A DNA stretch of 64,000 bases from Pseudomonas sp. P8_229 (GTDB taxonomy: Bacteria; Pseudomonadota; Gammaproteobacteria; Pseudomonadales; Pseudomonadaceae). A model generated the notes under the pieces. It did not search any database, was not told where the DNA came from, and worked only from the letters and a program-made list of their open reading frames with translations. Below are positions 1 to 64,000 of the stretch, piece by piece. Location of the stretch: positions 62,001 to 126,000 of the forward strand of contig NZ_CP125378.1 of NCBI RefSeq assembly GCF_034008635.1. Reading direction: 5' to 3'. Every line of letters begins with the position of its first letter. Position 1 is the first letter of the stretch. The position numbers were made by a program, and so were the translations under genes.

Positions 1-1164
1 TACCTGAACCACGGGCAACTGGAGCCGCCTTCTGCGCTGGCCCGCTTCAATCCGGACGGCTCGCTGGAGGTCTGGTTGCCGAATCAGGCGCCGGACATGT
101 TCCGTGCGGACATCGCCAAACGCACGGGGCTGGATCCGTCGCGCATTACCTTGCATTCACCGTTGCTGGGTGGATTCTTCGGTCGGCATTTTCTCTACGA
201 CGCGGCCAGCCCCTATCCGCAGGCAATCGCGCTGGCGAAAGCGGTTGGCCGCCCGGTCAAGCTGATCTGGAGTCGCGAGGAAGAGTTCCTGCGTGACGTG
301 CTGCGTCCGGTTGCTGCGGTGAACTTCCGCGCGGCGCTGGACAACGATGGCTGGCCGCTGGCAATCGAAGCGATCAGTGCCACCGAAGGCCCGACCGAAG
401 CCCTCGCCGGCAAGCAGGGTGAGAAGCTCGACCCGACGGCGCTTGAAGGGTTGTCGGGCAAGTCCTACGCGATCCCCAACAAGCGCATCGCGCAGATCTA
501 CGTCAAAGGCCCGGCGATGTTGGGTTACTGGCGTTCGGTGGGCAATTCCCTCAACGACTTCTTCTATGAATCGTTCCTCGACGAACTGGCCGACAAGGGC
601 GGCAAGGACCCGTTCGACCTGCGCCTGCATCTGCTGCGTGGCAACCAGCGACTGACCACGCTGCTGCAAGCGGTGGGTGAGCTGTCGGGCGGCTGGAAGC
701 GCGGGCCGTTTACCGCCGAGGACGGCAGCAAACGTGCGCGAGGTGTGGCGATGGCTTCGCCGTTCGGTACCCAGACGGCGGTGATCGCCGAGGTGTCCAT
801 CGAGAACGGCCAGGTCAGGGTGCACGACATCTGGCAGGCGATTGACCCGGGCAGCATCGTCAATCCGGCGATTGTCGAAGCGCAGGTCAATGGCGCCGTG
901 GCGTTGGGACTGTCGCAGACACTGGTGGAGGAATCTGTCTGGGTGGATGGCAAACCCCGGGCGCGCAACTACGACTTGTATCCGATCCTGCCGCCTGCGC
1001 GGATGGCCCGGGTCCACGTGCGTGTCGTCGAGAGCGGGGAAAAAATGGGTGGCATTGGCGAGCCGCCATTGCCCGCCGTCGCGCCAGCCGTCGCCAATGC
1101 GGTGGCAACGCTGACGGGGCAGCGGGTGCGCAGCCTGCCCATGAGCCGACACACCTTCACTTGA
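1..1164 (+). CDS. Molybdenum hydroxylase large subunit, C-terminal part (IorB/CoxL-like)
   Basis: The frame is open from base 1, so this is the last 387 residues of a larger gene that begins outside the window. It resembles the molybdopterin-binding subunit of the xanthine dehydrogenase/isoquinoline 1-oxidoreductase family. Visible motifs are GGFFGRHF, the cofactor-domain stretch YWRSVGNSLNDFFYES, and near the C-terminus GGIGEPPLP, whose Glu matches the conserved active-site glutamate of the family. Such enzymes hydroxylate N-heterocycles or aldehydes with water and pass electrons out through Fe-S clusters and often a c-type cytochrome. The next genes, a triheme cytochrome c and XdhC, fit this. 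The stop codon lies 17 bp before the cytochrome start, so the genes are probably one operon. The substrate cannot be told from sequence. Confidence 0.88.
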   Translation, partial: YLNHGQLEPPSALARFNPDGSLEVWLPNQAPDMFRADIAKRTGLDPSRITLHSPLLGGFFGRHFLYDAASPYPQAIALAKAVGRPVKLIWSREEEFLRDVLRPVAAVNFRAALDNDGWPLAIEAISATEGPTEALAGKQGEKLDPTALEGLSGKSYAIPNKRIAQIYVKGPAMLGYWRSVGNSLNDFFYESFLDELADKGGKDPFDLRLHLLRGNQRLTTLLQAVGELSGGWKRGPFTAEDGSKRARGVAMASPFGTQTAVIAEVSIENGQVRVHDIWQAIDPGSIVNPAIVEAQVNGAVALGLSQTLVEESVWVDGKPRARNYDLYPILPPARMARVHVRVVESGEKMGGIGEPPLPAVAPAVANAVATLTGQRVRSLPMSRHTFT

Positions 1165-1181
1165 TCAGCGCCGGAGCCTTC

Positions 1182-2534
1182 ATGAATAACAGCCGATTCG
1201 CAAGAACCGCTGGCTGGCTGGCCGTGCCGTGCCTGGTCGCGGCAGGCCTGCTGGCCTGGTATGTCACCCGCGAGCCTGTTTCGCGCCTGGAAAACCATCA
1301 GATCGCTGTGGCCGACATCGACCCGGCGCTGGTCGCCCGTGGCGAATACGTTGCCAGGCTCAGCGATTGCGTGGCCTGTCACAGCGTGCCGGGCGGCGCA
1401 CCGTTCGCCGGTGGCCTGGAAATGGCCACACCGCTGGGTGCGATCCATGCGACCAATATCACCCCGGACACGCAAACCGGCATCGGCCATTACAGCCTGG
1501 CGGACTTCGACCGAGCCGTGCGCCACGGTGTAACACCTGACAGTCGCCGCCTGTATCCGGCGATGCCCTACCCGTCTTACGTCAAGCTCAGTGACGACGA
1601 TGTGCGTGCGCTGTATGCGTTCTTCATGAAAGGCGTGGCGCCGGTGAAACAGGCGAACATCCCGAGTGCGATTGCGTGGCCGTTGAACCTGCGCTGGCCG
1701 ATTGCAATGTGGAACGGCGTGTTCGTCGACGCCGAACCCTACGCAGCCAAACCGTCGCAGGACGAAGTATGGAACCGTGGCGCGTACCTCGTTCAAGGCG
1801 CGGGGCACTGCGGCAGTTGCCATACGCCGCGTGGTCTGGCGTTCAACGAAAAGGCACTGGATGAGACCGGTCAGCCGTACCTCGCCGGCGCCTTGCTCGA
1901 TGGCTGGTACGCGCCGAGCCTGCGTGATGATCACAACACCGGGCTGGGCCGCTGGAGCGAACCGCAGATCGTGCAGTTCCTCAAGACCGGGCGCAACCAA
2001 CATGCGGTGGTTTACGGCTCGATGACCGAGGCGTTCAACAACTCCACGCAGTTCATGACCGACGATGATTTGACCGCGATTGCCCACTACCTGAAGTCGC
2101 TTCCCGGGGACCGCGAGCGCGACGGGCAGCCATGGCAGTATCAAGCGGTTTCGGCAACGGAACGTCTGGACGCGCCCGGTGCGCATACCTACGTGACACG
2201 CTGTGCTTCGTGCCACGGACTGGACGGCAAGGGCCAGCCCGAATGGATGCCGCCGTTGGCTGGCGCGACTTCCGCACTGGCCAAAGAGAGCGCCTCGGCG
2301 ATCAACATCACCCTCAATGGTTCACAGCGGGTCGTAGCTGCCGGCGTGCCGGACGCCTATCGCATGCCGGCCTTCCGTGAGCAGTTGTCGGATCAGCAGA
2401 TTGCCGAAGTGCTGACCTTCATGCGCAGTACTTGGGGCAATCAGGGCAGTGCCGTTGATGTGCAGGCGGTTGGCAAGCTGCGTGAACACACCGGTCCGGC
2501 CAGCAGCAGCCCGATCATTCTGCAGATGCGCTAA
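1182..2534 (+). CDS. Triheme membrane-anchored cytochrome c, electron acceptor of the hydroxylase
   Basis: A 450-residue protein with an N-terminal signal-anchor (about residues 8-28) and three heme-binding CXXCH sites: CVACH at residue 63, CGSCH at 210 and CASCH at 341. This is the layout of the alcohol/aldehyde dehydrogenase cytochrome subunits that take electrons from periplasmic or membrane molybdoenzymes to quinone. I chose the ATG at 1182 because it immediately precedes the signal sequence and has GGAG upstream. A TTG in the same frame at 1161 overlaps the previous stop and is unlikely. It lies between the hydroxylase large subunit and xdhC, so it probably serves as that enzyme's electron exit. 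Confidence 0.9.
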   Translation: MNNSRFARTAGWLAVPCLVAAGLLAWYVTREPVSRLENHQIAVADIDPALVARGEYVARLSDCVACHSVPGGAPFAGGLEMATPLGAIHATNITPDTQTGIGHYSLADFDRAVRHGVTPDSRRLYPAMPYPSYVKLSDDDVRALYAFFMKGVAPVKQANIPSAIAWPLNLRWPIAMWNGVFVDAEPYAAKPSQDEVWNRGAYLVQGAGHCGSCHTPRGLAFNEKALDETGQPYLAGALLDGWYAPSLRDDHNTGLGRWSEPQIVQFLKTGRNQHAVVYGSMTEAFNNSTQFMTDDDLTAIAHYLKSLPGDRERDGQPWQYQAVSATERLDAPGAHTYVTRCASCHGLDGKGQPEWMPPLAGATSALAKESASAINITLNGSQRVVAAGVPDAYRMPAFREQLSDQQIAEVLTFMRSTWGNQGSAVDVQAVGKLREHTGPASSSPIILQMR

Positions 2535-2546
2535 GAGGAGAGCCTG

Positions 2547-3551
2547 ATGGAAAGTATCGACTTGCTGGTCCTGCGCACGGCGCGGGACTGGCTCGCCGCC
2601 GGCGAGCGCGTGCTGCTCGCCACGGTGGCGCGCACGTGGGGTTCTTCGCCGCGCCCGACGGGGTCGATGATGGCCTTGCGTGACGACGGTCGCGTGGTGG
2701 GCAGCGTGTCCGGCGGCTGCATCGAGGATGATCTGATCCATCGCTATACCACGGCCCACGGCGGCAGTGGTGTTGACGACAGCGCACCGCAAGTGGTGCG
2801 CTACGGCGTCAGCGCCGATGAGGCGCATCGCTTCGGTTTGCCCTGCGGTGGCACGCTTGAACTGATCCTTGAGTTCAATCCGGCGTGGCAGTCACTCGAC
2901 GCGTTGCTGGTGCAACTGGACGCAGGGCAGCTGGTTCGCCGTCGCCTGGCGCTGGCGACCGGTCAGGTCAAGCTCGAAGCCACGGCGACGCCGGAGCAGT
3001 TCTGCTTCGATGGCGCGCAGATGCTCAATACCTTGGGGCCGGGTTATCGGATGCTGATGATCGGTGCCGGTGCGCTGGCCGAATATCTGGCGACCATGGC
3101 GTTGTTCAACGGCTTCAAGGTGGCAGTGTGCGATCCGCGTCCCGAGTACATCGAGACTTGGGCGGTAGGCGGCGTGGAGCGCATCGTCGGCATGCCGGAT
3201 GACGTCGTCCGCGACTTCGCGGTCGACCTGCGCACCTGCATCGTCGCCTTGAGTCATGACCCCAAACTCGACGATCTGGCACTGCTCGAAGCGCTCCACG
3301 GCCCGGCGTTCTACATCGGTGCCATCGGCTCGCGGCGCAACAGCCAACTGCGTCGTGAACGTCTGATCGAGCATTTTGGTGAGAGCGAGGCGTCGCTTGA
3401 GCGCCTGCACGGGCCGATCGGCCTCTACATCGGCAGCAAGACACCCGCGGAAATCGCCGTCAGCGTGATGGCCGAGATCCTTGCCGCCAAGAATGGCGCC
3501 CGCCTGCCGCAAGCGCTTTCAATCGCCAGGGCCAAAGCGCTCGCGGAATGA
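2547..3551 (+). CDS. xdhC: XdhC/CoxI family molybdoenzyme maturation protein
   Basis: 334 residues. The N-terminal XdhC_CoxI domain carries the signature GSVSGGCIEDDL, and the C-terminal Rossmann-like XdhC_C domain has a dinucleotide-binding-like MIGAGALAEYL. Members of the family bind the molybdenum cofactor, promote its sulfuration and deliver it to xanthine-dehydrogenase-type enzymes. The start ATG follows AGAGGAG by 7 bases, and the gene begins 12 bp after the cytochrome stop, so this is the third gene of the hydroxylase operon. It converges on the TetR gene with only 9 bp between stops. Confidence 0.92.
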   Translation: MESIDLLVLRTARDWLAAGERVLLATVARTWGSSPRPTGSMMALRDDGRVVGSVSGGCIEDDLIHRYTTAHGGSGVDDSAPQVVRYGVSADEAHRFGLPCGGTLELILEFNPAWQSLDALLVQLDAGQLVRRRLALATGQVKLEATATPEQFCFDGAQMLNTLGPGYRMLMIGAGALAEYLATMALFNGFKVAVCDPRPEYIETWAVGGVERIVGMPDDVVRDFAVDLRTCIVALSHDPKLDDLALLEALHGPAFYIGAIGSRRNSQLRRERLIEHFGESEASLERLHGPIGLYIGSKTPAEIAVSVMAEILAAKNGARLPQALSIARAKALAE

Positions 3552-3560
3552 GCCACGCTG

Positions 3561-4148
3561 CTACTGCGCGTCGACGTCATCGACCGGCAACGAAGCCAGC
3601 ATTTGCGCGCGACACACTTCAAGAATTTCGTCCGCCAGCGCGGAATCATCCGGGCAGGCACGCGACAGAATAATCGCGCCGACCGCCCGCGACAGCAGGT
3701 CGATCATCTTCTTTCGCCCCTCACCCGCCTCGGCATCCGGCCCTGTCGGGTATTTCTCGCCCAGGGTTTGCAGGGTGTGCTCAATGCCCTCGGCAAATGT
3801 CGCTTTCACCTCGTCCGCCTGGCGCGCCGCATCGCCGCCCAACGCGGCCATGGTGCAACCGCTGCCGCGTGCGTCCCGGTGTTCTCTGTTCACGTAGACG
3901 TTGATGAAGCCCGGCACATCGAGCGCTTGGGCGCCGGTCAGCGATTTGCCAAGACTGCAGGCCGAGGCTTCAGCCATCAGGTCGGCCTTCGACCCGAAGT
4001 GCTTGTAGAAGCCTCCGTGGGTGAAACCGGCTGCCGCCATGAGATCGGCCACACCGACGCCATCAAAGCCGCGTTCACGGAACAGTTCAGAGGCCGTTTC
4101 AACGATGTGCTCTCGATTGGCCTGCGCCTGGGCCTTGGTCACTCTCAC
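3561..4148 (-). CDS. TetR/AcrR family repressor, divergent from the alkene reductase operon
   Basis: 195 residues from a GTG start that gives the N-terminus MRVTKAQAQANREHIVETA. The helix-turn-helix lies at about residues 27-46 (GVADLMAAAGFTHGGFYKHF), followed by a TetR-type ligand-binding domain. The frame stays open upstream to 4214, but that extension (MIMGNIYVSS...) does not look like TetR sequence. The gene is divergent from an Old Yellow Enzyme gene, the usual arrangement for NemR-like repressors that sense electrophiles and release the reductase operon. That role is inferred from context. I found no convincing operator dyad in the 149-bp spacer. Confidence 0.85.
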   Translation of the reverse strand: MRVTKAQAQANREHIVETASELFRERGFDGVGVADLMAAAGFTHGGFYKHFGSKADLMAEASACSLGKSLTGAQALDVPGFINVYVNREHRDARGSGCTMAALGGDAARQADEVKATFAEGIEHTLQTLGEKYPTGPDAEAGEGRKKMIDLLSRAVGAIILSRACPDDSALADEILEVCRAQMLASLPVDDVDAQ

Positions 4149-4297
4149 GTGCAATACCTCGTGTTTAGCGGGAAATCCTGCGTCCGATGATACATAGATG
4201 TTGCCCATAATCAAAATCGTTGACAGTTTAGATTTCGATCATCATCCTAACTGCACGCACCACCGACTTCCATCAACGGGCACGGAAGATTCATCAG

Positions 4298-5392
4298 ATG
4301 ACCAATCAGAACCTGTTCACCCCTTACACCTTGGGCAGCCTTACGCTGTCGAACCGCGTGGTTCTCGCGCCGCTGACACGCAATCGCGCAGGCCAGGGCT
4401 TTGTCCCCAGCGAATTCGCGGCCACTTACTACAGCCAACGCGCCAGCGCCGGCTTGCTGATCAGCGAGGCGACGCAGATTTCCCGACAGGGCCAGGGTTA
4501 TCAGGACACCCCTGGGATCTACACCCAGGCGCAGATCGACGGCTGGCGTGCAGTGACCGAAGCCGTTCATGCCAGGGGCGGGAAAATCTTCCTGCAACTG
4601 TGGCATGTCGGCCGCGTGTCGCACGTTGATCTGCAAGAAAACGGCGCTGCGCCCGTGGCCCCTTCTGCGCTGCGCGCCGCGACCAAAGTGTTCGTCAACA
4701 ACCGCTTCGAAGACGTCTCCGAGCCGCGCGCGCTGGACATCAGTGAACTGCCGGGAATCGTTGCCGATTTCCGCAAGGCGGCCGCCAACGCGACCGCCGC
4801 CGGCTTCGATGGCGTGGAGATTCACGGTGCCAACGGCTATTTGCTCGATCAATTCCTCAAGGACAGCGCCAATCTGCGCACCGACGCTTACGGCGGTTCG
4901 ATTGAAAATCGTGCGCGTCTGCTGCTCGAAGTGACGGCGGCCGTGGTCAGTGAGATCGGCGCGGATCGCACCGGTGTGCGCCTGTCGCCGGTGTCGCCGG
5001 CCAATGGCGTTTCCAGCAGCGATCCGCAGGCGCAATTCGAATACCTCGTCGAGCAACTCGATGCCGTCGGCGTGGTTTACCTGCACGTGGTCGAAGGCGC
5101 GACCGGTGGCCCGCGCGATGTGGCGCCCTTCGATTTCGACGCCCTGCGCCAGCGCTTCAAAAACACCTACATCGCCAACAACGGCTATGACCTGGACCTG
5201 GCGACCGCGAAGCTCGCTGAAGACCAGGCCGACCTGATCGCCTTCGGTCGTCCGTTCATTGGCAACCCGGATCTGGTGGAGCGCCTCAAGCATGGCGCGC
5301 CGCTGTCCGCGTTCAATCCCGCCACCCTCTATGGCGGCGGTGCGCAAGGCTACATCGACTACCCGACGCTGGCTGAATCGAGCGCCAGCTGA
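4298..5392 (+). CDS. Old Yellow Enzyme family alkene reductase (NemA/XenB-like)
   Basis: 364 residues with the complete FMN-binding beta/alpha barrel of OYE reductases: PLTRNRAGQG near the N-terminus, LQLWHVGR, IHGANGYLLDQF (the H-x-x-N pair that binds the substrate carbonyl or nitro group in the classical branch), and GRPFIGNPDLV near the end. Such enzymes use NAD(P)H to reduce activated alkenes, N-ethylmaleimide, nitrate esters or nitroaromatics. It is the first gene of a rightward set with an SDR, an alpha/beta hydrolase and a quinone reductase, all plausible in detoxifying electrophiles. A TTGACA at 4220-4225 is a possible -35 element, but the matching -10 is poor. Confidence 0.92.
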   Translation: MTNQNLFTPYTLGSLTLSNRVVLAPLTRNRAGQGFVPSEFAATYYSQRASAGLLISEATQISRQGQGYQDTPGIYTQAQIDGWRAVTEAVHARGGKIFLQLWHVGRVSHVDLQENGAAPVAPSALRAATKVFVNNRFEDVSEPRALDISELPGIVADFRKAAANATAAGFDGVEIHGANGYLLDQFLKDSANLRTDAYGGSIENRARLLLEVTAAVVSEIGADRTGVRLSPVSPANGVSSSDPQAQFEYLVEQLDAVGVVYLHVVEGATGGPRDVAPFDFDALRQRFKNTYIANNGYDLDLATAKLAEDQADLIAFGRPFIGNPDLVERLKHGAPLSAFNPATLYGGGAQGYIDYPTLAESSAS

Positions 5393-5431
5393 GCGCGTTC
5401 TGTTTCTCACACCCTGAAAGAGAGATACCCC

Positions 5432-6220
5432 ATGAGCACTCGCCCTACTGTTCTTGTCACTGGCGCCTCCACCGGCATTGGCGCGGTCTACGCCGAGCGC
5501 TTCGCGCAACGCGGCCACGATCTGGTCCTGGTCGCCCGCGATCAGGCGCGCCTGGACGCACTGGCCGCACGTTTGCGCAGCGAACACGACGTCGCCGTCG
5601 ATGTGATTCCGGCGGACCTGACCCAACTCAGCGATCTGACCTCCGTCGAAAGCCGCCTGCGCAACGACGCCCGCATCGGCATCCTCGTCAATAACGCCGG
5701 TGCCGGGCTGTCGGGCAACTTCGTCGATCAAAGCACCGACAGCATGGCGCAACTGGTCGCCCTCAACACCACGGCGCTGGTGCGGCTCGCCAGCGCCATC
5801 GCCCCACGCCTGGCCAAGGCCGGCGACGGCGCGATCATCAACATCGGTTCGGTGGTGGGCCTGGCGCCGGAATTCGGCATGACCGTCTACGGTGCGACCA
5901 AGGCATTCGTGTTGTTCCTGTCCCAGGGCCTGAGCCTGGAACTGTCGCCTCAAGGCGTCTACGTGCAAGCCGTGCTGCCGGCCGCTACCCGTACGGAGAT
6001 CTGGGATCGCTCCGGCGTCGACATCAATACCTTGAGTGAAATCATGGAAGTGGGCGATCTGGTGGATGCCGCACTGGTCGGTTTTGATCGTCGCGAACCG
6101 GTGACCATCCCGCCGCTGCACGAAGCGCAACGCTGGGATGACCTGCAGAGCGCACGTCAGGGCCTGCTGGGGCAAATCCGCCAGTCAGCGGTTGCCCAGC
6201 GCTACCAGAACCCACAGTGA
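5432..6220 (+). CDS. Short-chain dehydrogenase/reductase
   Basis: 262 residues. Classical SDR features are the nucleotide-binding TGASTGIG near residue 10, NNAG near residue 88, and the catalytic set Ser (NIGSV) and YxxxK (YGATK). The sequence is of the DltE/YdfG-like type often annotated as a general oxidoreductase. It begins 39 bp after the alkene reductase stop, with a purine-rich ribosome site (AAAGAGAG), so co-transcription is likely. The substrate is unknown. Confidence 0.88.
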   Translation: MSTRPTVLVTGASTGIGAVYAERFAQRGHDLVLVARDQARLDALAARLRSEHDVAVDVIPADLTQLSDLTSVESRLRNDARIGILVNNAGAGLSGNFVDQSTDSMAQLVALNTTALVRLASAIAPRLAKAGDGAIINIGSVVGLAPEFGMTVYGATKAFVLFLSQGLSLELSPQGVYVQAVLPAATRTEIWDRSGVDINTLSEIMEVGDLVDAALVGFDRREPVTIPPLHEAQRWDDLQSARQGLLGQIRQSAVAQRYQNPQ

Positions 6221-6302
6221 TCTTTTGGTAGCGAGCACTCACGGTGGATTCGATGCAGGCGCAAGTCACTGCATCGAATCCGATCCGTTGTCCGGAGTAG
6301 CC

Positions 6303-7172
6303 ATGAATTCAATACAGACAAATCCCCCTTCGGGTTCGCCGACATCGCTCATCAACGCCGTGAACCAGTCGATCACGGTCAACGGCGTTCGCTTTGCCTA
6401 TCGCGACATCGGTCCACATTCCGGTGTGCCGCTCGTACTGTTCAACCATTGGGGCGCGGTGCTGGATAACTTCGACCCCGCGATCATCGATGGCCTGGCG
6501 CAAACCAGACGCGTCATTACCACCAACTATCGCGGCATCGGCGGCTCGGGTGGAACCGCGCCCCTGACCGTTGGCGAAATGGCCGACGATGCCATCCGGC
6601 TGATCCAGGCGCTGGGCCTGGAAACCGTTGATGTGCTGGGTTTCTCCCTCGGCGGCTTCGTTGCTCAGGACCTCGCCCTGAAGGCGCCTGACTTGGTGCG
6701 CCGCTTGATTCTGACCGGTACCGGACCGGCCGGCGGCAGCGGCATGGACAAGGTCGGCGCGGTGTCGTGGCCATTGATCCTCAAAGGTTTGCTGACCCTG
6801 CGCGACCCGAAGTTCTACCTGTTCTTCACCTCGACAGCCAATGGCCGCCGATCTGCTTCGCAGTATGTGCAACGCCTGCAAGCACGCAAAAAAGATCGCG
6901 ACAAAGGCCCGACGCCCCGCGCTTTCCTGCGGCAGTTGAAAGCCATCACCGCGTGGGGCCAACAGGCGCCGCAAGACCTCGGGCGTTTGCGCACGCCGAC
7001 GCTGATCGTCAACGGCGACAACGACATCATGGTGCCCAGCGTCAATTCGTTTGAGCTGGCCAAGCGTATCCCCAACGCAGAGCTGGTGATGTATGAGGAT
7101 GCCGGGCACGGCGGGATTTTCCAGCATCACACTGATTTTGTGGCCAAGGTACAGGCGTTCCTAGATGCCTGA
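6303..7172 (+). CDS. Alpha/beta-fold hydrolase
   Basis: 289 residues from the ATG at 6303, which has GGAG 8-10 bases upstream. The frame is open further upstream over the SDR end, but that part has no family likeness. The alpha/beta hydrolase layout is clear: the oxyanion strand VLFNHWG, the nucleophile elbow GFSLGG, an acidic residue in VNGDNDIMVP, and the catalytic His in EDAGHGG. It resembles the haloperoxidase/esterase-like branch. It is the third gene of the alkene-reductase group and probably acts on an ester or other reactive small molecule. The physiological substrate is not evident. Confidence 0.87.
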   Translation: MNSIQTNPPSGSPTSLINAVNQSITVNGVRFAYRDIGPHSGVPLVLFNHWGAVLDNFDPAIIDGLAQTRRVITTNYRGIGGSGGTAPLTVGEMADDAIRLIQALGLETVDVLGFSLGGFVAQDLALKAPDLVRRLILTGTGPAGGSGMDKVGAVSWPLILKGLLTLRDPKFYLFFTSTANGRRSASQYVQRLQARKKDRDKGPTPRAFLRQLKAITAWGQQAPQDLGRLRTPTLIVNGDNDIMVPSVNSFELAKRIPNAELVMYEDAGHGGIFQHHTDFVAKVQAFLDA

Positions 7173-7218
7173 CCACGCACCGGCTACCCTCCTGATAACC
7201 GACAAGAGCCGCACCCCG

Positions 7219-8217
7219 ATGAAAGCATTTCTGATTGATCGCTATGGCAAGCATCCCGGACGCCAGGGCGAAGTGCCCTCCCCCGCAGTGGGTCCTCACG
7301 ACGTTTTGATCGAGGTCCATGCCAGCAGCGTCAACGTGCTGGATTCAAAGATCAGCGCAGGCGAATTCAAGCTGATCCTGCCCTACTCGTTTCCACTGAT
7401 CCTGGGCAACGATCTGGCAGGTGTGGTGATTGAGGTGGGCTCGAAGGTGACACGCTTCCAACCGGGAGACGAGGTGTACGCCCGCCCGCCGGAAACGCGG
7501 ATCGGCACGTTCGCCGAGTTGATTGCCGTGCACGAGCACGCGATCGCCCTGAAACCGGCCAATACCAACATGGCGCAAGCGGCTTCCCTGCCCTTGGTGG
7601 CATTGACCGCCTGGCAAGTGCTGGTCGACACCGCCCGCCTGCAAAAGGGCCAGAAGGTGCTGATTCACGCCGGCTCCGGCGGCGTCGGCAGCGTTGCCAT
7701 TCAGCTGGCCAAACACCTCGGCGCCTTTGTCGCGACCACCACCAGCACCGCGAATGTCGAGTGGGTCAAGGCGTTGGGCGCTGATGTGGTGATCGACTAC
7801 AAACAGCAGAACTTCGAAACTGTGCTGCACGACTACGACGTGGTGTTGAACAGTCTCGGCGCCGATGTCCTGGAGCAGTCACTCAAAGTGCTCAAGCCCG
7901 GTGGTCAGCTGATTTCCATCTCGGGGCCACCCACCGCGCAATTCGCTCAGGAGCAAGGGTTGTCCTGGCCATTGCAGCAAGTCATGCGCCTGCTGAGCCT
8001 CGGCATTCGACGCAAGGCCCGCAAGCTGAACGTCAGCTACACGTTTGTGTTCATGCGCGCCAATGGCGATCAACTGCAACAAATCAGCGTGCTAGTCGAG
8101 GCGGGAATCATCAAACCGGTGATTGACCGCGCCTTCCCCTTTGAATCAACGGCAGCGGCGCTGAAGTATGTCGAACAGGGACGGGCCAAGGGCAAGGTCG
8201 TTGTCACGATTAAATGA
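7219..8217 (+). CDS. NADP-dependent quinone oxidoreductase-like medium-chain dehydrogenase
   Basis: 332 residues of the MDR superfamily: an N-terminal GroES-like fold (VEVHASSVNVLDSKI, GNDLAGVV) and a Rossmann domain with AGSGGVGSVAIQLAK. The zinc ligands of true alcohol dehydrogenases are absent, which points to the quinone oxidoreductase/enone reductase branch. I chose the ATG at 7219 because MKAFLIDRYGKHPG is the typical N-terminus. An earlier ATG at 7165 overlaps the hydrolase stop and would add 18 unusual residues. It is the last gene of the electrophile-detoxification operon. Confidence 0.88.
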   Translation: MKAFLIDRYGKHPGRQGEVPSPAVGPHDVLIEVHASSVNVLDSKISAGEFKLILPYSFPLILGNDLAGVVIEVGSKVTRFQPGDEVYARPPETRIGTFAELIAVHEHAIALKPANTNMAQAASLPLVALTAWQVLVDTARLQKGQKVLIHAGSGGVGSVAIQLAKHLGAFVATTTSTANVEWVKALGADVVIDYKQQNFETVLHDYDVVLNSLGADVLEQSLKVLKPGGQLISISGPPTAQFAQEQGLSWPLQQVMRLLSLGIRRKARKLNVSYTFVFMRANGDQLQQISVLVEAGIIKPVIDRAFPFESTAAALKYVEQGRAKGKVVVTIK

Positions 8218-8275
8218 CGACGCCGAGAAAGTGTGTGGCAAGGCACACCGGTCGCTGAGGCGCCGCATCAATCAG

Positions 8276-9775
8276 TCATCCCTTCACAAACTGGTTACGC
8301 CCCAGCGCCTTGGCGTTGTACAGCGCCTGGTCTGCGACCTCGATCAACCCTTGCAAGTGATCCAGTTGCGACCCTGTGGCCGTCGCGATGCCGATGCTCA
8401 CACTCAGCCGTCCGAGCGGGCTGGCGGTGTGCGGGATGTTCTCTTGCTGCAAGCGGTCGAGGATGAGCTGCGCGACCACCGCCGCACCGTCACTGTTGGT
8501 GCCCGGCATGATCACGCCCATCTCCTCGCCGCCATAACGCGCCACCAGATCTGACGGTCGCCGCACACAGGCCTCCAGCGCTCTGCCCACCGTCTGCAGG
8601 CAGGCATCGCCGGCGACATGCCCGAAGGTGTCGTTGTACCGCTTGAAGTAGTCGATATCGATCATCAGCAAGGCCAGCGTCGTACCGTCGCGTTTTGCCC
8701 GCCGTGCTTCCATGGCGAGGCTCTCGTCAAAACAGCGCCGATTGGCCAGCCCCGTCAGGGCGTCCTTCATCGCCAGCAACTCAAGCTGGCGATTGGATGA
8801 AAGCAACTGCTCCTGCGTCCCGCGCAACTGGTCTTCGGCCCGTGTGCGCCTGCGGATATCCAGAATCAGAAACCTGCCGATCAGCCCGGTCAGCCCCAGC
8901 AGCCCGATTACCACCACTGCCGACAGCCACGCCTCCATGCGCCACGCCGCGAGAGCCTCGCGCTTGCCGAGGGCAACCGTGGTGATCAAGGGCAGTCGAT
9001 CACTCTTGCGGAAGGCGTAGAGACGTTCGACGCCATCCAGGCTGGAGGTAAACGACGCCGTGCCGACTGACCGATCAACCAGATACTTGGCATAGATCGG
9101 CGACTTGGAAAAGTTGCGCCCCATGTCCTGCTCGCGAAACGGATAGCGCACCAGCAACGTACCGTCGGTATAGGACAAGCCAATGGCGCCCTCCTGCCCG
9201 ACGTCGATCTGGCCAAACAGACGCAGGAAGTTTTCGACCCCCAGGGTAACCGCCACCACCCCGGCGAACTCGCCGCGCGCATCGTTGAAACGGCGGCTGA
9301 CGGTAATCACCCATTCCTGATTGGAACGGCTCTGAATCGGCGGACCGATAAAGGTCTCGCGGGAGGGATCATCGCGATGGTGGATGAAATAGGCGCGATC
9401 ACTGCTGTTCGCCCCAGCGGGAATCGGCCGGTTGGAAGACATCAGCCAGCGGCCCTGATTATCGTAGATGGTGATGCCACTGAGCTGTGGCATCAACGGT
9501 TCCTGGCGGTTGACCAAGGCACTCAGCCGTTCAATCTGCGCGGGGCCACTGCCTTCGGTTTCCAGACGCTCGACGAGGCCGAGCAACAGCAGCGAACTCT
9601 GGCGGACGATGCCTTCGGAGTACGTCGAAAGCGCCTGGGTCAGATTCAGGCCATGCACATCGACCTCCTCCAGAGCTCGTTCTCGAGAGGCCAAGACTTT
9701 CCACACCGTCAATGACGCCAGGGAACAACCGATCACCAACAACAAAAGCACAACCAGGCGAGTATCACGCTTCAC
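8276..9775 (-). CDS. Membrane diguanylate cyclase with periplasmic Cache-type sensor
   Basis: 499 residues from a GTG at 9775 with AAAGGT upstream. The layout is TM1 (about residues 6-26), a periplasmic double-Cache-like domain (about 30-290), TM2 (about 300-320) and a C-terminal GGDEF domain. The signature reads GGEEM instead of GGEEF/GGDEF, and the inhibitory RxxD site is present as RPSD five residues earlier. It should make cyclic di-GMP in response to an extracellular small molecule. It is transcribed alone, opposite to the operon before it. The Met at the fifth signature position is unusual and may change activity. Confidence 0.9.
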   Translation of the reverse strand: MKRDTRLVVLLLLVIGCSLASLTVWKVLASRERALEEVDVHGLNLTQALSTYSEGIVRQSSLLLLGLVERLETEGSGPAQIERLSALVNRQEPLMPQLSGITIYDNQGRWLMSSNRPIPAGANSSDRAYFIHHRDDPSRETFIGPPIQSRSNQEWVITVSRRFNDARGEFAGVVAVTLGVENFLRLFGQIDVGQEGAIGLSYTDGTLLVRYPFREQDMGRNFSKSPIYAKYLVDRSVGTASFTSSLDGVERLYAFRKSDRLPLITTVALGKREALAAWRMEAWLSAVVVIGLLGLTGLIGRFLILDIRRRTRAEDQLRGTQEQLLSSNRQLELLAMKDALTGLANRRCFDESLAMEARRAKRDGTTLALLMIDIDYFKRYNDTFGHVAGDACLQTVGRALEACVRRPSDLVARYGGEEMGVIMPGTNSDGAAVVAQLILDRLQQENIPHTASPLGRLSVSIGIATATGSQLDHLQGLIEVADQALYNAKALGRNQFVKG

Positions 9776-10135
9776 ATTAATACCTTTTGGAAAGTCCGGT
9801 TTTCCGTTCCAGCGACTAATGATCGACTCAATGGCTGCAGCCGCTTGTCCTTGTCGCAAGCAAGGATACAAGCAGCGATGAATCGTTGCAGCAACAGATT
9901 ATGAAGCGGGAAAAAGTACATGTGTGCTTTGCAACGCCTCGTCCAGACGAGATGCGTCAGAGACTTCAAAAGAGAGGATTCGCACTGGGCGAAAGGACGC
10001 CAAGCATGCCAGACCAAGCTATCGCCAGGCTTTCAGGACTCGATTTGCCTGAAATTCCCAGGCAGCGATTGCGCAGTTCACGTGTGGGGGGGCAAAGAGG
10101 CCCGACAGAGCGGGCCTCGATTTTAAGATTTATAG
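9776..10135. other. 360-bp intergenic region between diguanylate cyclase and RND operon
   Basis: This spacer holds the upstream region of the cyclase and the 3' end of the leftward RND operon. I see a dyad at about 9844-9873 (CTTGTCCTTG against CAAGGATACAAG) that could be an operator or transcript hairpin for the cyclase, and a strong terminator at 10097-10118. Short frames across it have no ribosome sites or family likeness, so I call no gene. Confidence 0.5.
10097..10118 (-). terminator. Intrinsic terminator of the RND adaptor-permease operon
   Basis: Perfect 8-bp stem GAGGCCCG/CGGGCCTC with a 6-nt loop, followed on the minus strand by TTT. It lies 18 bp beyond the permease stop codon. Confidence 0.7.
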
Positions 10136-13100
10136 CTACGCCGGTTTTACAGTTTCAGGTTGCCTCTTATCCTCAGGACGGATCTTGAACCAGATCGAGT
10201 ACATCGCGGGCAGGAACACCAGCGTCATGATGGTGCCGACGAGCGTGCCGCCAATAAGGGTATAGGCCAGCGTTCCCCAGAACACCGAGTGTGTCAGGGG
10301 AATGAACGCCAGGATGGCCGCCAGCGCCGTTAACAGTACCGGTCGCGCACGTTGCACCGTGGCTTCGACAACCGCGTGAAACGGATCCAGCCCTTCTTGC
10401 GCGTTGTGATGAATCTGCCCGATCAGAATCAGCGTATTGCGCATCAGGATCCCCGACAGAGCAATCAGACCGACCAGCGCATTGATGCCAAACGGCTGAT
10501 TGAAGATGAGCAGTGTCGGCACCACACCAATCAACCCTAACGGTGATGTGAGGAACACCATGATCATCGCCGAGATCGAACGAACCTGCACAATGATGAT
10601 GACCAGGGTCATGGCGATCATGATCGGCAGCAACGGCAGAATCGCCTTGCCGGCCTTGCCCGACTCTTCGATCGCCCCCGCCTGCTCAATCCGGTAACCG
10701 GAAGGGAGTTTCTCGATGATCGGCCGCAGTTGCTTCAGCAGCGCACTGGAAACATCCGGAGGCTGCAAGTCTTCGGCAATGTCGCCACGCACGGTAATGG
10801 CCGGGGTGCGATCACGTCGGCGCAGGATCGGATCCTCCATGCGCACATCGACCTCGCCTATCTGCGACAACGGGATTCGCTGTCCCGACGCACCGACCAA
10901 GGTGAAGCTGGCAATCTGCTGCGGATCGAGGCGGATATTGCCCGCTGCCCGCCCCATGACTTGCACTGAGCGAATATCCTCACGCACTGCCGTGATCGGT
11001 ACTCCGCTCAGCAGGAACTGCAATTGCCGGGCAACCGCAGTCGATGTCAGCCCTACCGCCTGCAGACGGTCCTGGTCCAGGTTGAAATGCAGCGACGGCG
11101 TCAGCGGCCCCCAGTCGGTGTTCACGGTTCTCATCATCGGGCTCTCCTGCATCACGCCCCTCACCTGCTCGGCGATCACGCGCAACTTCGCCGGATCAGG
11201 CCCCATCACCCGGTAGGCCACCGGAAATGGCGAATAAGGACCGAACACGATTTGCGACGCCCTGAGACGGGCTTCCGGGGCGAGCCCTTGGGCGGCCGCG
11301 TCACGAAAACGCAACTTGAGGGCTTCCCGTGCTTCCTGACTGTCGGTCAGCACCACGATCTTGGCGAACGACGGATCAGGCAGCTCCGGCGCCATGGCCA
11401 GGAAGAAACGCGGCGCACCCTGGCCGATATAGGCCGTGACAATTTTTGCCTCGTCCTGCTGCTGCAGCCAGGCCTCAACCTTGGCGGCCGTGGCACTGGT
11501 CTGTTCGATGGAGGTGCCGTAGGGCATCTGCACCTCGATCATGACCTCGGGACGGTCAGAGGTCGGGAAGAACTGTTTCTTCACCAGACCCATGCCCGCC
11601 GCCGCCACGAAGAACAGCGCGACCACCGTGCCCGCGACCAGCCATTTGCGCGCAATGACCCGTGTCAGAACCCGGCGGAAGCGGTTGTAGCGCGGCGTGT
11701 TGTAGATCGCTGCGTGTCCGCCCTCGACCGCCTTGATGTCTGGCAACAGCTTCACGCCCAGATAAGGGGTGAACGCCACCGCAACGACCCAGGAAGCGAT
11801 CAGCGCAATGCCCACGATCCAGAACATGTTGCTGGTGTATTCGCCGGCCGTGGACTGGGCGAAACCGTTCGGTAGAAAGCCGATCGCCGTCACCAGCGTA
11901 CCGGACAGCATCGGCGCCGCCGTGTGACTCCAGGCATAAGCAGAAGCCTTGAGGCGATCGTAGCCCTCCTCCATTTTCACCACCATCATTTCAATGGCAA
12001 TGATCGCGTCGTCGACCAGCAGCCCGAGCGCCAGGATCAATGACCCGAGGGTGATACGGTCAAAGTTCTTGCCGGTGGCCGCCATCAGCACAAACACGAT
12101 CGCCAGAGTCAACGGTACGGCGGCGGCGACCACCACGCCGACACGCCAGCCCATGCTGAGAAAGCAGACGAGCATGACCACCAGCAGCGCGACAAAGAAC
12201 TTGACCATGAACTCGCCGACGGCCGAATCGATATTCACCGCCTGATCGGTGACCTTGGAGAGACTCATGCCCAGCGGCATTTCCTCATTGATCCTGACCG
12301 TCTCGGCATCCAGCGCCTTGCCCAGATCAAGACCGTTCCAGCCCTCACGCATCACCACACCGAGCAACAGCGCATCTGCGCCGTTATTGCGCACCAGAAA
12401 GGTGGCCGGGTCTTCGTAACCGCGTTCGACCGTCGCCACATCAGACAGCATGAGTGTCCGTCCCTGCACGACAACAGGGGTGTCGCGAATTTTCTGCAGC
12501 TTGTCGAACGCGCCGTCCAGACGCAGAAAAACCTGTGGCCCGCTGGTTTCAATCGATCCGGCCGGGGTCAGTACGTTCTGACTGTTCAGCGCAGCGAAGA
12601 TATCCTGCGGTGACAAGCCCAAGGTCGCCAACCGGTCATGGGAGAACGATACAAATATCCGTTCGGCTTGCTCGCCGATGATGTTGACCTTCTTCACCCC
12701 CGGCACATGCAACAGGCGCTGCCTCAAGGACTCCGCATCGCGTACCAGCAGGCGCTGCGGCTCACCTTTGGCTTTCAGGGCGAACAGCGCAAAGGTCACG
12801 TCCGAATACTCATCGTTGACCATCGGCCCGATGACGCCCGCCGGCAACTTGATGGCTTCATCGTCGAGTTTTTTACGCGCCTGATAGAACTCCTCCTGCA
12901 CTTGCGAAGGCGGCGTGCTGTCGAGCAGCGAGACCATGGTGAACGCGAGCCCTGGCCGCGTATAGGTTTCCGAGCGGTCGTACCATTTGAGTTCTTGCAG
13001 GCGTTTTTCCAGTGGCTCCGCGACCTGATCCTGCATTTCCTGTGCAGTCGCCCCCGGCCACGCCGTGATGACGGTCAACTGCTTGACCGTAAACGGAGGG

Positions 13101-13225
13101 TCTTCGGCACGCCCCAACTGGAAGAACGACAGAATGCCGGCAACGGCGATCAGAAAAATCAGAAAGACTGTGATCGCCCGTTCGCGAACGGCGATGGCGG
13201 AAATGTTGAATCGTCCTTCGTTCAT
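10136..13225 (-). CDS. RND efflux pump inner-membrane permease (AcrB/HAE1 type)
   Basis: 1029 residues, normal for the family. The start ATG overlaps the adaptor stop as ATGA (13225-13222), so translation is coupled. TM1 follows the short N-terminus (FLIFLIAVAGILSFF). The first periplasmic porter domain carries PWGATAQEMQ-like AWPGATAQEMQDQVAEPLE, and TM4 has the proton-relay pair in GLLVDDAII. The protein ends with the usual amphipathic tail. It should work as a trimer with the adaptor encoded just upstream and the outer-membrane factor on the opposite strand at 14543. The substrate is unknown. The shared operators suggest induction by the ligand of the TetR protein at 17553-18179. Confidence 0.94.
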   Translation of the reverse strand: MNEGRFNISAIAVRERAITVFLIFLIAVAGILSFFQLGRAEDPPFTVKQLTVITAWPGATAQEMQDQVAEPLEKRLQELKWYDRSETYTRPGLAFTMVSLLDSTPPSQVQEEFYQARKKLDDEAIKLPAGVIGPMVNDEYSDVTFALFALKAKGEPQRLLVRDAESLRQRLLHVPGVKKVNIIGEQAERIFVSFSHDRLATLGLSPQDIFAALNSQNVLTPAGSIETSGPQVFLRLDGAFDKLQKIRDTPVVVQGRTLMLSDVATVERGYEDPATFLVRNNGADALLLGVVMREGWNGLDLGKALDAETVRINEEMPLGMSLSKVTDQAVNIDSAVGEFMVKFFVALLVVMLVCFLSMGWRVGVVVAAAVPLTLAIVFVLMAATGKNFDRITLGSLILALGLLVDDAIIAIEMMVVKMEEGYDRLKASAYAWSHTAAPMLSGTLVTAIGFLPNGFAQSTAGEYTSNMFWIVGIALIASWVVAVAFTPYLGVKLLPDIKAVEGGHAAIYNTPRYNRFRRVLTRVIARKWLVAGTVVALFFVAAAGMGLVKKQFFPTSDRPEVMIEVQMPYGTSIEQTSATAAKVEAWLQQQDEAKIVTAYIGQGAPRFFLAMAPELPDPSFAKIVVLTDSQEAREALKLRFRDAAAQGLAPEARLRASQIVFGPYSPFPVAYRVMGPDPAKLRVIAEQVRGVMQESPMMRTVNTDWGPLTPSLHFNLDQDRLQAVGLTSTAVARQLQFLLSGVPITAVREDIRSVQVMGRAAGNIRLDPQQIASFTLVGASGQRIPLSQIGEVDVRMEDPILRRRDRTPAITVRGDIAEDLQPPDVSSALLKQLRPIIEKLPSGYRIEQAGAIEESGKAGKAILPLLPIMIAMTLVIIIVQVRSISAMIMVFLTSPLGLIGVVPTLLIFNQPFGINALVGLIALSGILMRNTLILIGQIHHNAQEGLDPFHAVVEATVQRARPVLLTALAAILAFIPLTHSVFWGTLAYTLIGGTLVGTIMTLVFLPAMYSIWFKIRPEDKRQPETVKPA

Positions 13226-14331
13226 GGACGACTCCCGGCAACCGTCGCGGCAGTCGGCACAGCTATTGTTACTGGCTCCCCCTCGCGCAACAGATGAGCG
13301 CCCAGCGCCACAATCTGCTCGCCGATGCGAAGGTCGCCGACCACTCGCGCCGAATCGTCGCTCAGCCCCAGCACCTGAACCGGTCGCCAGGCCACGGTTG
13401 GCGGTGTGCCGGCGATGACCCACACGCCCGGACCTTGACCCGGGTCATACACGGCAGCGATCGGCACTTGCACCGACGCGGTAGGTGCCGATCCCTCGGC
13501 GATGCGGAGGGTGACTGTCGAACCGATCGGCGCATTGGCCAACGCGCCCTCCAGCACATACCGCGCCTCGAACGTGCGCGTCGTGCGGTCTGCCGAGTCC
13601 GAAAGCAACCTCAGTTTTGCGCTCACAGCACCCGAGGCGTTGCCATAGAGCGTGGCTTGCGCGGTAGATCCTGCGGCGGGACGCAAGGTCTCGGGCAGGT
13701 GCACGATGGCCTCGCGCTGCCCTGCCCGCGCCAGTCGAACCACCGGTTGACCGGGGCTGACGACTTGTCCGGGTTCAGCGAGTGTTTCCACCACAACGCC
13801 GTCGGCATCGGCGACCAGCACCGCATAACCAGAAGCGTTGCGGGCAACGTCCGCTTGCGCTTCAGCGGCGCTGAGCTGCGCCTTGGCAGTGTCTGCGGCG
13901 GCTTTGATCTGATCGTAAGCCGATGCGGAAATGGCGCCGGCGCTGACCAGGGTGCGATAGCGCGCTTCGTCATCGGCTGTCTGCTTCGCGCGGGCCCGGG
14001 CGGCGCTGACCGACTCCTGCTGCGCGCGTGCCTGCAGCCCCAGGTCGATGGGGTCAAGCCGCATCAGCGGCTGACCGCGCTTGACGGTCTGGCCCGTGTC
14101 AACCAGACGTTCGAGCACCTTGCCCGCTACGCGAAACCCCAGGTCGCCCTGAACGCGCGCAGTCACCACACCGGTGAAGGAACGAGAACCGTCCGCCGCA
14201 GCCTGAACGGTGGTGAACCTGACCAGAGGTGCCTGCGTGCGCGGGTCTGCAACGGAGGAGGAATCACCGCACGCCGCCAGGGCGAGTGGCAACAGGCATG
14301 CCGCAATGGGGAAAAATCGGAGCCGGCGCAT
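13222..14331 (-). CDS. RND efflux periplasmic adaptor (membrane fusion lipoprotein)
   Basis: 369 residues. The N-terminus has a lipoprotein signal (LPLALAAC, with the Cys at about residue 21). It is followed by a lipoyl/barrel-sandwich half (GDLGFRVAGKVLERLVDTGQ), an alpha-helical hairpin rich in Ala/Gln (about 95-165), the second lipoyl half (VLVADADGVVVETLAEPGQVV) and a beta-barrel domain. It joins the permease to the outer-membrane channel. Its promoter region contains operator 1 (14376-14399), with a TTGACG -35-like hexamer inside the dyad. Confidence 0.93.
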   Translation of the reverse strand: MRRLRFFPIAACLLPLALAACGDSSSVADPRTQAPLVRFTTVQAAADGSRSFTGVVTARVQGDLGFRVAGKVLERLVDTGQTVKRGQPLMRLDPIDLGLQARAQQESVSAARARAKQTADDEARYRTLVSAGAISASAYDQIKAAADTAKAQLSAAEAQADVARNASGYAVLVADADGVVVETLAEPGQVVSPGQPVVRLARAGQREAIVHLPETLRPAAGSTAQATLYGNASGAVSAKLRLLSDSADRTTRTFEARYVLEGALANAPIGSTVTLRIAEGSAPTASVQVPIAAVYDPGQGPGVWVIAGTPPTVAWRPVQVLGLSDDSARVVGDLRIGEQIVALGAHLLREGEPVTIAVPTAATVAGSRP

Positions 14332-14375
14332 AGGTGCCCTTACTGGAATAGGATGATCATCATATTCTCAGCCTC

Positions 14376-14399
14376 GTGACCATTATCGTCAATAGTCAC
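14376..14399. promoter_or_regulatory. Operator dyad 1 (adaptor-permease promoter)
   Basis: 24-bp dyad GTGACCATT-(6 nt)-AATAGTCAC, one mismatch between arms, 45 bp upstream of the adaptor start. On the minus strand its centre supplies TTGACG, a likely -35, with GAATAT about 19 bp further on. It matches three other dyads in this block in length and arm sequence. Confidence 0.75.
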
Positions 14400-14486
14400 A
14401 TCACATTCGGCATTCAACGCTCCAGTCTTTAGCCTTATCCGGGAATAATCCTTGCGATGATGCTCGATCAGATCAATCGAACACAA

Positions 14487-14514
14487 TTGACACTTAGTGA
14501 CCAATAAGTAATAT
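14487..14514 (+). promoter_or_regulatory. Sigma-70 promoter of the outer-membrane factor gene
   Basis: TTGACA at 14487-14492, a 16-bp spacer, and TAATAT at 14509-14514. Operator 2 covers the spacer and the -10 element, which is a repressor arrangement. The gene starts 28 bp after the -10 box. Confidence 0.72.
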
Positions 14515-14520
14515 GGTCAC
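14497..14520. promoter_or_regulatory. Operator dyad 2 (outer-membrane factor promoter)
   Basis: 24-bp dyad GTGACCAAT-(6 nt)-TATGGTCAC with two arm mismatches near the centre. It overlaps the spacer and -10 of the promoter at 14487-14514. Arm length and spacing are the same as in dyads 1, 3 and 4. Confidence 0.75.
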
Positions 14521-14542
14521 GAAATCCCCTTAAGGAACGCCA

Positions 14543-16003
14543 ATGCCTGCCCTCCGCCCGACTGCTCTTTTGGTTACTGCCGGCCTGATGGCAGGCTGTG
14601 CGGTGGGTCCGGATTACCATCGTCCAGACGCCCCGCTTTCGGATCATTACCTGGGTCGGTCTGCTGTCGAACCGCGATCCGAATCGACACCAGGCAGCCT
14701 TGTCGCCTGGTGGGAAAACTTTAATGATCCGCTGCTGACCGACTACATCAACCAGACCCTGCAGCAGAATCTGGACCTGGCACAGGCGTCGGCGCGCGTC
14801 ACCCAGGCAAGGGCCGGCCTGGGTGCGGCAAACGCAGCACTGCTGCCCTCAGCGAATATCAACGCACAGGCGGCGCGCGCTTATCAGTCCGTCGAGACGC
14901 CACTGGGCCAGGTATTGAATTCAACACCGGGCTACGACCGTTACGGCAATGCTTACGAGGCCAACCTCGAGGCGGGCTGGGAAGTCGATGTGTTTGGCGG
15001 ACTGCGCCGCGGACGTGAGGCGGCACTGGCTGAGTACCAGGCCTGCGCAGCGGATTTCACCGCGACACGGCTGGCGATCGGCGCGCAAACGGCCGATATC
15101 TACATCACCCTGCGCGGATTACAGGCACGACTGGATATTGCCAACCAGCAAGTCGACACCCGGCGCGCGTTGCTGGAAAAGGTCCGGTTGCTTTACGGCA
15201 AGGGCCTGGCCGCGGAGTACCAGGTGCGTCAGGCCGAGGGTGAATTGTCGCAAGTCCAGGCAACCGTGCCGGTACTGCAAAGCGGTCTGGAGGCAGCCAT
15301 GAATGCGATGGACGTGATGCTCGGCACGCCTCCCGGCACGCACCGCACGCAACTGGCACGTGAGGGCGATATTCCCAATGCGCCGTCGTTGACTGCGCTT
15401 GGCACACCGGCGGATCTGCTGCGGCGCAGACCGGACCTGATCGTGGCCGAGCGCCGGCTTGCAGCTTCCAACGCGCGCATTGGTGAAGCGATTGCCGAGT
15501 ACTACCCGAAATTTTCCCTCAGCGCCTTGCTGGGCAGCGCGACAGCCGTCTCCGGCGGCAATCTATTCACCAGCGGCGCGAGCCAGTCGAGCGGTGTCCT
15601 GGGGTTGCGCTGGAGGCTTTTCGACTTCGCACGCATCAACGCCCAGATCGATCAGGCCAAGGGGCAGGAAGCTGAAGCGTTGGCCGCGTATCGCCAGTCG
15701 GTACTGCGCGCCACCGAAGATGTCGAGAACGCGCTGTCCTCACTGGCGAATCGGCAAACCCAGACCACCACCCTCACCGGCGGCGAAGCGGCATTGACTC
15801 AAGCTCGCCAGTCCTCATTCATCGCCTATGAAAAAGGCACGGCCAGCCTGATCGATGTCCTGCACGCCGACGAAACATTGCTGCAGGCCTCCGACGCCAG
15901 AGCACAAGCGCGGACAGAATCGGCCCGTGCGGCGGTGGCGGTATTCAAGGCTCTCGGCGGTGGCTGGCAACCCGCTGAGTCGCCGTCTGTTGTGGCGCGC
16001 TGA
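14543..16003 (+). CDS. RND efflux outer-membrane factor lipoprotein (NodT/OprM family)
   Basis: 486 residues. A lipoprotein signal ends in LMAGC, followed by AVGPDYHRP, the typical mature N-terminus of OprM-like channels. The two repeated OEP halves are visible, including the first-helix signature QNLDLAQASARVTQARAGLGAANAALLP-type heptads and the conserved GTPPG...LLRRRPDL motif in the middle. It should form the trimeric outer-membrane tunnel for the pump encoded divergently at 10136-14331. The ATG has AAGGA 6 bases upstream. The promoter and operator are described separately. Confidence 0.94.
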   Translation: MPALRPTALLVTAGLMAGCAVGPDYHRPDAPLSDHYLGRSAVEPRSESTPGSLVAWWENFNDPLLTDYINQTLQQNLDLAQASARVTQARAGLGAANAALLPSANINAQAARAYQSVETPLGQVLNSTPGYDRYGNAYEANLEAGWEVDVFGGLRRGREAALAEYQACAADFTATRLAIGAQTADIYITLRGLQARLDIANQQVDTRRALLEKVRLLYGKGLAAEYQVRQAEGELSQVQATVPVLQSGLEAAMNAMDVMLGTPPGTHRTQLAREGDIPNAPSLTALGTPADLLRRRPDLIVAERRLAASNARIGEAIAEYYPKFSLSALLGSATAVSGGNLFTSGASQSSGVLGLRWRLFDFARINAQIDQAKGQEAEALAAYRQSVLRATEDVENALSSLANRQTQTTTLTGGEAALTQARQSSFIAYEKGTASLIDVLHADETLLQASDARAQARTESARAAVAVFKALGGGWQPAESPSVVAR

Positions 16004-16041
16004 GCAGCAACGCCAGATCGTTTCAGACCAGGTTACTGAGA

Positions 16042-16066
16042 GTCGGGAGACACGCGTACTCCCGAC
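16042..16066. terminator. Possible bidirectional terminator hairpin
   Basis: 8-bp stem GTCGGGAG/CTCCCGAC with a 9-nt loop, between the convergent outer-membrane factor and FadL-type genes. There is no T run on either side, so the call is tentative. Confidence 0.4.
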
Positions 16067-16084
16067 CCGCTTGACCGCATTCAA

Positions 16085-17356
16085 CTAGAAGCGGTAACTG
16101 ACAGAAGTACCGAATCCGCTCGCACTGTTCTTGTACCTGGCACTGTACGCACCCCGCGTTGCCGAGGTGTCGTTGATCTGTACGCTCTCCTCCCAAAGGT
16201 AGGAATACGCGAGATCGATCGTGACATTGTCCACCGGCGTCCAGCCGGCCCCGAAGCTGACAACCTTACGGTCGCCGGTAGGAATCCGGGGCCCGCGATT
16301 GGTATTGTTGGTGGGTGACTGATCCACCGAAAACCCGCCACGCAGCACCCATTGCTTATTCAATTGATAGGCCGCACCGATCGCGTGAGCCCAGGTGTCG
16401 TGCCAGTTCTGCTCTTCGCTGATCGTCCCCAACTGCCCGCTCAGCAACGGCGGCAAGCCGCTGTTCTCAATCGTCAGCTCCTTGAAGCGGCTCCAACGCG
16501 TCCAGGTACTGCCCACATAGAGCGTCCAGTCGTTGTTGAATTGATGCGTCACCGAAAAGTCCACCGACTCCGGCGTGTCCACATCCAGCGATGCGTCATA
16601 GCTACGACCGCTGACGCCCAGCACACTGAAGATGCCATCCGTGACCTTGGTTTTGGCATCCAGGTGGTAACTGACTTTGGAGTGATACGTCAGGCCCAGA
16701 CGGGTCTGATCGGTCGCCTGCACCAGCACGCCGGCGTTGAAACCCAGTGCAGTGTCATCGCCGGTGCTTTTGAGCTTGCCGTCATTACGCCCCGGGCTGA
16801 GTGGATTGGGCACCATGCCCGATATCTCTCCGCCGATACGGTTGATGGTCGGCCCGAATCCGATCGAGACTTTTTCGTTAAAGGCGTAGCTGATCGTCGG
16901 TTGGAAGGTCAGCGTGGTGACTTGACTCTTGTTGGCGTAATAGCGTCCGGCAAAACCACTGCCGTAGTCGGTGATCAACCCGAAAGGCACATAAAACCCG
17001 ACGCCGAATGCCCAATGCTCATCGATCGGTTTGACGTAATACCCCATCGGTACAGTGGTGGTGGGCACCATGTCGCCGTCTTCCTTGCCGCCGAAGGTAC
17101 TGCGAGTCCGGCTGATGTCAGACTTGGCAAACAACGTAGCCGCCCCCACGCTGATCTGCTCTCGTTCAAGCCGCGCCATGCCCGCCGGGTTGCCGTAGAT
17201 CGTACTGGCGTCTTCGGCTGATGAAGATCGCCCGGCAAAACCGGATCCCATCCCGCTGATGCTTTGTTCGTTGAGTGCAAAGCCACCGGCCAACACATTG
17301 GAGGACGCCAGCACGACGGCCAGGCCAACGGGATTTTTGAGCATTATTTTTTTCAT
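16085..17356 (-). CDS. FadL/TodX (OmpP1) family outer-membrane channel
   Basis: 423 residues with a cleavable signal ending about ...SSNVLAGGFALNEQ. The N-terminal hatch motif SISGMGSGFAGRSSSAEDASTIYGNPAGM is that of FadL/TodX/CymD channels, and the C-terminus is SVSYRF, ending in the aromatic residue of outer-membrane barrels. Such channels bring hydrophobic molecules (fatty acids, aromatics, terpenes) across the outer membrane by lateral diffusion. Operator 3 and a good promoter lie 55-90 bp upstream, so it appears co-regulated with the RND pump. The ligand is unknown. Confidence 0.92.
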   Translation of the reverse strand: MKKIMLKNPVGLAVVLASSNVLAGGFALNEQSISGMGSGFAGRSSSAEDASTIYGNPAGMARLEREQISVGAATLFAKSDISRTRSTFGGKEDGDMVPTTTVPMGYYVKPIDEHWAFGVGFYVPFGLITDYGSGFAGRYYANKSQVTTLTFQPTISYAFNEKVSIGFGPTINRIGGEISGMVPNPLSPGRNDGKLKSTGDDTALGFNAGVLVQATDQTRLGLTYHSKVSYHLDAKTKVTDGIFSVLGVSGRSYDASLDVDTPESVDFSVTHQFNNDWTLYVGSTWTRWSRFKELTIENSGLPPLLSGQLGTISEEQNWHDTWAHAIGAAYQLNKQWVLRGGFSVDQSPTNNTNRGPRIPTGDRKVVSFGAGWTPVDNVTIDLAYSYLWEESVQINDTSATRGAYSARYKNSASGFGTSVSYRF

Positions 17357-17410
17357 TATCTGGACTCTATGGGATCACTGAAAAAGAACATCGAGAACGA
17401 CAGCGAAGCC

Positions 17411-17438
17411 ATATTATCCATGTGACCATTTCAGTCAA
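17411..17438 (-). promoter_or_regulatory. Sigma-70 promoter of the FadL-type gene
   Basis: On the minus strand TTGACT (17438-17433), a 16-bp spacer, and TAATAT (17416-17411). The -35 lies inside operator dyad 3, the same geometry as at the other operator-bearing promoters. Confidence 0.7.
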
Positions 17439-17445
17439 TGGTCAC
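17422..17445. promoter_or_regulatory. Operator dyad 3 (FadL-type promoter)
   Basis: Perfect 24-bp dyad: GTGACCATT-(6 nt)-AATGGTCAC. This is the best copy of the motif and overlaps the -35 of the FadL-type promoter. Confidence 0.8.
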
Positions 17446-17468
17446 ACACAGCAAAACTTAACGCCGTA

Positions 17469-17486
17469 CCGGCACGCATGTGCCGG
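17469..17486 (-). terminator. Possible terminator of the tetR gene
   Basis: Perfect 7-bp stem CCGGCAC/GTGCCGG with loop GCAT, 67 bp beyond the tetR stop in the minus direction. The T-rich stretch begins only about 8 bases later. Confidence 0.4.
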
Positions 17487-17552
17487 GAACAGGAACCTGA
17501 TAAGGGGGATGTCGCTCTGGCTCAGATCACCTGAACAGTGATCAGCGTTGGG

Positions 17553-18179
17553 TCAGGGCATCAGGCTGCGCAGGATAAGGTTGGAGGTCAGCGTGGGCGC
17601 TACCTCGATAAAATCCAGATTGTGTTGCAGCAGTAACGGGTTGACGAAGGGACGCAGGGCCAGATGGATCGACTCGACGGTCTCGTCCAGGGGGGTCTTG
17701 CGCTCGAACTCTCCGGCCTCTCGCCCTTCACGCACGATGTCGAAGATAAAGCGCTTGATCTGCTCCTCATACACCTGGGCACTGGGCCAGCGCTCCGCCG
17801 CAGAAAATGCCGCGATGTCGTAGAGCTTGCGATCATTGAAGAACAGGTTCACACCCGTGGCAATCACGGTTTTCACCAACCTGCGTAAACGCTCGGTCGG
17901 TGAAATCGCCTCTGCGTTAATCGCCTGTTCTACCGCTGCAACGATTTGCCCCAGACAATTTGAGCAGATCGCTTCGCCGATCGCCTGTTTGGAATCAAAG
18001 AATTTATAGATGTACGCCTTGGAAAAACCGATGGCCCTGGCCAGATCGGACACCGTGGTTTTACCGTAGCCATACTGGCTGAAATGCTCGTTGGCAGCCG
18101 CGACAATCTGATCGCGAATGTCATGATCGACGGGGCCACGAGTGCTGGGTGGGGATGAAGTGATCGATGGCTGATTCAT
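17553..18179 (-). CDS. TetR/AcrR regulator, probable repressor of the RND/FadL block
   Basis: 208 residues. The helix-turn-helix is at about 42-62 (TTVSDLARAIGFSKAYIYKFF), preceded by the usual helix 1 (IVAAANEHFSQYGYGK), with an all-helical ligand domain after it. It is the only regulator within the block, sits behind the FadL-type gene on the same strand, and has a copy of the shared dyad (18218-18241) 39-62 bp upstream of its own start, as expected for autoregulation. That it binds all four dyads is inference from position and sequence, not shown. Confidence 0.88.
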   Translation of the reverse strand: MNQPSITSSPPSTRGPVDHDIRDQIVAAANEHFSQYGYGKTTVSDLARAIGFSKAYIYKFFDSKQAIGEAICSNCLGQIVAAVEQAINAEAISPTERLRRLVKTVIATGVNLFFNDRKLYDIAAFSAAERWPSAQVYEEQIKRFIFDIVREGREAGEFERKTPLDETVESIHLALRPFVNPLLLQHNLDFIEVAPTLTSNLILRSLMP

Positions 18180-18217
18180 CAGAGCAGCTTACTCACCCTC
18201 TCGTGGGCTGACAACTT

Positions 18218-18241
18218 GTGACTGAAGGCGAATAAAGTCAC
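18218..18241. promoter_or_regulatory. Operator dyad 4 (tetR upstream region)
   Basis: 24-bp dyad GTGACTGAA-(6 nt)-TAAAGTCAC. The outer GTGACT/AGTCAC arms pair, and the two innermost arm positions do not match perfectly. It lies in the tetR/SDR divergent spacer and has the same 9-6-9 geometry as dyads 1-3. Confidence 0.6.
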
Positions 18242-18425
18242 GCCTTTTCTGCAGCCTCGACACCGTCAGCAAGCCAACTTTCTGACGCCTGTTTAACGAC
18301 CCTTTGCGCAGGTTTCTCCAAGCATAAAAAATTGGCACTTTTGCACAACAAATTGACACCCAAAAGCATGCCACGGGCGGCCGATATCATTAGAGTATGC
18401 GCCCTTAAAAAGGAAAGGACTCTTG

Positions 18426-19121
18426 ATGACTCAGTCACTCTCACGGCGCGTTGTGGCGATTACCGGCGCCCTGGGGAATCTCGGCGAGACCCTGGCGGAC
18501 ATGGCCGCAGCCCAGGGCGCGGATCTGGTGCTGATCGATCAGGCGACGATCGGGCTGCCCACCTCTCACAACCGACTGGTCCTGTCCGGCGTTGATCTGG
18601 CCTCCCTTGCCGATTGCCAGGACGTCGCCCGGCAGATCAACCGCTATTTCGGCCGCCTCGATGCGCTGGTCAATGGTGCCGGCGGCTATGCGTGGGAGCC
18701 GTTGCTGGGCGGGACGATAGACGCCTGGGATCGGCTCTACACGCTGAATCTGCGAACCGCCTTGAACGCCAGCAAAACTCTGCTGCCATTACTGCTGCAG
18801 TCCTCGGCCGGGCGCATCGTCAACATCGGTGCGAGCATGGCGGCGAAGGCCGGGCTGGGCATGGGCGCCTACGCCGCGTCGAAATCCAGCGTACTGCGCC
18901 TGACCGAAAGCCTCGCCGAAGAGCTCAAGGACATGAGCATCACCGTCAATGCCGTGCTACCGAGCATTCTCGACACCCCGCAAAACCGCGAGGCCATGCC
19001 CGACGCCGAGCACCAGCGCTGGGTAACGCCAGCCCAACTGGCGGCGGTCATTCTGTTTCTGATTTCGGAACAAGCTTCGGCGGTCACCGGCACCGGCATC
19101 CCGGTGATCGGGCGCATGTAG
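18426..19121 (+). CDS. Short-chain dehydrogenase/reductase
   Basis: 231 residues. An SDR fold with ITGALGNLGETLA as the nucleotide-binding loop (a variant of TGxxxGxG), VNGAGG for NNAG, the Ser in NIGAS, and YAASK as the catalytic YxxxK. The ATG at 18426 follows GGAAAGGA by 7 bases. The gene is divergent from tetR, so dyad 4 might also influence it. The next gene, an AraC regulator, follows closely on the same strand and may be paired with it. The substrate is unknown. Confidence 0.87.
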   Translation: MTQSLSRRVVAITGALGNLGETLADMAAAQGADLVLIDQATIGLPTSHNRLVLSGVDLASLADCQDVARQINRYFGRLDALVNGAGGYAWEPLLGGTIDAWDRLYTLNLRTALNASKTLLPLLLQSSAGRIVNIGASMAAKAGLGMGAYAASKSSVLRLTESLAEELKDMSITVNAVLPSILDTPQNREAMPDAEHQRWVTPAQLAAVILFLISEQASAVTGTGIPVIGRM

Positions 19122-19211
19122 GGTCTATTGACGCCGCGTACCTTGGCGACGTCGCTTCCTTCACTTTTCGGAAAAGCAAGATCACCGGATTACCGGACTT
19201 CCCCTCCCCCC

Positions 19212-20231
19212 ATGCGACCCGCCACCTCCAGCGCTGCCTTCGTTAACCACGTCCTTGATGTCGCCGAGCAACACGGCTGCGATGGCGATTGGCTGTTGCA
19301 CCAGACCGGACTGTCACGCGAGCAGTTGTCCGACTCCATTGTGCGCATCCCCATGAAGCAACTGCGCGCCCTGCTGGAACTGGCGGCGCGCAGCAGCAAC
19401 CTGGCGCATTTCGGCCTGCTGGTCGGCGCGGCCGTGCGCCCCGGCACCTACGGCGTGCTGGGGTATGTGCTGATGACCAGCCCGACGCTGGGCGAGTCGC
19501 TGAATATGATGCTGCGCTTCGGCAAGATTCTCTACGACAGCCCTTCCAGCCAGACCCGGGTCGTCATCGGCGACGGCCGCGTGACCCTCGAAGATCAGCG
19601 CACCAGTGAACTGGAACCTTATTGCGCCCTGCACCAGGAAGCCCTGATGGTCGGCTGGGCGGCGTTCGGGCGCTGGTTGGTCGCCAGCAACCAGCCGATG
19701 CTGGAAGTGCGAATGATGCATGCCGCCGTCGGCGAACCGGCGCTGTATGAACACTTTTTCGGCTGCCCGGTGCAGTTCGAGGCCGGGAGCAACGCACTGG
19801 TGTTTGCCGAGTCGACACTCTCGACGCGGATCCAGGGTGCCGACCCGCGCATGCACCGCAGCATGCTGCTGGAAGCCGACTGGCAGCTGTGCCTGTCGTA
19901 CCCGGCATTTTCCGTGACCGACCGCTTGCGCGCGCTGCTCACCGAACAATTGCCGACCGGCGATTTCAGCCTGAAAAGCCTGGCCCGGCAGTTGGCGATT
20001 TCGCCGCGCACCTTACAGCGCAAACTCGCGGCCGAAGGGGAAAACTTCAATCAGGTGCTGGAAACCATGCGCATGGAACTGGCCGACCATTACCTGCGTC
20101 GCACCGAGACCAGCATCATGAACATCGCCCTGATGCTGGGTTACTCGCAGGCCAGTTCCTTCAGTCATTCCTTCCGTCAGGCGCGCGGGATCTCGCCGGT
20201 GGATTACCGCAAGTTGCTGCGGGCCAGATAA
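19212..20231 (+). CDS. AraC family regulator (Arabinose_bd + HTH_18)
   Basis: 339 residues. The N-terminal half matches the 'arabinose-binding' domain of the OruR/ToxR-like AraC group (LLHQTGLSREQLSDSIVRIPMKQLRALLELAA). The C-terminal two-helix-turn-helix domain spans about residues 235-335 (LARQLAISPRTLQRKL, IALMLGYSQASSFSHSFRQ). I took the ATG at 19212. The frame is open upstream to a TTG at 19128 that follows a weak GGGT, so the true start is uncertain. Position suggests control of the SDR or hydrolase nearby. The effector is unknown. Confidence 0.86.
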   Translation: MRPATSSAAFVNHVLDVAEQHGCDGDWLLHQTGLSREQLSDSIVRIPMKQLRALLELAARSSNLAHFGLLVGAAVRPGTYGVLGYVLMTSPTLGESLNMMLRFGKILYDSPSSQTRVVIGDGRVTLEDQRTSELEPYCALHQEALMVGWAAFGRWLVASNQPMLEVRMMHAAVGEPALYEHFFGCPVQFEAGSNALVFAESTLSTRIQGADPRMHRSMLLEADWQLCLSYPAFSVTDRLRALLTEQLPTGDFSLKSLARQLAISPRTLQRKLAAEGENFNQVLETMRMELADHYLRRTETSIMNIALMLGYSQASSFSHSFRQARGISPVDYRKLLRAR

Positions 20232-20258
20232 GCCTGTTACGTGCTCCGCGACTGAATA

Positions 20259-20957
20259 TCAGACGCTCGACGCAGACATCGCTGCCTCATCGATCAACGC
20301 CGCCACCTCGGCGGCATGCGACGCCAGCGAAGCATGACTGGCCTCCAGCGTGATGACTTTCCTGGCGCCGAGGCGCGCCGACATCATCTTCTGGTTGTCC
20401 GGGTGGATCATGTGATCCTGGCTGGAGATCTGATACCAGCTCGGCTTGTTTTTCCAGGCCGGATTGCTGATCGGGTCGCCAAAGGTACTGGCCACCGGCG
20501 CTTTCTGAGTGACCGCCATGACCAGCGCTTCATCGGCCGTCAGGTCCTGACAGAAGCTTTCATGGAACTTGTCAGCCTTGAGCCACAGAAAACCGTCGCT
20601 GTCCGGTGCCAGGTTCGGCGCAGCCTGCGGCAGATGTTGCTGAGTCAGGCCGCCCGGGCTTTCGCCGGCATCCGGGGCGAACGCGGCGATGTACACCAGA
20701 CCGACAACATTGGATTGGTTGCCGGCCTCGGTGATCACCGCCCCACCGTAAGAGTGCCCGACCAGCAGCACCGGCCCGCGCTGTTGCGCAATCATCTTGC
20801 GAGTGCGCTCTGCATCATCGGCCAGCGAGGTCAGTGGCATCTCCACCGCCCGGATGTCTGTGTAGCCCCTGCGCGTCAGCTCGACAATGACGTGGCCCCA
20901 ATGCGCCGCGCCGCCCCAGAAACCGTGTACCAGCACAATGGTCGGTTTATTACTCAT
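20259..20957 (-). CDS. Alpha/beta hydrolase (salicylate esterase/EstC-like)
   Basis: 232 residues. The oxyanion motif VLVHGFWGGAAHW, nucleophile elbow GHSYGG (Ser at about 83), and the catalytic His near the C-terminus in EASHASLASH are those of the MESS/hydroxynitrile-lyase-like hydrolases common in bacteria. The ATG at 20957 has GGAG upstream. The frame extends upstream into the repeat array without family likeness. The gene points leftward, convergent with the AraC gene, and its promoter lies within 100 bp of the REPIN array. Confidence 0.87.
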   Translation of the reverse strand: MSNKPTIVLVHGFWGGAAHWGHVIVELTRRGYTDIRAVEMPLTSLADDAERTRKMIAQQRGPVLLVGHSYGGAVITEAGNQSNVVGLVYIAAFAPDAGESPGGLTQQHLPQAAPNLAPDSDGFLWLKADKFHESFCQDLTADEALVMAVTQKAPVASTFGDPISNPAWKNKPSWYQISSQDHMIHPDNQKMMSARLGARKVITLEASHASLASHAAEVAALIDEAAMSASSV

Positions 20958-21044
20958 GGCCTTGCTCCTGTCAGGATCGAAGATGTTTGCCAAACCGCCG
21001 CAGGAGTATGGAACTGATTCACGAGTCGGGCCACCGAGACCTTG

Positions 21045-22863
21045 AGCCCCAATGGTTCTCACCCCACCCGATTAACTGTAGAAGTGAGCCTGCTCGCGAA
21101 GAGGCCATACCAGCCACCTCATATACTGACTGACACACCGCTTTCGCGAGCAAGCCCGCTCCCACAGGGGGACGCACCAAGCCAATGGTTCTGACACCAC
21201 CCAATTAAAACTGTAGGAGTGAGCCTGCTCGCGAAGAGGCCATGCCAGCCACCTCATATGCTGACTGATACACCGCTTTCGCGAGCAAGCCCGCTCCCAC
21301 AATGGGACGTCGCTGCGCCAGTGGCCCTGGCACCATCCAATCAAAACGGTGGGAGCGAGCCTGCTCGCGAAGAGGCCATACCAGCCACCGCATATGCTGA
21401 CTGATACTCCGCTTTCGCGAGCAGGCTCGCTCCCACATGGATCGGCGCTGTGCCGTGGTTCTGGCACCACCCAATTAAAATTGTGGGAGCGGGCTTGCTC
21501 GCGAAGAGGCCACATCAGCCACCTCATATACTGACTGACACACCGCTTTCGCGAGCAAGCCCGCTCCCACAATGGGCCGGCGCTGCCCCAGTGGCCCTGG
21601 CACCACCCAATTAAAATTGTGGGAGCGGGCTTGCTCGCGAAGAGGCCATGTCAGCCACCTCATGCGCTGACTGACACACCGCTTTCGCGAGCAGGCTCGC
21701 TCCCACATGGGCCGGCGCTGCCCCAGTGGCCCTGACACCACCCAATTAAAATTGTGGGAGCGGGCTTGCTCGCGAAGAGGCCACATCAGCCACCTCATAT
21801 GCTGACTGATACTCCGCTTTCGCGAGCAAGCCCGCTCCCACAATGGGCCGGCGCTGCCCCAGTGGCCCTGACACCACCCAATTAAAATTGTGGGAGCGGG
21901 CTTGCTCGCGAAGAGGCCATGTCAGCCACCTCATGCGCTGACTGACACACCGCTTTCGCGAGCAGGCTCGCTCCCACATGGGCCGGCGCTGCCCCAGTGG
22001 CCCTGACACCACCCAATTAAAATTGTGGGAGCGGGCTTGCTCGCGAAGAGGCCACATCAGCCACCGCATATGCTGACTGATACTCCACCTTCGCGAGCAA
22101 GCTCGCTCCCACTATGAGCCGGCGCTGCGCCAGAGGCCCTGACACCACCCAATTAAAATTGTGGGAGCGGGCTTGCTCGCGAAGAGGCCACATCAGCCAC
22201 CGCATATGCTGACTGATACTCCACCTTCGCGAGCAAGCCCGCTCCCACAATGGGACGTCGCTGCGCCAGTGGCCCTGGCACCACCCAATTAAAATTGTGG
22301 GAGCGGGCTTGCTCGCGAAGAGGCCACATCAGCCACCGCATATGCTGACTGATACTCCACCTTCGCGAGCAAGCCCGCTCCCACTATGAGCCGGCGCTGC
22401 GCCAGAGGCCCTGACACCACCCAATTAAAATTGTGGGAGCGGGCTTGCTCGCGAAGAGGCCACATCAGCCACCTCATATACTGACTGACACACCGCTTTC
22501 GCGAGCAAGCCCGCTCCCACTATGAGCCGGCGCTGCGCCAGAGGCCCTGACACCACCCAATTAAAATTGTGGGAGCGGGCTTGCTCGCGAAGAGGCCACA
22601 TCAGCCACCTCATATACTGACTGACACACCGCTTTCGCGAGCAAGCTCGCTCCCACTATGAGCCGGCGCTGCGCCAGAGGCCCTGACACCACCCAATTAA
22701 AATTGTGGGAGCGGGCTTGCTCGCGAAGAGGCCACATCAGCCACCTCATATACTGACTGACACACCGCTTTCGCGAGCAAGCCCGCTCCCACAATGGGCC
22801 GGCGCTGCCCCAGTGGCCCTGGCACCACCCAATTAAAACGGTGGGAGCGGGCCTGTGGTTCTG
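21045..22863. repeat. Tandem array of about 13 REPIN-type units (134-136 bp period)
   Basis: Thirteen full units and one truncated unit start at 21078, 21213, 21349, 21483, 21619, 21754, 21890, 22025, 22161, 22297, 22433, 22569, 22705 and 22841. Each unit has a left REP (GTGGGAGCGGGCTTGCTCGC), a spacer of about 40 bp, an inverted right REP (GCGAGCAAGCCCGCTCCCAC), and a linker of about 48 bp ending CACCCAATTAAAA. A degenerate linker precedes unit 1. The two REPs pair into a long hairpin. Units 5 and 7 are identical, and 4 and 13 nearly so, which shows reshuffling within the array. Several frames are open through it on the minus strand, but 136 is not a multiple of 3 and no ribosome site is seen, so it is not coding. 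Confidence 0.95.
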
Positions 22864-22909
22864 ACCGCATGGGCAGGTGTCTCTGGCTGGAGGCAGAAAA
22901 CTGCTCGGT

Positions 22910-23932
22910 CTATTTGACCAGGCGTTTTTCCTTGGACGGTCGATAACCGAAAAACGCGCTATAGCATTTGCTGAAATGACTCGGCGAAACAAAGCCGCAC
23001 GCCACCAGCACTTCCATCTGCGACAGCTCGGTGTGCTGCAGCAGGCGCCGGGCTTCGGTGATGCGCAGTTCCAGGTAGTAGCGCTGCGGTGTGGTGCCCA
23101 GTTGCTCCTTGAACAAACGCTCCAGCTGCCGCCGCGAGCGGCCGGCGTACACCGCCAGTTGCTCCAGCTCCAGCGGCTCTTCGAGGTTGGCGTCCATCAG
23201 TTTGACCACCTCGCGCAACGGTGCGCTGACACAGAGGTTTTCGTCCGGTTTGATCCGCCGATAACGCGACTCTTCGAACGCCAGAATATCCTCGATACCT
23301 TCAACCAGCGCTTTGCCGTGCAGGTTCTTGATCCAGTCCAGCGCCATGTGGAAAGCCCCCGACGGGCTGGATGCCGTGAGCCGGTCGCGATCGATCACAT
23401 AAGGTTCGCTGCTGACCTGAGTGGATTTGGCAATTTCCGTGAGCGCGGGGCGGTGTTCCGGATGAATCGCGCAACGATAACCCTCGAGCAGCCCGGCGCG
23501 TCCGAGAAACCACGCCCCGTTCCACAAACCGGCCAGGCTAACGCCACGCTCCGCTGCCGCACGCAGCAGGCTGATCAACTCTTCGCTCGCCTTCAGCTCC
23601 GTGCGGTAGCCACCGCACACCACCAGCAAATCCAGCTCCGCCAGGCTGGCCAGGTCAATCCGTGCATCGGGGCGAATGACCAGGCCCAGATCGCTGATCA
23701 CCTGCGCCTCGCCCAGGCCGAACGTGCGCGAGGCGAACAGCCCGGCACGCAGCAGGTTGGCGGTGATGATCGTATCCAGCGCTTGAGTGAAGGCCGGCAG
23801 CGAAAAGTGCTCCAGCAGCAGGAAACCGGTGCGGGTGAGGCGCGAATCTGCAGATTGTTCATTCAGATAGCGGAGGTTTTTGCCCTTCATGCCTCCGCTG
23901 AATTGACGTCGTTCGATCAAGGTCTGGCCCAT
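22910..23932 (-). CDS. GlxA-type transcriptional regulator (DJ-1/PfpI + AraC HTH)
   Basis: 340 residues. The N-terminal DJ-1/PfpI-like domain covers about 30-200 (GFLLLEHFSLPAFTQAL, LDLLVVCGG, LAGLWNGAWFLG, where the usual nucleophile Cys position is not Cys). The C-terminal AraC domain covers about 230-335 (LAVYAGRSRRQLERLF, ACGFVSPSHFSKCY). This architecture is shared with ArgR, CdhR and GbdR of Pseudomonas, which sense amino acids and quaternary amines. It is the last gene of the leftward agmatine operon, 49 bp after the Tat agmatine deiminase, so it may sense agmatine or a product. That is inference. Confidence 0.88.
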   Translation of the reverse strand: MGQTLIERRQFSGGMKGKNLRYLNEQSADSRLTRTGFLLLEHFSLPAFTQALDTIITANLLRAGLFASRTFGLGEAQVISDLGLVIRPDARIDLASLAELDLLVVCGGYRTELKASEELISLLRAAAERGVSLAGLWNGAWFLGRAGLLEGYRCAIHPEHRPALTEIAKSTQVSSEPYVIDRDRLTASSPSGAFHMALDWIKNLHGKALVEGIEDILAFEESRYRRIKPDENLCVSAPLREVVKLMDANLEEPLELEQLAVYAGRSRRQLERLFKEQLGTTPQRYYLELRITEARRLLQHTELSQMEVLVACGFVSPSHFSKCYSAFFGYRPSKEKRLVK

Positions 23933-23981
23933 CGGTCATTTGTTATCCGCCGATAGTTGGCTCGATGGGCCAAAGAGTCAA

Positions 23982-25103
23982 TCACGCTTGCGGCTGATGA
24001 CTGGTCACGCAGTGAATCCCGCCACCACCGGCCGCAATCGCGTCGATGTTCAGCAGCTCGACTTTGCGCTCCGGGTACAGCTTCGACAGCAGCTCGTATG
24101 CCTTCTGGTCAGCCGCCTTGTCACCGAATTCCGGGGCGATGATCGCGCCGTTGATCACGAAATAGTTGATGTAACCGGCAGCAAAGTCCGGGTTGTTCTG
24201 GCTGAACTTGCTCTTGCGTGGAGCGAGCGGCGGCGAAATCGTGTGGATCTGTAGCGGCCGACCGTCAGCGTCGGTGGCCTTCTTGAGAATCTCCAGGTGC
24301 GCCAGCGTGACCGGGTGATCGTAGGATTGCGGGTCGCTATCGAGGTTGGCGATGACCACGCCGGGCTTGATGAACCGCGCGTAGAAATCGACGTGGGCGT
24401 CGGTGATGTCCTTGCCTTTGATCCCCGGCAGCCAGATGATTTTGCGCAGGCCCAGCCGCGCCTTCAGTTCGGCCTCGACGTCTGCCTTGCTCCACCCCGG
24501 ATTGCGGTTGCTGTTGATCCAGCTGCTTTCCGTCATGATCCCGGTGCCGTGACCGTCGACTTCGATGCCGCCGCCCTCGCCCACCAGCTCGCTGCGCAGG
24601 TAAGTCGCTTGCGTGTTGTCGGCCACTGTCGCGGCGATTTTCGCATCCTTGCTGTGCTGCTGTTTGTCGCCCCAACCATTGAAGTTGAAGTCCACCGCAC
24701 CGAGACCGCCCTTGTCGTCGATGACAAAGTTGGCGCCGATGTCACGCATCCAGATGTCGTCGAGCGCCGCAGTCACGTAGGTGACATTGCTCGTGCCGCA
24801 ATACTGCTCGGCCAGGCTGCGCTCGCCTTTGCGGCAGAACACGGTCACCGGCTCATACCGGGCAATGGCGCGGGCGATGCGGCCGAGTGCGGCCTGCACG
24901 TCAGCGGTGAAGTCCTCCCAGATCGCGTCCTGCGCACCGAACGCAATGAACGCGCGCTCGTGCTGGTCGCCCTCGTCCGGCATGAACCAGTCCTGCGCAC
25001 TGGCCGCCAGCAGTTTGCCCGGCGACAGACCAAGGCCCATAAACGCGGCGCTGACACCGGCGGCGACTGATACTTGTTTGATGAACTCACGACGAGTCGA
25101 CAT
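23982..25103 (-). CDS. Tat-exported agmatine deiminase family protein
   Basis: 373 residues. The N-terminus STRREFIKQ followed by a hydrophobic stretch and LLAASA is a twin-arginine signal, so the enzyme should fold in the cytoplasm and act in the periplasm. The mature part is a guanidine-group deiminase (PAD_porph family): IWMRDIGANFV, EGGGIEVDGHG, ITDAHVDFYARF and the nucleophile Cys in GGGGIHCVT. It is a diverged paralogue of the cytoplasmic aguA in the same operon. It would convert agmatine, or another guanidino compound, to a carbamoyl amine outside the cytoplasm. Confidence 0.9.
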   Translation of the reverse strand: MSTRREFIKQVSVAAGVSAAFMGLGLSPGKLLAASAQDWFMPDEGDQHERAFIAFGAQDAIWEDFTADVQAALGRIARAIARYEPVTVFCRKGERSLAEQYCGTSNVTYVTAALDDIWMRDIGANFVIDDKGGLGAVDFNFNGWGDKQQHSKDAKIAATVADNTQATYLRSELVGEGGGIEVDGHGTGIMTESSWINSNRNPGWSKADVEAELKARLGLRKIIWLPGIKGKDITDAHVDFYARFIKPGVVIANLDSDPQSYDHPVTLAHLEILKKATDADGRPLQIHTISPPLAPRKSKFSQNNPDFAAGYINYFVINGAIIAPEFGDKAADQKAYELLSKLYPERKVELLNIDAIAAGGGGIHCVTSHQPQA

Positions 25104-25149
25104 GTTGGCTTTCCTGAAAATGGCCGGCGACCAGGCGCCGGCGGTTGCA

Positions 25150-26253
25150 TCACGGATGGGTGGCGGTTTTGAACTTGGTCCAGGTGCGCATGCGGGCACG
25201 CATGTCGGCCTGGGGAATGTCCTTGCCCGGGATCAATCGAGCATAGGTCGCGTCGTCGAGGTAGATGTCCGGGTTGTCGCGCATAGCGGCATCGACACTG
25301 GCCCGCGCCTTGGCGTTGGAGGTCGGGTAGCCGGTGAAGTTACTGATCGCGGCCATGTTCTGCGGGCGCATCACGAAGTTGATGAATGCGTAGGCGTACT
25401 CCGGGTGTTTGGCATCGACCGGAATCGCCATGGTGTCCATCCACACCGTAGTACCCTCGCGGGGAATGCGGTACTGGAATTTCGTGGTCTTGCCAGCGCT
25501 GTCCGAGGTGCGTTGAGCCTGGGTCATGTCGCCGCTGTAACCCAGCGACAGGCACAGGTTGCCGTTGACCAGATCGGTCACCGGTTGCGACTGAAACTTG
25601 CGAATGTACGGGCGCACTTTCATCAGCAAGTCACTGGCCGCCGCCAGATCTGCCGGTTTGGCGCTGCGCGGATCGCGTCCCAGATAATTGAGTACCACCG
25701 CCAGCACCTCATCCGGCGAGTCGATCATCGAGATCCCGCAATCGGCAAATTTCGCCGCCAGTTCCGGCTTGAACAGCAGGTCCAGGCTATTGACCGGCGC
25801 GTCGGCCATGCGCTGCTGGATCTGCGCCGCGTTATACGTCAGGCCGATGGTGCCCCAAGTGTAGGGCACGGTGGCCTGGCTGGAATGTTCGTAATGGCTG
25901 CGCAATTTCTGCAGGCCGGGTTCGATCTCGGCGAGCGCCGTGAGCTTCGATTGATCCAGCGGCATCAGGCTGCCGGCACGCATCAGGCGCTCGGCCACGG
26001 TGTCGCCGGGGAAGATCAGGTCGTAGCCGCTGCCACCGGAGAGCATCTTGGCTTCGAGGGTTTCGCTGCCGTCCATGACGTCGTAGATCACCTTGATCCC
26101 GGTTTCGGCGGTGAACCGGCTCAGGGTGTCTTCGGCAAAATAATCGGCCCAGTTGTACAGCCGCAGGGTTTTGTCCTCGGCATGCAGCGACGGGATCACG
26201 CAAGTCAGCGCCAGGCCCAGCGCGCCGAGCAGTCGTTTGTGGTGCGTAGCCAT
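25150..26253 (-). CDS. Polyamine-type ABC transporter substrate-binding protein (PotF/SpuD-like)
   Basis: 367 residues with a signal peptide ending at LHAEDK. The mature start KTLRLYNWADYFAEDTLSRFTAETGIKV is typical of PotF/SpuD-like binding proteins, as are YDLIFPGD and VPYTWGTIG. I chose the ATG at 26253, which has AAGGGG 8 bases upstream and starts right after the aguB stop. No permease or ATPase genes accompany it, so it must borrow a transporter or act as a scavenger for agmatine, N-carbamoylputrescine or putrescine. The next gene, 46 bp on, is the Tat deiminase, which would act in the same compartment. Confidence 0.9.
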   Translation of the reverse strand: MATHHKRLLGALGLALTCVIPSLHAEDKTLRLYNWADYFAEDTLSRFTAETGIKVIYDVMDGSETLEAKMLSGGSGYDLIFPGDTVAERLMRAGSLMPLDQSKLTALAEIEPGLQKLRSHYEHSSQATVPYTWGTIGLTYNAAQIQQRMADAPVNSLDLLFKPELAAKFADCGISMIDSPDEVLAVVLNYLGRDPRSAKPADLAAASDLLMKVRPYIRKFQSQPVTDLVNGNLCLSLGYSGDMTQAQRTSDSAGKTTKFQYRIPREGTTVWMDTMAIPVDAKHPEYAYAFINFVMRPQNMAAISNFTGYPTSNAKARASVDAAMRDNPDIYLDDATYARLIPGKDIPQADMRARMRTWTKFKTATHP

Positions 26254-26255
26254 GT

Positions 26256-27164
26256 TCAAACCCCTTGAGTGTTCCAGCGTGCATGGAGGTGGCGACCGTC
26301 ATGACTGAGCAGCGCGCCATACATGTCCGGTCGGCGATCACGGTAGATGCCCCAGCTCAGGCGCTCCTCGCGCATGGCCTCGAGATCGAGGCTGCGCACC
26401 TGCACGCCGGTGCTGTCGCGGTCGGCGGCGGCGAGCAATTGGCCTTTGTGATCGCTGATGAAAGACGAGCCGTAGAAGCTCATGTGCAGCGACGAATCGG
26501 TGGTCGCCACCTCGCGCCCGACGCGGTTGGAAGCCACCACCGGCAGCAGATTGGCAGCCGCGTGACCGCGCATGGTCATCTGCCAGTGATCGCGAGAATC
26601 CAGCGCCGCGCAGCCAGGTTCGGTGCCGATGGCGGTGGGAAACAACAATACTTCAGCGCCCATCAACGCCAGACAACGCGCCGTTTCGGGGAACCACTGA
26701 TCCCAGCAGATACCCACGCCGAGGCGGCCGAACGCGGTGTCCCAGACTTTGAAGCCGCTGTCGCCGGGGCTGAAATATTCCTTCTCCTGATAACCGATGG
26801 CGTTGGGAATGTGGGTCTTGCGGTACACCCCCGACAGGCACCCGTCGGCATCGGCCACGGTCAGCGAATTGAAATAGGCGTTGCCGGCCTTCTCGAACCA
26901 GCTCAACGGCAGCACCACGCCCAGCTCTTTCGCCAGTGCGGCGAAGCGCTGGAGCAGGCGGCTGTCGCGAAACTCCTCGGCCAGGGCCAGGTGTTTATGG
27001 CTTTGCTCGATGCAGAAATACGGCGTGGCGAACAGCTCCTGCAACAGGATCACCTGCGCGCCCTTCGCGGCCGCCTCGCGAACCAGTTGCTCGGCCTGAT
27101 CGAGGTTGCGCTGAAGGTCCCAGGTGCACGGCATCTGGGTGGTGGCGATGGTCAGATGGCTCAT
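26256..27164 (-). CDS. aguB: N-carbamoylputrescine amidase
   Basis: 302 residues of the nitrilase superfamily with the full catalytic set: Glu in LLQELFATPYF, Lys in YRKTHIPN, and Cys in GICWDQWFPE. The substrate-class motif GYQEKEYFSPGDSGF is that of AguB. It hydrolyses N-carbamoylputrescine to putrescine, CO2 and ammonia. It starts two codons after the aguA stop with GGAGG ahead of it, and its stop lies next to the polyamine-binding-protein start, so the genes are tightly coupled. Confidence 0.95.
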   Translation of the reverse strand: MSHLTIATTQMPCTWDLQRNLDQAEQLVREAAAKGAQVILLQELFATPYFCIEQSHKHLALAEEFRDSRLLQRFAALAKELGVVLPLSWFEKAGNAYFNSLTVADADGCLSGVYRKTHIPNAIGYQEKEYFSPGDSGFKVWDTAFGRLGVGICWDQWFPETARCLALMGAEVLLFPTAIGTEPGCAALDSRDHWQMTMRGHAAANLLPVVASNRVGREVATTDSSLHMSFYGSSFISDHKGQLLAAADRDSTGVQVRSLDLEAMREERLSWGIYRDRRPDMYGALLSHDGRHLHARWNTQGV

Positions 27165-27167
27165 CAA

Positions 27168-28220
27168 TCAACCCTCCAGCGGCCAGGCGGGTTGCTGCTG
27201 GGTGATGCAATGCACGCCACCGCCGCCGTGGGCCAGGTGATTGATGCGCACCGGCACCACTTCGCGTCCGGGGAACGCCTGTTCGAGCACTTTGGCTGCG
27301 ACGTGGTCAGCCTCGATGCCGTAGGCCGGCATGATGATCGCGCCGTTGGCGATGTAGAAATTGGTGTACGAGGCACAGAACACTTCGGCTTCAGCGTCCA
27401 CCGCTTCGCTGGCTTCGTAGAGTTCGATCAGCTGGAATTTACGGCCGTGTGCATCGGTCGCCAGCTCCAGCGCGCGGCGATTCTCGCGCACCACTTCGGC
27501 GTACACCGAGTGCTGGTCGTGGGTCGCGTCCACCAGCAACACGCCGGGACGGGCGAACGCACAGACACCATCGACGTGGCCGTCAGTCATGTCGCCGGTG
27601 ACGTAATCCGGATCGCCCGGCAACCAGATGGTTTTCTTCACCCCCAGCAAGCGGCTGAAAATCGCTTCCATCTCGGCCTTGCCGATGCCCGGGTTGCGAT
27701 TGGGATTGAGCAGCACCGACTCGGTGGTGATCAGCGTGCCCTCGCCGTCAACGTGAATCGCCCCACCCTCGTTACTCAGCGGCGTGCCAAAGCATTCCAG
27801 GCCAAGATGATTGAGTGCGCGGCGTGCCAGGCTTTCGTCCAGGTCGTGCGCCGACTTGCCGCCCCACGCGTTGAAGCGCCAGCTCACCCCCGCCAGCCCT
27901 TGCTGCGGATGGCAGATGAAGCTCGGGCCGGAGTCACGGCACCAACTGTCGTTGACCGCCAGCGGGATCAGCTCGATGTTGGCACCACACAGCGCCTTGG
28001 CGCTGGCGACCGCTGACGGATCGACCACCAGTTTCACCGGTTCGAAACGGGCGATGGCATTGGCCACCCGGGCGAAGTCTTCCTGCACCTGCGCCAGCGT
28101 CACGCGCCAACCCGACTCCCACAGCGTCTGGTTGTGCGGCCAGACCATCCATGTGGCGGCGTGGGTGACCCATTCCGCCGGCATCATCCAGGCGCTGTTT
28201 TTATTGTCATTGTGCTGCAT
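27168..28220 (-). CDS. aguA: Agmatine deiminase
   Basis: 350 residues, standard for cytoplasmic AguA. Conserved blocks are MPAEWVTHAATWMVWPHN, NDSWCRDSGPSFI, NEGGAIHVDGEGTL, GDMTDGHVDGVCAF and the catalytic Cys in GGGGVHCITQQQP. It converts agmatine to N-carbamoylputrescine, the first step to putrescine. It is the first gene of the leftward agu operon and is divergent from a LysR gene across a 111-bp spacer, which suggests that regulator controls it. Confidence 0.95.
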   Translation of the reverse strand: MQHNDNKNSAWMMPAEWVTHAATWMVWPHNQTLWESGWRVTLAQVQEDFARVANAIARFEPVKLVVDPSAVASAKALCGANIELIPLAVNDSWCRDSGPSFICHPQQGLAGVSWRFNAWGGKSAHDLDESLARRALNHLGLECFGTPLSNEGGAIHVDGEGTLITTESVLLNPNRNPGIGKAEMEAIFSRLLGVKKTIWLPGDPDYVTGDMTDGHVDGVCAFARPGVLLVDATHDQHSVYAEVVRENRRALELATDAHGRKFQLIELYEASEAVDAEAEVFCASYTNFYIANGAIIMPAYGIEADHVAAKVLEQAFPGREVVPVRINHLAHGGGGVHCITQQQPAWPLEG

Positions 28221-28331
28221 GATAAGCCTCGTTAGTTAAGCCAATGTGTTCACGACGACCATGCTACGGACGCATAAACAGGCAAACAAACGATGGATTT
28301 AGCGGATAACTGATTAGAGGAACTTATCGAT

Positions 28332-29192
28332 ATGCTCAAACACTGGCCACCACTCAGCTCCCTGCGCGGCTTTGAAGCAGCTGCACGCCTGGGCAGTTTT
28401 CACAAGGCCGCCGATGAGTTGAGCCTCACTCAATCTGCGATCAGCCAGCAGATCCGTAGCCTCGAGGCGTACCTCGAACAGCCGCTGTTTTTCCGCAGCG
28501 GGCGCAGCGTGGCACTGACCGACGCCGGCCACGATCTGCTCAGCACCACCCAGGCGATGCTCCAGCAATTGGCGGTCGGCATCCGTCGCCTCGGGCAATA
28601 TCAGAAGCCCAATCAACTGGTGCTCAATACCACGCCAGCGTTCGCCCGACATTGGTTGTTGCCGCGTCTGGCGGATTTTCGCGCTCGGCATCCAGAAGTG
28701 GATCTGTGGATCTACAGCACCGATGAAGTGCCGGACATGGCGACACAAACCATCGATATCGCCGTGCGCGACGACATCAGTTCCCAGACCGAATGCAGCT
28801 TCAAGGTGCTGCACGCCGACCGCCTCTACCCGGCCTGTCATCCGAGCGTGTTGGCGCAACCCGTCGCGCAGCGCAGCACGTTGCACGGCGAACGGGAAAT
28901 GGACTGGAGCCATTGGGCGGTCGAGGCCGGAGTCGATGTCGGGCAGCAGGATCAGGGCCTGAATTTCTCCGATCCGGGCCTGCTGCTGGACGCTGCGTGT
29001 GCCGGCCTGGGGATTGCGCTGGTCAGTCAGTTGCTCAGCCGTCAGGCGCAGGAAAGCGGGCTATTGGTGCCGTTGGTTGAGCAAACCATTCGCGGCCCGA
29101 ACTGGGCACTGCTGACCCATCGCGACAGCGAAAACGAGCCGATGGCGCGCAGTTTCAGTGAGTGGTTGATCAATAACCTTGGCGCGCCATGA
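28332..29192 (+). CDS. LysR family regulator, divergent from the agu operon
   Basis: 286 residues. The N-terminal winged HTH (LSSLRGFEAAARLGSFHKAADELSLTQSAISQQ) and GcvA-like effector domain are complete. The ATG has AGAGGA upstream. Divergence from aguA suggests it is the operon's activator, as is common for LysR proteins, but I cannot show its binding site. Its last 23 bp overlap the 3' end of the opposite-strand LysR gene. Confidence 0.9.
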   Translation: MLKHWPPLSSLRGFEAAARLGSFHKAADELSLTQSAISQQIRSLEAYLEQPLFFRSGRSVALTDAGHDLLSTTQAMLQQLAVGIRRLGQYQKPNQLVLNTTPAFARHWLLPRLADFRARHPEVDLWIYSTDEVPDMATQTIDIAVRDDISSQTECSFKVLHADRLYPACHPSVLAQPVAQRSTLHGEREMDWSHWAVEAGVDVGQQDQGLNFSDPGLLLDAACAGLGIALVSQLLSRQAQESGLLVPLVEQTIRGPNWALLTHRDSENEPMARSFSEWLINNLGAP

Positions 29193-30096
29193 CCGGCGCA
29201 TGTTGCGCCATCAGCTCGATGATCCAGTCAATGAACACCCGAAGTTTCAGGCTGACATGCCGGTTCGGCGGGTACGCCACGTAGAGTGGCATCGGTTCCA
29301 GCTGCCAGTCCTCGAACAGCGGCACCAGTTCACCCCGCATGGCATGAGCATCTGACATGTACCTGGGCAACCACAGCACGCCCATGCCGGCCAGACCTGC
29401 CGCGAGGTAGGCATTGCCGTCGTCGACCGCCAACACGTGGCGCCCTTTGATCTGCAAATGCTCGCTGCCATTGTGCAAGGCGTAAGGCACCGGTTTGCCG
29501 GTGCGCGCCCAGAGAAAACCGACCACTCGATGATGGGAGTCTTCCAGCTCCCGCGGATGCATTGGCGTGCCGGCAACGGCCAGGTAATTCGGCGCAGCGA
29601 ATACCCCCAATTGAAGATCGGCCACCCGCCGGGCCATCAGCGACTGATCGAGCAGTTCGCCGCCGCGCAGTACGCAATCGACGTTCTCATCAATGATGTC
29701 GACGATGCGGTCACTGACGCCCATGTCGATCTGAATGTCCGGGTAACGCTGGTGAAAGTCGGGCAACGCCGGCATCAGAATCAGGCGTGCCAGCGGACTC
29801 GGCACATCCACCCGCAACCGGCCCTTGGGCATCGCCGAGGCACCGGACAGCGTGGTTTCGGCATCGTCCAGATCGGCCAGCAAACTGATCACCCGCTGGT
29901 AGTAAATCGCGCCATCGGCGGTGACGTTGACCTTGCGCGTGGTGCGGTTGAGCAACTTCACCCGCAGCCGCGCCTCCAGTTGCTGGACGAGTTGAGTCAC
30001 GGTGGTCTTACTTATGTGCAGGGTCTCGGCGGCTTTGGTGAAACTGCCCGCCTCGACCACCCGGGCGAACGCCTGCATTGCATCGAAACGGTCCAC
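29170..30096 (-). CDS. LysR family regulator
   Basis: 308 residues from a GTG at 30096 preceded by AGAGGG, giving MDRFDAMQAFARVVEAGSFTKAAE, the usual N-terminus of the DsdC/CrgA-like LysR subgroup. The HTH and the substrate-binding domain (RGRLRVDVPSPLA-like KGRLRVDVPSPLARL) are intact. It is divergent from the ridA gene at 30219 and convergent with the preceding LysR gene, with a 23-bp overlap of coding ends. The target is probably the RidA gene, by position only. Confidence 0.9.
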   Translation of the reverse strand: MDRFDAMQAFARVVEAGSFTKAAETLHISKTTVTQLVQQLEARLRVKLLNRTTRKVNVTADGAIYYQRVISLLADLDDAETTLSGASAMPKGRLRVDVPSPLARLILMPALPDFHQRYPDIQIDMGVSDRIVDIIDENVDCVLRGGELLDQSLMARRVADLQLGVFAAPNYLAVAGTPMHPRELEDSHHRVVGFLWARTGKPVPYALHNGSEHLQIKGRHVLAVDDGNAYLAAGLAGMGVLWLPRYMSDAHAMRGELVPLFEDWQLEPMPLYVAYPPNRHVSLKLRVFIDWIIELMAQHAPVMARQGY

Positions 30097-30218
30097 TTTT
30101 CGCCCTCTGATTGTTTGGAATCTGCAAACAGTGAACGCCAAGGTTGCGCGTTTATCGCCACTGCGCAAGTCCCTAAAGTCGCTCCATCGTCAACGTTCCA
30201 GCATGATGGAGACACCCC

Positions 30219-30623
30219 ATGACACAACGTGATGCAGTTTTCCCTCCGGCCCGCCACACTCTCTACGAACGCCATCGCTACTCGCCGGCGATTCGCTCCA
30301 ACGGTTTCCTGTTCGTCTCGGGACAAGTGGGCAGCCGTGAGGACGGCTCGCCCGAACCGGACCTGCAAAATCAGGTGCGCCTGGCCTTCAACAATCTGAA
30401 TGCGATCCTCAATGCCGCCGGGTGCAGCTTCGATGATGCGGTGGATGTGACGGTGTTCATGGTCGATCCGCAATCGACGTTCGAAACCATCTGGGAAGTG
30501 GTGCCGGAGTTCTGGGGTCAGGCGCCCTATCCGACGATCACGGCGGTGGGCGTGACCTGGCTGGCAGGCTTTCGCTTCGAGATCAAGGTGATCGCCAGAT
30601 TGCCGGAAAACGTCTCATCGTAA
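30219..30623 (+). CDS. RidA/YjgF/Rid family deaminase
   Basis: 134 residues of the Rid fold: YSPAIRSNGFLFVSGQVG at the start, DVTVFMVDP in the middle and a C-terminal FRFEIKVIA strand. The canonical RidA Arg of the C-terminal RxxxExxAxA motif is not present in that form, so it belongs to a Rid subfamily other than RidA proper. Rid proteins are trimeric and hydrolyse reactive enamines or imines, or act on specific intermediates. It has its own promoter region and is divergent from a LysR gene. Confidence 0.88.
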   Translation: MTQRDAVFPPARHTLYERHRYSPAIRSNGFLFVSGQVGSREDGSPEPDLQNQVRLAFNNLNAILNAAGCSFDDAVDVTVFMVDPQSTFETIWEVVPEFWGQAPYPTITAVGVTWLAGFRFEIKVIARLPENVSS

Positions 30624-30774
30624 CGTGGGGTAAAACATCGCCAGACACCCGCACTGGCCTTTAACCGCCCGCCTACGTATAACCTCGCCGTTTCGTCTAA
30701 CCTGATTGAGCGCCCGGCCGCGACACCGCGCCCCGTGGCGCTTAGAATGCGACGCTCATGAAACGGAGATTTCC

Positions 30775-31644
30775 ATGCTCAAACGCACCCTTGCACTGAC
30801 CGCTGGCCTGGCCCTGTCTTTTTCCACTCTGGTGGCGCACGCCGCCGATGTGCTGCGGGTCAGCGCGATTCCCGATGAAGCACCGACCGAATTGCTGCGC
30901 AAGTTCGAGCCGCTGGGGGCTTATCTGGAGCAGCAGTTGGGCATGAAAGTGCAGTTCGTACCCGTCGCCGACTACCCGGCAGTGGTCGAAGCACTGGCGA
31001 CCGATCGCCTCGACATGGCCTGGCTGGGCGGTTTCACCTTTGTTCAGGCACAGCTGAAAACTCAAGGCGAAGGCAAAACCCCGGTGATCCCGCTGGTGCA
31101 GCGCGAGCAGGATGCACAGTTCACCAGCAAGTTCATCACCGCCGACCCGAACGTGAAGAGCCTCGCCGACCTCAAGGGCAAGACCTTTGCCTTCGGTTCG
31201 GTGTCGTCCACCTCCGGCAGTCTGATGCCGCGTTACTTCATGCTGAAGAACGACAACATCAAACCTGAAGCCTATTTCAGTCGCGTCGCCTACTCCGGCG
31301 CCCATGACGCCACCGTCGCCTGGGTCCAGGCCGGCAAGGTCGACGCCGGTGTGCTGAACGCCAGCGTCTGGCAGAAACTGGTGGACGCCGGCAAAGTCGA
31401 TACCAGCAAGGTTCATGTGTTCGCCACCACCCCGGCCTACTTCGATTACAACTGGACCGTGCGCGGCACCCTCGACCCGGCACTGGCGGCGAAGATCAAA
31501 AAAGCCTTCCTCGCCCTCGACCCGGTGAACCCAGAGCAGAAGAAGATTCTTGATCTGCAAGCGGCCAGCCGCTTCATCGACACCAAGCCCGAGAACTACA
31601 AGGGCATCGAGGAAGCTGCTCGCGCCGCCGATCTGTTGAAATGA
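30775..31644 (+). CDS. Phosphonate/selenate-type ABC substrate-binding protein (PhnD family)
   Basis: 289 residues with a signal peptide ([12 protein letters not shown]^ADV). The mature protein has the PhnD-family landmarks [32 protein letters not shown] and [16 protein letters not shown]. Many Pseudomonas proteins of this kind are annotated as putative selenate binders, and the family also includes phosphonate and phosphite binders, so the ligand is open. I used the ATG at 30775 because it opens the signal peptide and has GGAG upstream. A TAGAAT hexamer at about 30744 could be a -10. The next gene overlaps its stop (ATGA). Confidence 0.88.
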
Positions 31645-32438
31645 CCCTGAGCCTCAAACAAGGCCGCCTGCACCACGCCAACGGGGTCGACGCGCTACGC
31701 GGCGTCGACCTGCAGATTGGCGCCGGTGAACAGGTGGCAATCATCGGCCCGTCCGGGGCTGGCAAGTCGAGTCTGTTGAACCTGCTGGCCACGGCTTTGC
31801 GTCCCAGCAGCGGCGAAATCGAGGTCCTGGGCGAACGCCCCTGGCACCTTTCCACCCACCAACGCCAACGCTTGCGTGCGCGCATCGGTCTGGTCCATCA
31901 GGCGCCACCGCTGCCGCCGCGCCAACGCGTGGTGACGGCAGTGCTGGCCGGCAAGCTCGGGCAATGGAGCCTGGGCAGGAGCCTGTTGAATCTGCTGCAT
32001 CCACTGGACATTCCCGGTGCCCGCGCGGCCCTCGCACGACTGGATCTGGGCGACAAGCTGTTCGCTCACTGTCAGCAATTGTCCGGCGGTCAATTGCAGC
32101 GTGTGGGCATTGCCCGGGTGCTGTATCAGGCGCCGGAAATTCTGCTGGCGGACGAACCCGTTTCCGCGATGGATCCGGTACTGGCCGGGCACACCCTGTC
32201 GATCCTTTCGCAGCATGCCCGCGCTCATCAGGTCACATTGGTGGCGAGCCTGCACGCGGTGGAGCTGGCGCTGGCGCACTTTCCGCGCATCATCGGTTTG
32301 CGCGACGGCCAGATCCTCTTCGACAGCCCTGCCGAACAGGTCAGCCGTGACATGCTCGATACGCTGTACGCCAACGAGCAATTGCAAAGCCCGACGACAT
32401 CGAGTGCGCCGCTGATCGTGCAGATCCCGCGATGCTGA
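31641..32438 (+). CDS. ABC transporter ATP-binding protein (PhnC family)
   Basis: 265 residues. Walker [11 protein letters not shown]-loop GLVHQAPP, signature [15 protein letters not shown], Walker [14 protein letters not shown] and the H-loop in [10 protein letters not shown] are all present. It overlaps the binding-protein stop as ATGA and the next permease gene by 7 bp, so the four genes are one operon. It should power the PhnDEE-type importer. Confidence 0.93.
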
Positions 32439-33259
32439 AGGTCGATTCACGAGACCCGGCTACCGCGCCGCGACTGTTGCTGACCCTGCTGGCGATCGCC
32501 TTGCTGTGGCCGGGCATCCAGCTCAGCGAACTCGATCTGGGGGTGCTGCTGCACACCGACAGTCAGACCGAAATGGGCCGTTTCATCGCCGGCTTCTGGC
32601 CGCCGGCGCACGACGCGGATTTTCTCCAGTTGCTGTTCAAGGCCACCCTGCAAACCCTGGCCATCGCCACCGCCGGTATGGCGTTGGCTTTGCTGCTGGC
32701 GGTGCCGGCGAGTTTGCTTGCCAGTCGTGCGCTGTCACTGTCGGCGGCCTCACGGGGCGGTGTTCCAAGCCGGGTCGGGCGCTTGCTGCGCTGGCCGGTG
32801 CGCGGATTGCTGATCTTCTTGCGCAGCGTGCCGGAAATCGTCTGGGCGCTACTGTTCGTGCGCGCCGTGGGCCTCGGCCCGGCGGCGGGTGTGCTGGCGA
32901 TCGCCATCACTTACAGCGGCATGCTAGGCAAGGTTTATGCGGAAATTTTCGAGTCCACCGACCAGCGTCCGGCGCATGCCCTGATGCAGGCCGGCAGCGG
33001 GCGGCTCGCAGGTTTTGCCTACGGGATTCTGCCGAATGTCGCGGCGGAGCTGCTGTCGTACACGGTCTATCGCTGGGAGTGCGCGATTCGTGCGTCGGTG
33101 GTGATGGGGTTTGTCGGGGCCGGTGGTCTGGGGCAACAGATCGACCTGTCACTGCGCATGTTTGCCAGCGGTGAAGTGGCGAGCATGTTGCTGACCTTCC
33201 TGATGCTGGTGCTCGGCGCCGATCAACTCAGCCGCCTGCTGCGCTGGAGGCTGACATGA
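32432..33259 (+). CDS. ABC transporter permease 1 (PhnE family)
   Basis: 275 residues with about six hydrophobic segments and the EAA-type cytoplasmic loop ([34 protein letters not shown]). The [24 protein letters not shown] block is the PhnE signature. It pairs with the second permease next to it, which would give a heterodimeric channel. Confidence 0.9.
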
Positions 33260-34023
33260 ATCGCCTGATCAATCTGTTACTGATCGTCGGCATTGGCGTA
33301 GCGGTTGTCGCCTCATTCGGTTATCTCGAACTCGACCTCGGTGACCTGGGCAGCAGCGCCAGCCTCAAGCAGATGGGCGCCTACGCGCAGCGTTTTCTCA
33401 GCCCGGACCTGAGCGCCACGCACATGCAGGCGATCCTCAAAGGGGCAATGGAAACCCTCGCCATGTCGGCCCTCGGCACCTTGCTCGCGGCGGTGTTCGG
33501 CATCCTCCTGGCACTGCCCGCTGCCGGGCGTTTCGGCTGGCCGCTGCAAAGCGCCTCGCGCCTGTTGCTCAACGGTCTGCGGGCAATTCCGGAACTGGTG
33601 TGGGCGGCGCTGATGGTGCTCGCCGCCGGCCTCGGCCCGAACGCTGGCACCCTCGCGCTGGCCCTGCACACCACCGGCGTACTCGGCCGATTGTTCGCCG
33701 AAGCCCTGGAAAACACCCCGCCCGAGCCTGCCGAAGCGATCCGCTTGCAGGGCGGCAACCCGGTACTCGCCTTCTGCTACGGCACCCTGCCCAACCTCGC
33801 CCCGCAGTTACTCGCCTATTGCCTTTACCGCTGGGAAAACAACATCCGCATGGCCAGCGTACTGGGCTTCGTCGGCGCCGGAGGGCTGGGGCAGATGCTG
33901 TATGTCAGCCTGAGCCTGTTTCAGGAAGCGCAGGCGAGCACGGTGATTCTGGCGATGCTGATTCTGGTATTGGGTGTGGATTCGCTGAGTGCGTGGAGTC
34001 GGCAGCGATGGGTCAAGGCCTGA
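33256..34023 (+). CDS. ABC transporter permease 2 (PhnE family)
   Basis: 255 residues, homologous to the preceding permease: the loop AIRLQGGNPVLAFCYGTLPNLAPQ and [23 protein letters not shown] match position for position. It starts with a 4-bp ATGA overlap. It is the last gene of the importer operon, and its stop is followed within 10 bp by six CAAT repeats and then the A+T-rich Septu region. Confidence 0.9.
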   Translation: MNRLINLLLIVGIGVAVVASFGYLELDLGDLGSSASLKQMGAYAQRFLSPDLSATHMQAILKGAMETLAMSALGTLLAAVFGILLALPAAGRFGWPLQSASRLLLNGLRAIPELVWAALMVLAAGLGPNAGTLALALHTTGVLGRLFAEALENTPPEPAEAIRLQGGNPVLAFCYGTLPNLAPQLLAYCLYRWENNIRMASVLGFVGAGGLGQMLYVSLSLFQEAQASTVILAMLILVLGVDSLSAWSRQRWVKA

Positions 34024-34033
34024 AAGGCCAAGC

Positions 34034-34057
34034 CAATCAATCAATCAATCAATCAAT
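34034..34057. repeat. Tetranucleotide repeat (CAAT)6
   Basis: Six exact CAAT copies just downstream of the permease stop. It lies at the left edge of the A+T-rich defence locus, in no recognised gene. Confidence 0.9.
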
Positions 34058-34286
34058 CCGAATCCATTTCGGTGAATGTAGCCCATTATGTGCGAGAACA
34101 ACGACACACCGGTGATCGATGCGCGCCATGCGTAGTACTGTTAACATCCAGATCTATCAAAAAATCACACCTCGTCCAGGGATGTTCAGGTTTCGACATG
34201 TACAAGATCAAACACATCACAAATGACTTTTTGAGCGTCGCGACTGCTTTACTATCGGACCAATTAATCGGGTCGGAGAAAGCAAA

Positions 34287-35654
34287 TTGAAGCTAACGAA
34301 AGTTCGTCTTGAGAACTATAGGGGATTCAAAAGGCTCGATCTTGACCTGCACCCTAATTTGACAGTTATCGTAGGATTGAACGGATTTGGCAAGACCACA
34401 GTCATGAGTGCATTCCGTTTGCTGCTTTGGTCTTATGTACGTAATTACGGTAAAGATGTCAGGCGCGGCGCCACCCCTAAAATTACGGCTGATGATATTC
34501 ATAGTTTCCAGTCCCCTGAGGGTCGAAACAAATTAAACTTCCCATGTTCAGTCAAAGGCATGGTTGATTTTCCCGAAGAGGAAAATTTTTACTACTTCGA
34601 AGAAGACTTCGATGACGACACGCCCATAGACATTATCGGGTGCGAACTGACAAAAACCAATGCAAAGATTAATTGGCTGCGCGGAACGTCCTTAGACATA
34701 TTGGCGAGATCCAAAGCATTGGATGCAGCTATTGATGACCTTAATCGTTGGCAGGGGGAAGAGGGGCAACCAGGAGATTTACCAGTCATCGCATACTATG
34801 GAACTAACCGTCTATGGAAAAGAAGTGCAGGATTAAGAAAGGTTGATCGCTCAACCGTCAGATTTGTGGGTTACGACGGAGCAACAAGCCTTGAGTCAAG
34901 CTTCATGAGATTTGAATGGTTTATTTTATTTCTCTTCTCTTCAGTGAAAGATGGGTTATTTAGTAAAGAGTACGTCGCACATCTATGGATCGGGGTTAGA
35001 GAGGCCATCCGCACAGTGACTGGTTGGGAGTGGCAACTTCCAAAGCAGGACATAAAACAGATTCATTTCAAACGAGACACCGAGGAAAGAAAACTCTCCC
35101 AATTGGGAGATGGTGTGCGCTGCATGATAGAACTTGTTGGTGACCTTGCCTGCCGCTGTTCTCTTTTGAACTTCCACTACAAGCAGGATGCCGTAAAGAG
35201 AACTTCCGGCGTTGTATTGATTGACGAGGTCGATATGCACCTGCATCCAAGTTGGCAGCAAAAAATCCTGAGCCAATTACAGGAGGCCTTCCCGAAAATC
35301 CAGTTCATCGTCACAACGCACAGTCCTCAAGTCCTCAGCACTGTACGGAGGGAAAATATCCGGTTACTTGAACGGGATGCCAGCGGCCAGGTTTCGGCGA
35401 ATGAACCCCTCGCCCGTACCTATGGCGAACCGAGCGGCGATATTTTGCACAGTGTCATGCAGGTCGATCCGCAGCCACCAGTGGCCGAGAAAGCTGACCT
35501 TCAGCGACTAACAGAACTTGTCGATAAAGGCCTTTATGACGAACCGGAAGCACTGCAGCTGACCAAGGAGCTTCAACTCTCCCTCAGTGAGCAACATCCG
35601 CAAATGCAGCGACTCAAACGCAGCATTGCTCGGCAACGGGTACTCAAGGGATGA
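34287..35654 (+). CDS. ptuA: Septu defence system ATPase PtuA
   Basis: 455 residues from a TTG start, chosen because GGAG lies 9 bases upstream and MKLTKVRLENYRGFKRLDL is the standard N-terminus of SMC/OLD-like ATPases. Walker A is GLNGFGKTT (residues 30-38). A long helical insert follows, then the signature region (LSQLGDGVR), Walker B VVLIDEVDMHLHPSW and the switch His in IVTTHSPQV. PtuA is the ATPase partner of the HNH nuclease PtuB in Septu anti-phage systems. The ptuB ATG overlaps its stop. Base composition is visibly lower in G+C (26 of 60 at 34501-34560) than the operons on either side, which suggests horizontal gain. Confidence 0.82.
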   Translation: MKLTKVRLENYRGFKRLDLDLHPNLTVIVGLNGFGKTTVMSAFRLLLWSYVRNYGKDVRRGATPKITADDIHSFQSPEGRNKLNFPCSVKGMVDFPEEENFYYFEEDFDDDTPIDIIGCELTKTNAKINWLRGTSLDILARSKALDAAIDDLNRWQGEEGQPGDLPVIAYYGTNRLWKRSAGLRKVDRSTVRFVGYDGATSLESSFMRFEWFILFLFSSVKDGLFSKEYVAHLWIGVREAIRTVTGWEWQLPKQDIKQIHFKRDTEERKLSQLGDGVRCMIELVGDLACRCSLLNFHYKQDAVKRTSGVVLIDEVDMHLHPSWQQKILSQLQEAFPKIQFIVTTHSPQVLSTVRRENIRLLERDASGQVSANEPLARTYGEPSGDILHSVMQVDPQPPVAEKADLQRLTELVDKGLYDEPEALQLTKELQLSLSEQHPQMQRLKRSIARQRVLKG

Positions 35655-36391
35655 GACATATCGTTCAACGGCGGTATGCCGGTTACCATCTGGATAAATC
35701 GCACGAAAACCCGCCACAAACGTCCGACGATGCGACCAGTCGCTGGGGTGGCTTTGATCATAAGCAAGAAGTGATGGAGTTCTTGCTGTCAGAGCAGTAT
35801 TCGTTGTGTTGTTACAGTGAACTACGTGCTGACGAGCACGAGCTTGGGTATCACATTGAGCATGTCGAAAACAAAAGACAAAACCCGCAGCGAACATTTG
35901 ACTGCACCAATCTTGCAGCTTCTGCTCTGCGCACCGGAGACAAAGATCCTCTATTGAAGAACCTTCTTGAAGACGAGCAAGCAGGTATCGTCTTCGGTGG
36001 ACATGCTCCAGGCAAACAGAAGTCGGTCGACATTCGACTCTTCGTTTCGCCACATCAGCCTGATTGCCGGCGCTTCTTCACTTATCTGTCTGACGGACGC
36101 GTCGTCCCCGCGGACGGTTTAGAGAAAAAAGATGAAGATCGCGCTCAATACACTATTGACCTACTCAACCTTAACAGCCCCTTCCTATTGATAGAGCGGC
36201 GTCGGTGGTGGGACGAGCTGGACGAGATTTTCATAGATCACATTGAACAGGAAATGGATCTGGAATGTTTGGTTGGTATCAATTTGGTGCCTTGCAATAA
36301 CAGGCTCTATCCTTTTTTCAGCTTGACCCGAAGCTTTTTCGGTCGCGTTGCCGAGGGTGTCATCGAAAAGGCAGCCCCTGAGCTCATTTAA
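35651..36391 (+). CDS. ptuB: Septu defence system HNH endonuclease PtuB
   Basis: 246 residues of the TIGR02646-type HNH family found in Septu and retron Ec78-like systems. The core reads CCYSE (residues 53-57), HIEHVENK (H68, H71) and FDCTNLAAS (N87), matching the family's CxYCE...HIEHxxPK...DxxNL pattern. The second Cys of the CxYC pair is Ser here, so the zinc knuckle may be altered. It overlaps ptuA by ATGA. No reverse transcriptase or retron RNA is nearby, so a plain Septu system is the best reading. It would cleave nucleic acid when released by PtuA during infection. Confidence 0.8.
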   Translation: MRHIVQRRYAGYHLDKSHENPPQTSDDATSRWGGFDHKQEVMEFLLSEQYSLCCYSELRADEHELGYHIEHVENKRQNPQRTFDCTNLAASALRTGDKDPLLKNLLEDEQAGIVFGGHAPGKQKSVDIRLFVSPHQPDCRRFFTYLSDGRVVPADGLEKKDEDRAQYTIDLLNLNSPFLLIERRRWWDELDEIFIDHIEQEMDLECLVGINLVPCNNRLYPFFSLTRSFFGRVAEGVIEKAAPELI

Positions 36392-36414
36392 TCGATCCCT
36401 TCTCAACTCTACGC

Positions 36415-37188
36415 CTAATGCCCCGTCGCCAACCGATACTGACGCGGGGTAAACCCGGTCGACGCCTTGAACTGCCGGGTAAACGCGCTGTGGTCGGTAT
36501 AACCGCACTGCAGCGCCACTTCGGTGATCGGCAAGTCTCCGTGCAACAGCCGATGCGCATGCTCAAGGCGCACTTTCTGGATCATCTGCCGCGGCGTCAG
36601 GTGGAACACCCGTTTGCAGTAACGCTCCAGTTGCGCCACTGAAATCCCGGCGATGCGCGTCAGTTCACCGAGGCTGACGCGGCGATTGAAATTCGCCCGG
36701 ATATACTCGTCTACCGCCGCCAGGCGTTGATAGGCCGGGTGGGTTTCGCTGGCGGTTTGCAGGTCGACGGAAATTCCTGCCAAGCCGATGATCTGGTTAT
36801 TGCGGTCGTACAGCGGACGCTTGTGAGTCAGGCACCAGCCCGGCTCGCGACTGCCGTACAGATGCAGTTCCAGCTGATCTTCCAGCACAAACCCCTCTTC
36901 AAGCACCCGCCGATCCTGCTCGGTATAGCCCGGGCCCAGTTGCGCCGGAAACACCTCGGCGCTGGTCTTGCCGAGCAACGGTCGCAGGTCTTTCAAACCA
37001 CAGCGCTGCACCAGCGTACGGTTGGCCATGACGTAGCGCGCCTGCAGATCCTTGATGAAGATCGCCGCGTTGGGAATCACGTCCAGCATCGGTAACAGCA
37101 GCGCCATGCCCGCCAGCAGATCGTCGAGGGTCTCTGGCCGGCTCGCCTCGTTCTGTTGGCTCAGGATCGCAAACGCATTCTGCATCAT
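36415..37188 (-). CDS. PAS-AraC regulator of hydroxyproline genes (LhpR-like)
   Basis: 257 residues. A PAS-like sensor domain (about 30-140: LLPMLDVIPNAAIFIKDLQARYVMANRT) is followed by an AraC DNA-binding domain (about 155-255: LGELTRIAGISVAQLERYCKRVF, VALQCGYTDHSAFTRQFK). The ATG at 37188 has GGGAG at a proper distance. It is divergent from the hydroxyproline transport and catabolic genes, and AraC regulators hold that place in Pseudomonas lhp clusters, so it is probably their activator. The sensed ligand is inferred, not shown. Confidence 0.86.
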   Translation of the reverse strand: MMQNAFAILSQQNEASRPETLDDLLAGMALLLPMLDVIPNAAIFIKDLQARYVMANRTLVQRCGLKDLRPLLGKTSAEVFPAQLGPGYTEQDRRVLEEGFVLEDQLELHLYGSREPGWCLTHKRPLYDRNNQIIGLAGISVDLQTASETHPAYQRLAAVDEYIRANFNRRVSLGELTRIAGISVAQLERYCKRVFHLTPRQMIQKVRLEHAHRLLHGDLPITEVALQCGYTDHSAFTRQFKASTGFTPRQYRLATGH

Positions 37189-37388
37189 GCCCCTCACTCC
37201 CCACGTTGCGCATTCACCTGCGCGCAGATTGCCCCATGGCTGACAGCCTGTCGAGCCGGGGCTTTGGCGTCGGCCATTGTGCTGAATTCGTCATTGATGC
37301 CGGCAAAAAACATCAATCGCGCCGCGCTTGATGAGTTCACTGTAGCGCCACTGCACGCCCCTCCAACAACCAACAAGAAGGCGACGCT

Positions 37389-39017
37389 ATGACAGGCCAA
37401 GGCAAGTTCAAGAAACAACTTTCACTGACAGACCTCACGTTCATCGGACTGGGGGCGATCTTCGGTTCGGGCTGGTTGTTCGCGGCCAGTCACGTGTCCG
37501 CCATCGCAGGTCCCGCAGGGATCTTCTCTTGGCTGCTCGGCGGCTTCGCCGTGTTGCTGCTGGGCATCGTCTACTGCGAATTGGGCGCCGCGCTGCCCCG
37601 CGCCGGCGGTGTGGTGCGCTACCCGGTTTACTCCCACGGCCCGCTGCTCGGCTACCTGATGGGTTTCATCACCTTGATCGCGTTTTCCAGCCTGGTGGCC
37701 ATCGAAGTGGTCGCCTCACGGCAATATGCAGCGGCGTGGTTTCCCGAGCTGACCAAGGTCGGTTCCAGTGACCCGACCGTGCTGGGCTGGTTTGTACAAT
37801 TCGGTCTGTTGTGCCTGTTTTTCCTGCTCAACTACCGCAGCGTGAAAACCTTCGCCATGGCCAACAATCTGGTCAGCGTGTTCAAGTTCATTGTGCCGCT
37901 GCTGGTGATCGGCGTGCTGTTCACCTTCTTCAAACCGGCCAACTTCGAAGTGCATGGCTTCGCCCCGTTCGGCCTGTCCGGGATCGAAATGGCGGTGTCG
38001 GCCGGCGGTGTGATCTTCGCTTATCTGGGCCTGACGCCGATCATTTCGGTGGCCAGTGAAGTGAAGAATCCGCAACGCACGATTCCGATTGCACTGATCC
38101 TTTCGGTGCTGCTCTCCACCGCCATCTACGTGCTGCTGCAAACCGCTTTTCTCGGCGGCATCCCGACCGAAATGCTCGCCAATGGCTGGGCCGGCGTCGC
38201 CAAGGAACTGGCCCTGCCGTATCGCGACATCGCCCTGGCACTGGGCGTCGGCTGGCTCGCATATCTGGTGGTGGCAGACGCGGTGATCTCGCCAAGCGGC
38301 TGCGGCAACATCTACATGAACGCCACTCCACGGGTGATCTACGGCTGGGCGCAGACCGGAACCTTCTTCAAGATATTCACCCGCATCGATGAGAAGTCCG
38401 GCATCCCGCGCCCTGCGCTGTGGCTGACCTTTGGCCTGTCGGTGTTCTGGACCCTGCCGTTCCCGTCGTGGGAAGCGCTGATCAACGTGGTCTCCGCCGC
38501 GCTGGTATTGAGCTACGCCGTGGCCCCGGTGACGGTTGCCGCACTGCGCCGCAACGCGCCGGACATGCCGCGTCCGTTCCGGGTCAAGGGCATGAGCGTG
38601 CTCGGGCCGCTGTCGTTCATCATCGCTGCGCTGATCGTCTACTGGTCGGGCTGGAGCACCGTGTCGTGGTTGCTTGGCCTGCAAATCCTGATGTTCGTCA
38701 TCTACCTGTTGTGTGGCCGCATGGTGCCGACTGCGCACCTCAATCTCGGCCAGCAAGTACGCTCGTCGGCGTGGCTGATCGGCTTCTACGCCGTGACCAT
38801 CGTCCTCTCCAAACTCGGCAGCTTCGGCGGTATCGGCGTACTCAGCCACCCGTTCGATACGGTGATCGTCGCGGTCTGCGCACTGGGCATCTACTACTGG
38901 GGCGCCGCCACCGGCGTACCGGCGCACCTGATTCGTCTGGAAACCGAGGACGACGAAAGCGAAGCCGCTGAATCCTCCGCCAGCACCGCCAGCGGCCAAC
39001 GCCCGGCTCACGCCTGA
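37389..39017 (+). CDS. APC family amino-acid permease, probable hydroxyproline importer
   Basis: 542 residues with about 12-13 membrane segments. The N-terminal [32 protein letters not shown] is the APC-family substrate/sodium binding motif of helix 1, and a GTP/Glu-rich cytoplasmic tail follows the last helix. It is the first gene of the rightward lhp operon, so hydroxyproline or proline is the likely cargo. Confidence 0.88.
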
Positions 39018-39039
39018 CTTTCACGCAATGGACGAGTTC

Positions 39040-39966
39040 ATGAAACGAATACACATCATCGATTCCCACACCGGCGGCGAACCCACGCGCCTGGTGATGC
39101 AAGGCTTCCCCGACGTGCACGGCAACAGCATGGCCGAGAAGCGCGACAACCTGCGCACCCGGCATGATCAATGGCGCCGTGCCTGCCTGCTGGAGCCGCG
39201 TGGCAACGACGTACTGGTCGGCGCGCTGTACTGCGAGCCGGTGTCGCCGGATGCGACCTGCGGGGTGATTTTTTTCAACAACGCCGGTTATCTCGGCATG
39301 TGCGGCCACGGCACCATCGGCTTGATCAATTCGCTGCATCACCTGGGCCGCATCGAACCGGGCGTGCACAAGATCGACACGCCGGTCGGCCCGGTCAGCG
39401 CCACCCTGCACGATGACGGCGCAGTGACCCTACGCAACGTGCCCGCCTACCGCCATCGCAAACAGGTGCCGGTCGAAGTGCCCGGTTACGGACGCGCATT
39501 CGGCGACATTGCCTGGGGCGGCAACTGGTTTTTCCTTGTCTCAGAGCACGGCCAGGACCTGCAGATGAGCAACGTCGAAGCCTTGACCGATTACACCTGG
39601 GCGATGCTCAAGGCACTTGAGGCCCAAGGCATCCATGGCGAGGACGGCGCGCTGATCGATCATGTCGAACTGTTTGCCGACGACGACCGGGCCGACAGCC
39701 GCAACTTCGTCATGTGCCCGGGCAAGGCCTACGACCGCTCGCCCTGCGGCACCGGGACCAGCGCCAAACTGGCCTGCCTGGCCGCCGACGGCAAACTCGC
39801 CGAAGGCCAGGTCTGGACCCAGGCCAGCATCACCGGCAGCCAGTTCGAAGCCCGCTTCGAATGGGAAGGCGAGCGCGTGCGCCCGTTCATCACCGGGCGC
39901 GCCTGCATGACCGCCGACGCCACCCTGCTGATCGACGAACAAGACCCTTTCGCCTGGGGCATCTGA
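39040..39966 (+). CDS. lhpA: 4-hydroxyproline 2-epimerase
   Basis: 308 residues of the proline-racemase superfamily. Both catalytic cysteines are present, in MCGHGTIG and SPCGTGTSA, which marks an epimerase rather than the dehydratase branch. The N-terminus [17 protein letters not shown] is canonical, so I start at 39040. An in-frame ATG at 39028 lacks a ribosome site. It interconverts trans-4-hydroxy-L-proline and cis-4-hydroxy-D-proline, the first catabolic step. The neighbouring genes supply the later steps. Confidence 0.93.
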
Positions 39967-40016
39967 CCTGCCCCGTTTTTAACCGATCTGAATGAATGTC
40001 CCGAGGAGCTACAACA

Positions 40017-40964
40017 ATGAGCGATAACATCTTCACTGGCTGCATTCCGGCCCTGATGACCCCCTGCACCGCCGCGCGCAAACCGGACTTCGACGCCCTG
40101 GTCGCCAAGGGCCGCGAGTTGATCGATATCGGCATGAGCGCGGTGGTTTACTGCGGTTCGATGGGCGACTGGCCGCTGCTGACCGAGGCCGAGCGTCAGG
40201 AAGGCGTGGCGCGTCTGGTGGCGGCTGGCGTACCGACCATCGTTGGCACCGGCGCGGTCAACAGCCGTGAAGCGGTATCCCACGCCGCCCATGCCGCGAA
40301 AGTCGGCGCCCATGGCCTGATGGTGATTCCGCGCGTGCTGTCCCGTGGCGCCTCGGCGACCGCGCAAAAGGCCCATTTCGCTGCCATTCTCCAAGCCGCA
40401 CCGAACCTGCCGGCAGTGATCTACAACAGCCCTTACTACGGTTTCGCCACCCGCGCCGAGCTGTTCTTCGAACTGCGCCGCGAATACCCGAACCTGATCG
40501 GCTTCAAGGAATTCGGTGGCGGCGCCGACTTGCGCTACGCCGCCGAGAACATCACCTCGCAGGACGATGCCGTAACCCTGATGGTCGGCGTCGATACCCA
40601 AGTGGTGCACGGTTTCGTCAACTGCAACGCCACCGGCGCCATCACCGGCATCGGCAACGCCCTGCCCCGCGAAGTCCTGCAATTGGTGGCACTGAGCAAG
40701 CAGGCGGCCAAGGGCGACGCCAAGGCCCGGCGCCTGGCCCGTGAACTGGAAGCGGCGCTGGCGGTGCTGTCGTCGTTCGATGAAGGCTGCGATCTGGTGC
40801 TGTATTACAAGCACCTGATGGTGCTCAACGGCGACCGCGAATACGCCCTGCACTTCAACCAAACCGATGCCCTGAGCGACGCCCAGCGCCGCTACGCCGA
40901 GACCCAGTACGCACTGTTCCGCCAGTGGTACAAAAACTGGTCCGCCGAACAGAACTTCGCCTGA
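40017..40964 (+). CDS. lhpC: DapA-family 1-pyrroline-4-hydroxy-2-carboxylate deaminase
   Basis: 315 residues of the dihydrodipicolinate synthase/N-acetylneuraminate lyase family. The Schiff-base Lys lies in LIGFKEFGG, and YNSPYYG carries the catalytic Tyr. In hydroxyproline clusters this family member deaminates 1-pyrroline-4-hydroxy-2-carboxylate to 2-oxoglutarate semialdehyde. The function is assigned from context together with family. The ATG at 40017 follows GAGGAG. Confidence 0.88.
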
Positions 40965-41023
40965 CCGCTACCCCTGCCCCGGTATCACACGCCGGGGCTT
41001 CACTCGAATTATCAGGAACCGCC

Positions 41024-42601
41024 ATGACTCTGACAGGCCACATGCTGATCGGCGGCCAAGCCGTTGCCGGCAGCCGTGAAGCGATCCGCGGGATCGACCC
41101 CACCACCGGCTCCGTGCTCGAACCGGCCTATGCCGGCGGCAGCGCTGAGCATGTCGAACAGGCCTGCGCCCTGGCGTGGCAAGCGTTTGACCGTTATCGC
41201 GAGACGTCCCTGAGCGCTCGCGCCGAATTTCTCGAGACCATTGCCGATGAGATTGAAGCCCTCGGCGATGAACTGATTGACCGTGCAGTGGCCGAAAGCG
41301 GTCTGCCACGTGCGCGTATTCAAGGTGAGCGCGGGCGCACTTGCGGGCAACTGCGCACCTTCGCCCGCACCCTGCGCGCTGGCGAGTGGCTGGACGTGCG
41401 GGTCGATCATTCGCAACCACAGCGCCAGCCGCTGCCACGTTCTGATCTGCGGCAACGGCAGATCGCTTTGGGGCCGGTGGCGGTGTTTGGCGCCAGCAAC
41501 TTTCCCCTGGCGTTCTCCGTGGCGGGCGGTGACACCGCCTCGGCACTGGCCGCCGGTTGCCCGGTGATCGTCAAGGCGCACAGCGCGCATCCCGGCACCA
41601 GTGAATTGGTCGGCCAGGCGCTGACTCGTGCAGTGAAAAAGTCCGCTTTGCCCGAAGGCGTGTTTTCATTGCTGTTCGGTTCCGGCAATGAAGTGGGTAT
41701 TGCGCTGGTCAGCGATTGGCGCATCAAGGCTGTGGGCTTCACCGGTTCGCGCAGTGGCGGCCTCGCCCTGAGCAAAGCGGCGCAGGCGCGGCCCGAGCCG
41801 ATTCCGGTGTATGCGGAAATGAGTTCGATCAATCCGGTGCTGCTGTTTCCCGCAGCTCTTGCAGCGCGGGGCGAGGCGCTGGCGCAGGGCTTCGTCGCCT
41901 CGCTGACCCAGGGCGCCGGGCAGTTCTGCACCAATCCCGGACTAGTCATCGCTCGCCAAGGGCCGGCGCTGGACAGCTTCATCGCGGCGGCCGCCGAGCG
42001 AGTCCAGCGCAGCCCGGCGCAAACCATGCTCACACCGGGGATTTTCCGCGCCTATGCAAGCGCCGTCGCCGCGCTGGCCGAACATCCGCAAGCGCAGTGC
42101 GTGGCCAGCGGTCTCGCCGCTGAAGGGCCGAACCAGTGCCAGGCGCAGTTATTCGTCACCCGCGCGCAGGATTTCCTCGCCGACGCACGCCTGCAAGGGG
42201 AAATTTTCGGCGCGGCGTCGCTGATCGTACAGTGCGCCAACGACGATCAAATCCGTCAGGTTTGCGAACATCTCGAAGGCCAGTTGACCGCCACGCTGCA
42301 CCTGGATGACGCCGATCTGGATCGCGCCCGCGCCTTGTTGCCGACGCTGGAACGCAAGGCCGGACGCCTGCTGGTCAACGGCTGGCCGACCGGGGTCGAA
42401 GTGTGTGATGCGATGGTTCATGGCGGGCCGTTCCCGGCCACTTCGGACTCGCGCAGCACCTCGGTGGGCACGGCGGCGATCCTGCGGTTCCTGCGCCCGG
42501 TGTGCTATCAGGATTTCCCCGACAGCCTGCTGCCGTCAGCGTTGCAACAGGCCAATCCGCTGCACTTGCGGCGGTTGCTCGACGGTCAGAGGGAAGCCTG
42601 A
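41024..42601 (+). CDS. 2-oxoglutarate semialdehyde dehydrogenase (ALDH family)
   Basis: 525 residues of the KGSADH type of aldehyde dehydrogenase. [37 protein letters not shown], the catalytic Glu in [13 protein letters not shown] and the catalytic Cys in [10 protein letters not shown] are visible. It oxidises 2-oxoglutarate semialdehyde to 2-oxoglutarate with NAD(P), the last step of the pathway (LhpG in P. aeruginosa). I used the ATG at 41024, which has AGGA upstream. The frame open upstream overlaps the previous gene only by chance. Confidence 0.9.
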
Positions 42602-42604
42602 CAC

Positions 42605-43870
42605 ATGTCCGATAACTTCACAGCGGACAACGCCGACATCGCGGTGATCGGCGCCGGCATCATCGGCGTCGCCTGCGCCCTGCAACTGGCGCGCCAGGGC
42701 CGGCGGGTGGTGGTCATCGACCGTCAGCCGCCAGGGCATGGTGCCTCGTTCGGCAACGCCGGGCATCTGGCGACCGAACAGGTGTTTCCGATTGCCGACG
42801 CGTCGATCCTCAAACGCCTGCCAGCGATGCTGATGGACCCGATGGGCCCGCTGCGTCTCGACTGGAAGTACATGCCACGCGCCGTGCCGTGGTTCACCCG
42901 TTTGTTGCTGAACCTGCGCCCGGCGCCGTTCCAGCGCACGATTGCCGGCCTGCGTGCGCTCAACGAAAGCAGCTTCGCCGCGTGGAATCGCTTGCTGCAG
43001 AGCATCAGCCAAGCGGATCTGCTCAAGGAGGACGGCTCGCTGCTGGTATTCGAACGCGCCGAATCGCGGCAAGCCATCGACGCCTTGCAGGCGCGCATGA
43101 GCCAGCAACAGGTGCCGGTGGATTTCTGGTCGGCCAGTACCGTACACAACAGCGCGCCGCAGCTCAGCGCGCAGATTCAGGGCGGCTTGTTCTTTCCGCG
43201 CACCGGGCACTTTCTCGACCCGTATCGGGTGGTGTGTGAACTGGTGAGCGCCGCCAAAGCGGCCGGCGTGCAGTTCCTCGAACAAGAAGTGCTGGGCGGC
43301 CAGTTGCAGGAACATTGCGTGGCGTTGAACACCACTCAGGGCCGCTTCACCGCGCGCCAGGTGCTGATCGCCTGTGGCGCGCACTCGGCGAAACTCACGG
43401 CTGCACTGACCGGCAAACAGGTGCCGCTGGACACCGAACGTGGCTATCACCTGATGCTGCCGCACGAACACGAGCGGCTGCCGTTCGCCGTCACCTCGCT
43501 GGAGCGCAAGTTCATCATGACGCCGATGGCCGGCGGCTTGCGGCTGGCCGGTACGGTGGAGTTTGCCGGCCTTGAGCGCCCGCCGTTCATGGAGCGCGCC
43601 TGGCAGTTGCACCGTTTGAGCAAGGGTTTGTTCCGTCGCGATTTGAACGCTGAAGACGCGACGCCGTGGATGGGCTTTCGCCCATCGCTGCCGGACTCGC
43701 TGCCGATCATCGACAAGGTCTGCGACGGCAAGGTACTGCTCGCGTTCGGTCATCAGCATCTGGGGCTGACGCAGGCGGCGGTGACAGCGGAGCTGGTCGC
43801 GCAGATGGTCTTACCGGGAACACATTCCGGCTTGCCGGCATTGGATGCCTATCGACTGGGTCGCTTCTGA
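42605..43870 (+). CDS. FAD-dependent D-hydroxyproline dehydrogenase (DAO family)
   Basis: 421 residues. The N-terminal FAD-binding motif IAVIGAGIIGVACALQLA and the C-terminal DAO closing motif (GHQHLGLTQAAVTAELVA) are complete. In this setting it should oxidise cis-4-hydroxy-D-proline to 1-pyrroline-4-hydroxy-2-carboxylate. In P. aeruginosa that step uses several subunits, but here one long DAO-type gene stands alone, which resembles the single-subunit form of P. putida. It starts 3 bp after the ALDH stop codon. Confidence 0.88.
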   Translation: MSDNFTADNADIAVIGAGIIGVACALQLARQGRRVVVIDRQPPGHGASFGNAGHLATEQVFPIADASILKRLPAMLMDPMGPLRLDWKYMPRAVPWFTRLLLNLRPAPFQRTIAGLRALNESSFAAWNRLLQSISQADLLKEDGSLLVFERAESRQAIDALQARMSQQQVPVDFWSASTVHNSAPQLSAQIQGGLFFPRTGHFLDPYRVVCELVSAAKAAGVQFLEQEVLGGQLQEHCVALNTTQGRFTARQVLIACGAHSAKLTAALTGKQVPLDTERGYHLMLPHEHERLPFAVTSLERKFIMTPMAGGLRLAGTVEFAGLERPPFMERAWQLHRLSKGLFRRDLNAEDATPWMGFRPSLPDSLPIIDKVCDGKVLLAFGHQHLGLTQAAVTAELVAQMVLPGTHSGLPALDAYRLGRF

Positions 43871-43899
43871 GATATCGATGAAACGTTTTTGGTTTCATA

Positions 43900-44907
43900 A
43901 TGAGCGCCGACCTTAGCCCTGCGCACATGGAACCGACTATGACCTCGACAATGGATACCCAGACACCCGAGCCGCAAGCCATCTGCAACCCGATCACCAG
44001 CAGCGCGATTTTCATCGTCGCCACGCTGATGCCCGGCAGCGACGCCGCCAGCCAGGTGCGCGGCTGGTGCGGCGACATCGCCGCCCTCACCCGTTCGGTC
44101 GGCAAACGCGTGCCCAACGGAAACCTGTCGTGTGTCTGCGGGTTCAGCGCCAACGCCTGGGACGCGCTGTTCGGCAGCCCGCGCCCGGCATCGCTGCATC
44201 CGTTCCGTGAGTTCGGCGTGGAAGGCCGCCGCGCGGTGGCGACCCCGGGGGACATCCTGCTGCACATCCGTGCCGACCAGATGGACCTGTGTTTCGAACT
44301 GGCGACGCAGCTGTGCAGCGCGCTCAATGGCGCGATCACCGTGGTGGATGAGGTGCAGGGTTTCCGTTACTTCGACATGCGCAGCATCATCGGTTTCGTC
44401 GATGGCACCGAGAACCCGGTGGGGCGCAAGGCAGACCACTTCACCCTGATCGGCAACGAAGACCCGGCGTTCGAATCCGGCAGCTACGTGCTGGTGCAGA
44501 AGTACCTGCACAAGATGGACGCGTGGAATGCGCTGAGCGTCGAAGCTCAGGAAAAGGTGATCGGCCGGACCAAGCTGGCCGACATCGAACTCGGTGAAGA
44601 AGTGAAACCGAGCAACTCCCACAGTGCCCTGACGACCATCACCAAGGACGGCCAGGAGCAGAAGATCCTGCGTGACAACATGCCGTTCGGCCGCCCGGGG
44701 GCTGGCGAGTTCGGTACCTTCTTCATCGGCTACGCGCGCTCGCCCGAACCGATCGAGCAGATGCTGGAGAACATGTTTGTCGGCAAACCCGTCGGCAACT
44801 ATGACCGTTTGCTGGACTTCAGCACGGCGGTCACCGGGGGTCTGTTTTTTGTGCCTTCAGCCGACTTGCTCGAAGCGCTGGCGGATCGAGAGCCCGAGCA
44901 GGCGTGA
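43900..44907 (+). CDS. Dye-decolorizing (DyP-type) heme peroxidase
   Basis: 335 residues. The DyP signature GFVDGTENP (the GxxDG motif with the catalytic Asp) is at about residue 166, and the rest matches the YfeX/DypB cytoplasmic branch, including the proximal His region (NSHSALTTI) and the late Arg (RDNMPFG). It reduces peroxide with broad electron donors, and heme binding is expected. The start is uncertain: 43900, 43927 and 43939 are in-frame ATGs, none with a clear ribosome site. It ends 27 bp before the convergent rlhA stop. It is not obviously linked to hydroxyproline use. Confidence 0.9.
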   Translation: MSADLSPAHMEPTMTSTMDTQTPEPQAICNPITSSAIFIVATLMPGSDAASQVRGWCGDIAALTRSVGKRVPNGNLSCVCGFSANAWDALFGSPRPASLHPFREFGVEGRRAVATPGDILLHIRADQMDLCFELATQLCSALNGAITVVDEVQGFRYFDMRSIIGFVDGTENPVGRKADHFTLIGNEDPAFESGSYVLVQKYLHKMDAWNALSVEAQEKVIGRTKLADIELGEEVKPSNSHSALTTITKDGQEQKILRDNMPFGRPGAGEFGTFFIGYARSPEPIEQMLENMFVGKPVGNYDRLLDFSTAVTGGLFFVPSADLLEALADREPEQA

Positions 44908-44934
44908 CACTTTAGCGCCACGCCCGCCCGTCAC

Positions 44935-46923
44935 TCAGTGTGGCGCGCGCGGGATGGTTTTCAGCAGGTCTTCCGGGCTGATGTGACCAACCACGCTGCC
45001 CGGTTGCGGCAGGTTGAGAATGTGACCTTTCATCTTGCCGATGATGTGCATCTCGCACGGCTTGCAGTCGAACTTCAGGGTCAGCACTTCGTCGCCGTGA
45101 ATCAGCTGCATCGGCGCGACCTTGGTGCGCACACCGGTCACGCCCTTGGCCTGTTTCGGGCACAGGTTGAACGAGAAACGCAGGCAGTGCTTGGTGATCA
45201 TCACCGGCACTTCGCCGGCCTCTTCGTGGGCCTCGTACGCCGCATCGATCAGCTTCACACCGTGGCGGTGATAGAAGTCGCGCGCCTTCTGGTTGTAGAC
45301 GTTGGCGAGGAACGACAGGTGCGACTCCGGGTACACCGGCGGCGGCGTGGTTTCGGCTTTGCGGCTGCCACGCGGATGCGCCGCGACACGGGCGGCGGTC
45401 AGCGCTTCGATCACTTCGCGGCGCAAGGCCTTGAGCTGCGAGTTCGGAATGAAGAACGCCTGCGGCGCATCCAGTTTCACGTCGATCGCGTGGTACTGGG
45501 TGGTGCCGAGCTGACCGAGCAGATCCTGCAATTGCTCCAGCGCCTGCTCCGGCTTGTTGGCCACGCCGAACGGACCGTTCAGGGTCACGCTGGCACTGAT
45601 GCCCTCCTCACTGGTGGCGGTCACTTGCAGCTGTTCTTCACGCAGACGTGCGACCCAGCTCAGGGCCACCCGACGCTCGGCAGACGTCTTCTGCAGCGCC
45701 TGTTGCCAGTTGTGGTCGAGGTTGCGGTTCAGCGGATGGTTCGGGCGCAGCTTGTACAGGCCTTCCGGCATTTCGTTCGGCTCGACGCGGTAGCGATAGC
45801 GCTTCTCGCCGTCTTCTTCGAACTCGCCCTTCGGCTCGGCGATGTTGGCGCGGAAACCCACCACTTCACGCTTGACCAGTACGTTGAGGCCGTCGCCGTT
45901 GGACAGCGGCTCTTGAGTCACTACCTGCATGTCACGCTTGCCGACTTTCTCGACGGTGCCCACTGGCAGACCGGTGAAGGTTGGCGAGTCGAACGCGCCG
46001 ATATCGATCTTGCGATCGGTGACGAAGTAATCGGTGCTGCCACGATGGAAGGTTTTTTCCGGGTCCGGCAGAAAGAAATGCGCGGTGCGCCCGCTGGAGG
46101 CGCGGGCCAGGTCCGGGCGGTCTTCGAGCACGTCGTCGAGGCGCTGGCGGTAATAGGCAGTGATGTTCTTCACATAGCCCATGTCCTTGTAGCGACCTTC
46201 GATCTTGAACGAGCGCACACCGGCCTCGACCAGCGCGCGGATGTTGGCGCTCTGGTTATTGTCCTTCATCGACAGCAGGTGTTTTTCGTAGGCGATCACC
46301 CCACCCTTTTCGTCTTTCAGGGTGTACGGCAAACGGCACGCCTGAGAGCAGTCGCCACGGTTGGCGCTGCGGCCGGTCTGCGCGTGGGAGATGTTGCACT
46401 GCCCGGAGAACGCCACGCACAGGGCGCCGTGAATGAAGAACTCGACGGCCGCGTCGGTTTCATCGGCGATGGCACGGATTTCTTTCAGGTTCAGCTCACG
46501 GGCCAGCACCAGTTGCGAGAAACCGGCCTGATCGAGGAACTTCGCTCGCTCCAGCGTGCGGATGTCGGTCTGGGTACTGGCATGCAGCTCGATCGGCGGG
46601 ATGTCCAGTTCCATCACGCCCAGGTCCTGGACGATCAGCGCGTCGACACCGGCGTCGTACAACTGGTGGATCAGCTTGCGCGCCGGCTCCAGTTCGTTGT
46701 CGTGCAGGATGGTGTTGATGGTGGTGAAAATGCGCGCGTGATAACGACGGGCAAACTCCACCAGCTCGGCGATTTCGCTCACCTCGTTGCAGGCGTTATG
46801 GCGCGCGCCGAAGCTCGGGCCACCGATGTACACGGCGTCAGCGCCGTGCAGGATGGCTTCACGGGCAATGGCCACGTCACGGGCGGGGCTGAGCAGTTCC
46901 AGGTGATGCTTGGGCAAGGACAT
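44935..46923 (-). CDS. rlhA: 23S rRNA 5-hydroxycytidine C2501 synthase (U32 family, RlhA/YdcP)
   Basis: 662 residues, the full length of RlhA/YdcP: peptidase-U32 domain (LELLSPARDVAIAREAILHGADAVYIGG) followed by the DUF3656 region. The conserved cysteine cluster for the Fe-S cofactor is visible in GALCVAFSGQCNIS and RGDCSQACRLPY. It hydroxylates C2501 of 23S rRNA in E. coli with prephenate-derived chemistry. The ATG at 46923 opens MSLPKHHLELLSPA. It is a housekeeping gene on the minus strand. Confidence 0.92.
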   Translation of the reverse strand: MSLPKHHLELLSPARDVAIAREAILHGADAVYIGGPSFGARHNACNEVSEIAELVEFARRYHARIFTTINTILHDNELEPARKLIHQLYDAGVDALIVQDLGVMELDIPPIELHASTQTDIRTLERAKFLDQAGFSQLVLARELNLKEIRAIADETDAAVEFFIHGALCVAFSGQCNISHAQTGRSANRGDCSQACRLPYTLKDEKGGVIAYEKHLLSMKDNNQSANIRALVEAGVRSFKIEGRYKDMGYVKNITAYYRQRLDDVLEDRPDLARASSGRTAHFFLPDPEKTFHRGSTDYFVTDRKIDIGAFDSPTFTGLPVGTVEKVGKRDMQVVTQEPLSNGDGLNVLVKREVVGFRANIAEPKGEFEEDGEKRYRYRVEPNEMPEGLYKLRPNHPLNRNLDHNWQQALQKTSAERRVALSWVARLREEQLQVTATSEEGISASVTLNGPFGVANKPEQALEQLQDLLGQLGTTQYHAIDVKLDAPQAFFIPNSQLKALRREVIEALTAARVAAHPRGSRKAETTPPPVYPESHLSFLANVYNQKARDFYHRHGVKLIDAAYEAHEEAGEVPVMITKHCLRFSFNLCPKQAKGVTGVRTKVAPMQLIHGDEVLTLKFDCKPCEMHIIGKMKGHILNLPQPGSVVGHISPEDLLKTIPRAPH

Positions 46924-47122
46924 AGTTTTTTTAGTCAGGCTGTCACGGTTAAGGCGCGCATTGTAGCTGCGAAACGCCCGGCCGGCACGCCTGTGCTGCC
47001 AAGTGGCAGGCCTTGTGAGCGGAAATCCGCGCCAGGCTCCAGCTTTTTTTGGACAGACAGACCGCCATCGCCAGCCACAGGGAACTGTGGTGGTCCGCAA
47101 TCGATGGCTTCACACAAATCAA

Positions 47123-47150
47123 TGTGGGAGCGAGCCTGCTCGCTCCCACA
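47123..47150. repeat. Single REP palindrome
   Basis: Perfect 12-bp stem TGTGGGAGCGAG/CTCGCTCCCACA with loop CCTG, the same REP family as the array at 21045-22863. It sits 6 bp beyond the ridA stop and could end that transcript. Confidence 0.85.
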
Positions 47151-47156
47151 GGAAAA

Positions 47157-47537
47157 TCAGGCCTTGGCAGCCATCGCGGTGACTTCCACGCGCATGCCTT
47201 CCACCGCCAGCGACGCCACGCCAACAGCGGCGCGCACCGGCCATGGTTTGGCGAAGAAGCGCTTGTAGACTTCGTTGAATGCCGCGCGATCAGCCATGTC
47301 GGTGAGGTAGATGGTCAGGTGCATGACCCGATCCATCGAACTGCCCGCCCGCTCCAGCGCCACTTTCAGCGCCTGCAGGGTGCATTCGCTTTGCAGGGTG
47401 ATGTCGCCCAGCTCCAGGCTGCCGTCGGCGCGGGTCGGGATCTGGGTCGAAACCAGAATGCCGTTGAAACCGACAACGTCGGAGGAAATGGAGTCCGCAT
47501 CCGGATCAGGGGTGAAGCTGAGGTCTTGATTAGCCAT
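47157..47537 (-). CDS. RidA family protein
   Basis: 126 residues. Rid-fold features are VGFNGILVSTQIPTRADGSLELGD near the N-terminus, the central DRVMHLTIYLTDM, and the C-terminal VRAAVGVASLAVEGMRVEVTAMA with the Arg and Glu of the RidA enamine/imine deaminase motif. The ATG at 47537 opens MANQDLSF. The open frame upstream crosses the terminator and tRNA and is not coding. It is unrelated in position to the other Rid gene at 30219. Confidence 0.9.
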   Translation of the reverse strand: MANQDLSFTPDPDADSISSDVVGFNGILVSTQIPTRADGSLELGDITLQSECTLQALKVALERAGSSMDRVMHLTIYLTDMADRAAFNEVYKRFFAKPWPVRAAVGVASLAVEGMRVEVTAMAAKA

Positions 47538-47674
47538 GTAAGTCTCTTGTCTGGAGAGAGTGAGGGTCGCCGGGGAATAACCTGCCGGGACTTTTCGCGG
47601 GGGGGAGTTTACAACAGTCACCCGCTCAAGCTCAGGCAACCGTCGCGGCCAGACACAAATCGCGCGCACAAAAA

Positions 47675-47700
47675 AACGCCAGCCCTTTCGGACTGGCGTT
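47675..47700. terminator. Bidirectional intrinsic terminator after tRNA-Gln
   Basis: Stem AACGCCAG/CTGGCGTT with a 10-nt loop, A-run on the left and T-run on the right, so it is a good terminator in both directions. It separates the tRNA from the ridA gene. Confidence 0.85.
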
Positions 47701-47711
47701 TTTTCTGAATA

Positions 47712-47786
47712 TGGCAGGGGCGGCTGGATTCGAACCAACGCATGGCAGGATCAAAACCTGCTGCCTTACCGCTTGGCGACGCCCCT
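47712..47786 (-). tRNA. tRNA-Gln (TTG anticodon)
   Basis: 75-nt cloverleaf on the minus strand with encoded CCA. Acceptor AGGGGCG pairs with CGCCCCT, the anticodon stem is GCAGG/CCTGC with loop TTTTGAT (anticodon TTG), and the T-arm is GTTGGTTCGAATCCAGC. The discriminator base is G. Confidence 0.95.
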
Positions 47787-47800
47787 GTATCTCAAGCTCT

Positions 47801-47829
47801 GTAACAAGCTCTGCGAGAATGGGCCGCAA
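47801..47829 (-). promoter_or_regulatory. Likely tRNA-Gln promoter
   Basis: Minus-strand TTGCGG (47829-47824), 17-bp spacer, TGTTAC (47806-47801). The predicted start lies about 8 bp before the tRNA 5' end. Confidence 0.5.
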
Positions 47830-47922
47830 TTTACCAACCTTTTTTCGATCTGGGAAGCCCTGAATGCAAAAAAATTGTTTTAAAACAGCCAGTTATTTCT
47901 GAACCAAGGCAAATGCCGCGAT

Positions 47923-48306
47923 TCACTTCGACAAATTCAACGCAATCGCCTCGCGAATCAGCGCTTTCAAGGCCTGCGCATCGACCTGGTCGCCCTCGTG
48001 AAAATCAATCGCCCGCCGGGTGTTGCCCTCCAGGCTGGCGTTGAACAATCCCGCAGGATCGGCCAGCGCCGCGCCCTTGGCGAAGGTCATCTTCACCGCA
48101 GCCTTGTAGGTCTCCCCGGTGCAAATGATGCCGCCCCGCGACCACACCGGAACACCGCGCCACTTCCACTCCTCCACCACCTCGGGATCAGCCTGGTGAA
48201 TGACCTTGCGAATCTCGCCGAGGATGGCACCGCGCCAATCGGCCAGTTCAGCGATTCGTGCGTCGATCAGTACCGAAGCATCGGTGAGCGGTTTTTCGGG
48301 TTTCAT
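47923..48306 (-). CDS. DUF1801 domain protein
   Basis: 127 residues. The stretch LADWRGAILGEIRKVIHQADPEVVEEWKWRGVPVWSRGGIICTG and the later ...KMTFAKGAAL are those of the small DUF1801/YdhG-like proteins, whose biochemical role is not established. The ATG has GAGGAG upstream. It is a single gene between tRNA-Gln and a small secreted protein. Confidence 0.85.
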   Translation of the reverse strand: MKPEKPLTDASVLIDARIAELADWRGAILGEIRKVIHQADPEVVEEWKWRGVPVWSRGGIICTGETYKAAVKMTFAKGAALADPAGLFNASLEGNTRRAIDFHEGDQVDAQALKALIREAIALNLSK

Positions 48307-48343
48307 GGCGAGGTTCTCCTCGGTGTCGTTTGAATCGTTTCGT

Positions 48344-48739
48344 TTACAAGCCGATTTGCTTGAGTCCCTCGCGCATTCCCTGATCCGCTTGCTCGCACCA
48401 TTGCTTGAGGCTCAGATCCGGTGGGAGGTTGCCTTCCAGACTCTTGTATTGACCATCAGCCAACACTTCGCCTTTGCGACCGAAACCTTCGCTCTTGTCG
48501 CCATCGGCCTTGTCGAACTCACCCGGCATATTCGCAACGAACACCACCATCTTGTTGGCGTTTTCAGTGCTGTCCGCTTTCAGGTAGCCCTTGTCGACGC
48601 AATGCTTGATCAGGCCCGACATGTTACGACCGCTGTCGTACATGCCTTTCAGGGTAGCGGGATCTGGCGCTTCTGCGCGAGCCAGGGCGGAGGCGCCTAA
48701 AGTGGCAGTCAGTGCGAGGATCACAGCGGTGTTTTTCAT
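48344..48739 (-). CDS. Small secreted protein of unknown function
   Basis: 131 residues from the ATG at 48739, which has AAAGGA six bases upstream. An N-terminal signal peptide (MKNTAVILALTATLGASALARA^EAP) predicts export to the periplasm. The mature part is about 108 residues, soluble and acidic, with two cysteines that could form a disulphide. I do not recognise a characterised family. It lies just left of the Rhs immunity gene on the same strand but has its own ribosome site. Confidence 0.75.
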   Translation of the reverse strand: MKNTAVILALTATLGASALARAEAPDPATLKGMYDSGRNMSGLIKHCVDKGYLKADSTENANKMVVFVANMPGEFDKADGDKSEGFGRKGEVLADGQYKSLEGNLPPDLSLKQWCEQADQGMREGLKQIGL

Positions 48740-48796
48740 GTTCATTCCTTTAAAGTCCAGATTTCCAGTGAAACTTCTCAATTCCAAAACAACCGC

Positions 48797-49039
48797 TTAC
48801 CAGACTTCCAGAGCTGGCGTACAAAACCCGGAAACGATATCCATCACCTCCAGGATCCGATCCTCCAACTCTTCATCGGCATCACCGCGCATTGAACCCA
48901 ACAGTTCATTGACCGATGCAGCGGAAAAACCCTTGTCTCGATACTTCAGCAGGACTTCCCGTATAGAAAGAAGATCCCCCCCCCTCTTCAATGCGCCGGA
49001 CAGTTCATCATCCAACGGTTTATCAAGCGATTTCATCAT
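48797..49039 (-). CDS. Candidate immunity protein for the Rhs1 Tse2-like toxin
   Basis: 80 residues, acidic and predicted all-helical, with no signal peptide. Its ATG (49039) overlaps the Rhs1 stop as ATGA and has GGGAG upstream. A small acidic gene translated in coupling with the toxin tip is the standard place for a cognate immunity gene. The C-terminal EDRILEVMDIVSGFCTP resembles small immunity proteins I have seen next to polymorphic toxins, but I see no clear resemblance to Tsi2 itself. Assignment rests on position. Confidence 0.7.
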   Translation of the reverse strand: MMKSLDKPLDDELSGALKRGGDLLSIREVLLKYRDKGFSAASVNELLGSMRGDADEELEDRILEVMDIVSGFCTPALEVW

Positions 49040-52000
49040 TGTTTCTCCCAATGCTCAGCCGTCGAACCTAGTGCCTTCTGGTAATCAGAAATCGGCATGA
49101 CCTTACTAGGCTGAATGGTTCCGTGAGTTTTTTTGTCTTGCACGTAACGAAGACTTTCCGGAAGTGAATCGGTATTCAATTTGCAGGCGCTGTCTTTGCC
49201 GGTTCCGCCGGGTAACGTAGAGGGGCGCCGATGATCCGGCAGGTTTTGCGGGGTATCCGGCGCTACGGACATCCCACCGGTATTGGGATGAACGTTCCCA
49301 TCTTTATCAACCGGAATATCGACAGGACGTACCCCTAGCCCACGTGCGGTCGAGTCCGCAATGGGCTTACCTGTTTCGTCGGTTTTCATGGCCCGATAGA
49401 CATCGACCCCCGTCAGGCCCATCGGATCCACCCACCCTGTAGGGTTCGGACCATAGGTATAGAGATTCAGACCGCCTGCATAACCGATCGGATCCTGGCT
49501 GACGAATCGCCCCACCGCCGGATCATAGTAACGATGCCGGTTGTAATGCAGCCCGGTCTCATGATCATGGTACTGCCCCGGAAATCTTATAGGGTTTCTC
49601 ACATCACGTTGTCGGGCCCATTGCGATTGCTGCTCCGATATCGCCCCCCACGCCTTGTACTGAGCCGTCCAGACCAACTGTCCCTCAGAATCGGTCAGCT
49701 CCTGAGGCGTCCCCAGGTGATCGCACTGATACCAAAGCAAAACGTCAATTGGCTGAACTGTGACCTTGCGACTCCATAACGGATCGTCATCCAGGCTGTA
49801 CTCTCCCTGATACTCAGGCTGATTCGTCAGCGTAATCGGGGCGTGTCGTATGGCCTGTGCTACTGGAACGAAACTGCCAGGCTCGAAAATGTAATGCACC
49901 GTGCGTCCCGCGCCGCCATCCAGCTGCGCGGCACTGCTTTCCCAGGCAAGTCGGTCACCGTCCCAGCCATAGAGCGTGAAACCACAGCCGTACTCTCGCT
50001 GTATCCGTGCATGCTCGTTCCGGTTCCAGTGCGACCCCGCCTCGGGACGCCCCTTGTAATGGGCGATAGAGTTTTTGTGAAGACGTCGTCCAAGAGCGTC
50101 ATAGGCGAACTCAACCGACAAGCGTTGATCTTCAAATCGCACCAAACGGTCAAACAAATCCCATTGCAGGAAGCTGCGCTGATTGTTTTGCAAACGCTCG
50201 ATCAGGTTGCCGCGCTCATCGTATGTGAAGTGATTACCTTCGTACTCGCGCAGCAGGTTATCTACCTGCCTCTCCTGGCGCGGAGACTGGTCCAATGGTC
50301 GTCGAATTTCACTGGTCTTTTCATCAAGCAGATTACTGGCCGGATCAAAGGTGAATGTTTCAACTACCTGTCGTGTCGCTGCTTCCAACAGTCGACCGAG
50401 AGGGTCGTAGCGGTATGAAATCGGGCCTCTTCGGGTATCGTTGATCGCAGTCAGTTGACCAGCAGCATCGTATTGATATGTCCGTTTGACAAGGCTCGCA
50501 CTGTCCTCACTGCGTCCCAGCACCTGCTCCTGCAAACGACCGGCGCAATCCCACTTTTGCGTCTGTTGAAGGTGGTTGCCCTGATGCCGAACAATCTCAC
50601 GATGAAGGTCATCGCGTTCCAGGCCAATCAGCTCGTGCTCGTCCAGGCGTAGTCCCAACAAATGACCACTGCCATAGGTGAGCCAACTGACACGGTGCCC
50701 GTCCGGACGAACTGTCGCGACACGATTGTTGAGCACATCGTACTCGTGCTGCCACACGCCAACTACCGGTGGCTGGTCCAGCCCAAGGTAATGCTGATGC
50801 TCGCGCAGCACATTGCCGGCCAGGTCGTGAAACCACTGCAAGCGACTGTCTACGTTGGCGGCTTCAATCAGGTGACCGTTGCCGTCGTAAATGAAGCGCT
50901 CGCTCTGCGATTTCTTACCTTGACTGGCGCGTCGCTCAATCAGGCGTCCCATGGCATCAAAGCTCACGCAAATTACACGCTCGCCGTTGACGATATGACT
51001 CAATCGGCCCGTATCAGAATCATACCGATAGCGGGTGATACGACCATCAAAGCTCTTTTCCTCCAGCAGGCGACCCATTGGGTCGTAAAGGAAATGCGCT
51101 CGGCTCTCGTTTTCGTTGTCCAGCGCCTGCAAGCGCCCGAGACGATCCCAGCGGTAGACCAACGTATGCTCATTAGCATCGATGCGCTCGGCTACAAGGC
51201 CAGCAGCCGTATACGCCCAGGAAGTGCAGCGGCCAAGACGATCCGTATGCGCGAGCAACCGAGCTTCAGCGTCTCGTTCAAAATACTCCTCGGTCTTGTC
51301 CGGGTGCCTGATCAAAACCAACTGGCCCAGTCGATACCCATACTCGGTACTCTGGCCGGTCGCGTCGGTAAAACAGATCATCTGTCCGAGTTCGTTGTAC
51401 TCCCAGGCACTGGTCTTTCCTGAGCAGTCAACATACTCGATCAGTTGACCGGCATCGTTGTAGTCGAGCTTCTTCTCATTGCCGTCGGCGTCTTTGATTG
51501 CAGTCGGCAACCCTGCCACGCTGTAGGCGTATTCCGTTACGTTACCAAGGGGGTCGACTGCTTCCACAAGGTTGCCATGATCGTCATAAGCACGCAGCCA
51601 CTGCCCTCCTTCTGCATCGCTGGTCTTGATCAGTTGATCCAGATCGTCGTAGGCAAAATGCAGCACGCTGTCGTCAGCACGCAAATGTTCAACAACGTTG
51701 CCACGCTCGTCGTAGATGAAGCGATCAGTTGTGCCGTCAGCATGTACGTGTCGAATCAGGTTTTTCGCTTCGTCCCGGAACAACCACTCGGAACGTTCAT
51801 CCGGATGGCGAATGCGGTACGTATAACCAAGAATGTCGTAGTAGTGCCAGGTTTCGTTACCGTACGCATCGGTGACATAGGTCAGGCGAATATTCTCGTC
51901 CCACTCAAGGCGCGTGTCGAAACTGCCGTCGTCCGCCCACTCGCGTACGGCTCGGGCATCAGCGCCAGTGCTCTGCCACTGAAGATTCATGCCCCGTCCA

Positions 52001-53739
52001 GTCCGATCGGTGTAACGATGAATCAGATGATTCTGGTACTGGTAGCTCCAGGCCGCACCGTTCTCGTCCTGAGCCTGAATCAAATCACCGACGCTGTCGT
52101 AGTGATAGGCACACAGTTGACGCTGAGGAACTCCGTCGCTGATCAGCCAAAGGCCCTTCAAGCGACCGTGCTCATCAAGCAGGGTGCCGAGGTGATATTT
52201 AACGTCGGCCATATCACCCTGGTAGGTAATCAGGTCGGACAGCACCGGCATTCCTTGGTGGCGATGCTCGTAGTGCAGCATGATTCCCGCACCGTTGCGC
52301 AGCACCACGCCGACCAGCACGAAACGTTGTCCACGACGCAGATAGGTTTCCTTGCGTTCAAACCCTCTGCACAACAGCAGCTGGTCATCGGTCACCCGTA
52401 CCAGCGTCATGTTTTCAATGGCATCGTAGTGAGTCTGCCCTGTCTCGGGCAGCATATAGTCGTGGCTGCGACCATCAGCGTCATGGAACACCAGACTCCC
52501 GCCGACACAGTCAAAACGGGTAGTCAACGACGTAATCCAGCGGGCGCCCATCTCACTGGCGTCATACGCATCCAGACGCGAACAGTAGGTGCGTGTCCAC
52601 TCAAAAGGGAATGCACCAGGCAAGTTGAAATCTGTATGACTCAGCGATTCAGAGCCCAGGGCAAAACTGATGCTGTTCATCGTGCCCGGCATGACGCCGT
52701 TTTTACATTTTTTGCAGTTATGCGTCGCTGGCGCCTGTTGGCTGCTGGCTTCAAGCCGCCCCTCTCCAGCCCTGTGTTGAGCCTTTGAAGTAGTATCCGG
52801 CTTGACGCTGGCCCCTTGACCCTGTGCTCGACGCTTGCGCCAGGTCACAACCGAACCTGCCAGCATCTGCAACAGCCAACCGATTGAATGCTGAACAGCG
52901 GGATCACCAAGCTTGTTTATTTGAGTGCGCAACTCCACACCCATCGTACGAAGCATGGCGGTATTGCTCAGCACTAAAGCCTTGGCACTGTCCGGCAACA
53001 GGTTCTTTGCAGCGCTGTTGGCAACACCCTTGCCGGCAGCCTTGTAGGCGCTGAAGGCTGCGCCGAAGATATTACTGATGGCTGCCTTGGGGTCATGCAA
53101 CAACTGGCCTCCGGCCGCACTCACCTTGGCACTCGCGGACTTCATGTCCCCTTTTGCATCGAGCTTGCCGTTGACGACCGTTTCCAGTCCCTTGGCGATT
53201 TCGTTGACCGCGTTCTGGCCCAGCTTGCCGCCGTTGTCGAGTATTTCAGCCAGCTTCGGCTTGGCCTGGTCTACAAAGTCATCGATAGTACCGACAATGG
53301 TGGCATTCAAGTGTCCGATCAGTACTTCGATCAGCGAATCGCCCAGCAGCATCTTGGCACTGTTACGAAGTTCTTGACGCACCAGCGACAAGGTTGGACG
53401 CAAGGTCATACGCGCCGAGGCCATTGTGGGTGGCGCCGGTAAAACACCGATCAGATTGATACCCAGGCTGACCCAGTCCAGAATCTGGCGTTGCTTGCTT
53501 TTGGCAAGCACGACAATGTCTCCGAGCGCATCCACCAAGGCCATGATGTTGCCCACCACCGGCAACGCTCCGGCAACGTTCTTGACGCGCTCAAGAGTGA
53601 CTACTCCACCACTGATCGATTGCAGCCAGGCGTCGAATCTGGCTGCACCGCGTCCGACATCCTTGATGTCAATGGTGTTGAGCGGAACGACCGCCACTTG
53701 AGGTTCACGTACTTTCGCGACAGGCGTTTCAGTCGTCAT
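49036..53739 (-). CDS. T6SS Rhs protein 1 with Tse2-like ADP-ribosyltransferase tip
   Basis: 1567 residues. The N-terminal about 330 residues hold hydrophobic segments (ALPVVGNIMALVDALGDIVVLA, WVSLGINLIGVLPAPPTM) but no PAAR domain. Then comes a DUF6531-type opening (NSISFALGSESLSHTDF) and a long YD-repeat cocoon, ending in the RHS core mark RFVSQDPIGYAGGLNLYTYGPNPTGWVDPMGL at residue 1442. The last 125 residues (49036-49413) form the toxin. They share TGGMSV, an HGTIQP block and a closing YQKAL...WEK pattern with the P. aeruginosa toxin Tse2 as I remember it. The core matches Rhs2 nearly throughout. The immunity gene follows with an ATGA overlap. Confidence 0.9.
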   Translation of the reverse strand: MTTETPVAKVREPQVAVVPLNTIDIKDVGRGAARFDAWLQSISGGVVTLERVKNVAGALPVVGNIMALVDALGDIVVLAKSKQRQILDWVSLGINLIGVLPAPPTMASARMTLRPTLSLVRQELRNSAKMLLGDSLIEVLIGHLNATIVGTIDDFVDQAKPKLAEILDNGGKLGQNAVNEIAKGLETVVNGKLDAKGDMKSASAKVSAAGGQLLHDPKAAISNIFGAAFSAYKAAGKGVANSAAKNLLPDSAKALVLSNTAMLRTMGVELRTQINKLGDPAVQHSIGWLLQMLAGSVVTWRKRRAQGQGASVKPDTTSKAQHRAGEGRLEASSQQAPATHNCKKCKNGVMPGTMNSISFALGSESLSHTDFNLPGAFPFEWTRTYCSRLDAYDASEMGARWITSLTTRFDCVGGSLVFHDADGRSHDYMLPETGQTHYDAIENMTLVRVTDDQLLLCRGFERKETYLRRGQRFVLVGVVLRNGAGIMLHYEHRHQGMPVLSDLITYQGDMADVKYHLGTLLDEHGRLKGLWLISDGVPQRQLCAYHYDSVGDLIQAQDENGAAWSYQYQNHLIHRYTDRTGRGMNLQWQSTGADARAVREWADDGSFDTRLEWDENIRLTYVTDAYGNETWHYYDILGYTYRIRHPDERSEWLFRDEAKNLIRHVHADGTTDRFIYDERGNVVEHLRADDSVLHFAYDDLDQLIKTSDAEGGQWLRAYDDHGNLVEAVDPLGNVTEYAYSVAGLPTAIKDADGNEKKLDYNDAGQLIEYVDCSGKTSAWEYNELGQMICFTDATGQSTEYGYRLGQLVLIRHPDKTEEYFERDAEARLLAHTDRLGRCTSWAYTAAGLVAERIDANEHTLVYRWDRLGRLQALDNENESRAHFLYDPMGRLLEEKSFDGRITRYRYDSDTGRLSHIVNGERVICVSFDAMGRLIERRASQGKKSQSERFIYDGNGHLIEAANVDSRLQWFHDLAGNVLREHQHYLGLDQPPVVGVWQHEYDVLNNRVATVRPDGHRVSWLTYGSGHLLGLRLDEHELIGLERDDLHREIVRHQGNHLQQTQKWDCAGRLQEQVLGRSEDSASLVKRTYQYDAAGQLTAINDTRRGPISYRYDPLGRLLEAATRQVVETFTFDPASNLLDEKTSEIRRPLDQSPRQERQVDNLLREYEGNHFTYDERGNLIERLQNNQRSFLQWDLFDRLVRFEDQRLSVEFAYDALGRRLHKNSIAHYKGRPEAGSHWNRNEHARIQREYGCGFTLYGWDGDRLAWESSAAQLDGGAGRTVHYIFEPGSFVPVAQAIRHAPITLTNQPEYQGEYSLDDDPLWSRKVTVQPIDVLLWYQCDHLGTPQELTDSEGQLVWTAQYKAWGAISEQQSQWARQRDVRNPIRFPGQYHDHETGLHYNRHRYYDPAVGRFVSQDPIGYAGGLNLYTYGPNPTGWVDPMGLTGVDVYRAMKTDETGKPIADSTARGLGVRPVDIPVDKDGNVHPNTGGMSVAPDTPQNLPDHRRPSTLPGGTGKDSACKLNTDSLPESLRYVQDKKTHGTIQPSKVMPISDYQKALGSTAEHWEKQ

Positions 53740-53863
53740 GACCGCATCTCATCCGTAAGATATTTCGAGACTTTAAAGACGTGGTTGATGGCCCGGGCAT
53801 GCCAACACTCACGCAGCAAATATAGAGTGATGCCAGATATATACCGATGCGGCACCTGGTGAT

Positions 53864-54127
53864 TCAGCTGATCACAGCCCCTTTCGGCCCACTGGCAATC
53901 AACGCCGCACCGCAGGCGGTCTTCATGCCGTCGAGTGCGATGGGTACGCCATCGACGGTGTAGGTGCTGCTGCCCTCGGCAATCGGGAAAATCCCTTTGC
54001 ACAACGGGCAACTGACCTTGTGCCCAACCCCGGCAATCGGCTTGCCGTTGAGGTCGGTCCGAGAAAAGGCTTCGAGGACCTTGCCACCGTGGGTGGTGGA
54101 GTCGCCCAAGCGAATGGCGTCTTTCAT
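53864..54127 (-). CDS. PAAR domain spike-tip protein
   Basis: 87 residues, a bare PAAR domain: AIRLGDSTTHGGKVLEAF at the start, GHKVSCPLCKGIFPIAEGSSTYTVDGVPIALDG with the two-Cys pair, and CGAALIASG at the end. PAAR proteins form a sharp cone on the VgrG trimer and carry effectors. It lies upstream of Rhs1 (124 bp) and downstream of the SUKH gene. The rhs genes lack their own PAAR, so this stand-alone protein probably serves them. AAAGGAG precedes the ATG. Confidence 0.9.
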   Translation of the reverse strand: MKDAIRLGDSTTHGGKVLEAFSRTDLNGKPIAGVGHKVSCPLCKGIFPIAEGSSTYTVDGVPIALDGMKTACGAALIASGPKGAVIS

Positions 54128-54148
54128 GTTGTCACTCCTTTGACTCTG

Positions 54149-54178
54149 AGCTGGATGGCGTTACTCCGCCATCCAGCT
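54149..54178. repeat. 12-bp perfect inverted repeat upstream of PAAR
   Basis: AGCTGGATGGCG/CGCCATCCAGCT with a 6-nt loop, just before the PAAR ribosome site on the minus-strand transcript. No T-run follows, so it is more likely a transcript structure than a terminator. Confidence 0.7.
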
Positions 54179-54241
54179 GCCTTCAAACCCTTCGGGGTCG
54201 AGCATCAATTTCGCACCTGTGGGCAGGCTGCGACTACTCAT
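54161..54241 (-). CDS. Possible 26-residue small ORF between SUKH and PAAR genes
   Basis: An ATG-initiated frame encoding MSSRSLPTGAKLMLDPEGFE and six more residues. Its stop codon falls in the loop of the 12-bp inverted repeat at 54149-54178. I see no good ribosome site and recognise no family. It could be the tail of a lost gene or a leader. Reported only because the 136-bp gap holds no other gene. Confidence 0.2.
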   Translation of the reverse strand: MSSRSLPTGAKLMLDPEGFEGSWMAE

Positions 54242-54263
54242 GACTAGCGCCAGCATCAAAACA

Positions 54264-54692
54264 TCAGCCTGGCCGCCCCGGCATGACAAGAAACGCGGCA
54301 AAGCTTTCCGCTACCTGGTCAATTTCACCGGTTTCGTGAGACCACAAGACCACGACCGGCTCTCCTGTCTGCCCCTTTACCGCATAGTTGAAGCAGTAAT
54401 AATCCCCCGTGCCAAACTCGGCGAACGGCAGAAGTCCTGAAAAGTCGGTAGAGGTATCGGAAAAATTCTCCAGCCAGTCCTGCCAGTCCTTTTTAAAGTG
54501 ATGATCGATCGATTCCCAGGTCTTCCTTGGGTCACGAGCGTCCAGAACGGGGAAAATCGTTAACGCCCCCAGTGACTTTCCGTTATTTGAAAGAAGCCAA
54601 TCGGAAAAGGACTTGGGCAGTGTTCGGCCCAGTTTCTTTTCTTCTTCCTGAATAGCGTCTGTCGTTGTACCAATCACACGTGTCTTAGACAT
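54264..54692 (-). CDS. SMI1/KNR4 (SUKH) family immunity protein for Rhs2
   Basis: 142 residues. EEEKKLGRTLPKSFSDWLLSNNG and GDYYCFNYAV...VVVLWSHETGEI are typical of SUKH domains, which commonly neutralise nuclease and other tips of polymorphic toxins. The ATG has GAGGA upstream and lies 10 bp after the Rhs2 stop, so it is the cognate immunity gene by position. It is followed by a 136-bp gap and then PAAR. Confidence 0.85.
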   Translation of the reverse strand: MSKTRVIGTTTDAIQEEEKKLGRTLPKSFSDWLLSNNGKSLGALTIFPVLDARDPRKTWESIDHHFKKDWQDWLENFSDTSTDFSGLLPFAEFGTGDYYCFNYAVKGQTGEPVVVLWSHETGEIDQVAESFAAFLVMPGRPG

Positions 54693-54702
54693 AAATCCTC
54701 GC

Positions 54703-57700
54703 TTATGGAAGCGCCCCTCGTTTAGGCAGACTTAACTTACCCGTTCCCGGAAAACCCGATTTAGGCATTCTCGCAGTCCAGCATCCGCCGCGTTTTCGCC
54801 AGTAACGGTGTTGAATGCCACGGTGATCGGCTGCCAGCATCGGATCGGCGTGAGAATAGTCATACCCTGAGTCATTCTCGAACCGTGGACGGTGTGCCAA
54901 CTCATAGCCTGGCGGTGCCTTGATATTGGCTTGCTTGCCGGCATCTACTCGGCTTGCCTGATTTTTGATCCAGCCGCGCATTGAAGACGGCGTATTCGGA
55001 TCTTCCATGACCTGGCGCCAGCGCGCGTCCTGGTTGACGTAAGGCTCACCACAGCAACAGGTTTTTGCCAGCCCGAGCGGATCGATCCAGCCGGTAGGAT
55101 TGGGTGCATAACTGTAAAGATTCAATCCACCGACGTAGCTGATCGGGTCCTGCCCGATAAATCGGCCGGTATCGGGATCGTAATAGCGGTGTCGATTGTA
55201 ATGAAGTCCGGTTTCGTGGTCATGGTACTGCCCCTGGAACCGTAGCGGATTGGTTACACCCTCTCGCCGTGCACCCGAAGAGCGCTGTTCCTGAACCGAG
55301 CCCCAAGCCTTGTATTCGGCACTCCAGGCGATCTCACCCTGCGCATCGGTCAACTCTCGCGGAGTTCCCAGATGGTCGCATTGATACCAGTTCAATACGT
55401 CAACAGGTTGAATGGCAACTTTATGGTTCCATAACGGATCATCTTCCAGACTGTAATCACCACTGGAATCAGGCAATCCCGTCAGGTCGATGGCTCTATG
55501 GATCAGCGCTTGGGCAGCCGGGACAAAAGTGCCGGGTTCAAAGATGTAATGCACGGTGCGCCCCGTGCCGACGTCCTGTTGGGACGGACTGCTTTCCCAT
55601 GCAAGATTGTCACCGTCCCATCCATACAATGTGAAACCGCAGCCAGACTCCCGCTGTTTTCGAGCATATTCACTCTGATTCCACAGCGAACCAGCTTCCG
55701 GGCGCTGTTTGAAATGCACGTTGGAGTTTTTATACAGACGTCGGCCCAGAGCATCGTAAGCAAAATCCACGGCCAGGCGAGCGTCGTCAAAATGCACCAG
55801 TCGATCGAAAAGATCCCAGCGCATCTCGCGGCGGCTACCGTTATGCCAACGCACCGTCTCATTGCCGCGCTCGTCGTATTCGTAATGGGTACCTGCATAG
55901 TGGCGCAGCAAGTTATCGATCAGTTTGCTGCGTAGCGGCGTCTGTTCCAGCGGTCGGCGGATCTGCGTGGTCTGGTTGTCCAGAAGATTACCGGCCGGAT
56001 CGAAGTCGAAGGTTTCCACTCCCTGTCGAGTGGTGGCTGCAAGCAAGCGTCCCACCGGGTCATAACGGTAGGACGACAAACCATGAAAACTGTCGTCCAG
56101 ATCCGTCAGTTCACCCACGGCATCGTATTTGTACTCACGCTTCAATACGGCTGTTTTGCTGTCGCCGTGTATGAGCAGTTGCTGTTGCAACTTCCCGGCC
56201 GGATCCCATTTTTGGGTTTGTAGCAGGCGATTACCCTGATGACGAACCACCTCTCGATGCAAATCGTCGCGCTCATAGCCGACCAGTTCGTGCTCGTCCA
56301 GCCGTAGCCCCAACAAATGGCCGCTGCCATACGTGAGCCAACTGACCCGGTGACCATCAGGACGCGTCGTTGCGACACGCTGATTGAGTACGTCGTACTC
56401 GTGCTGCCAGACCGCAACCAACGGCTTTTCCAGGCCAAGATAGTGTTGGTGCTCACGCAGCAGGTTCCCGGCAGGGTCATGGAACCATTGCAGTCGGCTG
56501 TCAGCATTGCTCGCCATGACCAGGTTTCCATTGCCGTCATAGGCGAAGGTCTCGCTTTGCTGTTGATTGCCCAGACTGGCGCGGCGCTCCGTTATGCGGC
56601 CCATCGGATCGTAGCTCAGAGCAATGCTGCGCTCTGCGGTACGGGTGCCCACCAGCCGACCTGAGACAGAGTCGTACTGATAGCGTGTCGTTCGACCGTC
56701 GAAGCCGGTCTCCATCAGGAGACGTCCCACCGGGTCGTAGTGGAACTGCGCACTGCTCTCGTTTTCGTTTTCCAGATTCGTCAATCTTCCGAGCCGATCC
56801 CAGCGATAACGCAAGGTCTGTTCGGCTGCATCGACTCGTTCGGAAATCAATCCGGCGGCGGTGTAACTCCAGGTGGTGCAACGATCCAGTCCATCGGTGT
56901 AAGCCAGCAACCGCCCCTCGGCATCGCGCTGAAAGCGCTCCTCGGTCTTGTCCGGGTGCTTGATCAATACCAGGTGCCCAGCCTTGTATTGATATTCAGT
57001 GCTGTTCCCGAGCGCATCGGTGAAGCAAACCATCTGGCCCAGTTCGTTGTATTCCCAGGCGCTGGTCTTGCCCGAGCAATCGACATACTCCACCAACTGT
57101 CCGGCATTGTTGTAGGCCAGCGTTTTCTCGTTGCCGTTGGCGTCCTTGATCGCGGTCGGCCGGCCAGTCTTGTCGTAGGCGTATTCCGTCTTGTTGCCCA
57201 ACGGATCGACAGTTTCGACGAGATTCCCCTGATTATCGTAGGCACGAAGCCATTGACCGCCCTCCGCGTCACTTATCTTGATCAGCAAGTCCTGATCGTT
57301 GTAAGCGAAATGCACTACCGTGTGATCAGCCTGGATGTGTTCGAGACGGTTGCCGCGCTCATCGTAGCGATACTGATCCGTGCTGCCATCGGCATGTACA
57401 TGACGAATCACGTTCTTGGCTTCATCTCGGAACAACCATTCCGAACGCTCATCCGGGTATCGAATGCGGTACGTGTAACCAAGAATGTCGTAGTAATGCC
57501 AAGTCTCGCCGCCATGCGCGTCGGTGACATAAGTCAGGCGAATGTTTTCGTCCCACTCAAGGCGTGTATCGAAGCTGCCATCGTCTGCCCATTCACGAAT
57601 GGCTCTGGCATCGGCACCTGTACCCTGCCACTGCAGATTCATTGCGCGGTGGGTACGGTCGGTGTAACGGGTAATCAAGTGATGCTGGAACTCATACGTC

Positions 57701-59394
57701 CATGCCGCACCATTCTCGTCTTGCGCCTGAATCAGATCGCCAAAATCGTCGTAGCGGTAAGCGCAGAGTTGGCGCAGCGGTGCGCCATTGCAAATTTCCC
57801 AAAGGCCTGTGAGGCGCCCGTGATGATCGATCAGGGTGCCGAGGTGCAAGTGGACTTTGCTGATGTCGTTTTCCTGATAGGTAATCAGGTCTGAGAGCAC
57901 CGCTCGCTCGCCGTGACGATGCTCGTAATGCAGCATGATCCCGGCGCCATTGCGCAACACGATGCCGGTCAACACATAGGTTTGTCCACGCCGGACATAG
58001 GTTTCCTTGCGTTCGAAGCCACGGCACAGCAACAACTGATCGTCGCTGGCCCGAATCAGGGTGGTGTTTTCGATGGCGTCGTAATGGGACAAGCCTGCCT
58101 TGGGCAGAGGGTACGAATGGCTGCGACCGTCGGCATCGTGGAACAACAGGCCATCGTCAACGCAATCAAAGCGCGTGGTGAACTCACTGATCCAGCGAGC
58201 GCCAATTTCGCCCTGATCATAAGCCCCGAGGCGTGAGTGGTAGGTTCGCGTCCACTCGACCGGAAACGGCCCAGGCAAACTGAAATCGGTATGACTGAGG
58301 GTTTCCGAACCCAATGCAAAATTGATGCTGTTACAGGTACTGCTGCAGGTGCCGTTTTTCTGCGGGTCCGGTGCGTGAGTTGCCGGAGCCTGTTGACTGG
58401 TGGACTCCAGGCGACCTTCTCCCGCCTGATGTTGAGACTTCGAGGTAGTTCCCGGTTTGACGCTTGCGCCTTGGCCATGTGATCGCCGCTTGCGCCAGGT
58501 CACGACAGCGCCCGCCAACATCTGCAGCAACCAACCGATGGAGTGCTGCACGCCCGGATCACCGAGCTTTTTCATCTGCGTTTTAAGTTCCACACCCAAG
58601 GTACGCAGCATCCCGGTGTTGCTGAGCACAAGTGCCTTGGCGTCTTCCGGCAGCAAATGCTTCGCAGCACTGTTGGCGACACCTTTCCCCGCCGCCTTGT
58701 AGGCACTGTATGTGGCCCCAAGAAAGTTACCGATTGATGCTTTGGGGTCATGCCAGAACTGGTTGCCCGCGGCACTCATTTTGGCACCCGCCGCCTTGAG
58801 GTCACCCTTGGCGTCGAGTTTGCCGTTAACCACGGTTTCCAGACCCTTGGCGATCTCGTTTACCGCCTTCTGACCTAGCTCTCCCGCATCATCGAGGATG
58901 CTTGCCAGCTTGGGCTTGGCTTGCTCCACAAAGTCATCGATCGTACCAACGATGGTGGCATTCAAATGCCCGATCAACACCTCGATCAAAGAGTCGCCCA
59001 ACAACATCTTCGCGCTGTTGCGCAGTTCCTGACGAACCAGTGATAACGTCGGACGCAAGGTCATCCGCGCCGACGCCATGGTCGGCGGTGCCGGCAGTAC
59101 GCCGATCAGGTTGATACCCAGGCTGACCCAATCCAGCAATTGACGCTGCTTGCTCTTCGCCAGGGTGACAATGTCTCCGAGGGCGTCAACCAGAGCCATG
59201 ATATTGCCCACTACCGGTAGCGCGCCGGCAACGTTCTTGACCCGTTCAAGCGTGACCACGCCACCGCTGATCGACTGCAGCCACGCATCGAACCTGGCAG
59301 CCCCACGCCCGACGTCCTTGATATCGATAGTGTTGAGCGGCACGACCGCGACTTGCGGCTCGCGTTTTTTCACAACAGGTGTTGGTGCAGTCAT
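54703..59394 (-). CDS. T6SS Rhs protein 2 with nuclease-like tip
   Basis: 1563 residues. The first 1442 residues align end to end with Rhs1: the same hydrophobic N-terminal region, DUF6531 opening, YD repeats and RFIGQDPISYVGGLNLYSYAPNPTGWIDPLGL core end. The final 121 residues (54703-55068) are unrelated to the Rhs1 tip. They are basic, with a CCC run near the start and a His/Glu/Asp-rich block GYELAHRPRFENDSG...ADHRGIQHRY suggestive of an HNH/EndoVII-like nuclease, which is a guess. Its ATG overlaps the vgrG stop (ATGA), so it is coupled to the spike gene. The SUKH immunity gene follows after 10 bp. Confidence 0.88.
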   Translation of the reverse strand: MTAPTPVVKKREPQVAVVPLNTIDIKDVGRGAARFDAWLQSISGGVVTLERVKNVAGALPVVGNIMALVDALGDIVTLAKSKQRQLLDWVSLGINLIGVLPAPPTMASARMTLRPTLSLVRQELRNSAKMLLGDSLIEVLIGHLNATIVGTIDDFVEQAKPKLASILDDAGELGQKAVNEIAKGLETVVNGKLDAKGDLKAAGAKMSAAGNQFWHDPKASIGNFLGATYSAYKAAGKGVANSAAKHLLPEDAKALVLSNTGMLRTLGVELKTQMKKLGDPGVQHSIGWLLQMLAGAVVTWRKRRSHGQGASVKPGTTSKSQHQAGEGRLESTSQQAPATHAPDPQKNGTCSSTCNSINFALGSETLSHTDFSLPGPFPVEWTRTYHSRLGAYDQGEIGARWISEFTTRFDCVDDGLLFHDADGRSHSYPLPKAGLSHYDAIENTTLIRASDDQLLLCRGFERKETYVRRGQTYVLTGIVLRNGAGIMLHYEHRHGERAVLSDLITYQENDISKVHLHLGTLIDHHGRLTGLWEICNGAPLRQLCAYRYDDFGDLIQAQDENGAAWTYEFQHHLITRYTDRTHRAMNLQWQGTGADARAIREWADDGSFDTRLEWDENIRLTYVTDAHGGETWHYYDILGYTYRIRYPDERSEWLFRDEAKNVIRHVHADGSTDQYRYDERGNRLEHIQADHTVVHFAYNDQDLLIKISDAEGGQWLRAYDNQGNLVETVDPLGNKTEYAYDKTGRPTAIKDANGNEKTLAYNNAGQLVEYVDCSGKTSAWEYNELGQMVCFTDALGNSTEYQYKAGHLVLIKHPDKTEERFQRDAEGRLLAYTDGLDRCTTWSYTAAGLISERVDAAEQTLRYRWDRLGRLTNLENENESSAQFHYDPVGRLLMETGFDGRTTRYQYDSVSGRLVGTRTAERSIALSYDPMGRITERRASLGNQQQSETFAYDGNGNLVMASNADSRLQWFHDPAGNLLREHQHYLGLEKPLVAVWQHEYDVLNQRVATTRPDGHRVSWLTYGSGHLLGLRLDEHELVGYERDDLHREVVRHQGNRLLQTQKWDPAGKLQQQLLIHGDSKTAVLKREYKYDAVGELTDLDDSFHGLSSYRYDPVGRLLAATTRQGVETFDFDPAGNLLDNQTTQIRRPLEQTPLRSKLIDNLLRHYAGTHYEYDERGNETVRWHNGSRREMRWDLFDRLVHFDDARLAVDFAYDALGRRLYKNSNVHFKQRPEAGSLWNQSEYARKQRESGCGFTLYGWDGDNLAWESSPSQQDVGTGRTVHYIFEPGTFVPAAQALIHRAIDLTGLPDSSGDYSLEDDPLWNHKVAIQPVDVLNWYQCDHLGTPRELTDAQGEIAWSAEYKAWGSVQEQRSSGARREGVTNPLRFQGQYHDHETGLHYNRHRYYDPDTGRFIGQDPISYVGGLNLYSYAPNPTGWIDPLGLAKTCCCGEPYVNQDARWRQVMEDPNTPSSMRGWIKNQASRVDAGKQANIKAPPGYELAHRPRFENDSGYDYSHADPMLAADHRGIQHRYWRKRGGCWTARMPKSGFPGTGKLSLPKRGALP

Positions 59395-62315
59395 GACAAC
59401 TTCTCATCGGGCAGCAGAGTAGAAGCGAAACTCAAATCCGGGGTTTTCAAGGAAGGCTTCGGTAGCGTCGGCGCCGGCAGCCCCGGCAACTTGCCGCTCT
59501 TGCTCGCCGCCCCCAAAATCCCCGAAGCATTCGGCAGCGCCGCACTCGCCAGTTTCGGCAACCCGGCCGCCCCGCCCTGCACCACCCCTTTCACCTGCTG
59601 CGCCGTTTGCATTGCGCCTTGCGCAGTCTGCATCGCATTCATCCCTGTTTGCGCCATGTCCTTGCCCTTCTCCAACATGTCCCAGTTCTTGTTCGGCAGC
59701 ACCTGCGCCACCATGGCCTGCACCTGGCTCGGCACGTCTTCGGCCCCCGGCGGATTCAACGGCCACTCCGGCTTGCCGATATAACTGCCATCGCTCCAGG
59801 TGTCCGCCGGATCCTTGCCGAACAGCACACGCGCCGGCCCTGGTGCCGCGCCGGCGACGCTGGCAAAACCCTTGGCGTCGAGCTTGCCCTTGATGCTTTT
59901 GCCCAGCGCGTCGATGACTTCGTAATCGCCTTCCTTGATGCCTTGGCGCCCGGCGTATTGGTTGAACAGTTCCAGATTGCCCTTGCCCGGTTTCGGCGGT
60001 TCCGGGAACACGCCGGCGAGGCTTTTTGCGCCGGTGTAGGCGAAGTTCGCCGCGTGCGCGGTGTACGGGCCGCTGGTGGCGTGGGTGATGCCGCCGGCGT
60101 TGTAGGTGGTGGCGCTGCCGCCACCCTGAATCACCAGTTCGGTTTTCGCGGTGATGGTGATGCGGTCGGCGTTGGCGGTGATGTTGAGTTTGGCCAGCAG
60201 GTTGATGCTGTCCTTCAGTGCCTTGACGTCGATGTCGCCGGAGGCCGCGACCAGGCGCCAGCCCATGCTTTGCACGAACAGGCGCATGCCACGACTTGCA
60301 CTGGCCAGCAGGCGTTTGCCGACGGAAAAACTGGTGTGCCCGGTGCTGCTCAGCGCCAGGTGTTCGCCGGTGGCGATGTGGCTGGAGCGCGGCGTGGTCA
60401 GGGCGATGCCGGCCGGGCTCGCGAGCACCAGATGCGGCTCGGTGAACTCGGGGAATTCGTTGGCGGTGAGGTTCGCCGGGCCTGAGCCGAGCACGCCTTG
60501 ATGCTGCGCATGCAGGGCTTTGGCGACGTCGTCCTGATCGCCAGCCTCCTGGGCTTGAAGCTCTTTGGCCTGGGTGGCGAAACCGTCCTGCTGATCGCTG
60601 GCGGTGGCGAGACGTTCAGCGGTTTCCGGCAGGTCCTTGTGGTGCTTGGATTCATTCGGGCGCGGCTCGGTGGTGATCAGCAGACCGGCCCCGGCACGCA
60701 CGGCGCCATGGCGGTCGGTGCGCAACTCGAAACCTTCGCCACGCGGCTGGCCGCCGCTCGGGCGCGGATGGGTCAGGTACCCGAGGTTGATTGCACTCGC
60801 CCCGTGGTCACTGCGCAGCGCAATACTGATCTCGCTGGTGGTGTCGTCGATGCGTAGCTCGTTGGCGCGGCTGCCCTTGTATTCCTTGCTCTTGACCGTG
60901 GCCAGAGTCTTGAAGTCCGGCAGTTTGTACGGTGGCAGATTCGCGCCGTGGTACAGGCAGCCGGTAATCAGCGGCTGATCGGGATCGCCTTCCAGGAAGG
61001 TGATCAACACCTCCATGCCGACCCGCGGAATGTTGATCGCGCCAAAGGTTTCCGCGGCCCAGTTCGAGGCCACGCGCATCCAGCAACTGGTTTTGTCGTC
61101 GTGCTCGCCTTCGCGATCCCAGAAGAACTGCACCTTCACCCGACCGTACTGGTCGCAGTAGATCTCTTCGCCCTCGGGGCCGCAGACCACGGCGCTCTGG
61201 GTGCCGAGAACCTTCGGTTTCGGGTGATCGAGCGGCGGCCGGTACGGCACGTCCCACGGGATCGCATTGAAGCGATTGCGATAGCCCTGATGGAAATCGT
61301 CCTTGTTGTCGGTGGTGTCGCTGGTCACCGACTCTTCGAGCACTTGCGGCTGTTTGCCTTCGTGGAAGATCTCGGTGAGCAGCCACAGGTCGTTCCACGT
61401 CGGGTTGGCGTGTTCAGTCAGGGCGAGGAAATGCCCGCTGACCAGAATCGGCTGGTCGCTGTTGCCTTCGGCCAGACGATAGTCGCTGCGATGGCGTTCC
61501 AGCGCTCGATTGGCCAGATGCTTACCACGCTCGCGATCGACGAAACGGCCCGGGTAATCGTAGTCTTCGAGGTCCGGTTGGGCGCTGCTTTTGGCATCGC
61601 TTTCCAGCTCGATCTTCGGTTTGACGAAGTCGTAATCACGCCGCGTGGTACGGCTGGTGCGGGTGGCCAGACGCAGGCCGAAACGCTTGACCACCGGTTG
61701 ATCGGCGACCAGTCCGGAGTCCTGCTGGTAAGCCACTGGCGCCAGTTTCGGGAACACCGTCTGGTCATCGCCGAACATCAGTTTGTGGCCGCTGGCGGTG
61801 TGCTGGAAGTGGTAGTGAACCCCCTCCTCCTCACACAGGCGCTGGACGAAATGCAGATCGCTTTCGTCGTACTGCACGCAATAGATGCGCTCGGGATAAA
61901 TCGCGCTCAGCTGGAAGTGATAGTCACTGGCGAGGATGCCGTGTTCTTCCAGGACCTTGCTGATGATCTGTTGCACGGTCATCTGCTGGAAGATGCGTTG
62001 ATTCACTCGATGCGCGAGGTACGACAGCTGCGGGCGCAGGGAGATTTTGTAGCGGGTCAGGCGCTTGCCGGCCTCGCCCTGGGCGATGCTGTAGATCAGC
62101 CCGTGAATCCCCGTGCCACTGGGCGACAGCTGCAGGAACGCGAGTTTGTGCAGCAAGCTTTCGAGGTTGATCGAGGCCTTCTCACTGACCAGTTCCAGTT
62201 CGAACTCGAAGGGGGTGTTGAGCGCCTCTTTCCCGGTGAACGACAGCACCTGGAAATCGCTGTCCGCGCCATCGATGGTCAGATTGAAATGAGGCTGATT
62301 GGCCGGTGAGAACAT
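59391..62315 (-). CDS. vgrG: Type VI secretion spike protein VgrG with C-terminal extension
   Basis: 974 residues. The gp27-like part (about 1-400: FNLTIDGADSDFQVLSFTGKEALNTPFEFELELVS, YCVQYDESDLHFVQRLCEEEGVHYHF) is followed by the gp5/OB fold (VKVQFFWDREGEHDDKTSCWMRVA) and a DUF2345-type beta-helix. A further tail of about 190 residues carries an AQTGMNAMQTAQGAMQTAQQ segment and a Pro-rich end. That tail may recruit the Rhs cargo. The ATG at 62315 has GAGGA upstream. The stop overlaps the rhs2 start. Confidence 0.92.
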   Translation of the reverse strand: MFSPANQPHFNLTIDGADSDFQVLSFTGKEALNTPFEFELELVSEKASINLESLLHKLAFLQLSPSGTGIHGLIYSIAQGEAGKRLTRYKISLRPQLSYLAHRVNQRIFQQMTVQQIISKVLEEHGILASDYHFQLSAIYPERIYCVQYDESDLHFVQRLCEEEGVHYHFQHTASGHKLMFGDDQTVFPKLAPVAYQQDSGLVADQPVVKRFGLRLATRTSRTTRRDYDFVKPKIELESDAKSSAQPDLEDYDYPGRFVDRERGKHLANRALERHRSDYRLAEGNSDQPILVSGHFLALTEHANPTWNDLWLLTEIFHEGKQPQVLEESVTSDTTDNKDDFHQGYRNRFNAIPWDVPYRPPLDHPKPKVLGTQSAVVCGPEGEEIYCDQYGRVKVQFFWDREGEHDDKTSCWMRVASNWAAETFGAINIPRVGMEVLITFLEGDPDQPLITGCLYHGANLPPYKLPDFKTLATVKSKEYKGSRANELRIDDTTSEISIALRSDHGASAINLGYLTHPRPSGGQPRGEGFELRTDRHGAVRAGAGLLITTEPRPNESKHHKDLPETAERLATASDQQDGFATQAKELQAQEAGDQDDVAKALHAQHQGVLGSGPANLTANEFPEFTEPHLVLASPAGIALTTPRSSHIATGEHLALSSTGHTSFSVGKRLLASASRGMRLFVQSMGWRLVAASGDIDVKALKDSINLLAKLNITANADRITITAKTELVIQGGGSATTYNAGGITHATSGPYTAHAANFAYTGAKSLAGVFPEPPKPGKGNLELFNQYAGRQGIKEGDYEVIDALGKSIKGKLDAKGFASVAGAAPGPARVLFGKDPADTWSDGSYIGKPEWPLNPPGAEDVPSQVQAMVAQVLPNKNWDMLEKGKDMAQTGMNAMQTAQGAMQTAQQVKGVVQGGAAGLPKLASAALPNASGILGAASKSGKLPGLPAPTLPKPSLKTPDLSFASTLLPDEKLS

Positions 62316-62395
62316 CCCTTGTTCCTCGCGCAATACTGCGACGGGCGCCAGTCCGTGAAGCGTGGCGCACGCAAAAAATTCTTTAGGTCAAAGCC

Positions 62396-62422
62396 GCCCC
62401 GGCCAGCCGCACTGGCCGGGGC
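62396..62422 (-). terminator. Terminator or attenuator between hcp and vgrG
   Basis: 11-bp perfect stem GCCCCGGCCAG/CTGGCCGGGGC with a 5-nt loop, then a short TTT on the minus strand. It would let hcp be transcribed more than vgrG. Confidence 0.7.
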
Positions 62423-62442
62423 AGTACAACAATCAGCCGTAA

Positions 62443-62958
62443 TTAAACGACTGGAGCACGCCAGTCATCGGAACCCGAAGTACCGGAGACTTCATGAGTC
62501 CAGGTGATTTTGCGGTAGGTGAACTGCACTTCTTCCAGGTGGGTGAAGTGCGCGTTGCCTGGATCCTGGCAGTTGTGCATTTTGTTGTTGATGGCGACGA
62601 TGATCGCGTCTTCCAGTTTGGTGGTGTAGTAGTGCTCTTGAGTACCTTGAGCCGAAGTGCGGTACCACTGGATAACGATTTCGCTCATGCGCTCGCCGGA
62701 AGTCAGAGCGGCTTGCAGCAGAGGCGAAGCCTTGTCGTAGACCTTGGTGATCACAACTGGCTTGTGCACGCGCTGACCGGTTGGCTGACCGGATTGTGGG
62801 TCACGCGGAATGATCACGTCGTGGGTGAATGCCTGAACCATGACCTGGTCTTCGTGACCTTCCTGGAAGGTGTTGCCCACGGAGTCGGCGGTGAAGGCGC
62901 CGGCAGTGATCAGGCCTTGTTTTTCGCCAGTGACGGACATGTACGCTGGTGTTGCCAT
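62443..62958 (-). CDS. hcp: Type VI secretion tube protein Hcp
   Basis: 171 residues: MATPAYMSVTGEKQGLITAGAF, the loop HDVIIPRDPQSGQPTGQRVHKPVVITKVYDKASPLL and the C-terminal HYYTTKLEDAIIVAIN are the standard Hcp hexamer-ring fold. The ATG at 62958 follows AGGAG. It is the first gene of the leftward T6SS effector island. The sheath and baseplate genes of a T6SS are not in this window, so this is an orphan hcp-vgrG cluster relying on a machine encoded elsewhere. Confidence 0.95.
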   Translation of the reverse strand: MATPAYMSVTGEKQGLITAGAFTADSVGNTFQEGHEDQVMVQAFTHDVIIPRDPQSGQPTGQRVHKPVVITKVYDKASPLLQAALTSGERMSEIVIQWYRTSAQGTQEHYYTTKLEDAIIVAINNKMHNCQDPGNAHFTHLEEVQFTYRKITWTHEVSGTSGSDDWRAPVV

Positions 62959-63027
62959 GGGGATGCTCTCCTTGCTTGAAAACACAAACCGACAGGCACC
63001 ATTGCCTGTCCGGGTGCCTGTTCAGCT

Positions 63028-63044
63028 ATCAAGTTCCGTGCCAG
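63028..63044 (-). promoter_or_regulatory. Sigma-54-like promoter of hcp
   Basis: Minus-strand CTGGCACG-(4 nt)-TTGAT. The -24 GG with TGGCACG is perfect and the spacing to -12 is right, but the -12 dinucleotide is GA rather than GC. It lies about 70-86 bp upstream of the hcp start. Confidence 0.45.
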
Positions 63045-63127
63045 CCATCATCTAGCCATTACGGATCAAGGGTTTGGCGACGATGCCTTCGCGTTTTGGC
63101 GTTTTAAACTTCGATAAACAGAAAAAA

Positions 63128-63169
63128 GTGCGCAAGAAGTTGCGCAGTACTGTGCAACTTCTTGCGCAC
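63128..63169. repeat. 42-bp near-perfect palindrome upstream of hcp
   Basis: Arms GTGCGCAAGAAGTTGC (63128-63143) and GCAACTTCTTGCGCAC (63154-63169) match exactly, and the centre CAGTACTG is itself palindromic. Only one pair (63144/63153) mismatches. It could be an operator or an RNA hairpin. Confidence 0.85.
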
Positions 63170-63229
63170 TTGGCTATAGGCCAAGTTTTATAAGGGTTTG
63201 AAGGGGATTCTCGGGTGAAATCGGCGAAA

Positions 63230-63255
63230 CAACTGCGCAACTTTTTGCGCAGTTG
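63230..63255 (-). terminator. Terminator of the mug gene
   Basis: Perfect 11-bp stem CAACTGCGCAA/TTGCGCAGTTG with a 4-nt loop, followed on the minus strand by TTTC. It lies 6 bp beyond the mug stop codon. Confidence 0.7.
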
Positions 63256-63261
63256 CGATGT

Positions 63262-63783
63262 TTAGATTGTCGGCCCTGACGACGCCACTTGCAGTTGACG
63301 ATAAGCGTCCACCAGTTGCGGAAGATTGAACGCAAGGTTCCTGCCGCTGGGATTGGGCAACACCCACACCCGTGCGCCGCCAAAGGTCTTTGCCTGCGGC
63401 CCCCACACCACGACTTTCTGCCCCGACAACGCGGCATACGCAGCCTTGCCAAGAAACGCCACATAACGCGGCGCATACCGGTTGATCTTCTGTTCAAAGC
63501 CGAGGGCCGCCGCTGCAAACTCCTCCGCCGCCAACTGATCCGCCCGTGCCGTTGGCCGCTCGACCACCGCCGTCAACCCGCAGCCATATTGCACAAGGCT
63601 GCGATCATCCTCCGCCCGCACTTCATGCGGGGTGAACCCGGCCAGGTGCAAGGTGCGCCAGAAACGATTTCCGCGCCCGGCAAAATGATGCCCCTGCGCC
63701 GCCGCGAGCAACCCCGGATTGATCCCGCAAAACACCACCGAAAGCCCCGGCGCCAGAATGTCCTCAAGCCCTTCACCCGCCAT
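63262..63783 (-). CDS. mug: G/U mismatch-specific uracil-DNA glycosylase
   Basis: 173 residues. GLSVVFCGINPGL carries the Asn of the Mug active site, and LPNPSGRN is the wedge motif of the mismatch-specific branch of the UDG superfamily. It removes uracil and ethenocytosine from DNA. The ATG at 63783 has GAGGAG upstream. A TTG at 63804 in the same frame is less likely. It is divergent from the LysR gene at the window end. Confidence 0.92.
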   Translation of the reverse strand: MAGEGLEDILAPGLSVVFCGINPGLLAAAQGHHFAGRGNRFWRTLHLAGFTPHEVRAEDDRSLVQYGCGLTAVVERPTARADQLAAEEFAAAALGFEQKINRYAPRYVAFLGKAAYAALSGQKVVVWGPQAKTFGGARVWVLPNPSGRNLAFNLPQLVDAYRQLQVASSGPTI

Positions 63784-63870
63784 GCACGCGCTCCTCGTTC
63801 GCAAACATTTGCACCACCACCCACGGCAAACCCTAGAATGACAATCCCATCCACAGAGCCAACAACAACG

Positions 63871-64000
63871 ATGGACGTTATTCAGACCCTGCGCTGCTTC
63901 GTCGCCGTGGCCCAGAGCGGCAGCTTCACCGCTGCGGCCGACGTGCTCGACACCACCACGACCAACGTCTCCAAAGCCGTCTCCAGTCTCGAAGCCCGGC
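63871..64000 (+). CDS. LysR family regulator, N-terminal fragment
   Basis: The first 43 residues, MDVIQTLRCFVAVAQSGSFTAAAD and on, are the helix-turn-helix of a LysR protein. The gene runs off the window. The ATG lies in a 87-bp spacer divergent from mug. Confidence 0.85.
   Translation, partial: MDVIQTLRCFVAVAQSGSFTAAADVLDTTTTNVSKAVSSLEAR

Follow-up and report, generated by a model that had tools for sequence, protein, structure and literature searches.

The window, the whole 64,000-nucleotide stretch of DNA analyzed here, comprises bases 62001–126000 of a Pseudomonas genome assembled as a single contig of 6,365,050 bp. At the locus under study, an AraC-family regulator gene (araC; 19128..20231, forward strand) is followed by a gene for an alpha/beta hydrolase (Abhydrolase_6; 20259..20957, reverse strand) and by a gene for a regulator of the DJ-1/PfpI plus AraC type (22910..23932, reverse strand). 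Between the last two lies a long array of tandem repeats (21078..22840, forward strand), with the hydrolase start codon 120 bp to its left and the 3' end of the regulator gene facing it. TRF reported a repeat of period 136 at 21091–22852 with 13.0 copies and 92% matches, and a count of the units likewise gave 13. This bears out the first-pass annotation, which had described at least 13 REPIN units with a period of 134–136 bp. Only one further REP was found in the rest of the 64 kb, at position 47124 (≤4 mismatches).

Each unit is composed of an 88-bp REPIN (a 22-bp REP, a 44-bp spacer and an inverted REP) and a linker of 46–48 bp. Unit 4 may serve as an example, with its REPIN at 21483..21570 and its linker at 21571..21618 (both forward strand). 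Counted from 21078, the unit periods are 135, 136, 134, 136, 135, 136 and 135 bp, followed by five of 136 bp. The 26 complete REPs alternate strictly in orientation (F-R-F-R), and a 27th is truncated. REPs are spaced 66 bp apart within a REPIN and 68–70 bp apart over a linker, so that the array forms a nearly even ladder. Alternating REPs at regular spacing are also the pattern of BIME-2, and the array is a long, ordered REPIN cluster in the form of a BIME-2-like ladder. As in other tandem REPIN clusters, the inverted REPs are able to form hairpins: the one unit that was folded (22025–22160) gave –39.9 kcal/mol (z –7.22) as single-stranded DNA and a strong hairpin of –79.6 kcal/mol (z –6.9) as RNA. 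The tandem copies are near-identical including their flanking sequence, with a mean identity of 0.899 over 78 unit pairs.

Both edges of the array, as read from the sequence, are degenerate or incomplete. A partial linker (21044..21077, forward strand) stands to the left of unit 1, and on the right the truncated 27th REP (22841..22855, forward strand) is followed by a scrap of linker (22856–22865), an arrangement that looks like the remnant of a deleted REPIN. REP stubs joined to linker were seen at three places: at 22841–22866 in the window, at the nhaB locus of a related genome (G275; locus L224), and at positions 91–179 of locus L088, where the junction adjoins a contig end and is possibly misassembled. 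These fusions look like the scars of lost or excised REPINs.

The units had been described in the first-pass annotation as a mosaic, and this is real. The spacer and linker variants that it named are all present and recur in the array, units 5 and 7 are identical, and units 4 and 13 are alike at all but 2 positions. The 1-bp loss of period accompanies the CCACATGGG linker in units 5 and 7; in unit 3 (134 bp) the linker is a close variant of it, and unit 1 (135 bp) carries a different variant. Recombination inside the array is only partly supported. Of 325 informative site pairs, 133 showed all four combinations and are thus incompatible with one tree, and a PHI-like test gave P = 0.016 for all 13 units, but units 4–13 alone gave no significant signal (P = 0.60). 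Units 1–3 are the most divergent, with an identity of 0.851 to units 4–13, which share 0.934 among themselves. Units were also compared with those of a related species, Pseudomonas sp. H1h. With the chimeric 178-bp H1h unit left out, identity was 0.931 within the window (units 4–13) and 0.948 among four H1h units, as against 0.894 between the species, with one fixed column. Judged from these alignments, exchange among units is likely and homogenization is modest: within-species identity exceeds between-species identity by little and only one column is fixed. Strong concerted evolution between the window and H1h was rejected on the same values.

REPINs with the core of the array are dispersed through the genome, where 247 inward-facing copies were found compared to 0 matches for a control pattern. 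The view that REPINs rarely form long arrays proved overstated, as at least seven other tandem arrays are present in this genome. In addition to an array beside nhaB, which is considered below, these include seven units of period 133 at 365 kb, five of period 206 at 1.589 Mb, five of period 171 at 6.235 Mb, four of period 281 at 5.998 Mb, four of period 132 at 698 kb, three of period 210 at 271 kb, and period-135 ladders that flank a RAYT gene at 533 kb on each side. In four of the other arrays (L062, L063, L064 and L065) flanking sequence is seen in the linkers, apparently including the ends of neighboring genes. A strict pattern of one REPIN and, a short linker away, another REP was matched in 71 of 398 Pseudomonas genomes. 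Forward matches numbered 37 in the genome under study, 137 in G074, 81 in G349, 41 in G121 and 40 in G034. The longest array among 20 foreign loci, all chosen because they showed runs or pairs, held 10 REPINs (L207). Given the other arrays in the genome and the short-linker stretches across the genus, the window array belongs to a known kind, though it is a long example.

Neighboring REPs of this class keep preferred distances, nearly fixed at many loci and in many species. In 66 of 72 loci, counted by hand among the matches listed with the first match taken for each, the span was 142–148 bases out of an allowed 129–169, and the other six measured 136, 139, 139, 140, 159 and 160; the loci are not all independent, as some seem to be homologs from different species. 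Spans also cluster among the 32 outward doublets of the genome under study that were among the matches listed: 19 fell at 90–95 and nine at 81–85 (81 being the lowest span allowed), and the others at 101, 104, 110 and 126. The window, 365-kb and 698-kb arrays were left out of this count and a 1.483-Mb array was counted once. Both distributions point to preferred REP distances, to which the longer-linker arrays at 1.589, 5.998 and 6.235 Mb and at 271 kb are exceptions. Some outward doublets sit in small ladders, and several hold an imperfect palindrome. At L184–L203, between 0.19 and 2.70 Mb of contig G000:C1, the interiors of outward (tail-in) doublets measure about 47 or 37 bp, and several are palindromes; these doublets are probably a second REPIN type with the same REP. 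The window linker was considered as a member of this doublet family and rejected, because the linker tested holds no palindrome (0.34, z –0.6) and an origin from nhaB, described next, fits better.

The second array lies at 5.842 Mb, between a Cof-type HAD gene and a gene identified as nhaB by its NhaB family model, and comprises seven units of period 135. It is 605,364 bp away from the window array across the numbering origin. HAD and nhaB are neighbors in 12 of 12 relatives examined. One REPIN stands between them in six of the 12 (G237, G033, G019, G109, G234 and G171), two REPINs with a different linker in G034, and two with a remnant unit in G275. The remaining four (G011, G016, G029 and G060) have no REPIN of the array class at this site at ≤5 mismatches, and G060 has a REPIN-like pair of a different class. 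In the single-REPIN relatives, the DNA to the right of the REPIN runs into the end of nhaB. Every linker of the seven-unit array is the 3' end of nhaB, including its last codons and stop (WYA.S.WL stop), and the junction of each linker with the left end of the following REPIN, as read from the sequences, falls at a short match, ACCA. When the linker was aligned with the native nhaB tails of the 12 relatives, none of 2,000 shuffles reached the score for nine of them; for G029, G060 and G237 the score was reached by 1, 25 and 45 of 2,000 shuffles, respectively. Since these linkers are the native nhaB end and are matched by the tails in relatives, the array at this site grew by repeating a REPIN together with the tail of the neighboring gene.

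The window linker is homologous to this nhaB-tail linker. Their local alignment score was 50, compared to a maximum of 28 in 5,000 dinucleotide shuffles, at most 26 for 19,357 random 48-mers from the window, and at most 20 for 43 other linker sets. Aligned directly with the native nhaB tails, the window linker was reached by none of 2,000 shuffles for five of the 12 relatives (G275, G033, G034, G019 and G171) and by 15, 32 and 33 of 2,000 for G109, G011 and G234, with no significant match for the other four (G237, G016, G029 and G060). Among the 12 between-unit linkers of the window, that of unit 1 at the array edge (21166..21212, forward strand) is the most similar to the nhaB linker, scoring 52 where the others score 39–46. 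Over whole units, the window and nhaB-locus arrays share an identity of 0.787, and the linkers have diverged. When the own genome was searched with a unit as probe, among the 40 of 614 candidates scored, the window units and six places within 5841921–5842728 aligned over positions 1–134, while the alignments at other sites extended no further than position 100.

A 61-nt linker probe, for which unit 1 is the matching copy in the window, was matched in 6 of 398 genomes. Two candidates were scored per genome, so that absences carry little weight; among them, only the own genome and G275 had the match at the site of the window array. G034, G076, G083 and G171 had one match each, those of G034 and G171 being at the nhaB locus. 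Other relocated copies may lie beyond the candidates scored in these searches (40 of 614 candidates in the own genome, two per genome elsewhere).

In G275 (regulator 95% and AraC protein 96% identical), the gene order is a PAD_porph-family gene, the regulator, a single REPIN, araC as its direct neighbor, and a short-chain dehydrogenase; the hydrolase is missing. The single REPIN is bordered on both sides by an nhaB-type tail, the right one being partial. When aligned with the nhaB and window linkers, its left linker scored 60 and 58, respectively, and the partial right linker 38 and 32. Read from the sequence, the inserted DNA begins on its left where a REP would end, an observation that is no more than suggestive. 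At the same locus in Pseudomonas sp. H1h, the contig with the hydrolase holds five complete REPINs and the contig with the regulator a further two; each of them breaks off within the array, so the H1h count is at least 5+2. A further H1h contig, carrying the HAD gene, also ends in a REPIN beside an nhaB-like tail. The comparison of copy number in relatives that the first-pass annotation had called for, made with one genome per species, therefore shows a difference between species: 13 in the own genome as assembled, at least 5+2 in H1h and 1 in G275.

On the 3' side of the regulator, about 5 kb in each of 17 relatives contained no hydrolase and no tandem REP array, and hence no readable empty site. 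The 4.6 kb after the araC orthologs of G011 and G237 held no REP of the array class. No genome with the araC–regulator junction but without a REPIN was found, which leaves the insertion site and the ends of the insert unreadable. In Pseudomonas sp. GM80 (L089 6660–6740), a tail-to-tail REP pair of a different class lies just after the same regulator, with the hydrolase 3.5 kb further on.

Two RAYT genes were identified in the own genome (REP_Tyr_transpos, NF047646, over the cut-off), and the search for one with matching REP specificity, also suggested by the annotation, gave a mixed result. The gene at 533 kb (L068 1395–1907) has a REP ladder on either side. Of the 16 REPs in these ladders, 3 match the array consensus exactly, but the pair closest to the gene departs from the REPs of the array at 5 and 4 of 22 positions. 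All four REPs near the second gene, at 4.79 Mb, differ at 4 positions. On this comparison the 533-kb RAYT would be the likelier partner of the array, although the match is not exact. TnpAREP of E. coli is reported to cut mainly 5' or 3' of the REP (PMC8266576), and rolling-circle growth of BIMEs by RAYT is proposed in Nunvar 2010 (PMC2817692); taken together, a REP-bounded piece with its linker could move.

The homology of the window linker to the nhaB 3' tail captured in the sister array suggests that a unit of REPIN plus nhaB tail was copied from the nhaB locus to the window locus and grew there, whichever agent moved it, and this is considered probable. At its source, the 3' end of nhaB is captured between REPINs as linker. 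The REPIN-plus-tail unit would have been copied from there to the araC–regulator junction 605 kb away, probably by the REP transposase RAYT, where the array likely grew by unequal recombination or slippage. The relocated unit is also present in two related species at other copy numbers (1 in G275, at least 5+2 in H1h). Against this account stand the divergence of the linkers, the four native nhaB tails that lack a significant match to the window linker, the inexact REPs closest to the 533-kb RAYT gene and the non-significant recombination test in units 4–13. The agent may equally have been other than a transposase. By way of REP homology, the nhaB array might have replaced, or exchanged sequence with, a REPIN already present at the araC–regulator junction, with the linker acquired by gene conversion and growth by unequal exchange; this alternative keeps the nhaB origin and changes only the agent. 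The REPs of 247 inward REPINs offer long shared homologies, the four-gamete incompatibilities among units reflect exchange or recurrent change, and ectopic copying between REPINs at two loci would leave an identical linker. However, the single REPIN of G275 has the linker on both sides, so that the exchanged tract would need to reach beyond the homology on each of them. As a full account ectopic recombination is held to be possible but rather unlikely, and on the bare question of the mover, RAYT instead of ectopic recombination stands at about even odds. Purely local duplication, as in the SBW25 clusters, would make the linker native to the araC–regulator junction and its likeness to nhaB a matter of chance. 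Such duplication does occur, as the linkers of four other arrays in the genome contain parts of the DNA that flanks those arrays, but the score of 50 lies so far above every control maximum (28, 26 and 20) that this account is extremely improbable here.

Repeats of this length do confuse short-read assemblies, as is seen from the three H1h contigs that end at the two array sites, and a short cluster could in principle have been inflated in assembly. The genome is, however, one contig, the units differ from one another, and the independent H1h assembly shows the array at the same locus from both flanks. The artefact that the annotation had named as a refuting outcome is thus very unlikely. The annotation also supposed that the array could affect transcription of the hydrolase gene, and this found no support: no sigma-70-like promoter was found between 20900 and 23000, and in G275 a REPIN occupies the site where the hydrolase is absent. 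A role as a regulatory element for the hydrolase was rejected on these two grounds. In a broader version, selection would maintain the array between regulator and hydrolase because it insulates transcription or shapes topology, in the manner of the gyrase-binding BIME-2 arrays of E. coli. Both neighboring genes have the same reading direction across the array, and the folded unit gave a strong RNA hairpin. Against this, three related species differ in copy number (1, at least 5+2 and 13), the G275 site lacks the hydrolase, no promoter-like site was found, and the one terminator-like site at the array locus is within chance expectation; selection of this kind seems unlikely. Relatives differ in whether the array is present and in its copy number, and the hydrolase does not accompany it in every species. 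The array would best be regarded as selfish or neutral, with a possible incidental influence on transcription, and presumably has no selected host function.

The tandem ladder itself is of a known kind, and the nhaB origin of the linker is the new part. The clusters of P. fluorescens SBW25 (Bertels and Rainey 2011, PMC3116915) likewise consist of tandem, near-identical REPINs with their flanks, in extragenic positions of a RAYT-bearing genome. The largest REPIN cluster of that report holds four REPINs and one REP, compared to 13 REPINs here, and it lists a pair of tandem arrays of 12 REPs (GI and GIII) as well; in the text consulted, no travel of a linker between loci is described. BIMEs of Stenotrophomonas and other RAYT hosts share the regular REP spacing and alternating orientation (Nunvar 2010, PMC2817692). 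The inter-REP segments of Stenotrophomonas vary substantially in length there, whereas the linker here measures 46–48 bp, and the captured tail here comes from a host gene, nhaB, and has a related copy at a second locus. The BIME-2 elements of E. coli are also alternating tandem REPs, of another REP family. TT and HH dimers are described for REPs of the GTAG families (Di Nocera 2013, PMC3733652), and the inner REPs of the window array take part in both an HH pair (66 bp) and a TT pair (68–70 bp); unlike here, the portions of that paper at hand describe no preferred TT spacing of the ladder-making kind. In the literature covered, mostly open papers and including PMC3686654, no description was found of a REPIN unit that took a host gene tail along when it moved.

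The spread of REPINs, and the reason that some of them build long ordered arrays, have been approached by deducing mechanism from distribution, so far as the consulted text of Nunvar 2010 and Bertels 2011 goes. A host gene tail in the linker labels its source, which makes it possible to trace the transfer of a whole unit by sequence and to locate it on the tree of relatives. Preferred spacing across species likewise provides a testable rule for RAYT action. It may tentatively be proposed that REP ladders are a mobile, growing element of fixed geometry, in which a new REPIN would be placed tail-to-tail about 69 bp from a resident REP whatever the DNA between; any host gene tail could then become the linker, and the REP-bounded block could be copied with its passenger to a new locus. 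If true, this would be a bacterial route to capture and move gene ends.

Some minor features of the window were also recorded. The hydrolase (20259–20957) has relatives of 80–84% identity in Paraburkholderia, Pandoraea and Achromobacter and adjoins the regulator in 0 of the 17 relatives examined; the gene has possibly moved horizontally. The single match in the window to an Rfam family over its gathering score is a tRNA gene at 47715–47786. Open frames of 107–166 amino acids made of the repeats are present at 21072–21572, 21475–21843, 21746–22069 and 22561–22992, and these are likely spurious if annotated as genes.
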